A DNA stretch of 64,000 nucleotides from Heterotrichella gracilis. Taxonomy: Eukaryota; Sar; Xanthophyceae; Tribonematales; Xanthonemataceae. A model generated the notes under the pieces. The model was not told where the DNA came from, did not search any database, and saw only the letters and a list, made by a program, of their open reading frames with translations. The DNA is taken from assembly GCA_032358255.1 (NCBI GenBank), contig JAULBX010000559.1:95284-159283 (forward strand), given 5' to 3'. Of the stretch, positions 1-64,000 are shown piece by piece. Every line of letters begins with the position of its first letter. Within the stretch, counting starts at the first letter, position 1. A program made the position numbers and the translations under genes.

Positions 1-549
1 GCATCACACACAAGTTCCGAAACCGTGAGCCCGTGGCTGCAGCAACCAACGCAAGTACCAGAGAAAGATATCTTGCATGCGTCATAAGTGGGCGATGTCT
101 GCTGCATTACCGTCCCTGTGTCGGCCAATGTGCTCCCCCAAACCGTGGTGCCACACCAGCACTGCTCGTGGATTGAGGTCAGGTAAACAGGACAGTCGAT
201 ACAGCCGCTGCCCTCTGCTGTTGAGAACCCTGTCTTCCATCCACTTAACCATCTGGGCACCTCTGGGATGGACGACACCTTGGCTTTGAGACTCCGTAGC
301 AACCAGAGTGACCACAGTGTACAAGGCGCCCCTTTGCTTTACACACCCAACGCAGTTGGCAACGGATTGTGGCAGCAAACGAAACAACCATAACCCAATT
401 ACAGGAAAGAAAACAGCAAAGCCTCGAAAGCTTGCCTTTTCAACATCAGGGCACAGTCGATACCCACTAGGAAGAAACCCTAGCAGGAAGAATAAAACCC
501 CAATTGGAACTGAATGAAAAACAAAATATAATAAGAAAAGGTAATGCAC
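1..549 (-). CDS. monoacylglycerol lipase-like alpha/beta hydrolase, 5' part, runs off the window
   Basis: The reading frame on the minus strand from about 549 down to 111 carries a hydrophobic N-terminal stretch with two likely membrane segments, then GQRLYRLSCLP and VWHHGLGEHIGRH. HHGLGEH is the oxyanion-loop signature of monoacylglycerol lipases and lysophospholipases (usually H-G-x-G-E-H). A donor fits at 111/110 (GACG|GTAATG), and an acceptor TTGCTGCAG lets the next exon run from 36 to the window edge. The GxSxG nucleophile would lie beyond position 1. No ATG opens the frame near 549 (the codon there is GTG), so the true start is either the next upstream exon or not visible. By family it would cleave monoacylglycerols or lysophospholipids at a membrane. 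The lipase call is fairly safe; substrate and start are not. Confidence 0.6.
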
Positions 550-678
550 GCCAGTAGCATGAGCGTATGAAGGAACCCAGGGGAATGCACGAAAGTATGG
601 ATGTCACTGACTCAAAGACGAACTGATGGAGACAAATTGGACTGAAGCACAGACCTGCGCACAATCATCGCTGCCTTC

Positions 679-820
679 GGTGTTAGCTCTTAGGGATGAT
701 CCCCAAGGTAGGCGTCCATCCGCATCGCAGCCCACTGCCACCTCCCATGAGTGCTGCTGGCAGTGGGCTGCGATGCAGTTGACGCCTACCTTGGGGGTTC
801 ATTGTCACAGCGCTAACACC
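679..820. repeat. foldback element, about 60-nt arms, 9-nt terminal inverted repeat
   Basis: The left arm 679-740 and right arm 758-820 are nearly perfect reverse complements. They begin and end with GGTGTTAGC/GCTAACACC and share the core CCCCAAGGTAGGCGTC and GCATCGCAGCCCACTGCC. The loop is about 17 nt. No ORF of note lies inside. The shape suggests a small non-autonomous foldback transposon (MITE-like). No target-site duplication was confirmed. The rest of 550-952 shows nothing else recognisable. Confidence 0.75.
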
Positions 821-1429
821 AGAGACTGCGATTTGTGCTCTTAGCCCTGAACCACTGCATGCGTTGGATGGATTGTCAAGAAAAGCAATTTGCGTTGCAA
901 AGCTGCGATAGCCACTATGATCCAACTAAGCTCGTGTCATGAGTCCTCAGAATCACTGCTGACGTAGCCCCCTGGAAGGCCGCTGATCCCACAGCCATCC
1001 TCTGTGTGTTGCCACCCCCCCTCCCCAGCGACTGAAGCTGCATCCAAGCGCGCCCCCGACTGCAGTGCCGAGGGTATGCTGCCGCACGCCTCGTGCCACA
1101 GGACTGCTGTGCGCACGTTGCTGTACCATCCTGCAAGACCAGTGGGCAGTCAAAGAGCATGCAGCAACGTGATTTACTCTTGTAAGACGTTGCATTAGGT
1201 AATATAATTTGATATAAATGCAGTGTGATTTGATGCATGCTGCTGATGCAGCCGACATCCCGCCATGGCGCGCCAGGCACATGGCATGATCAATGTTTAA
1301 CTCAATCAAAACCTCTGCGCCCCATACCATACTCAATGTGATACCTGTGCCGATCAAAACGCAAGGTGCACGCAACATGGTGCTAGACATGCTGTACCAT
1401 AGCCACAACAATGAAACAAATCAAATTAC

Positions 1430-2723
1430 CTGTACTCATCTCTTCCTCAGGCACAAACAGTGCCACTGGCATGAGCCGCAGGTGCAGGCGGTGGTCATTG
1501 CAGGCGTCCAGGAGCAGGTGCTCAGCGCCCGCCACTCGGGGTGCATAGGTCAAGACGGCGTATCCTTGCTGCCCGATGAGCATAGCTATGGTCTCCATGA
1601 GGAGCGTGATGCCGTCTTTGTAGTATACAAGGTCTGCTCCAATTACCACCAATTTGGATGGCTCCTTTTGCAGGAGCTCCCTGAAATCAGGACAGCAATT
1701 TGAGTGTCCACACGGAAGGTGCAGTAAAATGTGCCCAGGCAGGTAGCAACAAATGGCATTGCCAGGAATAAATTAGTACGAAAGTACGAAAGTACGAAAG
1801 TACCCTGTTTATTTTCTTCTAAAGAAGTGGCTTTTTTGTCAAATGGTCGGACGCATGGCGGACCCAAGGGATCACCATCTGCCATACATCCTATTGTTCA
1901 TCGTGATCCCATGTGCGGGTAAAGCACCCACCTAGCCAGCGCCAGAAGGTCATGCCCTTGCAGGCCCGCACTTCCCCACTGCAGCTTGTGGACTGCAACG
2001 TTACTGCAGCAATTCAATTTGACGTTTTCTTTTGCCAGCTGCAGCATGTCGTCATCCGCATCTGTCATGTGCACCTGTTGCGCCATGCGGGAGGCGTAGA
2101 TCCCGCATGCCCCAGCGCCACAACCCAGCTCTACAACAGAATGGCCCTGAAAGAGCTCGCCATATGCTTTGAGGAACCTGCAGGCCGCACGTGCAGAAGA
2201 GAGTGTTGATAACCAGTGAGTTCAACAATGTATCTTACAGCGTCTATGGTACAAAGCTGGTGTTTTGGCAAGGCATAAGCCTGTGTTTGGCTGTGTAGGC
2301 CAATGCTTGTATCCAATGGGCATTGGTATCCATTGGACGTTGCACGTACCACAACAGCGCTTGTGCTGCACCGCTGAACCGCCCACCGGTTGCATCCCCC
2401 AACGAGTCTGAGTGGGATGCCCGCGCGTTGCGCTGGTGGTGCAGGGCCTGCAGGTTCAGACAGGCGTTGACTGTCACCGCGTGGACAGCATGCCTTGCGC
2501 AGGGAGCTGGACCTGTTCTATGGGTTCACATGCACCATGCCGTCCCACCAGTAGAGGTGTGGACACTATCGTGATACAAGCCTGTCTTGCTTCGCACCGG
2601 GTGTATCAGCCTGAGCAGCAAGACTGGATCAGAACTGCCAGGGGTAGACAGGTCAACCTGCAGCAGCTCAGTGTCTCCTGTTGCAGATACTTGCTCGCTC
2701 TCGTCTTCAGAGGGTGCTACCAT
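1430..2723 (-). CDS. METTL21/family-16-type protein methyltransferase
   Basis: Three phase-consistent exons: 2723-2536, 2177-1932 and 1680-1430. Exon 1 starts at an ATG (MVAPSEDESEQ) and ends in TSTGGTAW, resembling the W-containing segment before the SAM fold. Exon 2 carries the SAM-binding motif VVELGCGAGACGIYAS and the acidic motif VHMTDADDDML. Exon 3 has VVIGADLVYYKDGI, the family-16 'DxxY' region. Known relatives methylate lysines of eEF1A, Hsp70 or VCP; the target here cannot be told. The C-terminal exon is unresolved: a donor ACAG|GTAATT sits at 1430/1429 and an acceptor at 1315 would add an atypical tail ending at 953. The join between exons 1 and 2 gives a linker a few residues short for the family, so a small exon may be missing. 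Confidence 0.75.
1774..1802. repeat. short tandem repeat, unit AGTACGAA
   Basis: Three full copies of the octamer AGTACGAA and a partial one lie in the intron between exons 2 and 3 of the methyltransferase gene. Confidence 0.85.
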
Positions 2724-3365
2724 ATGCGGCACGCTCGATTATACACGTCTTGCAGAGTCTGTTGCGAAGTTCGTGACTGGGCTGGGTAGCTAGAGTATAG
2801 CATGCATGCATTGGTTAGAGAGTTTCTCTGAAGGCGATTGCCTGCTCCAAGCTTCTCATTTAACTCAGCAAAACGGGCGCAATCTGAACTAGTGTTTCAA
2901 CCCAGTTGCTAGCACTAGTTGAACTGGTCGTGTTGCAAGGCCACGCTGATAATACGCCAGGTTTGACGGTATTTGAATATGCATGCATATGGTGCGCTGT
3001 CCACAGTGCCCACTTTTCTGCAGACACAAGGGTCCGTGTGCATAACACCAATCCTCCGGCAAACTGCAGGCGATAAAGCGCCCACACAGCACGTCTCTAA
3101 CACCAGAGTAGCGGTGCAAAAGCCTAGCATAACTAGTTTGACCCCTTGTTCTATCCAGCCACCAGGAAACACACCCTGCATACCTTGTCCAGTCCTAGCC
3201 AGCGTTTCGAGAGGCTTGGTACCACAGGAGATTGGAAACCTTTTGGCCTTCTCTTCTTTGTCACCCAGTTTACGCAGAATTTATCCTGACAGTCTGTATA
3301 GCTAGACGTCAATGGAAAGTTTACACTAGGGATGATCTGGGCTTGCGCTATAGTCTGCGCAAACC
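2724..3365. other. divergent intergenic region
   Basis: This interval separates the 5' ends of the minus-strand methyltransferase and the plus-strand PC-esterase and probably holds both promoters. I see no TATA box I would defend and no RNA gene. Confidence 0.4.
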
Positions 3366-5779
3366 ATGACGAGGAGCTCGAGAAATCAATACGAAAAAGA
3401 CCCTTTGTGTGCTGTCAACCCTGCTGACATACACGAGGAGTTTGGTCTCTCTAGAGCTGCTGCCTTGGTTGGGATCATAACGGTGATCGTGGGAGGGGTG
3501 GCTTACCTATCCTTGCACGATGCCTCGCCTAGACCAGCAATACTGGAGCCAGTAAAGCCCCTACCTCGGTGAGTGCTGAGATTGTCCACGCCAGGGCCCC
3601 CGCAAAGTGCGTGGAGTTTTTGTGTACCCATGGTGACAAAACCTAGCTGCAACCATACTACAGCCAGAATGCAAGGTTGGCCAGCCCAGTTTAAGCTGGT
3701 GCTACTTGTCTACTTGAGTGCATTGGTTGGTTGGTTGGTCAGCTTCGTTATCAATTTTTGGGACTTTCTTAAGCGTCCCCTTGTCTTGTTGCAGGCCGGG
3801 CCCACGGGCAGTGTTCCGGTTCCCTCACACCGGCAGCTGCCCACTATCAGTCAATGCAGGGGGATGGACTGGAATGCCATACGTCAGGTAAAGGCTGCTG
3901 ACAGCGCGTACACACAAGCGGTGAAATTGAACCTTGTCATCCCATGCAAACCGTGTGTGGGCTACCCTTGTACTGAGTCACTGCCACTATATCTCCCTCA
4001 GCTGTGATGAGACCACAAGAGCGGTGGCAACTTGTGGGCCCGACCACAACAACTACTGGCAGTGGAGCGCCAACGCCACGCAGTGCGGCGCAGCCAGGCT
4101 GGCCAGGGCTGAGTTTGAGAAGATGTTCCACCAGAAGTGGGTGGTGGTTGCGGGGGACTCCATAACAAGATACTTCTTTGCGGCGCTGCTGCGGGCACTG
4201 GGTGACGGAAGTGAGTATTGCATACTCGATTGGGGGAGAAAATGGGCGCATTTACGTGGCCCTGCTGCTGACCAAGTTGAGCATGTTTGCCTGTTGCGCA
4301 TGGATTAATACCCATACCCACACGTGCACGTTGGCCCCCAGTCATAGTAATCTGTCACATTGTCCTGGGAGCTTCATAAAATAAAGCAGGAAATTGACCA
4401 GGCGTTTTGGGCGTGCGCGTGTGCAGGCGAGGTGATAAAGTTCAAGCACCAGAGCTTTGAGTACGTGCTCCCAAGCCACACGCGCGCCTCCTTTGTGTGG
4501 TCGCCCTTTGCATCCAACCTCACCGACCTCTTTGACAGCTGGTCAGGCAACGCAACAGCGCCGAATGTGCTGGTCATGGGGGTGGGGCTGTGGCACATGC
4601 TACACCAGTCGGGAGAGGCGCAGGACTACAGGTGCGGGCAGCAATGGGCACAAGCGGGTGATCACTGGCATGTGCATGCTGCAAATAAATCCAGGGCAAT
4701 GTACGTCTTTATTTTGGCATTTTTGCATCTATGCCCTGCGCGGTACACATAGTAGATGTTTGCAACACTTATGGGGCAGCAGTGCTGCATGGCAAGCTGT
4801 GGGCTGCATGTCATCCACATGCAGCACCCCTAGGCTCATTTGGCGACCTAGGCTTGCCAATATTGGCATGGACCAGTTACTGCCACAATAAATGGCATCA
4901 ATTAGAGAAATGCTAGAATTTCAGCGGGACTAGAATATTCCCAGGAGACTTGCTACACCCCATTATGCAATATCTCCTCCTGGCAGGCCCTCCAACGCAA
5001 GGAAACACATGTAGACCATGCTTTCCCCCACGCAGGCACCAGCTGCTGTACCTGCGTGAGGCGGTGGAGCGCATGCGCGCCTCCATCTCGGGCCCACCCC
5101 CGATCATGTTCTGGTTCAGCATCACCGAGCTGGCATTCGACAAGCTGGGCACCGAGATCAAGCGGCAGCGCCTGGTCCCCAGCAAGGTGGATAGCTACAA
5201 CCTGGCGGTGGCGGCCAGCGGGCTGCTGCAGCCGCATGGGCCCTTCCACCTGGTGGACATCCACCACATGACGGAAGGTAGGGGAAGGTGTATGGTTGTG
5301 GTAGCAAATGCTGTGGTACTTTGAACTTGTGGGGAGCAAGCAGATACAGGTAAGTTGCCAACTGAGATGCCAAGAAAGATGCATACACCAGTTGTGGTCG
5401 CTTGCCATGCACACGCTTTGGGATAGGGTTAAGTATTTGGGCGTTGGCAGTGGTACGCCTACTGAGCTCCAACATGCAGATGTATGGTGCTGCACGTACC
5501 ATACAATCAGGTACCCTTGGCGACTAGTACCCTTGGCGACTAGTACCATACAATCAGGTACCCTTGGCGTCATTGAGACCTTGAAGTACACCATCGCCCA
5601 GGTTGGGAGGCGAGTGCTAGTTACCCCATGTTGGTGCACTGTTTCCGCTGTGCGCCAACACCTTGCAATGCTGTGCAGGGTGTGGGTCGGACTGCACCGC
5701 TGATGGCATCCACTTTGCCAACAGCACGTACGACACCGCGCTGCAAGTGTGGGCCAATGTGGTCAAGTTGAAAACGTGA
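3366..5779 (+). CDS. membrane-anchored PC-esterase/SGNH acyl-esterase-like protein, 350 aa
   Basis: Six exons close exactly: 3366-3568, 3795-3887, 4002-4210, 4427-4631, 5036-5277 and 5679-5779. Residues 30-50 (AALVGIITVIVGGVAYLSL) form one membrane anchor near the N-terminus, giving a type II Golgi/ER topology. The serine block is VVVAGDSITRYFF (GDS near residue 149). The Asp-His block is DGIHF near residue 326, in the last exon. Both are hallmarks of the PC-esterase family, which includes plant TBL/PMR5 wall O-acyltransferases and CASD1-like sialate acetylases. FPHTGSCPLS in exon 2 resembles the Cys-containing block ahead of the GDS in that family. The likely role is acyl transfer or hydrolysis on a surface polysaccharide. 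Donor and substrate are not readable. Intron 5 holds the tandem repeat at 5490-5575. Confidence 0.85.
5490..5575. repeat. short tandem repeat in intron 5 of the PC-esterase gene
   Basis: Interleaved copies of GTACCCTTGGCGACTAGTA (twice in tandem, then a truncated GTACCCTTGGCG) are flanked by two copies of ACCATACAATCAG. It looks like a recent local duplication. Confidence 0.8.
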
Positions 5780-6023
5780 GCAGCGAGCAGGAGGGTCCAT
5801 GGGGGATGGCTGGCGGGTAGGACTAAAAGCTGTGTATGGGCCTTTAGCAGGGTATGACCTCGGTGTAGAACGCAGCACAGCATGCACAGGGCCACTGACT
5901 GATCACTGGCAGCTAGATTAGAAAGAAAGCAGTAAGGGAACGCACAAAGGATCATTCAGGTGATTTTCAGTCCATAATTTATGCCAGTGCTTGCGGATGG
6001 GTGGTGTACATTAAATGTGTGAG

Positions 6024-6061
<38 letters not shown>

Positions 6062-6972
6062 CTGATTGGATGAAAGTGTGACAGTCTCTGTTGCATGCCC
6101 AACTTCTTCCTTTTCCACATTCAATTGAATTGTACATCACAGTGTGCAGAATGTCTGCTGCAGAGAGCTTCATAGGTAGCAGACAGCCTAACCATCAATG
6201 TCATATGACTATCTCCATCAGGGTGAATAGCCAGAGCCGTGCATGATGGATCATGATGTTCATACATTACATGCGTGGTCTCAAGGGGACGCATCCACCG
6301 ATACGATAGTTGCCAAACGCCAGGCACTCCTGTCCAACACAATACGCTTATACAGAATAACAGAATAATGATGAAAAGCCCGCCGCAGTCCGAGATCATG
6401 ATATACGCTGGCGGAGTGCCACTGGCAGGCAACTTCCCCGGTGTTGCAATTGCTGCTGTAACATTCTCTGATCAGAGTCAGATTTTCTCCGCCACTTTCC
6501 CCCCACCCGGCCACCACATAACACACATCTGCAGTACGACGTGCATTCCCCCAATAATTAGCGTACTTGCGTGATGGGCACCCAGTGAGCTCTGATACAA
6601 CCCTTTCAACATGCTACTGTCACCCGCCTGCCGATAATAAATTCCAGGTTGGGAATAGAAATTGCTGTCTGTACAGATGAAGGCACAATTCGAGAAGTTT
6701 GTTCAATACAACTATGTTTTGAAATATTAGCGTGAGCGCAGTTGATATCGAATCGATGACACGAAAGATTTATCTCTGAGATTGCATTCAAAATCAAGGA
6801 TCCTCGTGACCCAAGCCCACATACCCACTATACAACCCAAAGAATGTGTCTGTTTTAAGCATGGATTTACCACAACACACCAGAAGGATCACAACGCACG
6901 CTTTGCATTCAAAACGTGCCCCCGAGGTCAATCAATAGAAAGCCACCAACCCCAGGGCAATCTGGACATGAT
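5780..6972. other. intergenic region between convergent genes, with a (GT)n microsatellite
   Basis: Holds the 3' ends of the PC-esterase (+) and PGM48-like (-) genes. A (TG)n run of about 35 nt lies at 6025-6060. No coding exon with family similarity was seen. Confidence 0.5.
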
Positions 6973-8550
6973 TCACCGATTGTTGTTTGTGGCAGCTGCT
7001 GTGTTGGGCTTGACACGGTGGCGCCGGTTCCTGGCGATTAGCGCCTGGTACTGCGCGCTCTGCGCCCACTGGTCAATCTCCTTTGCGCGCATTACAGGCA
7101 GAGGGTGCGACAGGGCGCGGGTCTGCGCATTCCTCAGGTACCAACCCAGTGGGCTGGAGGTGGCTTCGTCGTATGATCGAGCTTGGCTGCAGGCATGCAA
7201 CGAGCATTGTTAAAAAGGCCACATAAAACCTGACAGATAAGTAAATGATGTTGTAGGCAGCGGCCCTCATGAGCACCCCATGCACTCATATGATATAATG
7301 ACATATGACATCACCGGTACATCCGAGTAGCAACCATCCAAGCATGACACAGCCATTGCATTTACTCACCGTAGGAAGGCATCAATATTGAGCTCATTTG
7401 CAAAGGAGGGCGAGCCACCCGCAAGCTTCATGAGGGCGCTGATGACAACCCTAGGGTCCTGCGCAACCAGCAGCGCCGCTCGGTCGCAGGTGAGCTCAGC
7501 CGCACGCAGCCAGCGCATCAGGCCCTCCTCGACGGCACCTACAGCAATGCAACTCGCATTTCAGAAAGTTCAGGAAAGGTGTTTCCCTTGATAGACATAC
7601 TTGCACATGTGACTGTAAGTTTGAAAATGCAAGAATGGTGAGCTGGTGAAGCGGCGAATCCCATGGGCATGCATCTGAATGGCATCCCAATGCACGCATT
7701 GACTAGATGGCATTCATTGCAATGCATGTTTGTTGCAAATATTCTCAGCAAGCAGATATGTCACCAGGCCTGCCAAATCAGCCTCCATTACCTGACACCA
7801 CCGGCAGCAAGGAGACAGTCCCGCTGGCGAGCACGTTTGCCACAGTGAGCCACACGCCGTGGTCGCACTTGAGGTGCCCCAGCTCGTGTGCGATCACTGC
7901 CTGCACCTCCTCGGGCGTCAGGAGCTCCAGCAACGCGGTGTGCACCACGATAAACGGCTTGCGGCCAGAAATGGCTAGTGTGTAAGCGTTCGGCACCGGG
8001 TTCTGCACCAATGTGTGCACACCACTCTGTTAAAGATAGGGATCTGGACAGGGTTCCAAGCCAGCAAGTGGGTTGGAAATAGTTGCGACTTGTTCGGGTG
8101 ATGGGGCGAGGTGGTGCTTACCTGGCGAACATACAAGTCTGGAGGGTCCAGCTGCAGGATGGTGGATGCCTCTATGAGCAGCTTGTAAAAGCTGGGCAGC
8201 TGGTCTGGGCCCACCAGGACCGACGTTGCGATGTTTTCAAGCAGCAGAACCTGCTCAGTAACCGGCCCTGCAGGGGACAGTAAGCTCGCTGAGTACCCAT
8301 CACTGGCCAAAACAATGTTGGGTAAGTTGCGGCTATTGACAAAAGTCCACCCACCTAATAGGCCTTTGGCGAAACTGCCCAGGCCTGGCAGCGACCGTAG
8401 CAGCCCTGTGTTTTGCTGGTCCAGGGGATGGCTGAAGTCATCACCTTGAAGGCCTTCAAGAACAAGCACCTTGCTAGCCTTGGCGGCACTAGGTGTGGGA
8501 ATAGGGGTTTCTATTGTCACGGGTATTTGTGTCGAGCTTGGGTGTGGAGT
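6973..8550 (-). CDS. PGM48: plastoglobule-type M48 metallopeptidase (PGM48-like), N-terminal exon unresolved
   Basis: Five conserved exons in phase: 8550-8355, 8267-8122, 8002-7792, 7538-7370 and 7186-6973. Order of blocks: GDDFSHPLDQQNTGLLR, VTEQVLLLENIATSVLV, NPVPNAYTLAISGRKPF, then the zinc motif HELGH in VIAHELGHLKCDHGVW, the third-ligand helix AAELTCDRAALL, and ARSYDEATSSPLGWYLRN with HPLPVMRAKEID. These match Arabidopsis At3g27110 (PGM48) from memory almost block for block. That enzyme is a zinc endopeptidase of plastid plastoglobules linked to senescence. The N-terminal transit-peptide exon is not settled: a frame around 8600-8890 (containing an ATG at 8737) may supply it, but no join is compelling. 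Exon 1 as given begins at an acceptor TTCTTCAG, not at an ATG. Confidence 0.9.
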
Positions 8551-9573
8551 CTGAAGAAACACACACAAGGTTAGGCTCAGCACAGAGAGACGACGAGACA
8601 CCCTTTATAGTGAAGTCAAGCTGCAGCACCACGTACACTGGCATTTGAAGCAGCTCTACAGCCTTGCCGGTACTGCTTTCTGGAAGGCCACAGTGCCCTG
8701 CTGTGTCCACAACCTGGGTGCAGATGTACCGAGCCATGTCGCCCTGCTGCGCAAAACATTGCAAGAGGAGCAGAGGCTGCCGTAGCAAACGTTTTTTAAG
8801 GGCGTATCTGCTCAAGGCTTTGTACCCTGTGGTTACAACCTCACAATGTAACACAGCCTCACACAATTGCGTGTCATCACATGCTCGCCATTGACGAGAG
8901 TAGCAGTAAGAATGTTGGAACAACCAATTGCTTTGCTTAACAATAACCTACAGGCCCACGAAAGCCGAGGCTTTGTGCGGAGTAGACTGATACTTTTGGT
9001 CAAGTATCACTGCGATACAGAACTCGCGTGGGTTGTGAGGTTGCCAGCAGTCCAGGTGGGCGAATGCATGCGGGTCGGTCAGCAGCACTAGTGTTGCAGC
9101 AGTCACCTGCCAACCACCACCCATGTATGTCCCAGTGCAGACACCCTTTACTTGTTCCTATTCTAAATCCTTTCCCACCTCAAAATGCATGCATGCAAAT
9201 GCTGTTCAACGTCCTCGCTTGCGTTCTTATATGCGTTTCCCCTTGCACTTTATTCAACCACAAGCATGTGTACGCAAGCGAGGGACTCTTCCACCCTTGC
9301 AAAGCCTTTCTTGGTAAGCAAGGTCTTTGTTGTTTAATTGACCCTAATAACCTGTTCTATTCTTGAGATCAGTCGGGGCCGTGTCTGTGACAAGTTCGCC
9401 AAAACCCTTGTCCAGGAAAGCAGTCACTGATCAGGATACAAACCCAACAATTGCTGGCTCGTGCACTGGCTCCTCAGCAGATACATCATTTCACTTGAAT
9501 CATATGGCCTCAACGGGCACGTCATAACTCCTTGACACCGAGAAGTTTCTGGAAGGAGTCTCACCTGAAGAGT
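8551..9573. other. upstream region of the PGM48-like gene and the RING gene
   Basis: Probably contains the missing first exon(s) of the PGM48-like gene on the minus strand and the promoter of the RING gene on the plus strand. An open minus-strand stretch at 8490-8920 lacks an upstream ATG and I cannot assign it. Confidence 0.35.
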
Positions 9574-11244
9574 ATGATCATATTTTTCACCAACTTTGGT
9601 GGAGGAAACAGAGGGGGATCGCAATGGTTCCTGGGCCCTTTAATCTTTATTCTGCCCCTTTTGTTTCAATCTGGACTGCTGGATTACCTAGGGCTTCCGT
9701 TCTTCAACGGATGGGTAAGCACATGCGAGCATGCATGCATGCATGCATGCGTAATATTGTCATCGCTGTTGCTACTGCTGCCCACTTGCAACAACAACGC
9801 ATACCCCTTTATTTATGGTAAATTGTTTGCGTGTTGCTGTGCCACCTGCATCTGCCCCTTTTTTGACACAAAGCACCGCTCAACAGCCAACTACCTGCTG
9901 ACCAGCTTGTCTGTCCATGTCACAGGGCACGGGAGTGGTGCACACATACAACTCACAGACAGGGTGGCAGACAAGCTCACGCACACGTAGACCTTCAATC
10001 TCAGCGCCCACCCCCCGGGAGCCAGCGCAGGATGCCGACGTGCACGATGTGCAGCTGTCTACCCTGGAAACGGTTGTGTCCTTCCTGTCTCCGCTCTTCT
10101 TTCTCTGCGCAATGGCGTTTGTGTTGTACAAGATGATCCAGCCACAGGTGCAGACAATGGCATATGCTCCATGCCGTTGGCTCCTTTCGCCTGCTGCTTG
10201 TGCAAGTTGCGCACCACTCCCGCACCCTGCCAGGCAACCTGGGCCAAGCATAGCTTGTGCTCGCCTGGCAGACATGCCGCCATCCCTGCATAGCACAACG
10301 AAAGCATTCAGTTGCCCGATTTGCGGCGCATCAGCACAGCGTTGTTGCATGCCTCAGGGTGCAGTGCCTCTTTTCCCAAACCCTAAACCCTATTTGAACC
10401 CTACACACACTGCAGGTGCAGCAGCACGGGCTATGGCGGGCGCTGCGCCAGGCGCTCTTCACCGGCGTGGCGGGGGGCGACCGCCGGCCCACCCCGCAGG
10501 CGCAGACAAGCGCGCGGCGGCAGCGCCTTGAGCGTGTGACGCAGGCCATCCTCAAGATGCCCACCGAGGTGTTCCACACTAAGCAGGAGCTGGAGGCAAT
10601 GCCGGTGCATCAGCTCAAGGTGCGCTGCACCTGCTTTAGGTGAATTGATCGTGCCATGTGGATGCGTACCATATGCGTGGGGTAGCACCGCTGGTGATGC
10701 TGCCTGTTCATCAGCAGAATGGCACAAAATTGAGGTAGGCTCAGGCACCACATGGGTGCAGTTTATTTATGCAACTTGCGAGGCAAGCAATCAATGAATG
10801 AACAGGAGGTGTTCCTTGTAAGTCACCGGGCACATCATGTGGATTCACTGTTCATTTATTTCATATTTTGAATCAATTTGGAATCTCTAAGTACCCTCGT
10901 ATCCATAGTATTCGCCGCCAGTTTCGGGCAAAATGAACCACCTGGTGCAGGAGCTGATTGACAAGCGCGGCGTGACCTGCAAGGACCTCTGCCTGGAGAA
11001 GCGGGACCTGGTGGAGGCAATCATGGCGGTGGGAGGCTCCACTGCCACCTCCTGCCCGGTGTGCTGCGAGGACTATGCCAGCAATGACGTGCTGCGGGTG
11101 CTGCACTGCAAGCACCGCTTCCACCTGCCCTGCATCGACAAGTGGTTTCTGTCGTCATCGGACTACAGCAGGGCGCCGGCTTGCCCCATGTGCAACGCTG
11201 AGATTCTGCAGGCGGAGGGGGCGGGTGCTGGGGGAGGGACGTGA
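9574..11244 (+). CDS. two-pass membrane RING-H2 E3 ubiquitin ligase, 286 aa
   Basis: Four exons join exactly: 9574-9714, 9926-10147, 10416-10619 and 10951-11244. Residues 17-38 (QWFLGPLIFILPLLFQSGLL) and about 92-116 (VVSFLSPLFFLCAMAFVLY) are two membrane segments. The C-terminal domain, residues 224 to about 268, is SCPVCCEDY...CKHRFHLPCIDKW...CPMC, a C3H2C3 (RING-H2) zinc finger of the kind that recruits E2 enzymes. Between them, MPVHQLK joined to ELIDKRGV...CLEKRDLVEAI resembles a SAP-like helix pair often found beside RING domains. It probably ubiquitinates substrates at an endomembrane; the substrate is unknown. The acceptor of exon 4 was chosen at 10951 because it restores the SAP-like block. 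A CCCTAAACCCTA run lies just upstream of exon 3. Confidence 0.85.
9728..9751. repeat. (GCAT)n microsatellite
   Basis: An uninterrupted CATG/GCAT run in intron 1 of the RING gene. Similar runs occur at 26117-26143 and 33575-33588; the TGCATGCA octamer is frequent throughout the window. Confidence 0.9.
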
Positions 11245-13284
11245 AGGTTGAGTAGGGTACCGTCTCCAGGGGTGAAAGGGAAAACGGGGCAGCATGGCAG
11301 GCAGGGAGATGCGCCCAGAGTTTTCTCAGAGGCTTGCAGCGTGGGTGTAGCCAAGAGCAGGTGCATAGGCTTTCAGCATCGATGTATGATTCATGACCGA
11401 CATTGTCTGCAGCGCTAACAGCTGGAGTCCATCCTTAGGATGGCGTTCTCGTCCCTGGGATTTGGGAGCAGATTGCAGTACATGTGCATCCTTTGGTTTG
11501 GGCTGTAGTGGGCACCCAATGTTGCATATGCAGCATCATGCATTGGCAAGCACACTGCGAAATATGGCGCATGTTGGAAAAGCAGATGGACTCCTCTCGG
11601 GTGCTATCGACCAATGGACAGTACTAACTTGCTGCTGCCAGGAGCACTGTGGACTGATAGCTTGTTTCGTGTGCTCAGAAGTTAGTGGCCGCACAGGTCT
11701 GTGGTACACTATGCGGTAAGGTGTCACCCTCCCTGATACTATTGATGGCTTTTGTACATGGTACAGAAACTACGCCACGAGCCACAAGTCCTGCTAGAGG
11801 CTGTGCTATACCCTTTTTGCACAGTAATTGTTGTGACAAGAAACTAAAGTGTGTGGCATTGCTATTAGGGGAATGCTATTATTTTCTTAAGTTGACCAGG
11901 CCTCATGCAGCGGAAACAGTGCGTGGAGGCGCACATCAGCAATCATGTCCACCAACCTGGCGGCGGCCGCGGGTGTGTTTGGGTACATCAAATCCGAGCA
12001 CAAGTGACACAGGGAGGGGTGGTGGGACAGCTTGTCACGTTGGTAGGGGTGAAGGACGTGGCAAGTCAGCAGGCAGGGGCGCGTGTGCTGTTCATGGTTG
12101 ACCAATGAGGGGTTGCTCTGCTGGCCGCAGGGCCCCGTGTGAGTGCACCACCATGTGGTGGTGCACTGCTTCCCTTGCTGGCGGCTGCTGTGCCCACCCA
12201 TTGCTATCAATTCCTCAGGAACGTGTTGGTGCTGGTTGCTTTAATTGCTACACTAAAAGTGGTCAAGGTTGCCATTGGCGTGCAACTGTGGCCCTTTCCG
12301 TGCGGTTTCCCTACCTCCGCACTCAAACGCTTCCTATTCCCTTTGTGAAGTCAAGGCTGTGGCTATCAAACTACTTTTGTTGGCCACAACACCCCAACTA
12401 AGCTCCACCTGGCCCAAGGAGTACATACATTATATACCCTTTCACCTGGACAGGTCGTTGAAGTCGCAGCGCACAGCGGACCAACCCACAGCTAGCCAAC
12501 AGTTGGTAGCACATTGAGCAACGTACAGGCATGAGCAATGTACCAGTTTTCCCGCCACTGCGTCCAACCCCAGTTTAGGATCGCTTCTGTGGGCTTCGGC
12601 ACAGGCAGGGAGCAGTCACACGACAAGCAATGCGTTACCGCCAACACTCCACACCCATATGCATACATAACTTTTGCATGCATGCATCTTGCGTTCAACC
12701 ACCAGTCACCCCGGGGTCAAACGCCCACCTTCGTATTCGCCTTCTGATCTAGTCCACGCTTGGGCTTCACAAGCTCGGGTGGTGGTGCCAAGCCCCAGTC
12801 AAGGATAGCACGTCCACCTGACCTCTTCGGCACTAGTGACACTAGCAGCAACCCACTGCAAGCCGAAGAAACACATAAAGCAGACCTTCCTAAACGGACA
12901 CTTTCCCAAAAGGGACCTTCACAGCGGGTACGCGCACCCTCAAACTCGTTGGAGGTTTGCAAGCCTGCACGCCATAGCTATAGGTAGAGGCAGGAGCACG
13001 GTGCATGCAGTGTTTGGTACCCAGTGCGCCCTGAGACACCCTGACGCACACCCACGACACACCCTGAGAACACCGGCTGCCCATCACAACAAAGTAAGTT
13101 ACAGACGCCACCCTTTGTCTTCTGCGACAGCAACACGCTCCCCCCGCTTACGGTAGTTTGAGCCTCGTGTGCCCTCGTGTGGTCCCAACCAGATATCTTG
13201 TGACCAAAGTGCCATAACCCGCCACTGTTTTCTTGGGCCTGTGCAGTGGCCAACCCAACCGAAGAACCTGCTGCGCACGGAGAG
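11245..13284. other. about 2 kb without a supported gene
   Basis: No frame shows family similarity or a convincing exon chain. The 3' end of the RING gene and the promoter of the next gene are presumably here. Confidence 0.4.
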
Positions 13285-15157
13285 ATGCCTCCAGTGGAGG
13301 TGGAGGAAGAGGAGGAGGAGGTGATCCCGGTACGTACGTAAGGAGCGATATTTCGTGTGTCACACAGTATTAAACCTCCTGTCAGTGCAGCGTGTTGGCA
13401 GGTCTGGTTTTGTAGCTCTGCCATGCACTGCAAGCCTGCAGGTGTGCGGGTCTCAGCGCCGTGGCACGCTGTTCCTGATGTCGAGGTTTAACGTGGTAGT
13501 GGACACTGATGGCAAGGCTGGTGGTCGTGCAGGAGGAACCAGCTGTTGTTCGCCGCAAGCGGGTCCGCAAGGTGAAGGAGGTCTTGAAGGCAGAGCTGAA
13601 ACCAGAATACTATGAGCTCTTCACCGCGCCCATGTTCGACTATCTCGCGGCCCAAAACTTCATCACCCGCAAGCTGTTCTCCTTGATCACCCTTGATGAC
13701 CTACCGCCGAGCACGTTCCCCGCAGCGATTCGGCTCTTGATTGTGGACACTTTCTGTGAGTTGACGTGGCGTGGGAGTCTAGGGTGTAATTTGACGAGCT
13801 TGCACTCGTCTCCAATCTACCAAAAGCAACTGCAGCAGTGTTCACGCTGGGGGTTTTGTGGGTACATACTGTGGGCATGTTTGGCGCACTGCAGTCTGTC
13901 TTTCTGTCACCCACTCCTTGGTGCAATTACAGCAGGGTGCAGGTGGTGGTGTGGCTTGCAAGGCAACAGCACCACTGAGCCTTGCCCCCTGGTGTTGGTG
14001 TAATCAGCAGCATAACGTGCACCACAGCGTACTGTCATGAGCAGTGTGACCTGGTGCAGCAGTTCAGGTAGGAAGTCTGTAGGTGTATGCAACCTTTTAC
14101 TTGTGCATCGTAACACAATATGTGCACTTGTGTTGAGATCTGGCGGTAACAACCTGTTCCAGGCACGTTCAGGCAGCACACTGTGTGTGAATAACTCTCC
14201 CCTTCATCCCTGCAGCAAAACCTGCTAAGCTGCCGACATCCTTCCGAGGTGCGCTGCCGGAGGCAAAGAGGCATCTGCCCACGTTGAGGAAGATGGCGGC
14301 TGCCGAGGTGAGTTGTGTCGGCAGGGGTGCAGGCGGGGGGCGGGGATTTTTAAAATTATCAATTATATTATATTGATATTATCTAAAATAACAAATTCCA
14401 TTCAAATCTATGCTAAATGATCTGTATTGATTGATATATGTGTAATACAAATGGCACTACCATATCCTGCGTCCCCAGTTTCCCCCCCCAAGGGTAATGA
14501 AGTATAATAGTACGCACCCTGTCCTGTTATATCTCATTACCCTTGGCCCCGCGCACCAAAGTCTCACCTCCCTGAAATTGTACGCGCCTTGCTTGCTGGC
14601 AGTCCCCAACTGGCTGTTGCGCCTTGTGCAGGCCTCCAACAAGGCCGAGCCCACTCAATCTACGCCCATTGAAATAGCAGACAGCCAAACGGCCTCACGG
14701 TCGGGAACCCTCAGACGGCGGCATGTCAAGCAGTTTGGGTGACTCAGGAAGTCGTTTCCACCCCCTCAGCACTGCGCTCCCTTGCTGTGTATGCGGTCAT
14801 GTTTCTCTTGTTGGCCGGCTCCCTCAAGTGCAAGATGGCAGCCGCGCTGGCAGGAGCACGTGGGGCAGCACCTCTTCACAGGCAGCACCACCACAGGCAG
14901 CACAACCACAGAAAACCCAGCCAAACAAGGCCAAGAAGGTCAAGGTCAAGAAGACCAAAACCCAACCCCAGGCGCCTGTCGTGTCCACTGAGCAACCAGC
15001 GGGGCACACGGCGCTGTGGTTTGGTGATGGTGGCAATGGCGGCGGCGGTGGGAGCAGGCACATCCTGTTGAGGAACACGAAACCACTCGAGGTGTGGTGT
15101 GTGAGGGTTGAGGAGAGGAATAACATTAATAAAAATTGTATGGGAAAGGATGCATAG
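13285..15157 (+). CDS. unrecognised basic protein, 3' structure uncertain
   Basis: Exons 13285-13329, 13533-13755, 14216-14307 and 14632 onward agree in phase. The first encodes MPPVEVEEEEEEVIP, an acidic start. The second has a basic segment (VVRRKRVRKVKEVLK) followed by a helical block, YELFTAPMFDYLAAQ and LITLDDLPPSTF. The third reads KPAKLPTSFRGALPEAK. Exon 4 could simply read to a stop at 14740 (about 156 aa in all). Alternatively it could splice at 14723/14724 (CAT|GTCAAG) to an exon near 14881, with a lysine/glutamine-rich tail (KAKKVKVKKTKTQPQ). I do not recognise the family and do not assign a function. The pattern of acidic start, basic linker and long Lys-rich tail suggests a nucleic-acid or nuclear protein, but that is only composition. 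Confidence 0.5.
14488..14551. repeat. foldback hairpin in an intron
   Basis: CCAAGGGTAATGA...ATAATAG at the left pairs with CTGTTATATCTCATTACCCTTGG at the right, about 23 nt per arm, loop about 15 nt. It lies in the last supported intron of the preceding gene. Confidence 0.75.
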
Positions 15158-15933
15158 TAATATGAATGTGCAAAATGGGTTATATAAGGGTGCAGATATG
15201 GCCTATATAAATCTTTAAAAAAGAAAACTAACAATACCATCTGGAATATGTCAATTTTGGTAGCGCCACAAACATGTCCAATTTTTGGTATGCGATTTTT
15301 GAACCCTAATTTTTGGGCATGGCCAACTCAATACCAGGACTGAACTCTAGAAAGCCTTCATCAGGGGTTGCAACCCTATTAAAGAATGCCCTGTGAGATG
15401 ATCGTACTAAACCCTAATAAGAAACGTCTAATAGGATCTGGGAACCATGATCACATCCCCTCATAACCGATTTGCGCACTCATTTTGTGACCAGTCCTGT
15501 ATGTTGTTATGATGACGCCCAGTCACAATCAACCACGAAATCCTTGGCACAACCCATCACAACACTCTAGGCTTCATGCAATCATGAAGGCCTTGACCAC
15601 ATCCAGCTGGTGTCGCCTTGAATGCATGTGCTTCTATGCACCATTTGGTAGCACCGAGTCTTGTCATGATGCTGGTTTTCGCTTCTGCATGCACGGGGCT
15701 GCTTCCTCGATCCCTTGCCTGGGTGCACAGCAGTGGTGGTTATGCAACACAAGCCCAGCACACGCCCCCCTTCTAATGCGCCCTCAGTCCTGCCGTTTTG
15801 CCCTTCATGCACCTTTCCCCCTACCCCACACCCCGACACGCCCATATTACCAGCGCACTACCGAGCGCTGCAGACGGCATTGTTAGCAAATAACATCGCA
15901 CACCCCTACTTGCAGGGCGCGGCAGGTGCCGCC
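15158..15933. other. intergenic region
   Basis: No supported gene. The sequence around 15250-15430 is AT-richer with no structure I can name. An upstream exon of the next gene could be hidden at 15840-15930. Confidence 0.35.
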
Positions 15934-16733
15934 ATGCAGAGCCTTGCTTCTGAGGGCTGCGCCTGGGTACCTACGCTGGGCAACTTGTTCACGCTTGTTG
16001 GCTTTGGGCTGTGCCTGGCGCTCAGTTGGCTGCTGGTGGAGGTAAGTTGGGGTGGGATATTTGGTTTGGGCTGTGCCTGGCGCTTAACCCACAATAAATG
16101 CACATGGTGCATTTGATTTACATGCGCACCGCCTTGACTTGCCATGCTGTACATACCTCTTTTCATACAATGGCACGGTTTGACAACTGGATGCTCTCTA
16201 CCCAACATGGTCCAAAGATCCACCCATTCCTGCCTCCCCTTCATCAACAGCTCCCCTCATGCAAACCTCCTTGATTGTGCCCCATTCCCCCCCGCAGACC
16301 CCAGAACGCATCATTTTCATCCCAGCCCCCGTCCTCCTGCTCCTTAACCAGGACCCACTCCTCATGCGCAACCTGGGCGCCCATCCCCGCCTGTTCCCTC
16401 CTCTACTTGCCATCACCGGGTACCTGGCCATTGGCTCAGCGGCTCACCTGTTGCGCACAGGCCTGGACCCTCAGGCACAGCTGCGCATGGGACCTTTCCC
16501 CCACGCTGCATACATGGGCAGACACGGCATGCTGCTTGCGCTCTCCCTGCCCTCTCACGCGATCTTGCTGCGCTACCTGTGGTGAAGCCAGGTGGCGGGT
16601 TTGGCCAGCGGCGCTCTTGGGTCTGGCCTCGGTGACGTTTGCGGATATGGTGGCGGTGCGCTACCTCGGTGGATTGGGTTTGTGTGCTGCTGTGCCACTG
16701 CAGTATATTATCAAGAAATGCAAGGTGGTCTGA
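15934..16733 (+). CDS. unrecognised multi-pass membrane protein, with a probable frameshift
   Basis: Exon 1 from ATG 15934 to 16041 ends in a hydrophobic helix (FTLVGFGLCLALSWLL). Exon 2 starts at 16298 (TPERIIFIPAPVLLLL) and has two further helices, then stops at 16585 (RYLW, stop). Directly after that stop a different frame continues to 16733 with strongly membrane-like coding: EARWRVWPAALLGLASVTF, then a helix and a basic end (IIKKCKVV). Skipping one base near 16583 joins them smoothly. No intron of reasonable size fits, so I read this as a frameshift, either a sequencing error or a real break. If the stop is genuine the protein is about 131 aa; if repaired, about 180 aa. Family and function are unknown. 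The start could lie in an upstream exon. Confidence 0.5.
16061..16087 (+). repeat. intronic copy of the preceding exon end
   Basis: TTGGTTTGGGCTGTGCCTGG plus CGCTTAA repeats, with two or three changes, the exon segment at 15998-16025. It lies about 20 nt past the splice donor. Confidence 0.8.
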
Positions 16734-18171
16734 AGAACAGCTGGGTACCCTGCATGCACAGCATGGCATGGGAGTTCATTACAGGACAATTTTGAAAATG
16801 AATATTCTCTTGGGTTATCATAAGGGCGGCCTGTGATGGTGTACATGTCATATGGGTTTTTCACCCTGTGAGAATGTCACAATGTCACAATGTCATTCTT
16901 GAGAGCCAAAATGCTGGTGTGTTGAATGTGCAGTGGTGTCATGTTCATCACATTTGCTGGGAGTGTGAATGTATTCAGGATTTTTAATTTTGACCAGTAT
17001 GCCGATATTGAATGTAAGTGGCTTGCAGCACGGTGACAATTTAAAGGAGCTGTGTGGTGATTGGATTTTTGCACGATTCAGCGTTTTTAAAATCTCCATA
17101 CTGGGAGGATTAGTCATAGTCTAGAATTATCATTTTACAACAATTCAATCAGCCGCAATATGTGATCATTGATGAGTAGTTTACTTTCAGAGCTTCAGCC
17201 TAGGCAGTAATTGGCCAATGCTGTGTAGATATGTGCATTATGCTAGAATGATAGAATCAATTCAATAGCTGATCATATTAGACAGGAACATACCTGTCCT
17301 GTCACCTGTCACATTAGGCGCGCAACGCGTTGCTAATTTTGTAGCAAAAGTAAATAGCACAAGAATTAATTAATCATCCTGCACCTACTAGGATGATGAT
17401 CAAAGTTGCTTGGATTATTGCCAATACTGTCTGCTGCACGAGCTTGCAAAGCTGACATAAGAATGTACGAATGCAGCAACAGTTACTGCATTGCTGCAGC
17501 AGGTTGCTCATTGGTTCCCAGGCTTTTGAGGTGTTGCATCAAATGGCAGTGACACAGTCACTGCGACTGAGCTGTGCCTTTCAGTGAGCTGTTCAACAAT
17601 ACTGTAACATTTGAAATTTGGCTTGTCAAATCGTCGACAATCGATTAATTCACATTGGTGACGTGTAATGTGATCACTCTCGATGAGACTAAGCTGCTGC
17701 CGCAGTCCATATGCCATTGTCGATGGTTACAGTGAGAAGGACAATACTTCTTTTTTAAAAAGGGTAAAAACCAAGGCAAATTGCTTTAAAAGGTAAAAAC
17801 CAAGCAAAAAATGTTTCAACACAGAGTCGCGGGAACCAAGCCAAATGTCTCCCTGACACATAAGGACACTGCCCAGCCGTGACGACGGGGTTTGCGCCAG
17901 TGCCCATTAAATCCAATTTGACAATATTGCTGATCAGCCAATGCAAATGAAATCCAGGAGCTGGCAAATGATGTCATTGACCAACTAATCTTGGAATCAA
18001 CTTGATTGAAGCAGGCAGCGTTCAGCAATTCCCATAAGTACATGTACAACAGACATGCTAAAATGTCATTAAGCCTCTAGTGGTGCCTGCGCTGTTTGTT
18101 TGCATTGCCCTTCCCCAGCACCTATAGGTATAGCTGTACACCAAAACTGTTTGAAGGCCGGCCCATCCGTA
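16734..18171. other. AT-rich intergenic region
   Basis: About 1.4 kb, AT-richer than the flanks, with no supported exon. At 17756-17815 a phrase of the type AAAAGGGTAAAAACCAAG(G/C) occurs twice. This is the 3' side of both neighbouring genes. Confidence 0.45.
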
Positions 18172-21100
18172 TCACAAGCCGTCGTCGCTACTTTCACCTT
18201 GATCGGCAGCTGCAGCTGATTGCGCCATCCACCGCTCGTGTTCCTGCTTGTATCTACGCACCACATTCACATTATGCTGCAGGTCACCCCTTCTGTCCTC
18301 CTCTCCGGCAAAAGCCTGTGCTAGGATGTCTTCGTCGTCCGAGTTCAACCCCGCATTGCGCCAATCAGGGGCAAAACCCTGCATAGAAAGCCTTTAATAA
18401 GCAACTCATCCTGTGCTTATGCCAGACAATGTGCCATGCCATGGTGTAGGTTTTAGGGTTTGGGTTTAGGGTTTATCCAAATAGCCCCAGCACGCTGTCA
18501 CAGAGAGGCTGTAGCCCCACTGTTTGATGACACAATATGAGTAAGGCTCAAATATGGGAGGAAAATACACTCCTTGCAGAAAACCCTAAGACCAGACCAG
18601 AAACACCACAAGGCTATTTTGCATGGACAAATGCAACCAGTGTCGACCAATCGCACCTGGGTTTTGGGAGCATCACTGTCTCCCTTGTTGCGCATCGCTG
18701 CCAGCACCACCACAGCCACGATGACCACAACCATCAGGCCCATGCCGGGCTGCAGGAACGCCCCGCTCAAGTTGAGGTCGGGCCCTGAGCGCGCAGCCAG
18801 CAGCCAGCGGTACACTGCCAGGTACTGTCCCATGCCAACCACTATCGTGCCCCCCTTGTTGACTGCCAAGATTGGCAGGGAACAGTGGGGAACCTGTTGC
18901 GACAAACAAACATGTCACCGTGATGTGTCTCTTGTAGGGTTGTAAGATGAGTGACAATGCACCATCTGTATCATGTGGCAGGTGTTGCTCAGGCCATATG
19001 CCAATGGTGTGCATTGCATCACAGTTGCTTCTTTATACACATTAGCATTACACCATAGCCTTCACGTCATTTAACATTGCATGCTTTTTCCAGATCGCTT
19101 CCACCACCTCATACCTCCAAATTTTCCCCCCACGCCTCAACAAGGTGCTGCGCACTCTCCACCACCACCTCCACAGGCCCATTCTTCAGGGCCGACGTCA
19201 CGTTGTACACAGCTACCCCATGGCAGGTAGCCACGAACAAGAAGCCATGACTTGTGGCCATGGCAACTGGAACAGTGGGTGGCGCAAGTGGAAACCAATG
19301 CCAGACCTGCAAGTTGCGCAGGGGATGCGGTGAGCAAGTGATGCATGGTATGGTGGATGCAACAGCATGGCCTGCATACATTGATACATGTCGGTCCATT
19401 GAGTGTTCATGCTTGCGTGTGCACATGGCTGCACACCCATATTTATGTTTATATTAATATATTTTAGTAAAGATAATTACTTTTGTAATTATATATGTTT
19501 ATATTTTTATTTACTGACGCCGCAGACCCGTCCCAGAAAGATAGGCACACGGGCCCGCACCCTCACCTTGCACCCTCCTTCTCCCCGGCTAGGGTAAATG
19601 CTGATGGTAACCAGGTACCCGCTCGCAGTCAAGCCATACGCGCGTGCAGTGCTGTGTGCATCAAATGCCGCAGCCACCAGCCCGTTGCCATCCATGCCTG
19701 GGCATGACATATAGTGGCTTTGCCGCTTGTCCTGGAGTGGGTGGATGACAGCCACGCCCTCGGGGAATATGGCATGCACCACTGCCATTGTGGTGCGGAC
19801 CGCCAACAATGGCTGGCCAAATGGGAGCAAGCGCCGCACGGTGCCTGCATGTTGAGGACGGCATCCACAATCAGCAATCACGCGAAGTTCTGATTGGTAT
19901 ACACACTTTACCTACTGCTGCAGTGTTGTTGTGGGTGCCAGGTACAGCAAGTGCGTGCATTTGCCACAGCAATTTTGTCCATTCCTCTACATGACGAACG
20001 ACATTGCGCAGGTACCAAGCAATGAAGCATGTACCCACAATGGATGGCCGCACACTACTGCCATCCCGAGGGGGTCTGAGATGCAAGGCCCATCATTGGC
20101 GCACCACAAACTAAGCATGACTCAACCAAGGATTTGCGCAACTGTGTTCAAGCCTTGGATCGGATCACCGCCCAGCTGCACATGGGTCCTACCATTGGCG
20201 TAGACCAGGCCTGATGCCTCATCTGCATCCAAAGCAAAGAGGTGCCTTGCACGAGACTCCTTGCCGGTGCCCAAATGGTGCACCAGCGGTCTGGCGGCGC
20301 GGAGTCCAAAGTAGCCATCAGCGCATCCAGGACAGCTTGCATTGGCTCCAAGTTTGCTAGTGCTGTTATCGCGCTTCAGTGAAGGCAAGTCGAGCCTCCC
20401 CAGGAATGTGAAGTTGTGCACTGTTGGTTCTTGGTAAGGTGAATGCCTGCATGGGTGGTGCGCTCTATTCAGCAGCTTCCAGGGGGGAAATTTTCTTGCT
20501 GATCACGATATTCCAGGGACAAGTGACGGGCCATACCTGAGTATTCGTTCAGTCAGCAGAAACCTGTCCAGCCGCTGGTTCTTGCTTGCGGCCACGAGCA
20601 CTGTTTGGTTCTTGCGCTGGTACTGCCAGGTGATACTGCTCACTGGAGACCCTTCGCCTGTTACACATAACCCGTTGCTGTGTCAGTGCCTGTGCGAGTG
20701 GGTGTAACTGCCTGTAAATGCCTACTCTAGGCATGCGCATGGTGCAATGCATTGCGATGCATGACCCCCAGATGGCTTGCAAGCTGACTGCTGTATCTGA
20801 CCTGTGTTGACCTCATACAGCAGCTCGCCAGTAGGTTTCAGCACATACAGCCTCCCTGATTGGTCCCCCGTGACAACATATCGCGGGAGCCGCGAGTCCA
20901 CCAGGGACCCCTCTACCAGGTCAGCGGCTGTGACAGCCTGGTCCAGCTTGGTCACTGAGAGAAGGTCAGTGTACTTGGCCCACACTCTCAGGTAGCGAGC
21001 GAGGAGCCTGGAGTAGGTAGGCACTTGCACACCACCCTGCAACCACCACCCCTTAGTTTGCGGGTGCTCAGAAGGAACTTGCTCAGCAATTTAAGCACAT

Positions 21101-21424
21101 GAAGATACCATGATGGCTTCTTCAGAGTATTCGTACCGCGTTTGACCCAGTGAGGAGGTGCTGCGCCGTCTGATTGGAGTGGCTCCTGCAAATGGGCGTG
21201 TCATGCAGCTGCTCATGGTTTGGGCTGTCGGGCTCGGTCTGCTGTGTTACTGCTGCTGTAGTCTTGCTACAAAGCCCAACGTCGTCCCCAGACACATGAG
21301 CGCTACATATCTGCTCAGTTTCAGCTTGCAGCGCACATACAGCTGCAAGGAGCAGAGATAAGACAGCCAGTGACACTACTGGGTGCCTCATGGGGGTTCG
21401 CCATCTAAACCCGTTGGCAAGCAT
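18172..21424 (-). CDS. At1g75140-like single-pass membrane protein, 625 aa
   Basis: Eight exons close exactly: 21424-21137, 21036-20802, 20657-20537, 20446-20127, 19844-19567, 19306-19115, 18893-18657 and 18378-18172. A signal peptide follows the start (VSLAVLSLLLAAVCA). The body has beta-propeller-like strands: RYVVTGDQSGRLYVLKPTG, VLVAASKNQRLDRF, GYLVTIS and GFLFVATCHGVAVYNV. Then come ILAVNKGGTIVVGMGQYLAV, one membrane helix (MGLMVVVIVAVVVLAAM) and an acidic cytosolic tail (NSDDEDILAQAF). Block order and several phrases match Arabidopsis At1g75140 as I remember it, an uncharacterised membrane protein conserved in plants. It would be a secretory-pathway protein with a large lumenal domain. 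The start could also be a second in-frame ATG at 21391. Intron 7 contains a TTTAGGG-like run at 18448-18476. Confidence 0.85.
18448..18476. repeat. interstitial telomere-like run
   Basis: TTTTAGGGTTTGGGTTTAGG and a further GTTTA: about four degenerate TTTAGGG units in intron 7 of the At1g75140-like gene. Confidence 0.85.
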
Positions 21425-22004
21425 ACTCAAGCTTTTGTAGGATGGAACCAACGGCTACATTGTCGCATACAGTGAAACAGGAGAGGTGAAGGCGAAGGGT
21501 GCATAAATGTTACTGGGCATACGGGCATGCATTTTGCGTGCATGCATTTTGCATGCCTACATGCGAGACTGTTCTTGGGTTGAACAGGCGCTGCATCGAT
21601 AAGGAGGAAGGAACCAGTGATCATCTGCACACCCAAAGTGGGCGAAGGTCGTGAAAGTTTGCCCACTTTCATGGCGTTTGGGAGTTGGGGAGTGGCAATG
21701 CCCGTGTCCCGGGATACTAACCCAGGGTTTCCTTCCCTGGGATTCCCACCTTGCACCCTGAAATCACGTTCTGGGCAGGTTCCTGCCTATCCCGCCACAC
21801 GAAACGAAGAAGGAGTACCAAACACGAGACCTGCAGCACATACACCCAACTTTCTTCAGCAGCCAGGTGCCTTGGATCGCCCACAGTACTTTCGCACCCA
21901 CGCAGGCCTTGTCTAGACAACAACACTTCGAAGTCCAGCAGGCGTTGTGACACACAGTGCAGCAACCCAGAGACAAGACCCAGGTTTCCACCCACGCTGC
22001 CACA
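21425..22004. promoter_or_regulatory. divergent promoter region between the At1g75140-like and Rab5 genes
   Basis: 580 bases separate the two start codons, which face away from each other. Both genes act in the secretory/endosomal system, so shared control is possible but not shown. No motif I would name. Confidence 0.45.
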
Positions 22005-23086
22005 ATGATGGCTGAAACTGGCAGTCTCCAGCAAGCAAAGCTAGTGCTGCTGGGGGACATGGGTGCCGGCAAGTCTTCGCTTGTGCTGCGCTTTGTGAAA
22101 GGGCAATTCTTCGACTATCAGGTAAAACAAGGGCGCCACACGTGTGCACCAAAGCTCAGGACAAACTACCAGCCAAGTAACAAGCCAAATTTTTATTTGG
22201 ACGTTTTCGGTGTGAATTGTCTGCTTGTGGCGTGTGCACAGTGCTGTTTGGTGCACTTACATGCCTTCTGAGCACCACATTGTGGTTGCTGCTAATGGTG
22301 GTGTGGGTGCAACAGGAGTCAACCATAGGAGCAGCCTTCCTCACAAAAACCATGCCCGAGTTCAACGTGAAGTTTGAAATATGGTGGGTGCTGTGCCAAC
22401 TGTTTTTTATTCTGTGCACTGTGGTTGACATGCGCCCCCCTCAGGTGGCCACCTGGCAAGTGGGCTGTGCGCAGGGCAGTGCCCTTTCCTTGTGCATTGT
22501 CTTAGTCTTGCAAATCTGCCATGCTGTGTGATTTCAAAACAACGCTGCACTGCGTTGGTTGTGGGTTGTCGTTTACAGTATGCATGCACGTGCAGGGACA
22601 CAGCTGGCCAAGAGAGGTACCACAGCCTTGCGCCCATGTATTACAGGTAAGCGCTCACACAAGGTTGCTTACAGTCTGCCCAGCAGAAAACCCAGGTCTC
22701 ATGCCAGCCCCTGCTTGTGTTTCAGGGGAGCTGCTGCGGCCATTATCGTGTACGATATCACCAGCCCAGACAGCTTTGCCAAGGCCAAGAACTGGGTCAA
22801 GGAGCTGCAGCGCCAGGGCAACCCAAACATGATCGTGGCTGTGGCTGGCAACAAGGCAGACCTAGCAGAGGCCCGCCAGGTTACGTCCGAGGAAGCGCAG
22901 GCCTATGCGGATGAGAACGGGCTGTTCTTCTGGGAGACGTCAGCCAAGACCAACACCAACGTGCAGCAGCTGTTTGAGGACCTGGCAAAGAGGTTGCCAA
23001 AGGCAGCGGCGCCGCAACAGCCCACAGGCGGCATAACCCTTGACAGGCAGGAGGAGCGGCCGAGGCCAAAGTCAAGCTGCTGCTAG
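22005..23086 (+). CDS. RAB5: Rab5/RabF small GTPase, 198 aa
   Basis: Four exons close exactly: 22005-22121, 22316-22383, 22596-22646 and 22726-23086. P-loop GDMGAGKSS (residues 18-26), Rab5-type switch [13 protein letters not shown], switch [20 protein letters not shown], guanine-specificity motifs GNKADL and ETSAK, and a C-terminal SSCC double-cysteine prenylation end. TIGAAFLT and SLAPMYYR are the Rab5 subfamily signature. The protein would cycle GDP/GTP on early endosomes and drive homotypic fusion and endocytic traffic. The conserved catalytic Gln of WDTAGQE is present. Two in-frame ATGs open the frame (MMAETG); the first is used. No anomalies. Confidence 0.95.
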
Positions 23087-24185
23087 GCTTGGCAACAACC
23101 ATGTTGCAATCACAGCTGGCTGACTGCAGGACAGCTGGCGCGCGCTGAATAGCCAGCATGTATGCCTCGCGGGGACTGTCAATGGCGCTGTGGAGTCCAT
23201 CGGTCATATGTGGCGCAGGTTTTTGGAGGGGGCAGCGTGAGCAGATGGCCAGGGCAACTCCCACTGCCAGGGAGGCGCGCTAGTCGCAGGGCGTGTGCTT
23301 GTATTTCTTAGTTGACTGAACTGCACCCTTCCCATGAACGCATTCCAGGGTTGCACAGGTTGTGCTTCCAGTGTACCTTTTCCTTTCTAGTGGGTATTGC
23401 ACCCAAAGTGTTCAATAGTTGAACCGTTTCCCCGCATAATACAAGGCGCCTTATTGCCTATGGGTGCGATGTGCTTGTGGTGGAGGCAACCATCCACAAA
23501 TCCCTTGACTTAAGGACCCTGCTGTCCATCTCAGTTTTCCTGTTCGTGCTGGTTTTTCATTCTGTTGTAGCAACTCCCAACTGATAAGTACACCCTTGAA
23601 AGTGGATAATAGCTAGGGGGCGGTCAGGTACAGACAAGCGGTAGGCGTTGGGCACAGTGCCAGCAGTGCAGCAGTTTTTGCAAGGGACCAGTCCCAGGTG
23701 TGGTTTCAAATAACCTTGCAAGTTGGTTGCTTCGTTGCACACATCTCCACAACACCAGGAATATGGGAAGGGGGGGGAAGGGGGGGAGACACCTTGTCTG
23801 TGTGTTGCGCACTAACCGTTGTTCTGTAACTGACAGTGCACTCATCAATGATCGTTGCTAAGAGTTAGTGTGCACGCTTTGTACGAGCGTGACAAAGAAT
23901 GTGACATTCACACGAGTCAAGTATTACTGAGCTGGCAGACTGCCAAAATGCCAAGTAAGCTCGACAGGGTGATCAGCTGAAAACTTGAGGCCACTGAGTG
24001 CAACATAATGGCTGCAGTGACCTTGTGACTTTCGTCCACTAAACTATGCGGCAGCCGCAGCACGGATCCAAACGTGTGGCATTGAAAACCTCAGCACGCT
24101 GCATCACCAAGGTGGATATGCCACTGGCCAGTGACTGCATCCAGAGAGCTCTGGCTTCTATGACGCAGCAGTGGAAATCATCTGT
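23087..24185. other. intergenic region between convergent genes
   Basis: Contains the 3' regions of Rab5 (+) and SEN34 (-). A purine-rich G-run lies at 23766-23788. No exon supported. Confidence 0.4.
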
Positions 24186-26458
24186 TTAGGTTCCAAACCC
24201 TGACTCTGGCCCAAGCGTGACATACTCGATTTGGCAGTCCTCCAAATCCAAGGGTCCCTTGGTGGGTATCTGCAAGGACCAAGCAATGTTGGGAGCGTCA
24301 ACTTGCACCAAACGCCCGAGTCAAGCCCGAGCATCGCACGCAAAGCAGGCAGCCATGAGCCATTTTTCACACATGGCCATAGATAAGAACCACTGGTGAA
24401 CCACTTTGAAAGGTGCCCAATGCGCACCCGGTGTGTACCATGTTGCCACCTGTCAGGTGCACATGCAATGAATGCAGCCTGTCCTCAGCGTGAAAGCCGT
24501 TCCTGTTATTGTGACTGGCATCACCGATTGATCCAACCATTCAATGCGTACCAACCACTCCTGGTTTGCTCTGACCTATGACGTGCAATTGCTGTCCCGA
24601 CATAGATGGACCATTTCACTCTTGCAAAAATCACACAGTGAATTTAAACTACCACAACAATATGGGCGTACGCTTGGCTTGGAAGGATTGCTCCTCCTTG
24701 CTACCAGGCTCCGGTGATATAGAACATTTTTAAAAAGTACGAGGCATATAAATACGCATTTTTATTCAAATTTTACTGAAATATAAATATAAATTTCTGT
24801 TCCATACCTTGATGACTGACGCCAGCAGCAGGTGCTTCCGGGCGGCATGGGCGCCTCGTGCGGATGCCGCCATCTGGAAGGGATTCAGGGGTGTGCTCCC
24901 GTCAACCAGGCGCACAACAAATTGCGCATGGTACAAGGACGGGTCCCCAGGGTACGCCAAGAAATCGCCCCCAAACTTTGAGCCGCCTGTTAAATGGTAC
25001 CTGCACTAGGGCACCATGTATCATGCCCTCATGCTGGCAGTGCCGCACACGTTTGTGGCCATGGGTTACAACTGTGCGTGTTTATTTCACCCTACCCACT
25101 GGACCTGCGTGACTTTGAGCATGATGCGACAATCTAAGTAATTAGTGGCGCATGTAAGGTAAAGATCCCTACCCTTTGTGATGTAGATCTGCAAACACCA
25201 CAAAGCAGTGCCTGTCTCGCTCCTCCTGCGGCCAGCTCCATTGCACTGTGCTGGATGCCCCCTGGCCACTGCCCGCCCTGGCAGCAGTGTCCCCCCCAGC
25301 GGCGCCACCATCCTCCCCTTCACCAGCACAAGCTCCTTGAACGCCAGGCACATCGCCAACAGTCAGAGGCACCTCAAATGGGGTGCCGTCGTTCAGAGCA
25401 TGCTTCCAGGCAGGCCACTCCTCCTCCGACATGTCTTCCATGTTTTGCTCGTCTTCATCTTCGCCACCGTCATGAAGGCGCTCGGTGGCTGGTACCACTG
25501 GTATGCCAGGTGGGTTGATGGAGGGTGCAAGGACAACCCAGCCTGCGCACCATGGACACAATCTGTCTGCTATGCGTTGGTTGTGATCTGGTTCCTTGAG
25601 TAGGGCTGCACATGGTATTGCAGAGCCGATTTGTGTATCGGGATATGCCCTTTGCAAAATGCTGCCCGCTATGCAACGGCATGCCCTCACACTGTGTGCC
25701 ACAGAGCTTGCTTGGCCTGCTGTTGATCAGGGCCACGTCCAGGTGTCTGTACAGAGTGTAGCCTTTAGGGTACCCTAAGCCTCCTTCCCAGGCAACCCAA
25801 CACCCACCCACACGCCAACAGCCATTCCCGTATGCATCGGCTGTTGGACCACGTTGGCAGGCTCGTACCTTTCTGCACCGCAAGCGTCACCTCCTCAGCG
25901 CCCAGCTGGAGTGGTAGCCCGTTGTACTCGTTCTGCTGCTTGCGCTCTGTGTGGGTGTACATGTGCAACAGCTGTGCATCAGATGGGGGTTGGCATGCCT
26001 GATAGTGCCCAGTGTGACAGTAACAAAAACACAGCCACTGAGATATTTCGTCATTTTGGATGTAGCTACCGTAAGGGCTTCGAGTTTGCGCCAGCAGCAG
26101 CACTCGCCCACCGAACGCATGCATGCATGCATGCATGCATGCATACGTTTGTGTCGAATGCATGCATGCATATGCTGCACGTCAAGGCTCACCTGCAACT
26201 CCACCAACCATGGCACCCATTATGCGGCACTCCTTGCGTAGTCGTTTTGCCGCTGCATAAGAAGGTGGTGTGCTGTGATTCGGCGCAGCCAGCAAGTGGT
26301 ATGCCAGCCACAGCCTTGGGCATCTGTAACAAAGTGCAAAAAGACGAGTGGCAAAAACCCGAGAGGCAACACTTACCTTGTGCATCCCAGACGTAGCCAT
26401 GCGTGCCCACCACTTGCACTTGTGCAAAAGGTGCTGATTCTGGAGTGGTAGCCTCCAT
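24186..26458 (-). CDS. SEN34: tRNA-splicing endonuclease catalytic subunit SEN34, 288 aa
   Basis: Six exons close exactly: 26458-26377, 26252-26193, 25946-25869, 25542-25173, 25000-24808 and 24269-24186. The N-terminal half has VQVVGTHGYVWDAQ, RLRKECRIMGAMVG and NEYNGLPLQLGAEEV, the family's 'RxxxRIVG...NxxLGLPLxLxPEE' layout. An acidic linker (GGEDEDEQNMEDMSEEE) follows. The endonuclease domain has VFADLHHKGYHLTGGSKFG, DFLAYPGDPSLYHAQFVV (catalytic Tyr and His) and ARKHLLLASV (catalytic Lys). It ends with a beta-strand tail, IEYVTLGPESGFGT. SEN34 cuts the 3' splice site of intron-containing pre-tRNAs in the SEN complex. The acceptor at 25000 was chosen because it restores YHLTGG before KFGGDF; the alternative drops that block. 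Confidence 0.92.
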
Positions 26459-27309
26459 CACCTCACCACTACGACCAACTGCAGACTGGTGAACACCCAG
26501 GTGGGTACCCAGGGAAAAGCAGGTTGTGCCCTCTAGTGCTGGCAGGATAGCTATCAATGCCTATACGCAGGTTTATAAGCTTCTGGCAGGTGGTGGTGCT
26601 GTTGCTGTGATGCAGCTGCACGCCATTACTGTTACTCCAAGATAGCCATTCGTCGTATTGGACACGCTCCCTGGAGGGTGGGCACACACTGTCAAAACCC
26701 TTGAGCACACTCGAGCCACTCGCACTATCGATATGCTTGTGTTCCACTTCGTAGCTGCTTTATGAAACCACAAGTGACGTGTGACTCGACTGCCAGCATC
26801 TCACTATCAATCAGTAATTACAGTTGTTGCAAGTCGTTCCACTGTTCAGGTGCAGTGTACCACCACATATCACCAATGGGTATAGCAGCGCAAACAGGAT
26901 GGCTGTCATTCCCAGTGTCGTCCACCAACCAGCACTTCAGTGACAAGGGGGTGGGCGATAAAAGTAGCAAAAAGAAAAGAAAAGAAGGGACAGTTCACTC
27001 CGCAACAACTGGAAATTTGCAACTCATCAAAGGAGACTTGCGGGAAAATCTAAGCACCCCGCCATTTATGCCTCACCCATGTGAATGCCCAAGGCTTGGC
27101 CGTCAACCCGCAATTATGTCTCAACTGTTCGCATTTGGTTGTCACCCCCCCATAGATATCATGAAAACAACTAGCTGTTAAGCTACAGAGAGCCACGCTG
27201 ATGCTGTTCCACACACCACCCTACATGGCGGCCCAGCCTCCATGCCCCACATCCCGCCTGCATTGAGTGGGACGCGTCACTGTGCAAGCACCTGGCCTGG
27301 TCAAGGATG
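26459..27309. other. region between SEN34 and the transporter gene
   Basis: Both flanking genes read on the minus strand, so this holds the transporter 3' UTR and the SEN34 promoter. No exon supported. Confidence 0.4.
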
Positions 27310-28976
27310 CTATACCCGCTGGTCCTTTCTGCCATTGGTGCTGGGAGTCACCAGCTGCGTTGTTTCGCTGTCCTTGGCTGCTTGCGCTGCCACCCGCTTC
27401 TTGATTGCTTGAAGCTTGATGTAGTTGTAGATGAACACCTGGAGAAGGAAAGGACAGGCACATCAAGAATTTGCACAGACCAAGAGAGGGAGGGAGGGGA
27501 ACGGGTGCATCAAGGTGTTGCACTGGCCAGATTGTGATATTGGGTCAATTGTGTCAAGCACCGTCCTGCAGCATATCTATGCCGTTGTACCCAACACACA
27601 TAAAACCTAAACCCTAAAGCACCCTTACCCCTGAGCAGCAGAAAACATATCCAAACAGGGTGAGCCGGCTGACAGGGGCGTGGAAGAGGTGGAACGAGAA
27701 GAAGATGAGCATCCAGTCCTTGATCACCCCCGCGATATTCATGGTCAATGCGGAGGTCTTGCCGATCAGCAGGAAGACAGCCTGCAAGCCAATGTCGGTC
27801 AATACATTGGTCACCACTCTCAGGTATTGGTCAAGATGCCAGTAGGATTGCCGCACACTTACCAGGTTGAGAGCGAACGCTGCCAGTGCGTTGGCGAGGA
27901 AGACGGCTGGGTAAAACTTGAGGTTCGGGAAGACCAGGATCTTGGGCAGCTCGATAAACACTGCACACAAAGGGTGGGTGAGCAACAGCCCATTCCGGAG
28001 GGTAGCCAACGTGCGGCGCAGTGAGACAGGAAAGCAATGGCATGGCGGTGGGATTGGACTTACGGAAAGGCACCGCCAGGCACACAAAGCAGGCAGGGGA
28101 GACGTAGTACAGGCTCTGCAGTGGGTTCATTTGGAGCCCCTTGGCGTTGATCAGAACTTGCACCATGGTCAGCCTCGCAGCCTGCGCACGACCACCACAT
28201 TCAGCACACACGGGAGGGTTTCCAGGGCGGGGTTTGCACCACCACAGCGGTGCAAGACTGAAAGGTGGCGTGCAGGTCAAGAGCTGGTGCCTGTGTGCAA
28301 AGTACCTCAAAGAGGAGAGCTAGCAGCTGCTGGATGACTCCTTTCATGACGAGGTTGACCTCCCCCAAAGCACAGACCACCACCCCAAAAGCGATGAGCA
28401 GCATGTCAGCGGTGATGGACTTTGAGAACTGCTCGGTGCCTAGCGCGATGCCAGAGGCGTACACGAGCCCGGGCATCAGCGATTTGGTCATTTGGATGAA
28501 GGACACGGAGAGGTAGAGGTAGGAAGAGTTGGACAGCCACAGGCTAGCCGCGTACAGCACCCCTGCGCACCCACACCCAGGGCAAATCAGCTGCATGCAT
28601 ATGAAAACTACACCAATCTACAGGTGGAATGGCCCCTGCCCCTGCACGCATACATATTGCATCTCTTAGCCTGGCACAGTGTCTGTGTACACTCACCTAT
28701 GGGCACAACCCGGCTGAAATAGTCCTTGACTGTCATGTTGTGTGACTTGACCACCTTGAGTACTCTGACGCAGATGATGCCCACAGCCGAACAGAAGAAC
28801 ATGTGCCACAACGTGAGAGCGACCGGGAAAGGGAAACCCGAGTACGCTAACAACCACTTGTTGAAGAGGATGACAGCAATTGATATGCTCATCCATGTCA
28901 CCACGTACGCATACGCAGCCAGCACCGCTTTGAACACGCCTGCTTTGCTGTCTGGACTACTGCTTGGCCCTGCCAT
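27310..28976 (-). CDS. sugar-phosphate/nucleotide-sugar transporter (TPT/DMT family), 344 aa
   Basis: Six exons close exactly: 28976-28697, 28562-28306, 28181-28064, 27960-27863, 27781-27629 and 27438-27310. About ten hydrophobic helices. Family blocks: ILFNKWLLAYSGFPFPVALT, LWLSNSSYLYLSVSFIQM, MNPLQSLYYVSPACF, LIGKTSALTMNIAGVIKDW and FGYVFCCSGVFIYNYIK. These are typical of plant 'probable sugar phosphate/phosphate translocators' such as At3g14410 and At1g53660. The C-terminal tail is basic and hydrophilic (KLQAIKKRVAAQ). It probably exchanges phosphorylated sugars or nucleotide sugars across a Golgi or plastid membrane; with no clear transit peptide, Golgi is more likely. Substrate unknown. 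A CCTAAACCCTAAA run sits immediately beside the exon 5 donor. Confidence 0.9.
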
Positions 28977-30014
28977 GTCGACAGGAAGCCCTCAAGGGCA
29001 GGAACAAAGAGAATCGCAGGCTAAACCCTGTATACAATATTATGTGCTCACTGAGGGGCACTGATATGCGCCCGCGTGGGCATGGTTGAAGGGTAACCTC
29101 AACTGGCAACAGATAGTTCACGAGAATACTCGATTCAAAGGAAATAGGTGCTTGGGGAAGGTGAAGGTCACAGTTGCAGAGTGTTGCATTGGGACAAAGC
29201 AGTGCACTGTTTCCCCTGCCCCTGCCTGAATTGGGGGGGGGTGCAGCGCGAAGATCACTGCTGGCAGGTAGTCCGGTTGCAACAGCTGAGGGTACTTACT
29301 TAAGATAGACACACCACACCGCCTGATGCTCGTCTAGTGCATTTGAATTGCGCAGCAAAGCAGTAAATACCAGTTGCGCTTACCAAGCCTTTGGCGCCAG
29401 GTTGCGCGCAGCAGTCATAGCGCGCCACGTGGATTCTGAAAATGCATATATGCATTTTGCGCAATTTTATATCTAAATATGAAAATCCGATTCTTCAAAT
29501 CCGCGGGCGGCCTGGGCACACCACGGTGGCACCTGGTGTTACACCAGCGCCATTCTGATAACACAGGTTCAACCTTGTGCACCATTGTTGCATTCCTTCA
29601 GCCGAATTGGACAGCTGGCATCACATGCTGGTGTGAAGGCACACGACCTGTGAAGCACGCGAAACCCAATGCCATCAAATCAATCAAAGAGCAATCAAGA
29701 GGCTTTACACAAGAATGTGCCTTCTGTATTCTCGTTCCAGATGACGCTGGACAGCCACTGGAACAACAACAGCAGCAATTCCTAGTCAGAGGCATGGGAG
29801 CCATTTCGCACCAAATTGATTGGCCCACGTGACCCAGCCAGCTCTAATATCAACAAGGCAATAACGCACCCAGTACACAGTATTGGGCTGTCATACTGCA
29901 AGGAAAAGGCGCAATAAGGTGCCAGTCGCCATCATTGGATTGGCCCATGCTTCCTCATGGAACCGCCACGTCAATGCCACGTCCTCCATTGCAACTTTCC
30001 CAGCCACACACGCA
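28977..30014. other. intergenic region
   Basis: Promoter side of the transporter and 3' side of TDP2, both minus-strand genes. AT-rich patch at 29440-29485. No exon supported. Confidence 0.4.
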
Positions 30015-33000
30015 TCACTCCCTCCCCGCAGGCACCAAAGTAAGGAACAGGCCAAAATGATCGCTTGGAAGCACAGGCAACACCACAGGCCCGTTCTTGT
30101 AGCTCTTGGTGTACGTTGCCCCCGGGATGGGCTCGGTCCCCACCATCTCAATATTCCCCAAGCGCCAGTCATGCAGGCGGTAGAACACCCTGTCCAACCT
30201 GTTCTGCAGCTTGTTGTATTTCCCCAGCATTGGGTTGCTCTTCCCATCGTAAGTCAAGCCAGGATCGGTGGGGCGCAGGTTGAGCCAGGCATCTCCCCTG
30301 CGTTACAAACAGACAAATGCATAAATACTCTTAAAATTATTACGCTCTGTAGCTTAAGCATGCGTGCGTTCTAGTAAAGAGACACTTGCAGCTTCACATC
30401 GAGCAGCCGCAAGAGCAATATCAAAAATATATACGCCATGCTGCACCTTGCAAGGCTTGCAATGCAGACGCAGCCAGTGCAAGCACGCACCATCTGTCGC
30501 CCAGTGGCGGCGCGCCATCCTGCGGGTTCCAGTTCATGTCACCAGCCCACAGCACGTTGCGCTCAAGGTAGGTGTCGAGCTTCTTGATTCCCTGCACAGG
30601 GTTTTGGGTTTCAAGTGTAGCACTGACACCTCAAGTACACGCGTTAGCAGAAAGCTCCTCTCAGTTTACTAAACAATCCAAAAAATTGGTCGCACAAAAA
30701 AATTTGTTCATGAATTACTGTTAAGTTCTTATATTTTCAAGAGGCAATGCAAACTCCTCCATCAAGCTACGCTCTGCATAATTTCTGCGGCGGAATACTG
30801 CTAGCGTGGCCCTGCCACAACATCCAAATGCAGTGCCAGATGCCCAACCGCAGCCACAGACCTACCATAGTGCACTGGGCAACCCTTTGCGCGCTCATCT
30901 TCTCTTCCTTAGTGAATCCCAGGGGGCTCTCCAGGTGCGATGTTGCCACCCGTATGGACACATTGCCAACTGTGGCGCTGATCATGAGGAGGCCCCGCCC
31001 TGCACCGCACAGGTAAGGAAACCCACTGTTTAGGGTTTAGGGTATAGGGTTACCATGAGGAGGCCCCGCCCTGCACCACATGGGCAAGACACCCACCGCT
31101 TATGTTTAGGGTATAGGGTTATCATGAGGAGGCCCCGCCCTGCGCCGCACAGGCAAACCACCCACCGTGACCAAAGAGGCCACCACATGCACGCGTGCGT
31201 GACCAGCTTGTCAGATACCCATGCCAACCATGCATCCTTGTTTGCTTTACACAGCAAGGCTTCAAATCCAGGCACCAGCAAATGCCCGATTGCATTTCAC
31301 ACTGGGTTTGCCTTGGCAACAAGAAATGGCCTGACAACGCGAATGCAATTGTTGTAACATAAACGAGAATGTGTTGTGCAGCACCCTATGGATGCTGTGG
31401 CTGTGCACAGACCTGCAGGTACAATGCAATCATGCACCCTCAGCAGTGGAAACTCACCCATTCTTGAATTTTGGAAGTCCAAATTCTCGGCTGACTGGGT
31501 GACCACCACTGCGTCCTTGCGGTGCAGGACCGTGGTGAAGTAGGGCTCTTTTGGTGGTGGCGTGGCCTTGTAGCGCCTCCACCAGGGGGCGAAGGACATC
31601 AAGTCGTAGATGTTTTCGGTCATCTCCTAGGGTCACAGCACGTGGGTGTTATAGAAAGCAGGGAAGGGACTGTCTGAGCTCCAAGCTTTGCGGCGCTACA
31701 TTTAGGCAGCAGCAGCAGCAGCAGCATTATCACCAGATTGAGCGTAGCCCAGCACCCTGCATGGGGCCTGTTCAGCCAGGGATGAGATGCCTAAAGGTCA
31801 AACGCTACATATGTATGCGCAGCCCTGTCCGCTAGGCTCGAGGCGCCTGCATGTACAATGTCCCAGCAGGGGTATTAATATATAAACCAGGAATTACATC
31901 CTGTATATATATTAACACCCCTGGTCCCAGCTATGCGCAATGCGCGTGCACTCAACATGGGTGAGCTCATTGGGGCCAGGGGTATACTAATATACTACCT
32001 CTTAGTATAGTGTTCTACCCCTGTTGGGCCCCATGGATAGTTGCTTGATTAGCGACTTTCCCGCCACGCTGGGCAGCGCTGCACCCTAGGGTGCAGCTGC
32101 ATGTGCTGCGTCTCTTGATGCTGCGGCTGGCATTGTGGCGAGGGTCCCTCGATCATGTGGGCAATCAAGTGACACGCCATGCTGGCATTGCGCCCCAGAA
32201 ATGCGCACCCTAAAACCCTAGACCCTAAAGCAGCGCCCCACCCATGCGCACCTGGAAGCAGATGAAGGTTGGGTAGCCCTTCTCCTCGATGATGCGGCCA
32301 ATGGCAGCTATGCGCTGCTCCAATGCAACCTGCTCATTGAACCTGCACCATTTCAACATTATGCGGTTGGTGTCATGGCAGCAAAAGGGCTTCGCCCTGA
32401 GGGACGGGGGTTCAGGTGACATTTGCTGAAGTGTACAATCGAGGTTCATTGGGCTCCTGACAACACTATGTCTAGCCTATGTCAGGCTCAGTTGATATGG
32501 CATCCAACGCAGCTGCTGAAGTGCTGACATGCGGCGTCAATGTCAGGCAATGAACGCCAGGACGCCGGAAGTCGCAACGACCTGCACTGGCTATGCCCAC
32601 ACCCCACACACGTCATCCAAACAAGAACGGTGCATGTGCAACTCACCAGACATTGTAGGTCAGCAGTGAGATGGGCGGAACCGACACCCGCTCCGCCTTG
32701 GGACCCCCGGCGCTTGAGGCCCCTGCGCATGGCTGTGTCGTGGGCTGCCTGCTTGCTGTTGATGCGCCTGGTTGTGCCTTGTGCTGGCCACCGGTTGAGG
32801 TGCCTGGCCCTGGTTGGGCCGAGGGTGGGGCTGGCAGCCGCTCAAGAGGCCTGCCAAGAGGAAAGCCACAGGCTGAGGTTGGCCGCAGTGTTTAACGGTA
32901 CCCTAAACCCTAGACCCTAGACCCTAAACCAAGACCTGGCAACGGGAAAGCCACAGGCTGAGGTATACCCCAGTGTTTCATATTCCAAGCATGTAGGCTG

Positions 33001-33775
33001 TGGCACCTTGAAGGGCAACATCCAACACAAGGGATAGTTTGTGTGGACATCATTTGAACAGATGCTCTGGAACATTGATAATTACACAAACGCTTTGCAA
33101 GCCAGGTTGCATTTGCTGCGGGTGGCGGGCTGGCAAGGAGTGCAAGGCCTCCCATACCCCAGTCTGTTGTGATCCCTTGCTGCTGCCTCGGCGCCCCTGG
33201 CCAGCCTCTCGGCGTGGAGCTCTGCCAGAAGCGAGTTGCCTGTAGGCGCTGTTGGCACTGCTGGCTGTGCCTCCGCCGCAGACCTGTTTGAGGTGAGTGA
33301 AGCTGCTACTTCCCTGCCCAGGAACGCTTGCAGCATCGGGTTTGTGCGGTTGACGGAGGCTGCAAACCTCATGATGCCCCCCTTTGCGCCAGCCTCGGGC
33401 TCTGGTCCTGCTGGGGTCAAGTCAACGCCACCCCTTGAGTCGATGTCTCCCGCTGGCGCCAGGTCGTCCCGCGGTCGTTTCCTCCCTGCGCTTTCGTTGC
33501 GAGCGTAAGTAAAAGAGGGATCATATGTTTGCGCATATGCAAGCATATACAAGCGGACAGTGCACGCCCGCGCATGCATGCATGCATAAGGCGCATGCAA
33601 CCAACCGGGTCAGTCACTGGCAGGCAGGCAGCGCTACGTTGAGCAGTCTAAACTCAATATACATATTGCTTAGTCTACTGTAGTTGCGCTTGGGGTGAGA
33701 TGCGCAAGTAGACGTACCAGCACGTTGTGCTCCCTCACTGTTTTGGGGCGAGTCAGTCAAATCCACAACATCCAT
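30015..33775 (-). CDS. TDP2: 5'-tyrosyl-DNA phosphodiesterase 2 (TDP2)-like, 455 aa
   Basis: Eight exons close exactly: 33775-33718, 33485-33158, 32850-32647, 32342-32252, 31626-31458, 30999-30866, 30591-30491 and 30297-30015. Residues 1-20 include DVVDLTDS, a textbook SUMO-interacting motif. A low-complexity Pro/Gln/Ser linker follows to about residue 185. The exonuclease-endonuclease-phosphatase fold has ISLLTYNVWFNEQ (Asn), FICFQEMTENIYDLM (catalytic Glu), RVATSHLESPLGF, VLWAGDMNWNPQDG (Asp) and LPSDHFGLFLTL (catalytic His near residue 442). TDP2 removes topoisomerase-II peptides from DNA 5' ends. All four active-site motifs are intact. Intron 5 contains duplicated acceptor regions (30981-31172) and intron 2 a further duplication (32850-32978). 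Confidence 0.92.
30981..31172. repeat. three tandem copies of the TDP2 exon 6 start, about 70-nt unit
   Basis: Units at 30981-31051, 31052-31120 and 31121-31172 each open with the phrase (A)TCATGAGGAGGCCCCGCCCT followed by GC(A/G)CC. On the coding strand this is the acceptor plus the first codons of TDP2 exon 6. The first two end in a TTTAGGG-like run (TTTAGGGTATAGGGTT). Only the copy at 30981-30999 is in the mature message. Confidence 0.9.
31683..31732. repeat. (CAG)n run in TDP2 intron 4
   Basis: About six CAG/GCA triplets around 31707-31723, in non-coding sequence. Confidence 0.7.
31867..31923. repeat. AT-rich foldback hairpin
   Basis: CAGGGGTATTAATATATA... pairs with ...TATATATTAACACCCCTG, arms about 25 nt, loop about 7 nt. 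It lies in intron 4 of TDP2. Confidence 0.85.
31972..32032. repeat. second AT-rich foldback hairpin, related to the first
   Basis: GGGGCCAGGGGTATACTAAT... pairs with ...GTTCTACCCCTGTTGGGCCCC, arms about 26-30 nt, loop about 5 nt. It shares the CAGGGGTAT(A/T)NTAATATA arm with the element at 31867, about 50 nt away. Confidence 0.85.
32850..32978. repeat. duplicated TDP2 exon 3 acceptor region separated by CCCTAAA-like units
   Basis: 32850-32893 (acceptor and upstream intron, GAAAGCCACAGGCTGAGGT core) recurs at 32936-32978. Between the copies lies ACCCTAAACCCTAGACCCTA plus further units (32899-32930). Confidence 0.85.
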
Positions 33776-35149
33776 CGTTACTCCATTGGTTGGCAAACGA
33801 CCACACACGAGTCTTATCTCGCTTGTATCCAATCGAGACCGTTCTATGGGGCGAACTGTTTGCGAGGGCCACACGTTACTGGCAATACCGTACTGCAAAG
33901 TAAAGGACTAAGTGAAGCCTATGCCAAATACACACAGTGACGCAGTAAACAACACGGAAGCAGTCCAATCACAGGGCACTCAAGTTGTGGCATTCAGCAG
34001 CATTCAAAGAGCTATATGTGCTGTTGTCTGTTGGCACCAGTGCACATATCGCTGTGGCAGGCACAGGAGGACAATGGCCCACATAAATATCGACTTTTGA
34101 AGTGCCTGTTCAACAGCTGTTGCCTGTTCCTGCGCCCGTTTGCAAGGTGAAGCATCTGGTTTCTGAGCACCTGGCCAGAGTGACCTGGACTTGGTTTGCT
34201 TGCACAGGCACGATGATGACCATGTTATTAGCGGTCGTTTCAGTTGGTACCCTCAGGCTGCCCAGGGCTAGTGCGCTCACTTTACATACACAGCTGCTGC
34301 CACAACAATTGCTTGAAGGGTGTTACAGTAACACCCTACAGTAATTGAAGTTACTTGAAGGGTGTTGCCACGTTACAGGGTTGCTGTATTGTTTTATCAA
34401 TGTGGGCAGGCTGCGTTATACCAGCAACTATCAGTAAGAGAACTGTACAAGAAGAATGGTGATCATCATAGAACGCACCCGTGTGTCTTATCTGCTAGAC
34501 CCAATGTACAACTGCATTCTTGTTGCACAAGGCTCCCCTCGACCAGCGCTTTTACAGCGCCATCCTCCCCAAAAGCTTTTGCCCACTCACAAACAGGGAG
34601 TACGCAGTGTATCATCATACGTGCAAAAACGTGCTACGGCTAAATGCAAAGCAGGAATAAGCCCCTAAAAGAACGAAAGCACTGGCGCAAATGTATGCGA
34701 AAGCGTATGCAAAAGCTATGAACGAACAGTGCAGTAAGGACAAACCTTTTTGTGGTGCTCAAAGTAACACCCCAACGTATTGGCGGCTGATGGCACACGC
34801 ACTGCCAGTCCCCAGATAACGCAAAATGCATGTAATCAAATCCCACTCTGTACCACCGAGGCTGCAAACGCTCCGTGTTCCAATATACCGCACTAATTGC
34901 TGGTAGTAAACAGGTTGTGTCAGTCACAGCCGACGCCACAACAGTGGGTGCATCACCTGCACTCAAGGTGAACGATTGACCTCTTTCAATAAAAATCATC
35001 CGGTAAGTAGCTGTGCAACAAAAAAAGCCACAGCAGTTATTTGAGATAGGAATTTGCAAAGAAATAGGCGCACAGCCCCTGCTGCTAATGCCTGCGCATG
35101 CAGTCATGTATGCCAGCACAGCCAGTGAACCGTCCACAAGCTGCGCAGC
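33776..35149. other. intergenic region between TDP2 and the kinase
   Basis: Both flanking genes read on the minus strand. A near-palindrome AGGGTGTTACAGTAACACCCT lies at 34318-34338, and its GAAGGGTGTT half recurs at 34356. No exon supported. Confidence 0.4.
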
Positions 35150-38100
35150 TCAGTTGGTTGCCCGCTGGTGCTTCATGAGGGTCTGGGCGGCCCGCAGCGC
35201 AGTGGGGCGCTGCTGTGGGTCCAGCGCTGTGCAGTTTTGAATCAGGTCCCAGATGGCAGCAGGGCACTCCTTGCCAACCCTGCAATTAGAAACACCTCGT
35301 CAGCCACGCAGTAACACAGGCAGGTTCAAACCAGTATCTGCTGCATCCCCATCAGTACAGCAGCAAAGCGAGCAGAAGATTAAGAAATATTAGACAACAA
35401 TAACACTCCACAGAAAGGCGCCCGTTGCATTTCCCCCAGCACCAAAATTAAGTAAACTTTATACAACTTTAAAGAGAGAGAAAATATGCTCCACAGTTGA
35501 TGCGCCCGCTGCATCCACCACCAGCCCAGCTCACTCCACCCTTTGCCAACCGTGCGATTGCCAGCAGCACGCACCTTGGGTTGCGCAGGTTGCTGCGCCC
35601 CTTGCGCGTCTCCCCAATCACAATCTCCCACAGCACAATCCCAAAGCTGTACACATCAACCTTCTCGCACAGCGCCTCCCCGGTGAACAGCTCAGGCGCC
35701 ATGTAGGCAAAGGTGCCCAGCGGCTCGGCGGAGTCGAAGAATCGCTCGGTCTTGAGCCGCGCCATGCCCACGTCGGCCACCTTGGCGGTGCCGTCGCGGC
35801 CCAGGAGCACGTTGGACGACTTGAAGTCAAAGTGGATGATGGGCGGGTTGCGGGTGTGCAGGTAGTGCAGCGCCTTGATGACGTCCAGGGCGATGCCGCG
35901 GCCCCTGCAGGTTGGCAAAGCCCTGTTCAGGTAACAAAGTTGACTTCATGGGCCCTAAAATGACTGCTACATGTCACATGTAATATGTGTGGCCCAAGGG
36001 GCACGCACAAAGCCCGCTGCTCGCCCTGCAGTGTGAGGCAAAGCCAGCGTCCAGAGCTTTCAGCAGCAGCCCGCTGCTGGTGCGGAAATGTTTTAGCGCC
36101 AACTCACTTTGCAAACCAGGTGTACTCCTTGGGGTTGGTGTTGAGGTTGGTGGCCAGGTTGCCCCCCGGCATGTACTCCATGAGCAGCATGATGGTGTCG
36201 GGCTGCACGCAGGCACCCAGGAACTGCACCATGTTGGGGTTGCGGCAGGCGCGCAGGATGGCCACCTCGTTCAGAAACTCGCGCTGCACATCCTCCCGCA
36301 GCCTGTGGATGACCACCTTGGCCGCAACCTCAAACACGCCCGACTGGAGCGCCTTGTAGACCTGTACCGCGCAAGGTTAAGTCAGCGTCAAGTCAGGCCA
36401 ACCTTCATGCAAGCATTGGCGGTACATTGTCCATGGAATGCACCAGCGCAGGCCCAGTCCTATGGCAGCAACAGAGAGGTTCAGGCTCTGTGGCATGTAT
36501 CATGTCAGGTCTCCATGCAACAGCCCCGATGGACCAGTGCACAGTACTGGGGAGAGTGCACCGCTGCCCAACAGCAGGATGCAAAGTGGTGCATGCGGAA
36601 GGGCACTGGGGCCTTACCTTGCCAAATTGGCCCTCGCCGAGCAAGCAAGGGGTGTCGTCATCATTAATGCAGATCTCCACTTCATTGATGTCCACCAGCC
36701 AGTCGTCATCAGGGATGTTGCACGTGCCATGCAGCGTGCGGCGCACCTCGCTTGACATTGATGGGTCAACTGCGCAGGCAAGGAAGGGCACGTGATGCCG
36801 CAGCTCAACTACCCTAAAGATGCAGGTGCCATGCAACAGAAGCTAAATCATGCCACGAGTGCTGATGCCCCGCTTCCAGGTGCATCTTTGCTGCAGATCA
36901 GTGACAGAATGAGCATGGGAGCTGCAAAACTAATATCAAAGAACTCACCAGACCCCCAACTTTGGCCCCGGCTGGAGGCATTCGACATGACAGACCGCAC
37001 GCTGCGCAGCGACGCAACAGAGACCAGGTCTGCCTCTGTGTGTGACTGCACAGGCGAGTCCAGCGGGCTGTAGGAGTTTGTGTTGCTGTAGTCGTACTGG
37101 GGGGTGCCGGGGCCACGCCCAGAGTTCATTCGCGCAGCGGCTGCAAGGTGCGGGGCTGGCGCAGCAGGCTGGTACTGCTTCTCCTGTGTGGAAGCAACCT
37201 GTGCAGAGGCAGACTGCATGTGCAGCTGCTCAAAGCGCGCAGCAAAGTCGTCGGTGCCCTCCTCGGCGTGGATCTGCCTTGCAGCTGCACGCGTCTCCAT
37301 GGCCAGCGCCTGCAGCTCCTCCATGTGTTCACTGGTGGATGCTGTGGGGCCTGCACACAATCACGGCAGCGTTCAGTCCATGCATGCATGCCAAGTCACA
37401 GCAGTGCTCAGCGCCACGCCCGCCAACCACTTCCAACACAGCCCTGGCACAAAGCAAGCAGCGGTACACTGGTGGACAGCTGTGTGTGAGCACCATAGAC
37501 ATGCACTGCATGCCATGGGGGGTTTGTTCACCTGGTGGTGATGTATCAGCAAAGGGGTCGTCGTCATCAAAGGGGTCATAGTCCCTGGTGGCTGCTGACC
37601 CATCCAGCTGGCTGTCGCTGGACTCAATGTGCAGAAGGCCAGGCTCTGCCGCAGTGATGAGCTCGTCCTCATCGTCCGAGTCAGCAAACGCGTTGCGAAC
37701 CAACATCTGCGCCAGGCACACACAAGTGGGTCACGCGCGCACATACACTGGTAGCACCCAAACCAACTTGCTGCGCACAGCTACAGTTGAACGCCATGAC
37801 AAGCACTAGAACACAACGTGCAGTAATAGAGCGTCATAAGCGACAACCAGAGGAGCCAATGGCAGATTAGTATGGACCCCAGCGCAGGCAGGTGCATGAC
37901 ATACCTGTGGAAGGGAGGATGTGGAGGCAAGACCATGCTCAGAGTAGTCGTCTTCCCTGACAGACTCCTCTTCCTGCCTGCTGTTCTCCTCCTGGTTCAG
38001 CGCCTGCGCCATCATAGACAGCAGCAGCAGGTCCTCCTTGCAGGCACGCTTGGGAGTGGCGTCTGTCACCCCCTGGATGACAACTGGCACCTGGCTGGCC

Positions 38101-38471
38101 GCTGCAGGGCTGCTGCTTGGGGAGCGCTGCGGGATGGACTTTCGTGACCTGCTGCTCACGGCAGGGGCATCGTTGTCGAATGGTGAGTGGGAGTCGGAGC
38201 TGGTAGCTTGCTCTGAGTCAGGCTGCCGGGTCCGTGAGCCAGAGGGTGTCGGTGGCAAGGGGCTGGCATCCCTGTAGTTGCCTGAGCCCCCAAAGTTCAT
38301 CAAGGTCTCTGTGCCGGTGCTTTCAGTGGCAGTTGAAGTGGTGCTGGTTGTCTTTTTCAGGTCGCTGCCTGTCCCACGCGCTGCCACAGGGCTGGTTTTG
38401 GAAGTCTTGCTGCTGCTCCCCAGTCTGAAAATGGAGAAGGACGATTTCTTCTTGGGCCGAGGCTCCTCCAT
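35150..38471 (-). CDS. Raf-like (TKL) protein kinase with long disordered N-terminus, 669 aa
   Basis: Seven exons close exactly: 38471-37905, 37706-37532, 37350-36949, 36769-36618, 36361-36108, 35904-35575 and 35279-35150. Residues 1-380 are Ser/Thr/Pro- and acid-rich (for example DYDPFDDDDPFADTS), likely regulatory and disordered. The kinase domain starts near 420: glycine loop GEGQFGKV (426-433), VAAKVV with the ATP lysine (447), C-helix FLNEVAILRACRNPNMVQFL, hinge LLMEYMPGGNL, catalytic loop IIHFDFKSSNVLL (541-551), KVADVGMARL (561-563), activation segment APELFTG and DVYSFGIVLWEIV, and a C-lobe end RPTALRAAQTLM. HFD instead of HRD is known in plant Raf-like kinases; DVG replaces DFG. Catalytic Asp543, Lys545 and Asn548 are present, so activity is plausible. 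Pathway unknown. Confidence 0.9.
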
Positions 38472-40512
38472 GGTTGCTGGTTCTCCACCACAGGTAACTG
38501 TAGTTTGGTGTGCTGTTCTATGCGCTTAGGGAACAGGGTTGCCAATCCTGCAGGAGGGAATAGTGCAGGTTGTCAGCGTTTGGGACATCACACACCCTCT
38601 GGTCTTTCAGAGAGAGGAAATATGCCCATGTACAAGTTGCAGTTGTGCAGCACACCTGCTAGAGCACCGCAAGCCTGCACCCACCCAGAGTCAACACAGC
38701 AACACCTTTATCCAAGTTCCCCTAGCCAATACTCCCAAGACGAGTACTGTAAGTGTTGACCACAGCACCCTTGCAAAGATTCCACAAAGCAGAAACCCAG
38801 TTCTGGACGACAACTGCACAGGGCAAAACACCTACCACTATGTCCACCAAAATGTTATCCTTCCCACCACTTGCAAGTCCCTAACCTGATCAGTCACACA
38901 CCAAGGCGACACTCGAAACGAAGGATGGCATCAGGTGTTGCACCGCCCACAAAGCCGTCAACAGAAAGAAACGGTCCCTTTGACAAAAAGTTCGTCAGCA
39001 GAGTTAAACCCAACTGGTGGAAGCAAGTGGAGGTGCTGGTTTAGAGCTACATGCGGTTTTGGCGGGCAGACTTCGCACCGGTGCAGTGGCACCACCTGAC
39101 CAGCACAAAACGCCAAGCCCCCATGCCACGCAACGGGACACTTCGTTCCCTAGCTGATGTTAACATAAAAAACCTTGTCAAGGCCGAAACCACGGCGCTT
39201 GCGAGCTACAGGCTAAGTCGTACGGAGGCAACGACTTGGAATTTGTGGGCCACGTCTACTGAATCTGCTTAGCTGACATCGCCGCACCTGCAGCACAGCC
39301 CCCGCCGCCAGATCTCGCCAGCACACGTTTTCACCACAGGCCTGCAGTATGGAGTGCAACTGCCCACCACCGGAATTTGGGTTTGCTGTCGGCCAACAGC
39401 TGTGAGTACGAATTTGGGTTTGCTATTGCCCACGACACAGACAAAGCAAGCTGCACACAGCCTGACCCAATAGCTGGCGTATCGGATATTATCAAACTGA
39501 GTCTGTCCCTGTGTTTACAATTCGCAGGGTCAACCGTTGAGCATCGACTGTTAAAAAGCAAGGTACCAGCGAGGCCGCGGCAAAACAGCCAGGGGCCGCC
39601 GGAAACGGTGGCCAGCGGCCCGCCAATGGACAGCCAAATGACGCGATGAACGTCGCATGGCAAAGCAACATGTCATCATGCCACCCGCCAACCCACAGTC
39701 GCTCGACTACCTGTACTGTTTTCCTCTGCAGAGTGCAAAGCTGGTGGGACACCCAACGAGCCAATTTCTCGAAACGCTGGAAACACGATTGGTACTCAGG
39801 TGGGCTCCACAGTTTGTGGCACAGACCACTGCGCATGCAGCAGGGTTTCCATATTTCCTATGTAGTGCACGTTCAGTGAAGGTATGCATTGCACAAACAG
39901 GAGTACGCTGAACCCGTTTACACAGCTGTTGGAGGCGGTAGACTGCCAAATGACGCGACGTTGTGCACCGGCAACGTCAGCGTAACCCGCCAAGCCACAG
40001 TCGCTTGACTGCTTTCTGCAAAGTCCCCACAAGGTTCCATGTGTTGGGGAACAGGGTGCTGGGCCACCAACAAGCAGTACTCTCAAAAGCTAACGATTGA
40101 CTCGGCTGGGCTGTACAGTTTGTGGCACAGAACACAGAAGCAGTTGCACTCACAGCTCCCATTACAACATCCATGCATTACAACTCTCAGTGAAGGAAAA
40201 TGCAATGCACCAAATCGGGAGTATTCAACCCCTTTACACAGCTGTGTGACGCACAAAGTCTTAAGCCTAGCTGAATCTGTACAGATGCAGCATTGCAGGT
40301 AAGGCAGGCTGAGGATAAACACAAAGTCTTCAGCCAAGCCAAAACTGCATATACCCCACTATGGCATGTGGTTGTGCACTGTAGTGGTGATAATGTGCCA
40401 ACTGGTCAAAAGTTTGCAACAACTTGTGTATCTACATCCAAAAATCAGCCCTCCGGTTATCTTGTCTTTCCACTGACCGCCCAGACGGGTGAGACCGCTT
40501 AGCAAGCTGGTC
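38472..40512. other. 2-kb intergenic region with diverged internal duplications
   Basis: Upstream of the kinase and downstream of hemerythrin A. No exon supported. It contains the repeat listed at 39672-40250 and a short tandem phrase GAATTTGGGTTTGCT at 39371 and 39410. Confidence 0.5.
39672..40250. repeat. diverged direct duplication, about 300-nt unit
   Basis: Shared landmarks in the same order in both halves: CCCGCCAA(C/G)CCACAGTCGCT, then CAGTTTGTGGCACAGA, then TCAGTGAAGG followed by TGCA(T/A)TGCAC, then CC(C/G)TTTACACAGCTGT. Coding potential is poor in both halves, so this is likely a decayed element or non-coding repeat. Confidence 0.7.
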
Positions 40513-42567
40513 TTATGATGCGGTGTCCACAAACCCACTAGCCGCGTGGCGTGGGCACATGAGTCTGTGGCATGAGGGGGCACTGCCGCAGGAACTCCTG
40601 GGTTTGGTGGACAAGGTGCTGGAAAGCAAGGGGCAGTGCCACTGCGCCTTGCTTTCCAGCACCTTGTCCACCAAACCCAGGAGTTCCTGCTTGTCCAGTG
40701 CACGCTCCAGCAGAGGCAGCACCTGCTGCTCCTCCTCCTGGGCATGCTTCAGGAAATCCTGGGAGCAGGGTGGGATGGGTGAGTAATAGGCCTGGAATCT
40801 ATCACGACATGGGCACATGGGCGCCCATAGCTTTGCACACCTCTGCTGCAGGGATGCTGCCCCTGTCCCAGGGTGTTGCCTATTTTCTGAGCAGCGGCAG
40901 GTATTCAACATTCTTTATTCATAGTGCCCAGTGGGTCCTAGCACCAACAACGGGAAAATAAATAGCCTTTCTACTGCAAATATATATAAAATTATTCAGC
41001 TGCATAGATACTGCCAGTTTTACTGACTATCGCCTATCTAGTACAATAGTCTGGATAAAACCAATGTAATTTCAGTGTTAAGCCGAAATGACTGTATGGC
41101 ATGCGCACATGAAGATAGTGCTGCGGGATCGCTAGTGCTGCGGAATTTGCACATGCCAATGGAGCAGAGTGGACTAAGGTTTAGGGTACCATGGTTACCA
41201 TAGCAACAACTTATTTTGAAGGCAGTCCAACACATACACCCACTGCACACGGATGTGATAAAAATTCAAACATTGTTCAAGCATGGCAGCGTGGCAGATG
41301 ACAAAACAGCTGCCATGCTTGCAAAGGGTAACATGGCAGTGCCATCAAAGGCGGCTCGACTAGGCTACGCCACGCCCCATGCCCTACCTCAGCATGGGAT
41401 TAGCACCACATAGGAAAACAAGCTGAAAAAAGGCTTGCTGGCACTGCAAGTGGCGCGTGACATCAGGAAGGGTGCATTCGTTTCCCATGCGTGCCCTAAC
41501 CCTGGTGTGCACCTGGCAGACTTTGATGATGAGGTTTGCTGCCTGTGGGTCCTTGCGAGACTTCTCAAGCGTCATGGTGTCCTGCTCCACCTGCTTATGC
41601 TCCTGCAGGCAGTGCTTGGCCAGCTCAAGGCCCTCGCTGCCCAGCTTGCCGCTGGCAAGCAGGGGGTACAGGTGGTCGATCTCAGCCTGCAACACACGTG
41701 GAAGGGGGATCAAAGCATGGGTTAGGGGCGGTCAGGTTGAGGGGTGCTTGGCACCTCTGCGTGAATGGCAAAATCATGTGGGTAGGGGCGGGCGAGTACC
41801 CTATATATACTAATGATTCCACTTCACTAGCAGCGAGGGCCTGGCAACGTGCGCAGGCAGCGCCTCTGGGCATCAGCGTGAATCTTTGCCACGTGGCAAA
41901 GATGTGTGCACCATGAATGCTGCCATTACTGCGCAACGCATGGGGGGATTCACTACTTGCTGCTACCACACTGCAGGTAAAATTGTGGTGATGTAATACA
42001 ATTGGGCAAAGAATATTTATACAATAAATTTGGAACAGGCCGCAATCTTGCTGAACCCTATGTGACATGCCAAATAGGGTCCAGAATGATTTCGGCCTAT
42101 AGCAAAGTTTGCACATGTGCACTAAATACCCACACAAACTATTATACTTCACGTTGCTGGACCCAGTTACAGCAGACAACCCATGCATTTGAACAAATCA
42201 ATTCTTTTTATCACGCATTGCGACGCCACCAGTTACAACCAGAAACTTTGAGACAGCCTGAAGGTTACAGCAGCATTGGCAAGGATGCTTTTGTGGGGCA
42301 TTTTTATTTATCTAAATGCACCTGCACACAGAGCATGAAGCACACTGTGAGAGATAGCGAGTGTGTGGCATGGTTTGTCAGGACCCTAGGGTAAATCACC
42401 TGGGAGTGCATGCGGACTTCCATGGACAGAGCATCCCCCAGCTTCTCCAGCAGCATCATGTCGCGCTTATCCTTGCACTTCTGTGCCAGCTGCATGTACA
42501 CCTCCACATTGCGGTGGTCACAAACCAGCATGCTCAGCACGTTGGGGGCCTGCAGCTTGTGACTCAT
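40513..42567 (-). CDS. hemerythrin-domain protein A, C-terminus overwritten by an inverted duplication, 195 aa
   Basis: Three exons in phase: 42567-42400, 41686-41513 and 40758-40513. The four-helix hemerythrin layout is clear, with VCDHRNVEVY (His), RMHSQAEIDHLYPLL (His, Glu, His), LQEHKQVEQD (His) and FLKHAQEEEQQVLPLL (His, Glu), so the di-iron ligand set looks intact. Family members bind O2 or NO, or sense iron and redox. Exon 3 is odd: after DKQELLGLVDKVLESK it runs into the reverse complement of that same stretch, giving an out-of-character tail (STLSTKPRSSC) to a stop at 40513. The start could also be an ATG a few codons upstream (MTHRHS). A second intact copy of the gene end was not seen. 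Confidence 0.8.
40588..40690. repeat. perfect 44-nt inverted repeat within hemerythrin A exon 3
   Basis: 40588-40631 and 40647-40690 are exact reverse complements (core GGAACTCCTGGGTTTGGTGG), separated by 15 nt that can themselves pair (GCAGTG/CACTGC). Identity is complete, so the event is recent or the repeat is homogenised. Confidence 0.95.
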
Positions 42568-43232
42568 ACTATGTCTATGAGTCATCGACACCCTCAGAGA
42601 CACCATGGTGGCAAAGTTTGGGTTCCACTGGATGGAGAACCTCTGCAAATTTGTTTAAACGCAGGTAACCGTGGGTTTGCAATTGCAATTCTCAAGAACG
42701 TTGCTGCAGCACAACCTTGCGAAGGCCTCGAGCAAAGTCCACTTCGAACGTTGTAAAAGCCTGTGGCCAATTTATATGCATAATGGTGCTGCACTCATCC
42801 ACCTTCAAGTACCCACCGCAGTGTGGACGTAGCTGGCGTAGCACTTCAGCGCTTATTCCAGCTACGTTCAAGTCACGTGCATGCCAGTATCCGATTGCTT
42901 GCAGGTTGGGAGCCTCCTTGTAGCGCAAAAGTACCCTTCAGGTAGCTGTGCCACGCTTCTTCCTCAATTTGAACCTCCGTCTGTGGTTCGGGGCTCTTTT
43001 GCCACCACGGCTCTGTGCATATAAATGCCCACCTTCTGTCGAAGAAAACAACATGAAAGCTGCCCACAAACACGCCGACACACAAAGACATACTAGATCA
43101 GGTCCCTGTAAACTTCCTCAAAAAGTAGTACCCATCTATCTGACGTCAGACAAAGAGAGCCCAACTTTGGATCTCTTGCTGCTGACCAAGTCCTAAAACA
43201 ATCCGTCTGTTGACCCTCTTGTTTTGTGCACC
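42568..43232. promoter_or_regulatory. divergent promoter between hemerythrin paralogs
   Basis: 665 bases between the two start codons, which face away from each other. No motif named with confidence. Confidence 0.4.
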
Positions 43233-44982
43233 ATGTCGAACTATGAGCCCACTCTCACTGATATCCTGATCTGCGACCACAGGCAAGTGTACACACACCG
43301 TTGCAGTAACTGGTCAAGTGATCAGCATGAATATAATTACAATGAAAGGCTTCCTCAGGATGCCGTGTTGAATTCTGCTGGCAATTCATCTGAACAGTGA
43401 CTCACTGCTAGTAGCAAGTATAGCTAGTAGCAAATTTACAGTGCTGCCAGTGAAGCATGGGTGCACAGCCAGACCAACGCGCTTGTTCAAGGACAGGCTG
43501 CGTAGTTATTTATTTATTTATTTATTTGTACAGCCAGACTGTATGATATGCTTGCGTACCCTGCTGCATATTGTGCACAGCTGGCAGCACAGTGTGTTAG
43601 GATGCACAATATGCGCAGGGTACCAAAGTCTATCATACAGCCTGGCTGTGCACCCATGCTTTCACTGGCAGCCTGACTGCCAGTAGGTTTATGGCTGGGG
43701 TAGGACCTGGTATGCCTGTCCCGCTGAAAGTTTGAATCTTTGCCAGGCTACCAGTGAGTGCATGCCATTAACGCACCTGGCACCTGCTATCCCTGTGCAG
43801 CTTCTGGTAGCGGAAACAAGGGACAGGAGGGCAGTGCCCTTCTCTTCGTTTATTTTCCTCCTGAATCAACACACTTATCAGGACATGCGCGGAGATAATT
43901 GCTTATTTATCCCTTTGCAGGTGTGTGAATGCGCTCTCCACGCACTTTCAGGCGCTGTCCAGTGGCGGTGCAGATGCCACTGAGAAGCACCTGATTGAGA
44001 AGGTGGTGCATGCGTTCAGCGTCCTCATCCGCATCAACTCCCAGGCTGAGCTGGAGGTGCTGTACCCACTGGTGGAGAAGGTGCTGGGCAAGCAGGAGGC
44101 AGCAAAGGGCAAAAAGGAGCTCGCACAGGTAAGGAGGGGAATGCCTGAGGTGGTACATGGTGTTGCGCATGGAGCACAAATACAACGCAAACGTCAACAC
44201 CTGTAGAGGGTGCTGATAACCTTATTGTGATTGGTACCTTCACCCCTTGGATTGTGATTAACAACCGAGAGTATGACAGTTCACAAAGTGCGTTGCGTCC
44301 ATGCATGCGCATCTCCAAAATGGAGTCCAGATGAGATTCCTGCTGGGGTGGTGTGCCCATTAATGTTCAACACACTGGCTGGATCAGTGTTATGGGAATC
44401 GCTGTGACAACAGGATTGCTTGTGCAGGTGGAGCAGGATCTTGCCGCCATTGAGGGGCTGAAGAAGCATGGAAGCGACCAGCTGAGCGCTGCTGTGATGA
44501 AGATATTGGAGGTGGGTGCGTTGGTGCTACGAGAAGCAATTAAAAAGAAAACGCACTACTAGTCTCTCTGGAGTGAGAAGATGCTGCAGCTTTATTATTG
44601 TCTGCGCAATAGGTGTCCCACCAATGTGCGTGTGGCTAGTGATTATCAAGCATCAAATTTGCATAGCAGGATTGCCAAACCGATCTGCAAATTCTGCAGT
44701 TGACAATGTATGGAACCTGATAAACCCACATATTGAGCATCTCCTTTGGAAAATTATCAGACCGTGCACAACTGACACCTCCTTTGCCTGTCCATGCATG
44801 TGGAAAATTGTTACATTTTGTGCCTGCAGGCGTTCTTTGCGCATGCCAAGGATGAGGAGGAGCACCTGTTGCCCAAGCTGCTTGAGAAGCATGGTGATGG
44901 CGGCATGGTGGACCTGGCCAAGCAGTTCCAGAAGGCCAAGGTGGAGGCGCCGCTGTCACCACAGACCCACATCGAGGCCTGA
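43233..44982 (+). CDS. hemerythrin-domain protein B, most metal-ligand histidines lost, 164 aa
   Basis: Four exons close exactly: 43233-43282, 43921-44128, 44428-44511 and 44830-44982. Aligned with protein A, the first ligand is kept (LICDHR) and so is the last helix (FFAHAKDEEEHLLPKLL). However, RMHSQAEIDHLYP is RINSQAELEVLYP here, and LQEHKQVEQD is KELAQVEQD, so three ligand histidines are replaced. A di-iron centre is therefore unlikely as drawn; the protein may be a structural or sensory derivative. Intron 1 begins GC (CACAG|GCAAGT), a GC-AG intron. The gene is head-to-head with paralog A, suggesting an inverted local duplication. Confidence 0.85.
43441..43680. repeat. long imperfect foldback element with a (TTTA)n insert
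   Basis: GCTGCCAGTGAAGCATGGGT at 43443 pairs with the reverse complement at 43648-43672. CTGTATGAT...GTACCCTGCTGCATATTGTGCA at 43539-43577 pairs with 43602-43641. A run of about five TTTA units lies at 43507-43528 in the left half. It lies in intron 1 of hemerythrin B. MITE-like. Confidence 0.85.
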
Positions 44983-46317
44983 GGTGGTGCAGGCTGGGTG
45001 TGAAACGGGAGGATTGGACTTGTCAGGGAGGCTGTGCGCAGTCTGCTGTGCATATGCATGGGCCTGGTGAAGTGGTGTTAAATTGAGCTGCGTACAATGC
45101 CGAGGATTAGGGCACCACTGACAGCTGTAAATTTGGTTGAGTTCACTATGGGCAAAGCACAAACAGCATGGTAGTGCATTTTGCCAGGGGGGTTGACCTG
45201 TGCATAGGTATCGTTGTTCCAGTATCCCAATGGGGATTGTTGTCATTGATCATGCTTGTTGCAGCCATACTCGCATCGCATTTTGCAATTTTCTGGCTGT
45301 ACTAGCAAGGAATTTTTTCCTGTTGTGCCCAACTAGTGGCTAACCAATTGCATGGCATGTACCTGAACTGTAATCAAATTCTATCATAATGATTGAATGA
45401 TTGAACCCGGATAAGTATGCAACGGTTGGCAAGGAAACAAGCGGTGTCCGTGGGGTACCAAAAATTCTGCTCCTACCCAAGACACTAACACATCCTCTTG
45501 CATGTTATTGAGGAGAAAGTAAAGCACGCCTTGTGGGGTGCAGTAAAATCACTTACGGTACATGCTGCGAAGTGCATTGGCGCAGCTTGTTGTGACAAAT
45601 AATAACAGTTGGGGTGTGCGTCTCAAACCCGCTTGTCTGATTCCACAAGGACTCTGCAAGGAGTTTGCAGGGCCTGCATAAAATACCCAAAGCCCCTTGA
45701 CATGAACCAGTAACCCACCAAATTCTCGGCTGCCTGCCACAGCAACACTCAATGCCTGCCACAGCAGGTGCAGGGTTCTGCAGCTCAAAATCGTAAGTGC
45801 TGAAGCTGTCACCAGCACTTGGTGCAAGAGTCTTGACAGTGAACAGTTCCTGCACTATGTTGTAAACCCATACAGTGGTGTGTCGAGCGCGTGAGCAGGA
45901 CTGAAGCTCAGCTAACTGGAGTGGCTTACTTGACCTACTCCTTGCCAGCATTGTGGGGGATAGTTGCTGGCGCTATCCAGGTATGCTAGCCCTTGATAGT
46001 CGATTTCCTAATCAGCCGTGTCCAGACCATGCCTAACCGCTTGTACAGGCAAACATTGGCATATGCATGCATATGTGCATTACGCTGGGGTTGACACAGT
46101 AGCTAACTGCCACCGCCCTGTACACAAACGCTCGCCTAATGCGCCTCTCAAAGTGTTATAAACCTAGTCGCAGGGCAATCACCCGCCACGCGGGTGCTAT
46201 TGGGGGTGTGGTGCCGCGAGGTGTAACAGGCAACAGATGCCTAGCTAGCCCTCGCCTACTTGAGTGAACCTCGTCTACAGCGTTTACAGCCCAGCTATCA
46301 GGCAAGCATCAGCAGCC
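44983..46317. other. intergenic region
   Basis: 3' side of hemerythrin B and promoter side of the DEAH4 helicase. No exon supported. Confidence 0.4.
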
Positions 46318-49300
46318 ATGCCCAACGCAGATCTGCCTATCTATGCGTACACCGACCAAATAGTGCAGGCAGTGAAAGGCAACCCGGTGACGGTCATCAT
46401 AGCCGAGACTGGCTCTGGCAAAACCACGCAAATACCGCAGGTATGCACTGCGCTCGACTGGAGCCCACTTGTATAACACACTATTTATCCAAAACTGAGG
46501 ATTGGTGCACTGTTTCAGCCATGTGCGCATGCGCAATTGCATTGTGCATGCTTGTCAAGGCATCCCGCCTGGAAACACGTGCTCATTGCCCACTGTGCTT
46601 CTGCATGACCACAGCAGCTGCCCTTAACAAGCTGACACACATATCTTGCTGCCTCAGATATTGCTGGAGGCTGGTGTGGCTGGCGATGGCGTCATCGGCA
46701 TCACACAGCCTCGCAGAGTGGTACGAACCCTGAAACCCTAGGCTTCAAACCCTGCTGCCAACTAAGCACACCGAGCTCATGTGAATGCATAGACCGGGCA
46801 GCACTGGTGCCGTGGCCATGGTACCTGGCACATGCTGAGCATGCTGTGATTTAGTCATCCAACTTGTGGGACGTGTGGATGCGTGTGGGACGTGTGGGAC
46901 GTGGGTGTGGATGCGGGAATGCAACAGGGTGCGCCTCAGACCAGGGCATAAACAGCAAAGTGGTGACCTTTGCATCTGCACAAGAAGTGAGACACCACAC
47001 CAACCTGGGCATCCGCTCACAAATGCGTGCGCGTGCCTGCAACGTCCGCCATCCTGCACGCCCCCAGAATCCGCATCCCCCTCACCACCAATGCACCTCT
47101 ACATTCTCGTGGCACCAGCATGCACTCCACATAGTTAGCGGTCATAAAGGGCACTGCAAGGGTTCAAGTGCTACTGTCTCAGTAGGGGCTTGGCGAGGGC
47201 TTGTGTGCTTCCTGCAGGCCGCGGTGATGGTATAAACCCTAAACACCCTGCACTCACCCTAAACCCTAATATGGATGGTGCAGCAAGGCATCCATGTGTT
47301 CCCCACAGGCCGCGGTGATGGTATAAACCTTAAACACCCTGGACTCACCCTAAACCCTAACATGGATGGCGCAGCAAGGCATCCATGTGTTCCCCACAGG
47401 CCGCGGTGATGGTGGCTCGGCGGGTGGCTGAGGAGCGAGACGCGGAGGTGGGAGGGGAGGTGGGCTATGCTGTGCGCTTTGAGGAGCGCACCTCACGCAA
47501 GACACGCATCAAGTACCTCACAGGTGGGTGCTTGCTGGTTGGGGCAATGCTGCAGCCTAGAACCCTGAACCCTAAAGGTCCCGCAGACGGCACCCTGCTT
47601 CTCAGGTCTGGATTAGGTGAACGGGTGCAGCACCAAAGTAGGCATACTCTAAAATTTCCATCTCCCTCACCCCTTTCCATTTAAACCCTAAACATCCTGG
47701 GTCCCACCACCCGCCTACAGACGGTACCCTGCTCCGGGAATGCCTGGACGACCCTCAGCTCACCCGCTACTCAGTCCTGGTCCTGGATGAGGCGCATGAG
47801 CGCAGCCTCAACACAGACATTCTCTTTGGGGTACTCAAGGGGCTGGTGGCCACAAGGACCTCCCCTCTGCGCCTGGTCATAACATCGGCCACCCTGGAGG
47901 GGGAGAAGTTTTCCGCCTATTTTCGGGACTGCCCTGTGCTGCATGTGCCTGGGAGGTGCTTCGAGGTGCAGGTCAGTGGTGACATCCCCCTTCATTTTCA
48001 GGCCCGGTATATAATTGTTGCAATGTCTGCTATGGGGCAGCTCTGCTTCAGCTTTGCATGGGGTAGTAGAGGTTCCTGTTAAATTGTAGGGGCTCCTGCT
48101 CATTCTTGGCGTACCAGGCACTCACGCGAAAGCATCTCGCCAGAAATCTTGGCTGATTTATATAGAACTGGCCAAGATGTGACCACTGGCGCAGGTGGTC
48201 AATGCGCTGGAGGACTGCTCCAAGGAGTTTGTGGCGGCTGCGGTGGACACCGCCATCGACATCCACTGCCATGAACCAGAAGGTGGGTGCAGAGGGGATT
48301 GGAGTGGAGTGGGATGTAATGGGCGCGGTGGGTGGTGGGGTGTTGGATGGGACTAGATTGTGGTAGGATGTCCGGGTGGATGAAGGGGGGCACTGGCATT
48401 GCCGGGTGAGTCTTGGTGTTCTAGGAGGCAGTGATCATTTTGTGTGGAGATGATGATCCACACATGTGCAGCATAACATGTGCTCGCATGAGGTCTTGTT
48501 CCCATAAAACTGTGACAAATTCACACTGAACGGCCCCATGACGCTGGGTTACATGCGCTCCAGCAGTACAACCACCTGAATGACGCCTGATGTACCTCAC
48601 ATGCAAATATGAGACGCACTGGCTCCTCCCCACCATGCCAACCCCCCTCCATCCTTGAATGCTTATATTTTTAATTGTTTTTTATCCCATTGAATTATAC
48701 TTAGATAAATAATATATGAGTGAATTGTAAAACAACTGCCCCCTCGCAGGCGACATCCTCATCTTCCTGACTGGCCAGGCCGAGATCGACAAGGCTGTGG
48801 CTCAGATCAACCAGGAGGTGCGGGGCCTGCCACCCGGCTCCTGTGGGGACCTCATGGTGCTTCCAATCTATGCGGCGCTGCCGCCGGAGCTGCAGGTGGG
48901 TTGGGCTGAGGGCTTAGGGTTCAGCGGTAGGCCAGGGGCGGGTGTGCATGCATTTGAGACATGGTGAGCTGGCATGGTGCGTAGCCTGCCTTGAGCGCTG
49001 CAGGTGGGGCTGTGGTTGCGGGGGCAGCAGTGTGGTTGCGGGGGCAGCAGTGTGGTTGCGGGGGCAGCAGGTGGGGCTGTGGTTGCGGGGCCAGCAGGTG
49101 GGGCTGTGGTTGCGGGGGCAGCAGGTGGGGCTGTGGTTGCGGGGGCAGCAGGCGGGGTTGTGGTTGCGGGGGCAGCAGGCGGGGTTGTGGTTGCGGGGGC
49201 AGCAGGCGGGGTTGTGGTTGCGGGGGCAGCAGTGTGTGCGCGGCCTCCTGGTGCTTCCAGTCTATGCGGCGCTGCCTCTGGAGCTGCAGGTGGGTTGGGT

Positions 49301-52300
49301 TGAGGGTGTAGGGGTAAGGTGCCGGCATGTGAGATCTCTATGTGCACGCTGCAATCGTAGGCAACGCTTCTGGATGTTGCGGATGTGGGATTGCATGCGA
49401 GGCTGTGCGCACACACATAGGTTAGCACGCCATGTAACTACCCATGTAGGTGCGCAGGCATGTAGACAGGCATGGCAGGTGGCGCTGCCGGCAGGCGGGA
49501 GCCGGGTGCATTCGGGGGTCTCATGGCATTGCCGGGTGTATGCCATGATGGGGGTGCGCACCTGCATGTTCTACACGTCTTCCAAATATTGGTGCCACAA
49601 GCAATTGATAAATCTCTAACACCCCATGCTCATGCCCCTGTCCCCTCTGCAGGCAAAAATACTCTCACTGTCTGTCTCGACCCATTCCTCCCCCATGCAC
49701 CCCCTTGCAGGCGCGTGTATTTGCCCCCTGCACCCCCGGGGTGCGCCGCTGCATCGTTGCCACCAACATAGCTGAGACCTCCATCACGGTGCCTGGGGTA
49801 GTGTACGTGATTGACCCTGGCCGGGTGAAGCAGAAGGACTACAACCCGCAGACAGGCATGGACAGCCTGGCGGTGGTGCCCATCTCAAGGTGGGTGCTGC
49901 TCACAGAATCAAATAATGTAAAACAAATAGGTTAATACTCTTTATCTGCATACTTCTTTTCTGTATTTCATAAATGATTGGTAATCTAACTGTTTGCTGC
50001 CTGTTTGTGCATACAGGCGCACCACATTGTGCATTAATTGAGGAAGAGCAACACTTCCAAAACCATTTCCAAACTCAATCCAAAAAACTGGCTTTCGCAG
50101 CTGCTTGTTTGGTGGTACCCTTGCCCCCACCCCCTCGAAATGCTCTTTGACCTACCCCCAATGATCCCCTTCCACAGGGTCCAAGCCACGCAGCGCACGG
50201 GGCGAGCAGGGCGCACCCGCCCTGGCAAGTGCTTCCGCCTGTACACCAAGAAATTCTTTGAGCGCGAGATGCCGAATGTGACCCCCCCCGAGATCCAGCG
50301 CACCTCCCTGCTGTCCGCAGTATTATACCTCAAAAGCCTGCCCCTGCAGATCGACGTGCTAGGGTTTGACTACCTGGATTCGCCCTCGGTGAGGACCCTA
50401 AACCCTAAGTCCTAAACAGGTTTGATTTCCTGGATTCGCCCTCAGGTAGAAATCCCCTGCATCTTATATCCCATGCATGCCACACGTGTTGCACGGAGGG
50501 AGGTTAGTGGTGGTCTTGAGGTGTTCATTCGGGCATGCGCTGCTGGTCAAATGACATGCAATCTCTTGCTTTGTCACACCAATGCCATGTCCAAGCAGGG
50601 CCGTCTCAACACATCGATGTGCCTCTACCTGGTGTGGTTGTAGGTCAATGTGGGTCGCGCAATTGCAGCCTGTCTGCCCCATGCTGTGTGGTACAACTCT
50701 GCAGGAATGTCCAGTTAGTGAGGCCATTGAACCCTGTGCGTTAATGAATTAGGTGCCCAATCACCGAACGTCTTGTTGCAAACCACCTTTCCAGGGCTCC
50801 CCGAATGCCCTCCCCACACACCCTTACCGCTGCCACCCCTCCCTCCCCACACACCCTAACCAGCGCACTCCCTCCCCTCCCTCCCCTTGACAGCCCGAGG
50901 CCCTCCAAGACGCGCTGCGCCAACTCTTTGTGCTGGACGCAATCGACATGGACGGCGCAATTACCCCCCTGGGCCACCAAATGGTAGCGCTCCCCCTGGA
51001 CCCCCCGCTGGCCAGGGCCCTAATTGCGGCCCGGGACCTGGGCTGCGTGCCCAACATGCTGACTGTGGCGGCCATGCTGTCGGCGGAGACCATCTTTTAT
51101 GGGAACAGGTGGGTGTGGATGGGGCTGCAAGAGCTTGTTTTTAAAGGTTTTAGAGGTTACTCTGAAGCCCGAACCATTGCAGCAAAAATTTGGCACGCGG
51201 GACTACGGGACTGCCCAGTGCGAAAAGGTAAAGGGGTTTTCTGTCCTTTGAGAATTACTTTTCCAATGTGCATCTGTCGGGGTTGAGAGGGCACCCATGT
51301 GTGGGACCACTGTGAGGTGTTTTCGCACAGTTATTGTGTGTGGGCGGCATGGGGCTGCCAACACTGGGCATGGAATGGAGGGGACTTGTCGTCACCCATA
51401 GCTGAACACAGTGTATGCATCACTAAACCACATGCATTGTCAGCCAGCCAGCCATGTGTTTTTGCTGCTGATCACCTTTGACATTAGCCAGTCCAGTTTT
51501 CAAGCAGCCTCGCACCAGTCTATAGGGGTTTGCGCCCAATTCCCCCATTTCCTTGCCCTCTTTTTGACGCACGTTCCTCGCTCGTCCTCCCAGGAGCCCT
51601 GAGCAGATTGCCAGCAACCGAGAGGACGCGCGCAAGCTGGGTGACCTAGTGACCAAGCAGGGCAGGGAAACCCTAAAAACCCTAATGTCTGAGGGCCTGG
51701 GCGACCACATCTTGTACCTGCGCCTGTACCAGGCCTGGCAACAAACCGAGTTTTCGCAGCCGTGGTGCAAATCCCTGGGAGTGGACGCCAGGGGGATGCG
51801 GTTTGCAAAAGAAGTGAGGAGGCAGCTGGTGGCCATCAGTCGGGAGGATGGGTCGGGCATTGCAGGTGGGTGGGGAAACCTGCGGGGAAGGGGGGTGCGC
51901 GGGTTACTGTGGGGTGCTGTGTGGGTGGATGGGTGGGTGGCGAGGGCAGTATAGTGATGGGTCATGGTGGAAATCGCTCATCATTTTGCTCCAAGGTTCT
52001 GGGAGTTGACCCCAGGGGGATGCAAATTGCGAAAGAAGTGAGGAGGTAGCTGGTGGCGGTATCCACTAGTAGGGAGGATGGGTCGGGCATTGCAGGTGGG
52101 CGGGGGTGGGCAAAGGGTGGTGTGTGAGTTGTGCGGGCAACAAAATGCACCACTGTGGTCCACTGCCCCATTGGGGCCGCTGGGAAGGATCAAGCATGAA
52201 ACCACCTGCTAAATTCACAACTTGCCCCATTGAACCATAGCACCCTGCCCTACCACGGTGTAGCCCAGCGCGCACACTCCCTGCTCCACCACCGCAGGCG

Positions 52301-53575
52301 CTGCGCGACGGCAAGGGGGAAACACATCAACCAGTGGAAAAGGGGAGGACGGCGAGCCTGCCTCCAAGCGCAGCAAGGTGACGACAGACGAGGTGCTGTC
52401 ACGGGGAGGAAGCCTGGACTTGTTGCGCCAGGCGCTGACTGTGGGGTTTGCCACCCGCATCGGCCGCCGCATGACCATGCACAATGGCTACCGGACGCTG
52501 AATGAGGCGGGCACGCTGGCGCAGCTGCACCCGTCAACGGCGTAGTAAGTGGAAGCCTTTCTTGTTGCTTGTATGGGTGGGTAGGGCAAGGCTATTAGCA
52601 ACAGCATGGACCCTACACCCTGGATCCACGGGTATACTAAACTATATTAACGCTAGTATATTTAATACACCCCTGATGGACCTTATCCATTACGCATCCA
52701 CACATGGGTTCAGGGTTAGTTGTAGGGTTTAGGGTGCTTCTGACACTCTCGTCTCCTGCAGCATCGCCACTGATGACGATCGGCTGCTGCCAGAGTGGGT
52801 CATCTACCACGAGCTCATGGCCACAGGCAAGGTGTTCCTGGCCAAGGTGTGCCCCATCGAGGGGCGGTGGGTGGACCCGCTCCTGCCCAAGCTGCGCGGG
52901 GTGGATGTGCAGCGGCTCAGCGGCGGGAGAACCACTGAGAAGGCCATTGCCACGGCGGAGGCGGCTGCCAATAAAGGCAGGTGGCTCAATGTCCTCGTCA
53001 GTGTAATTCATGCATGGCATGGTTCAGAAGGTTGTCGTGCGTCACACAAAATGTTGGTTGGAAGCATTGCTGGCCATACATATTTGTGCGGCGTTGCTGC
53101 ACTGTGTTAGGCTGATCTGCGCATCCATGTAATGCGCAGCAATACGGCACGCACCCTGCCCTATCTGTTTCTGTTCCAGATGGGTTCAATTAGGCCTTGC
53201 ATGTTGAAAGTACCCACATGCACTTACAAACACAGCCAGTGCAGGGTCCAGCCATGCAGCATCAAACATTTCCGCCATTTTCAATACCATATGTTCATCT
53301 TGCATGAACAATGTCCTGCTGGGCCGCATCCCGCTGTGGGCCTTGCCTAGTAGCACACCTTTCCCCCTTTCTACCACGGCACCACCATGGTCCATGCATG
53401 AAGCCTGGTTGGTAAGGTCACTGAACCCATCCTCAATTGATTGCATCCTGTTGTAGACCAGCATGAGGCGGAGCGCAAGGCGGCGGCAGCGGCTGCACTG
53501 GTGCGGCGCAACGACAACGTGGCGGTGGATGCAGCGCGCGCACGCTACCTGGCCCGCAAGGCAGCCAAGAAGTGA
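46318..53575 (+). CDS. DEAH4: DEAH-box RNA helicase, DEAH4 type, about 750 aa
   Basis: Thirteen exons in phase: 46318-46440, 46658-46720, 47400-47523, 47721-47971, 48195-48282, 48750-48895, 49711-49889, 50178-50388, 50894-51108, 51594-51865, 52298-52544, 52762-52976 and 53457-53575. Motifs: Walker [14 protein letters not shown] (29-41), ITQPRRV (Ia), DEAH (126-129), [10 protein letters not shown] (III), [13 protein letters not shown] (IV), [10 protein letters not shown] (V) and [12 protein letters not shown] (VI). Winged-helix, ratchet and OB-fold blocks follow ([45 protein letters not shown]), then an end [11 protein letters not shown]. Short N-terminus and end match Arabidopsis At1g27900. 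It would remodel RNA or RNP with ATP, probably in splicing. The exon 12 donor is ambiguous: GC (AAAG|GCAGGT) keeps phase best. Five of its splice junctions are duplicated in introns. Confidence 0.93.
47218..47399. repeat. two 91-nt tandem copies of the DEAH4 exon 3 start
   Basis: GCCGCGGTGATGGT, the first codons of exon 3 with the preceding acceptor, occurs at 47218, 47309 and at the real exon 47400, exactly 91 nt apart. Each upstream copy is followed by CCCTAAACACCCTG(C/G)ACTC plus ACCCTAAACCCTAA. Confidence 0.92.
47560..47602. repeat. intronic copy of the DEAH4 exon 4 acceptor and start
   Basis: AACCCTGAACCCTAAAGGTC followed by CCGCAGACGGCACCCTGCTT mirrors the real junction (ACAGACGGTACCCTGCTC at 47717-47734) and its upstream AAACCCTAAACATCCTGGGT. 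Confidence 0.8.
49005..49249. repeat. G-rich minisatellite in DEAH4 intron 6
   Basis: About nine copies of GTGGTTGCGGGGGCAGCAG, with or without a GTGGGGCT spacer, giving mixed periods near 18 and 27 nt. One strand is strongly G-rich with G-tracts of five. Confidence 0.92.
49250..49308 (+). repeat. intronic copy of the DEAH4 exon 6 end and donor
   Basis: GGTGCTTCCAGTCTATGCGG through GAGCTGCAGGTGGGTTGGG repeats the real exon end and donor at 48857-48905 with few changes. It lies just after the minisatellite. Confidence 0.9.
50418..50446 (+). repeat. intronic copy of the DEAH4 exon 8 end and donor
   Basis: AGGTTTGATTTCCTGGATTC plus GCCCTCAGGTAG copies AGGGTTTGACTACCTGGATT plus CGCCCTCGGTGAG at 50361-50392. 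CCCTAAACCCTAAGTCCTAA lies between the two. Confidence 0.88.
51998..52100 (+). repeat. decayed copy of the DEAH4 exon 10 end and donor
   Basis: About 100 nt matching 51774-51874 with scattered changes. It reads [17 protein letters not shown] and then a TAG stop where exon 10 has Gln (CAG), followed by REDGSGIAG and the same GTGGG donor. If spliced in, it would truncate the protein. Confidence 0.9.
52619..52679. repeat. AT-rich foldback, probably related to those at 31867 and 31972
   Basis: GGATCCACGGGTATACTAAA pairs imperfectly with ...ATTTAATACACCCCTGATGG. It shares the GGGTATACTAA arm with the TDP2 intron elements. Located in DEAH4 intron 11. Confidence 0.6.
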
Positions 53576-54539
53576 CGCACCCTGTGGTGTGGTGCTCGTG
53601 CGGATGGCCATGCAACATTTGGTGAATGTGCTGGTGCCTTCTGCCAGAGGCACATGGCTGCGCTCACTCATGGGTGGATAGGGCGCAGGGTTTAGGGTCT
53701 TCTTAAACCCTAGGCAACTGCTGGAGCTATTGGGCACTGTGACTGCGTGCAAAGCACTGGAGCGAGCGGTGTATAGTATGTGTGCCACTTGTGGTACTTG
53801 TCCTCAGATTGCCTTTACTCCACCCAAGGGTTGGACTGGCAGCCAGTGCCGCACCTACTGTAGTGTAAGAGCTAAGTGAAAGAGCTTTCTTTGGACGAAT
53901 TTGCACTTTGCTGCTGTAGGATTGGGGCAAGTCTCAAGGTTGCTGTGGGTAATCTGAAACCCTAACGTGGTGGGCGACGAGGGTTTGTGATTGTTGGGGA
54001 TCTGCCGTGTCGTCGCCCAAAAGCATTTGATCGTGTGGGCTGGTGTGTCACCGCTCGGCTTCCTCCGCCAGCTACACGTGCAGGGCATGGAGCGCGTATC
54101 TTCCGGGTGTGATCCCCTTCTATCTGGGGTGCAGCTGCCGACCTGGGTTTGGATTTACAAAGTGCGTTACGTGCAAGGGCATGACAGCTGCATCCACCGC
54201 TGACGCAGCAGGGGAAAGAGAGCAATCGGCTTTCCGACATGGATCCTTGCATCCCGACACCAGGGGTCGTGTTGCGATTCTATTTAACCGAAGCAGCTGA
54301 GCAGCTCTGTCCATTCTGTCGAGCTTCTGCTGCGTTCAAGTTGTTAGCTGAACACCGTTCTGAGCTGTTCCTAGCTTTGCATACCCACTGTTGCCGACTT
54401 TGTCACAGCCATCACCGTTTACCGACTTTCAGGTTGCAAACCCAGGAAAAGTTCCGAGCCGTCAAGGTCTCTCCCTGTGTCATATAAAGCCTGGTGCTTT
54501 CCCCACGTAGCAGCGCAGCGCCGCCCCGTTTTGACCACC
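53576..54539. other. intergenic region
   Basis: Downstream of DEAH4 and upstream of the four-pass membrane protein. A weak TTTAGGG-like run occurs at 53688-53712 on both sides of a short spacer. No exon supported. Confidence 0.4.
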
Positions 54540-56576
54540 ATGGGCCTGTTCAACAAAAACAAGTCAAAGACCGCCATGAACGAGTCGCCGTATGACTCGT
54601 CCACTCGCAGCCCCAAGAAAAGCATGTTCAACCTGCGCGACAGCGCCACCTACCGGCGCCTGGCCATCGTTATGCTGGTGCTGGACACACTGGCATGGGT
54701 TGTACTCCTGGGAGGAGTTGCTTCACTCCAGCAGACCTGTGCACCCTCGCGAGCAAACCTGGCCTTCCGTGGGACACCCATCTTTGACCTGTTTCCCATG
54801 CCTGAGTCTGACGGCTGTGCTGCCTTCTTCAGGTAAGCTACACAGCGTTTGGTTGTCTCAAAACTGCTGTGCACTCTGGTGATGTTTGGACTGGAGACCT
54901 GAGATGAAATTCTAGCTTCAGCACAGCTCACAGCTCCTAGCTGACCAAGCTAGGATTTTTTGTTAACTAGTGGCAGGCATGACTTTTCCAAGTCAAACGC
55001 GATAACAATCCCTGCAAGTCACTTGAGTTGCCAGTAAGGAAGGAAGGTTGTAGCTTGACAATGTCAAGCCTTTTCATGCTCAGTTTGGCAGAAGCCCTCC
55101 TGTAACAGTTGCAACCTTCATCCATATGTACAACAATTCTAGTGTCACACAGTGTTGATCAAGATATCTCCCTGCATTGAAGCGCCTTAATTTTAACCCG
55201 CTGGCATCCACTAAAAGTAGGCCTCTGGGCGATTCCTTCAAAAATAGCGCTGACCTATTCCCGCGCCTCCTCTCTGACATGTGATTTGCAATTTTTACCC
55301 TGCAGGTGGCAGTGGTGGGTGACCTCGCTGCAGCTCTTCACCCTGGTTTTCGCCTTCCTCGCAATTTTCATGAAGTAAGTCTCTTTGCAAATGTGCACTT
55401 TAATTGGCCGATGCTAGCAGTGCAATTGATGGCCATTCAAGTTGACCATTGCTTGTTTTGTGATGACTGCAGTGATTGCATGGACCTTGCCTAAGTACTG
55501 ATCTTGTCACCTGCTCATGTCCATGTCTATTTGAAATATCGCTCCACAACTGCAGCACACTTTTGCGCACTGCTGATTTGGTCTGTATGCCAACAATTAT
55601 CCATGCATGATGATCAAATCTCCCTCCCTCCCTCCCTTCTCATTCTAATCCCCCGCCCACTGCAGGGGTCTGCACGTGGCACGCGTGGCACTGTGCTCGC
55701 TCTTGTCCATCGTTACTGTGCTCCTCATGTTCGAGTGCAACCTCTTCTACTATCTGAAGGATCACGTGACTGGTGACCTGCTAACGCGTGGGAAGGTCTT
55801 CTTCTTTGGCAGTCTGTTCACCGCAGGATTCAACCTGGCGCTGGTGATTTTGTTGGGCCTGCACGAGGAACATGCTCATCACAGGGCGGTAAGTGACAAT
55901 TATGTCTTGGGAGATATTTTTCTAAGGCTAATAGCATAGTATGCGAGGAAAAGGGATGTAAAAGGAATGTAATTCCAAGGTGTGAAGTGAAAGGGAAGGA
56001 GAAGAAATGTAAAAGGAATAGAATTCCAAAGTGTGGAAGGTTGACTGCTGTTTGTGTTGGTAAAGTGTGCAGCAAATATGATAAAGTAAGATATGTTGAC
56101 GACATTAATATATGGAACATTGATATTAATAACAAGCAATTAATTCTGCATATTGCTTGCAATGTAAGGCGTATATTGTGCACAGTAGGATGAGGTATGG
56201 GTAGCTTGCAAATGGCAAAATATTGTATCATGCTAAAGTGTCCACTAAGCAGGCTAGCATGAACATTCGACTGACTGTTGCATGTAATATTAGCCTGCGC
56301 GGCGCCATGTCACCTCCGTGCGCAAATGCTGAATCGAATGGGTGTGGTGGCTAATTCCACAGCGCAATGAAGATTGGCAACCTAGTCTTGAGCGGTATTT
56401 CCTTGTTTTTGCAGGTTGGCATTTCAGATGGAACTCCAAAGGCAAGCCATGGTGGCCTGGCCCAAGCTGGTGCTGCATCCTACCCCCCAGAAACTACAGC
56501 TGTGCCGATTGGTGGTGCACGTACAGCTGACAATGGTGGCCGCTACACTACCACGTCGCCAGGTGGTATGGTATAG
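54540..56576 (+). CDS. four-pass membrane protein, MARVEL-like topology, 248 aa
   Basis: Four exons close exactly: 54540-54832, 55306-55374, 55666-55888 and 56415-56576. The start context CACCATGGG is strong. A basic cytosolic N-terminus (MGLFNKNKSKTAMNE) is followed by four hydrophobic helices: LAIVMLVLDTLAWVVLLGG, VTSLQLFTLVFAFLAIFM, ALCSLLSIVTVLLMFECN and SLFTAGFNLALVILLGL. A loop with Cys residues (QQTCAPS, DGCAAFF) follows helix 1. The C-terminal tail is Gly/Ala/Thr-rich and soluble. The layout recalls MARVEL/tetraspan vesicle proteins, but I do not recognise a named family. Function unknown; it is likely in the secretory or plasma membrane. Confidence 0.75.
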
Positions 56577-58471
56577 ATTTACAGAGCATGGAATCAGGAG
56601 ATGCTGTGAGCATACATGAGCGCCCCGGCTGGAGAAGGGCTGTGGCATGGGCAGGGGCCCCTAGAGGGTTATGGCATAGCTATGTGCAAACTTACTACAA
56701 CACACTCAGCAAAGTTGATTGTGTTCCCTTTGTTAGCACTGCCAAATGTGACATGATCAGCAACTTCCTAGCACCAGCTGTACTGCCCCAGGTTTATAGC
56801 TGGATGGTTGTTACTGTGAAGTTATACCCTAACGTTTAATGTCAATTCCTTGCACACCAGGGGTTTGACAAAAGCCAAGCCTGAACTACATGTCTTTTTC
56901 CATGATCTGAGGCTTGGGGTTAACAATTTCTGACTGTGTGTTGCACATGTCTGTGATCAGTAACTGGTTGGACTGAAAGTTACAATTATCACTATACCAT
57001 GGTTCTAATCACCTGCAATTCCAAATCAGCTTTGGATGAGGATGATGCTTGGATAGCGTGGGAACTTTATGAATAGGGAATGTGGTGGCTTGCAACAGGT
57101 ATTGTGCAAAAAAAGAAACAAAGTGTTCCTGATAATGTGACGTTTCTGCTGTGCGCGCGTGCAGATTTTGGTATATGCACAAGAGAGTTGTTGCTAGGTG
57201 CAGTTTACGTGCATCTTGATTACAAGGATGATTTTACACAATTTTGTGGCCACTACATGCATGCTGCATCGATGGTAATTTGGCGCAAGTATCGAGATGG
57301 TTGATGGTCTATTCAAAAGTATAATCACAGTGACTGCATTGGATGCAGTGCAGTGAGGTTATATGTGCTATCCTTTTTCTAAAAGTAACTTTTGAGTGCT
57401 CTGCTGAGTTTTCACTCCAATAGGAAGGTGTACCACATGGGGCATGGATGCATGTAACTAACTAACTAACCACATGGGGCAATCAAAGTGTTGCAAAGCA
57501 AGTAATGCTGGCAGAGGATCCAACATTCAGTCTGGACCTTTGGCGTTTGTGAGCTTAGCACTAGTGAGGGGTGTGTAATTTGCTTTTGCCCTTCTGAAGC
57601 TGCAGACATGGCCTCCTAGCTTCGGGCTGTAACATGGATATATGTAACATTTGCTCCTGTTCCAATACTATCATGCTCCCCTGGTACGAGCTAGTGGCCC
57701 CCTGACCCGCCCCCGCCAGATCTGTGCGTCCTCATTCTTTCTTTTAGATGAAATGGTATCATTTTTGTGAATTACACCCAGTAGTGTGGGGGCGTAGCGA
57801 TCCCTTTGGTTCACTGTGAACTAGGTTGCGCCCAGTATCATGGTGAGGCATTGACACACATAGTGAGGTCTGGCACTGGGTGGCAAATGTCTAGATTCTG
57901 TGTGGGTTCACTGATCAGCCTGTGATGTGCCTCTTGAGCCACGGAGTAGAAAGCCCTGTCCATATGTAGGTTGCAATTAATCGCCTACGCTCCTCAAAAG
58001 AGCTTGAGAGCCCGGTGTCAGTGTGCACCAAAGTATATGTATGATATATAAATTTTTATTGCACTAGGTTATGAAACAGTCTCCCACTGGGCTTCCACTG
58101 ATACATGCACAATCCTCACACCTCCGAGCATGACCCACTGCTGCAGCCACAGCTGTGTATGCATGCTGCTGGACCCAAGTGCAGGTGCATCAAATGTGTG
58201 CTGGCAACACGACGTGCACCATGCGTCGTCACGCGGACAGGCTGCTGCAGCAACCCCCCCTCTCCCTTTCAGTGCCAGACTTGCACCCCAGCTTTGCCGC
58301 CAGGTACACAAGCAGCAGAGGGCAAAGTGCTTTGGGGGTTGTGCGCAGAACCAGGATTTGGAAAGACCCAGTGCACTGGCTGGGTGCAAAGACCTGCCTG
58401 TCGCAGTGTGGGTCATTATCGCACAATTGGAGAGAGATGTGGGTTATGTTACAGCAACAACACACAGTTGT
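56577..58471. other. 1.9-kb intergenic region between convergent genes
   Basis: 3' regions of the four-pass protein (+) and of L22 (-). Small CTAACTAACTAAC run at 57457-57470. No exon supported. Confidence 0.45.
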
Positions 58472-59402
58472 CTATTCCTCCTCCTCGCCCTCGCCATCAG
58501 CGATGTTGAAGTACCTCAACTCGTATGTGCTGCAAAACAAGGCAACAGCGTATCAGCAAACTGAATTTGCAGTCAATTGATGCAGCAAATACTTCCGTGC
58601 AATTCAGCCATCCAGCCAAGAATAGCAGCCAGTCTTGTACTTGCGGCGCCAAGCAGCCCTTACTATCAGCAAGTTACCGCAGTGCAATTGACTGTCCCTA
58701 TCGTAGTGCGAGAGCCACGCCTGGAAGACAGGCAGCTGTGATGCAGCATGGCACTTACTTCCTGTCCTTGTTGGAGGAGATGACGCGGAGCCAGTCACGC
58801 ACGCTGTGCTTCTTCAAGTACTTCTTCGTCAAGTACTTGAGGTACCTGGGGGCCAAAGAATTGTGCTCTATAAGCACCATACACCTTGCAGCATGGAGTC
58901 CCCTGCTATACGCAAGTGTACTGTGTCTGTGTGCGTCAAGTGTACAAGCCCACACAGTGCAATTCCCCAACATCCAATCCAGCCACCCAGCCTTGGCCCA
59001 CATGAGCCATTGCACAAGCCCACAGCCCCGCGCTGCCCTCACCGCTTGGACATCTGAATCTCCGTGGTGACGGTGACCTTGTTCTTGTCCTTGCCCACCT
59101 TCACATCATCGCCCAGCACACCTGCAAAGGGTACAATACAGCTTGCTCCAGTGCCATGCGTGGGTCCAACTTTTGCATGCACTGGGTTACAGCCCACCAA
59201 AGTTGCTTAGTCCGCATGCAGTGCTGTAGCTGGGGAGCATAGTACCTGGCTTGCCGTCCACCTTGATTTTGTCTGTCAAGAACTTCTCAAAGGAGGCGAT
59301 TTCCATGATCTTGTCCTCCACTGGCTTGGTGCAGTCGATTGTGTAGGTTGTGGCCTTCTTCTTGGGCTTGGGCCCGGTGGACTTCTTGACTATTTGCACC
59401 AT
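58472..59402 (-). CDS. RPL22: 60S ribosomal protein L22 (eL22), 126 aa
   Basis: Four exons close exactly: 59402-59246, 59121-59043, 58845-58759 and 58529-58472. Blocks: [83 protein letters not shown] and a glutamate-rich end. These are the invariant features of eukaryotic L22e, and the length is normal. It is a non-essential surface protein of the large subunit that binds rRNA. TGTAA, the green-algal polyadenylation signal, occurs on the coding strand at 58453-58449, soon after the stop; whether it is used is not shown. The promoter lies in the 523 bases shared with the Pumilio gene. Confidence 0.97.
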
Positions 59403-59925
59403 CTTGCCTCCTACACGGGTGCACCTTGCGTGAGCCCAGTTTCGCCCAATTTCAGGCCGTGCAGGAGTGTATGCAAGTCACCCAGTTGGCAGGCATGGGA
59501 TGCAAGCGACGCATATGATGCATGTGGTGCCAGCCCACCAAGCGATGGTTACAGCAACCAGCCGCACCTTTTGTCGCTCCCACCGACACAACGCGATGCT
59601 GAAAGAGGGAGGCAGCGGTGCGTTGCACCCAACTTAACCAGGTTTCCTTACCGTGGCGGCGAGGCACCACTTTTCATCAAGGGGTATAAACGTGACGGGG
59701 AGGTAAAAGCGTGCCAATCAGCATTGTGAGCAGCCAAGTTGAAAGCAAAGCTTGGGCGGCCTGTCCTTCAAGGACTGCAGCATATTCTATTTGGATGAAG
59801 CAAACATCCTGCTGGTGGCAGCTGGTATCAGAGCACCTGGTGACCATGGTTCTTTGAAGGGGCTTGCTGCTGCTCACAGCTTAGTGGCACCAAGCCCAAA
59901 TTGGGTGAAGGTGAAGTTTTGGCAG
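59403..59925. promoter_or_regulatory. divergent promoter between L22 and Pumilio genes
   Basis: 523 bases between divergently oriented start codons. No specific element assigned. Part may be 5' leader of the Pumilio mRNA. Confidence 0.45.
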
Positions 59926-62900
59926 ATGTATACAGCAGGCGTTCGTCCTGATGCAGGCCTTAGCAGCAGCCCTAGCTGGTACGCCGCGTGCCCTCACTCA
60001 CCGCCTGCTTAACGTGCACCTACCTGCTCCATGTTTCAATCTTATCTTGTGTGCATGCATGGGGTGATCCATTACCCGCAGCCTGAAACCCTTCTGCGCC
60101 CTTCAGGCGAGACTTTGACAACAATGTAGCGAGACTGATAGACGACCTTGAGGTGCCAAGGTCTACGTCCGCACCCCCGCACCTCACGGACCGCTGGGGC
60201 AACTTGGTACGGCGTCGCATGTCTGGGGCAGGATTTCATGGCTTTTCGACCTGGTTTCAGCTGCAGCGTTTCACCCTTGCGTCCGTGTGTTTTGTAGGAC
60301 TCTGGCGGTATCCCAGGGGGCGACGGGCGCTGGGACCCTGCCGAGCTGCTGGCAGACATCCGCTGCGACGAAGATTATGTGAACTTTTACAGGGCTCGGA
60401 ATGGACCTGGCAAAAAGCTGCCTCCGCCCTTGGAAAGCCGCACGCTGTACAATGAGCTGCCACAATACTTCCATCAGCAGGGTGAGGATGCAGCTGCTCG
60501 CTTGCAGAGTTGTATCTGGTGCAGGCCAGCGCAACAGTGTTTTTGCGCCCTGATGCGCCGCTGTAGTTCGCCCAAATGCCTGATCTGCTGATCGAATGCC
60601 GTGCTGCCACAGGACTTGAAACCATTCAGGAGCAAAGATCCACGTCTGCGAACGGAGGGCTGTCCGTCAGCATGTTGCAGGCCCTGCAGCAAATGAGTAC
60701 GTCGGGTGTTTTTTGGTGGGGTGCTCCGTGTTTTAATCCGAATACAACGTGACTTGCATCCAAGCATATTCCAACCCATTGCTTGCAGGCTTGGAGAGGG
60801 CACACTCACACTCACCAGGACCCTCACAGGCTGCTGCGATGGGTCTGCTGCAGGAGAACCTCAGCCTGGCACAGCAGGGTGAGTAGTGTTGAGGCCCATA
60901 TCTTGGTTTTAACTTGCTCCACTTTGCGTGTGACTGGGTTGTTGGCTGAACGCCAGCGTCATCCTCTGCTCTGCAGGGCTGCTCGGGGCATACGGCCATG
61001 CACCCACCCCTCCACCTCTTACCCACACCCCTCCACCATCGCACACGCCCCCGCTCCCCGGGCCAGGGACACCTGGGTCCAACCCATCGCAAGCACAGGC
61101 GCAGGCAATGGCAGCGAACGCAGCAGTGGCGGCAGCCTTGCAAGCAGCAGCGGCACAGGGCATGAACCTGCAAGGACACGGCGGTATGAATGGGGCTGGG
61201 CTCATGAACCCCGCGATGATGAACACGCTGGAGTACCAGGCGGCGTACCAGGCAGCATACCTGGCAGCGCTCCAGCAGCAAACACCTCAGCAGACCGCGC
61301 TCTTGTTAGCCCAGCAGCAGCAGCAGCAGCAGTCTCAGCAGGTAGGGGACCACCACAAGGCTATGCCACTTGCACCTTAGCGCAGAATATGCGTTCACAT
61401 TGCATGCGTCATGCCCACCATGACGTCAAGGCCACTGCGGTTCATGCATGAATGCAGGGCATCGCAGTGCATGAACGCATACCTTGGCATGGGTGCTGTG
61501 CCTGAAATCAAATGTTGGGTTCTTGCAGCTACAGCAGCACCTGGCGGCAATGCACGCCAGCCACCATGGGCATGCTGCGGGGATGAATGGAATGCACCTA
61601 GCTGCAGCTGCTGCTGCACAGATGGCCGTCAACCCAGGCTACTATGGACCCAACCCCGCAGCTGCAGCGGCGGCGGCAGCAGCGGCGGCGGCAGCGGCAG
61701 TCATGAACAACGGTATGTACTTATACCCAGGCGTGGTGGCGCGCTTTTTTTCCCCTTTATTTTCATTGGGTGTTGCACCCATGCCTGCATGCATGGACTC
61801 TGCCTCGCCTGTCCATCGTTTTACCGCCACCATCATACGACACTTGACGTATGTGCACGCTCAAGCATTAGCCCACATGCCCCCCCACATCCACCACTGC
61901 TATGCCTCTGCATTACCTGTCCTGCCTCTGCTATGCCTCTGCATTACCCCTACCCACTGCAGCCAACGCAGGGGTGGCGCTCTAACTTTTGCCTGTATGT
62001 TCGCTGCGTGTTGCACCCCATGTCTGCATGCATGGACTCTGCATAACCTGTTCTCCCTGCCACCACCGTGCGATCGTGCGCTCACCCCACCCCTCCCCAC
62101 CACAGCCAACGCTGGCCCCTCGGGCCACCCGCCCCGCCCGCACCACTCCGGCCCGCAGCACGACCACCACCACGACCGCGACCGCGACGACCGGGGCAGG
62201 CACGGTGGCAAGGACCGGCGCGGGCGCCGCGGCAGCCACCGGGACTACCTGGACAAGCTGGACCGCGAGCGCGAGCGTGAGCGCGACATGATGCCCGGCA
62301 GCGACGAGCACTTTGTGTGCAAGTACCAGACCCTGGAGGAGATCAAGGGCCAGGTGATGCAGGTGGCGCAGGATCAGAACGGGTGCCGCTTCCTGCAGAA
62401 AAAGTTTGACGAGGGCGGGCCCGCGGCGGTGGGGCTGGTGCTGCCCGAGATCCTGGAGCACCTGGTGGAGCTGATGATGGACCCCTTTGGCAACTACCTC
62501 ATCCAGAAGCTGCTGGATAGGTGCTCAGAGGACCAGCGGCTGCAGGTGGGGCATGGTGCACCGCATGCGTGGCTCGTAGCTGTGCACAAAGCCGTCGCTG
62601 CTCATTGCATGGCGTGATGCCATCAGTTGCGCTTTAGTGCCTGAATGATTGGCGCATGCATGGAGCAGGGGCAATTGCCGATACCATCCACATACCTGGG
62701 CAGTTACATGCATGCGCCAGATGGGGTTCATTCACCAACATGTGGCCGTACGCCATGCACTCCTGGCTCGAGTAAGCCGCTGCCAAGTGCCAGCCGCATG
62801 TCAACCTCTGCCAATCGAGTCCGTGTGCATGTGTGCCATGTCATTGTAATTTCAACAGCAACCCAAACACCCGGATGCCCTTGCCCCAGGTGCTGCGCAA

Positions 62901-63929
62901 GGCCTCTGAGAAGAAGGAGCTGGTCAACGTGGCGCTCAACACGCACGGCACGCGCGCGGTGCAGAAGCTGATCGAGACGCTGTCCCAGCGGGAGCAGATC
63001 CAGCTGGTCATCGAGGCGCTGCGCCCCGGCGTGGTCAGCCTCATTCGGGACCTGAATGGCAACCACGTGGTGCAGCGCTGCCTGCAGCGCATGGCGCCCG
63101 AGGACTCGCAGTTCATTTACGATGCCGCGGGCGCCAACTGCATGGACATCGCCACGCACCGCCACGGCTGCTGCGTGCTGCAGCGCTGCATCGACTTTGC
63201 CACGCCGGCGCAGAAGAAGAAGCTGGTGGAGGAGATTGCGCAGCACTCGCTGCACCTCAGCCAGGTATGTGGGTGCTCGCTGGGCAATGGGGTTGGGAAG
63301 AGTGGGGTGATACATGGTGCAAATGAAGTGTTTTTATTGTAGATAATATTTTATTATCGTGAAAATACAACCAATATTGGCATGTGCCATACCTCCACTC
63401 TAAGTCCAGGGGGTGGTAGCCAGTTGACTGCATACCAGCTCTGCGGCTTCTTGCAAAGGGCCCATCTCAGGTATAATGACAACATGCATCTGTTTCACAT
63501 CCATGCATGCTCACGCCCTGACACCCGTCAACCTGGTTCCCGCAGGACCCCTTTGGCAACTACGTGGTGCAGTACGTGCTGGAGCTGGGCAACCCGGAGG
63601 CCACCGCGGTGGTCATGGAGCCCATGTACGGCCACTACCCGGAGCTGGCGCAGCAGAAGTTCAGCTCCAACGTGGTGGAGAAGTGCCTCAAGCTGGGCGG
63701 GCCCACCCTGCAGCCGCAGCGCGAGCGCCTGGTAAAGGAGATGATCGAGTCGCCGCTGCTGCCGCGCCTGCTGCAGGACCCCTACGCCAACTACGTGGTG
63801 CAGAGCGCGCTGACGGTGACTGGCGGGGCGATGCATGTGCAGCTGGTGGACGCCATCCGCCCCTACCTGGCGCAGCTGCGGGGCACGCCACATGGCAAGC
63901 GCATCCTGGCCAAAATAAACATCAAGTAG
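59926..63929 (+). CDS. PUM: Pumilio-family (PUF) RNA-binding protein, 752 aa
   Basis: Ten exons in phase: 59926-59978, 60107-60206, 60298-60481, 60613-60696, 60789-60878, 60977-61341, 61529-61712, 62106-62545, 62890-63264 and 63546-63929. The long N-terminus has plant-PUM-like RDFDNNVARLIDDLE, poly-Q, a run of 14 alanines and a charged RERERERD stretch. The PUF domain (about 420-750) has eight repeats with base-reading triplets NGCRFLQ, GNYLIQ, HGTRAVQ, GNHVVQ, HGCCVLQ, GNYVVQ, SSNVVE and ANYVVQ. By the PUF code, repeats 8-5 read 5'-UGUA, the classic Pumilio element. It likely represses or localises target mRNAs in the cytoplasm. The start (MYTAGVRPDAG) is the first ATG in frame with exon 2; an upstream exon is not excluded. 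Confidence 0.95.
61954..61980 (+). repeat. decoy copy of the Pumilio exon 8 acceptor inside intron 7
   Basis: CACTGCAGCCAACGCAGGGG resembles the real junction CACCACAGCCAACGCTGGCC at 62098. The flanking phrase TGTTGCACCC...GCATGCATGGACTCTGC is also doubled (61772-61803 and 62010-62042). Confidence 0.65.
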
Positions 63930-63943
63930 GGTCTGGGTGGCCA

Positions 63944-64000
63944 GTGGGGTGGGGGGGGGGGGGGGGGGGCGGGGGGGGGGGGGCGGGGGCACCCGCCGGG
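63944..64000. repeat. poly-G tract at the window edge
   Basis: Nearly unbroken G for about 40 nt with single C interruptions, ending GGGCACCCGCCGGG. Either a real G-run after the Pumilio stop or an assembly-end artefact. Confidence 0.7.

What the first reader, a model, noticed from the sequence alone, without database searches (positions are those of the whole stretch)
46318..53575. Splice junctions of one gene repeatedly copied into its own introns
Five junctions of the DEAH4 helicase (starts of exons 3 and 4; ends of exons 6, 8 and 10) have one or more extra copies in the adjacent intron, each spanning the exon edge plus the splice signal. Other genes in the window (TDP2 exons 3 and 6, the 15.9-kb membrane protein, Pumilio exon 8) show the same. 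In several cases the copies are separated by CCCTAAA-like units. Random tandem duplication would not be expected to pick out exon edges so often. This could be a footprint of a break-and-repair process biased to splice sites, or of intron growth or sliding by tandem duplication of AGGT-containing segments, a proposed route of intron gain. This is the best candidate here for something undescribed.
Basis: partly seen in the sequence, partly recalled or inferred. Interest (0 to 1): 0.8.

Follow-up and report, generated by a model that had tools for sequence, protein, structure and literature searches.

The report
Telomere insertions that duplicate exon edges
In this green-alga-like genome, pieces of DNA, often chromosome-end (telomere) repeats, appear to have been inserted at the borders between exons and introns, duplicating the border itself, so that introns grow while the protein stays intact.

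Summary
In detail: all five DEAH-helicase junctions carry the copies described. In a 264-kb sample about 11% of predicted junctions have such a copy (34/297 donors, 31/297 acceptors; 1% null). Perfect telomere runs of at least 11 nt: 49 intron, 3 intergenic, 0 exon; 34 of 49 lie within 60 nt of an exon edge, where 30% of intron bases lie. Of near-edge runs, 32/64 are flanked by direct repeats (1% null), and 28 of these 32 reach the exon edge. Best explanation: repair of staggered breaks with telomere or other filler; exon hits are purged, hits across a splice site survive because the copy beside the exon is still used. Purging does not explain why telomere runs are near background between genes and sparse inside introns, so insertions seem concentrated at exons or their edges. 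For duplications as such the edge excess is modest. AGGT intron gain is little supported. A new variant of known repair footprints.

The parts
46318..53575 (+). DEAH-box helicase gene, 13 exons: 46318-46440, 46658-46720, 47400-47523, 47721-47971, 48195-48282, 48750-48895, 49711-49889, 50178-50388, 50894-51108, 51594-51865, 52298-52544, 52762-52976 (GC-AG donor), 53457-53575
   Evidence: continuous translation; phmmer to DHX8/PRP22, E about 1e-162; Pfam DEAD, Helicase_C, HA2
47204..47413 (+). Exon 3 acceptor edge in three copies (91-bp unit: exon start GCCGCGGTGATGGT + degenerate telomere repeats + acceptor); the last one leads into the exon
47584..47599 (+). Decayed copy of exon 4 acceptor edge (CAGACGGCACCCTGCT), working copy at 47718-47733; telomere-like runs at 47561-47577 and 47681-47694 (places worked out)
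   Evidence: 15 of 16 identical, 0 of 2000 shuffles; runs
48850..48919 (+). Exon 6 donor edge, working copy (exon end at 48895)
   Evidence: 90% to 49244-49313
49244..49313 (+). Copy of exon 6 donor edge inside intron 6
49011..49232 (+). 20/27-bp G-rich tandem array between the two exon 6 edge copies
   Evidence: Tandem Repeats Finder
50363..50390 (+). Exon 8 donor edge, working copy (X1)
50391..50418 (+). Filler with telomere repeats (gaggaccctaaaccctaagtcctaaaca)
50419..50447 (+). Copy of exon 8 donor edge in intron 8 (X2)
51775..51875 (+). Exon 10 donor edge, working copy
   Evidence: 84% to 51999-52105
51999..52105 (+). Copy of exon 10 donor edge in intron 10; filler without a telomere run
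   Evidence: filler letters
52706..52736 (+). Telomere-like run 25 nt upstream of the exon 12 acceptor (place worked out)
30981..31167 (-). Acceptor edge of a minus-strand gene in three copies separated by telomere repeats
32843..32978 (-). Acceptor edge duplicated around a telomere run (32899-32931)
32190..32252 (-). Donor-edge X of 20 bp on both sides of a telomere run at 32207-32231

Best explanation
The exon-edge copies are mostly target-site duplications left by insertions at or across an exon-intron border. Two staggered cuts some 15-100 bp apart are filled in, which duplicates the segment X between them, and extra DNA is joined in the middle: often the cell's own telomere repeat (added by telomerase or captured), otherwise other filler. 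If X contains a splice site, the copy next to the exon (first donor, last acceptor) keeps working, so the protein is unchanged and the intron gains X plus filler. The same insertion inside an exon destroys the gene, since a telomere run of 21 nt or more has a stop codon in every frame of either strand. Shown: X-filler-X architecture, telomere filler, position at exon edges, depletion in exons and between genes. Inferred: staggered breaks, telomerase, use of the exon-proximal copy, and a preference for exons or their edges.
For: Copies of exon edges in own introns: exon last/first 40 nt 19/331 and 12/334 (score 34 or more), exon nt 41-80 4/276 and 5/284, exon nt 81-120 0/220 and 0/220; introns of other genes 0.0%. 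Telomere-like bases 20.1/kb in introns, 3.0 intergenic, 2.8 exon; 19 permuted units 2.7-7.2/kb in introns; peak 6-60 nt from edges. Perfect runs of 11 nt or more: 49 intron, 3 intergenic (p = 1.5e-5), 0 exon; 34/49 within 60 nt (p = 1.5e-8). A telomere run near a donor goes with an exon-edge copy beyond it: 15/44 versus 21/257 (p = 2e-5); acceptors 8/33 versus 18/268 (p = 0.003). Flanking direct repeats at a 1% null: 32/64 near-edge runs (29 of 58 introns when counted once per intron); X reaches a predicted exon edge in 28 of these 32, and in 33 of all 49 flanked runs. Clean cases: C2 155327-155346, X = GCCATTGG|GTACGTG around aaccctaaaccctaaaca; L044, X of 25 bp across a donor, abutting a 34-bp array on both sides. 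Both repeat orientations are common on the donor side. Telomerase domain present; CCCTAAA arrays begin within 7 bases of the start of contigs C70, C140, C526, C609. A second, homology-supported gene, diaminopimelate decarboxylase, has exon-edge copies at two junctions, one with telomere filler. Seven of 16 loci taken for perfect arrays pass the same flank score.
Against: No empty allele or sister genome was available, so insertion is read from architecture only. For duplications in general the edge excess over the purge-and-decay simulation is about two-fold, p = 0.02-0.13. Pairs and runs are clustered, so p-values are optimistic. Most gaps between copies hold no telomere-like sequence: 26 of 93 do, 12 of 37 for pairs of 85% identity or more. 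Telomere runs are not confined to the edge: 50 of 114 intron runs lie more than 60 nt away, 15 of those 50 flanked by repeats, and far intron still exceeds intergenic (p = 0.045). Telomerase polarity is weak: the repeat abuts X within 3 nt on the priming side in 20/50 flanked cores, on the other side in 14/50. Run purity does not fall with distance from the edge (rho -0.10, p = 0.17). Introns of 60-100 nt have a run in 0.06 of cases and 13.5 bases/kb, about half the value of longer introns up to 600 nt. Gene models are my own ab initio predictions, seeded with the DEAH exons; some duplicated edges are mispredicted as exons. 9 of 16 perfect-array loci show no flanking repeat, and some lie away from predicted exons.
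Confidence: 0.57

Rival explanations
1. Survivorship only: X-filler-X insertions fall uniformly over the genome; exon hits are purged, and edge copies stand out because the exonic copy is conserved and stays recognisable longer.
For: Random local shifts already put 28.7 of 120 pairs at an edge. In simulation the edge/intron ratio is 0.98-1.17, and at the loosest threshold the observed ratio is 1.19. Intron-intron pairs are common (26 of 120).
Against: Telomere-like sequence is at background between genes and falls to 7-10 bases/kb more than 200 nt inside introns (permuted units 2.7-7.2), both neutral ground. Observed edge/intron ratio is 2.30 and 2.06 at scores 34 and 40.
Confidence: 0.2
2. 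Exon-directed breaks: the process hits coding exons anywhere (for example because of chromatin or transcription) and only hits reaching an edge survive.
For: Explains the thin cover between genes and in intron interiors and the edge peak without a splice-site-specific agent; in the listings X often reaches further into the exon than into the intron (by eye).
Against: Stop and start codons, where a duplicated edge might also be tolerated, show no clear excess: 7.2 and 4.8 bases/kb in 100-nt windows against 44.1 in 60-nt windows at donors, but 3 of 50 sites versus 12.5% is not significant (p = 0.11). New introns expected from exon hits at AGGT are few at most.
Confidence: 0.35
3. Telomere repeats came first by other means and, being fragile, later triggered local duplications around themselves.
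For: Multi-copy units that include the telomere part (91-bp exon 3 unit, 101-bp unit at C2 135568) look like secondary expansion. A 2024 paper reports that interstitial telomeric sequences promote rearrangement (PMC11626172, title and start of abstract in the listing).
Against: In the cleanest cases the run abuts both copies of X (C2 155327; L038, L041, L044), as expected of one insertion. It does not explain why the runs are at exon edges.
Confidence: 0.15
4. A transposable element of the introner type inserts at splice sites.
For: Direct repeats and gene bias resemble introner families described in PMC9860276 (passages).
Against: Two long non-telomeric fillers matched only themselves in the genome (that search skips common words, and only two were tried). 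X of 15-90 bp is far longer than the 3-9 bp duplications cited there. Little sign of new introns. Dispersed repeats shared between introns do exist, and I did not test systematically whether fillers match them.
Confidence: 0.05
5. Telomere motifs are kept near edges by selection as splicing elements.
For: Only the C-rich orientation is common at 20-30 nt from acceptors (39.4 versus 3.1 per kb).
Against: Near donors both orientations are similarly dense (34.8 and 41.8 per kb at 12-20 nt). Selection alone would not write perfect 21-31-bp arrays.
Confidence: 0.06

Closest known systems
Interstitial telomeric sequences inserted during double-strand break repair in mammals (PMC2246262, PMC7215372; passages)
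   Same: Short own-telomere arrays inserted at internal sites; some with direct duplication of the target, ascribed to staggered breaks; none in human exons.
   Different: There duplication marks 4.6% (rodent) to 16% (primate) of events and deletion dominates, and the intron share of human arrays fits random placement. Here half of near-edge runs are flanked by repeats of up to about 90 bp, and runs are concentrated in introns near exon edges.
Daphnia new introns with internal direct repeats from repeated staggered breaks (PMC4202315; passages)
   Same: Direct repeats inside introns read as repair of staggered breaks and as passive intron growth.
   Different: There the introns are new, repeats of the exon end are 4-12 bp, and the string 'telomer' does not occur in the text. 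Here existing junctions are duplicated, often with telomere filler.
Repair-mediated duplications in vertebrates (PMC2671141; abstract and passages)
   Same: Close local duplications with filler, including some splice sites.
   Different: Only 4 partial exon/intron donors among 824 there; no telomere filler class in the passages seen.
Intron gain by tandem genomic duplication of AGGT (PMC3443670; passages)
   Same: Duplication containing splice-site sequence.
   Different: In-register signature of gained introns is near chance here.
Telo boxes of Arabidopsis and rice (PMC3022908; passages)
   Same: Short telomere motifs in genes; telomerase at transcription-linked breaks proposed as origin.
   Different: There they concentrate in 5' UTRs and first introns; overall intron density (150.7 per Mb) is not above the Arabidopsis genome (155.2).
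Direct repeats near intron borders in 213 introns of all classes (PMC11782384; abstract and passages)
   Same: Direct repeats at splice borders ascribed to break repair.
   Different: There the two repeats sit at the opposite ends of one intron (4-30 bp) and mark intron insertion; here both copies lie on the same side, one inside an existing intron.

Membership tests
Telomeric repeat insertion at double-strand breaks (short ITS) | Array of the genome's own telomere unit | tested here: met
   CCCTAAA arrays begin within 7 bases of the start of four contigs; telomerase RNA-binding domain found
Telomeric repeat insertion at double-strand breaks (short ITS) | Insertion into a formerly empty site | not testable with these tools
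   no relatives held (note); no second haplotype of the gene found
Telomeric repeat insertion at double-strand breaks (short ITS) | Break-site modification (deletion, addition or duplication) | tested here: met
   flanking direct repeats at 49 of 124 runs; deletions and additions cannot be seen without empty sites
Telomeric repeat insertion at double-strand breaks (short ITS) | Telomerase priming side abuts target, in register | tested here: inconclusive
   20/50 versus 14/50 within 3 nt; register not scored
Telomeric repeat insertion at double-strand breaks (short ITS) | Random distribution outside exons (as in human) | tested here: not met
   49 intron versus 3 intergenic, 34/49 near edges
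Introner | Many similar copies across genes | tested here: inconclusive
   two fillers tried, both matched only themselves; no systematic search
Introner | Creates a new intron in an exon | tested here: not met
   in-register test near chance
Tandem genomic duplication intron gain (AGGT) | Exon end repeated at intron end in register | tested here: not met
   0 to 4 of 311-349 introns against 0.3-1.5 expected; a few single cases not excluded
Repair-mediated (patch) duplication | Local duplication with filler between copies | tested here: met
   listings; most pairs have gaps of tens to hundreds of bp, some are pure tandem

The most novel reading that the evidence does not exclude
A splice-junction-directed insertion process: co-transcriptional breaks at exon-intron borders are healed with telomere repeats and long target duplications, and this is a main engine of intron growth in this lineage, adding intron sequence from the exon edge inwards.
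Probability: 0.27. Interest if true: 0.85.

Novelty: new variant of a known kind. Interest (0 to 1): 0.6.

Why it matters
How introns lengthen is mostly inferred from old sequence. Here the source (telomere repeat), the target (splice junction) and the duplicated segment can often be recognised in the same event, and about one predicted junction in ten carries a copy. That makes break position and repair pathway testable event by event. It would also link telomere maintenance to intron growth, and it gives a simple rule for why such insertions survive where splicing can discard them.

Tried and rejected
Tandem-duplication intron gain (in-register test): 0 to 4 introns per setting against 0.3 to 1.5 expected, so at most a few. 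Introner or other element family: two fillers matched only themselves; cross-gene intron repeats exist, a dispersed family and two neighbouring related genes, and by eye the array of L001 lies in a copy of that dispersed family. Second haplotype with empty sites: the gene's DNA matches itself at full identity and seven other places at 69-85%, which I take for paralogous exons. Selection against decoy splice sites in the copies: positions +1/+2 and -2/-1 are about as well kept as neighbours (26 donor, 16 acceptor copies), none seen. Age gradient away from the edge: none (that script stopped with an error after this result and its last part was redone). Newborn introns made of telomere repeat: introns of 60-100 nt are poor in runs. 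Stop and start codons as a test of exon targeting: too few sites. I saw no paper on telomere insertions at exon edges among the rows listed, which are only the top rows of each search, for five phrases on telomere repeats in introns, returned 0 papers. The library holds only open-licence PMC papers. Patch-mediated repair in rice and paired-nick duplications in Arabidopsis are recalled, not read.
Full report
What was checked. The window is C8:95284-159283 of a 68.5-Mb genome in 903 contigs. The genome has 43 matches to the light-harvesting family PF00504 and a telomerase domain; with the gene content this points to a green alga, which is inference. I rebuilt the DEAH gene (13 exons, continuous translation; homologous to DHX8/PRP22) and confirmed all five junction copies at the given places. 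Of the other window genes named, three junctions of a minus-strand gene near 31-33 kb are confirmed, the 15.9-kb case is an exon piece about 19-43 nt from the edge, and Pumilio is not confirmed as an edge case.

Sample and gene models. To judge rates I used the window plus C2:1-200000, 264 kb in all, 0.4% of the genome and two contigs, not drawn at random. I wrote a self-trained splice/coding HMM giving 34 predicted genes. It was seeded with the DEAH exons, so its fit to that gene is no independent test, and even there it adds false exons (for example 49004-49250). Exons under 20 nt were ignored from then on (under 15 nt). Independent checks: three predicted C2 proteins gave Pfam matches, one of them joining two families and so probably two genes; a predicted diaminopimelate decarboxylase aligns with the plant enzyme over query residues 44-469. 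That model has one 14-residue insert, probably because it kept both copies of a duplicated acceptor edge (pair 188741/188929).

Duplications. BLAST of the sequence against itself found 120 local pairs of 30 bits or more (20 window, 100 C2) against 0 in one Markov-shuffled window. Fifty of 120 have a copy covering a predicted junction; random local shifts give 28.7, sd 4.0. Junction+intron pairs: 35 versus 15.8 expected. Intron-intron and intergenic pairs are fewer than expected (26 versus 37.2; 9 versus 18.9). A direct test asked whether the exon end or start is found again in its own intron: 19/331 and 12/334 at score 34, falling to 4/276 and 5/284 for exon nt 41-80 and 0/220, 0/220 for 81-120; three intron windows together 15/807; introns of other genes 0.0-0.1%. 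At a 1% null, 34/297 donors and 31/297 acceptors of introns of 130 nt or more have a copy. Pairs with telomere-like sequence in the unit are more often at an edge (25/35) than the rest (39/77; p = 0.03).

How much is survivorship. I simulated uniform X-filler-X insertions, removal of exon-only hits, and neutral decay with constrained exons. The edge-to-intron ratio of detections was 0.98-1.17 over 12 combinations of settings and thresholds; observed 1.19, 1.55, 2.30 and 2.06 at scores 24, 28, 34 and 40. Against a null ratio of 1.15, p = 0.13, 0.02 and 0.08 for 28, 34 and 40. So for duplications alone the edge preference is modest.

Telomere filler. CCCTAAA is the telomere unit here (contig starts). 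The perfect 21-mer matches 834 times in the genome, overlaps counted, the reversed control 0. Telomere-like 10-mers (one mismatch allowed) cover 20.1 bases/kb of 364 predicted introns, 3.0/kb of intergenic DNA and 2.8/kb of exons; the 19 permuted units give 2.7-7.2/kb in introns. They peak 6-60 nt from exon edges and fall to 7-10/kb beyond 200 nt. On the donor side both orientations are similarly common (34.8 C-rich and 41.8 G-rich per kb at 12-20 nt); at acceptors the C-rich one dominates (39.4 versus 3.1 per kb at 20-30 nt), which I read as purging of G-rich runs where a pyrimidine tract is needed. Perfect runs of at least 11 nt: 49 intron, 3 intergenic, 0 exon; 34/49 within 60 nt of an edge, which holds 30% of intron bases; the 19 permuted units together give 14 intron, 5 intergenic, 1 exon. 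At 14 nt or more: 25 intron, 2 intergenic, 0 exon, 15/25 within 60 nt; the permuted units together 0. Gaps between intronic copies contain telomere-like sequence in 21/68, 6.9 expected for random intron intervals.

The two belong together. A donor with a telomere run within 60 nt has an exon-edge copy beyond the run in 15/44 cases, others 21/257; acceptors 8/33 versus 18/268. Without reference to exons, 32 of 64 near-edge runs, 15 of 50 other intron runs, 2 of 5 exon or overlapping runs and 0 of 5 intergenic runs are flanked by direct repeats at a 1% null. Counted once per intron, 29 of 58 introns with near-edge runs and 12 of 43 with far runs have flanked ones; X reaches a predicted exon edge in 28 of the 32 near-edge and 33 of all 49 flanked runs. 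Of 106 perfect cores in the sample and array loci, 50 are flanked; X is 15-87 bp, median 38, and total filler 15-166 bp, median 54. Of 16 loci taken only because they hold perfect arrays (one lies in the C2 sample, two overlap), 7 pass the same score; X clearly includes a predicted splice junction in three (L002, L003, L044) and comes from an exon end in a fourth (L037); 9 do not pass.

Mechanism. The simplest reading is insertion with target-site duplication: staggered cuts, fill-in, and telomere or other DNA joined between. Both orientations at donors fit a DNA-level event. Long telomere runs have stop codons in all frames of both strands (PMC7215372 makes the same point; passage), so exon hits should be lethal unless spliced out. 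Across a splice site the exon-proximal copy can remain in use and the intron grows. The three copies at DEAH exon 3 imply more than one round. Telomerase itself is not proven: the priming-side bias is 20/50 versus 14/50, and most gaps hold no telomere-like sequence (67 of 93).

What remains odd. Purging explains absence from exons, not the near-background level between genes (3 perfect runs in 58.7 kb) and the thinner cover more than 60 nt inside introns (15 in about 95 kb, against 34 in about 40 kb near edges). Either breaks are concentrated at exons and only edge hits survive, or the junction itself is the target. Stop and start codons show no clear excess (3 of 50 sites versus 12.5%, p = 0.11), too few to decide.

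Against known kinds. Mammalian telomeric insertions, Daphnia intron repeats and vertebrate repair-mediated duplications are the same kind of footprint. What differs here is the concentration at exon-intron borders, the long X and the frequency. Within the searches made (listed under Tried and rejected) I found no report of this.

Noticed in passing
window 51660-51695 (DEAH exon 10): AAACCCTAAAAACCCTAATG is read in frame inside an exon and falls within or beside an extra stretch of about 18 residues relative to DHX8: possibly a telomere-like insertion that survived in coding sequence.
   Followed up: partly
window 52976/52977: The intron after DEAH exon 12 appears to start with GC (AAAG|GCAGGT), a GC-AG intron needed to keep the frame.
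   Followed up: partly
window 53689-53715: Head-to-head telomere repeats (GGGTTTAGGGTCTTCTTAAACCCTAGG) about 115 nt after the DEAH stop codon.
   Followed up: no
L003 about 1430-1640: A 30-nt predicted mini-exon with both its splice sites is duplicated on the two sides of a telomere array.
   Followed up: partly
introns of predicted C2 genes at 71.5-74.4, 83.9-89.8, 91.0-93.9 and 187.8-196.3 kb, and others: A dispersed repeat (TAGTTAGTTACATGCATTCCAGCAATACAGCCAGATTAGCAG...) is shared by introns of several different genes.
   Followed up: no
C2 121116-121609 (adenylate-kinase-like gene): A coding block is duplicated with intron sequence, so the predicted protein contains the segment twice.
   Followed up: no
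window 63946-63990: G-rich homopolymer-like tract near the window end.
   Followed up: no
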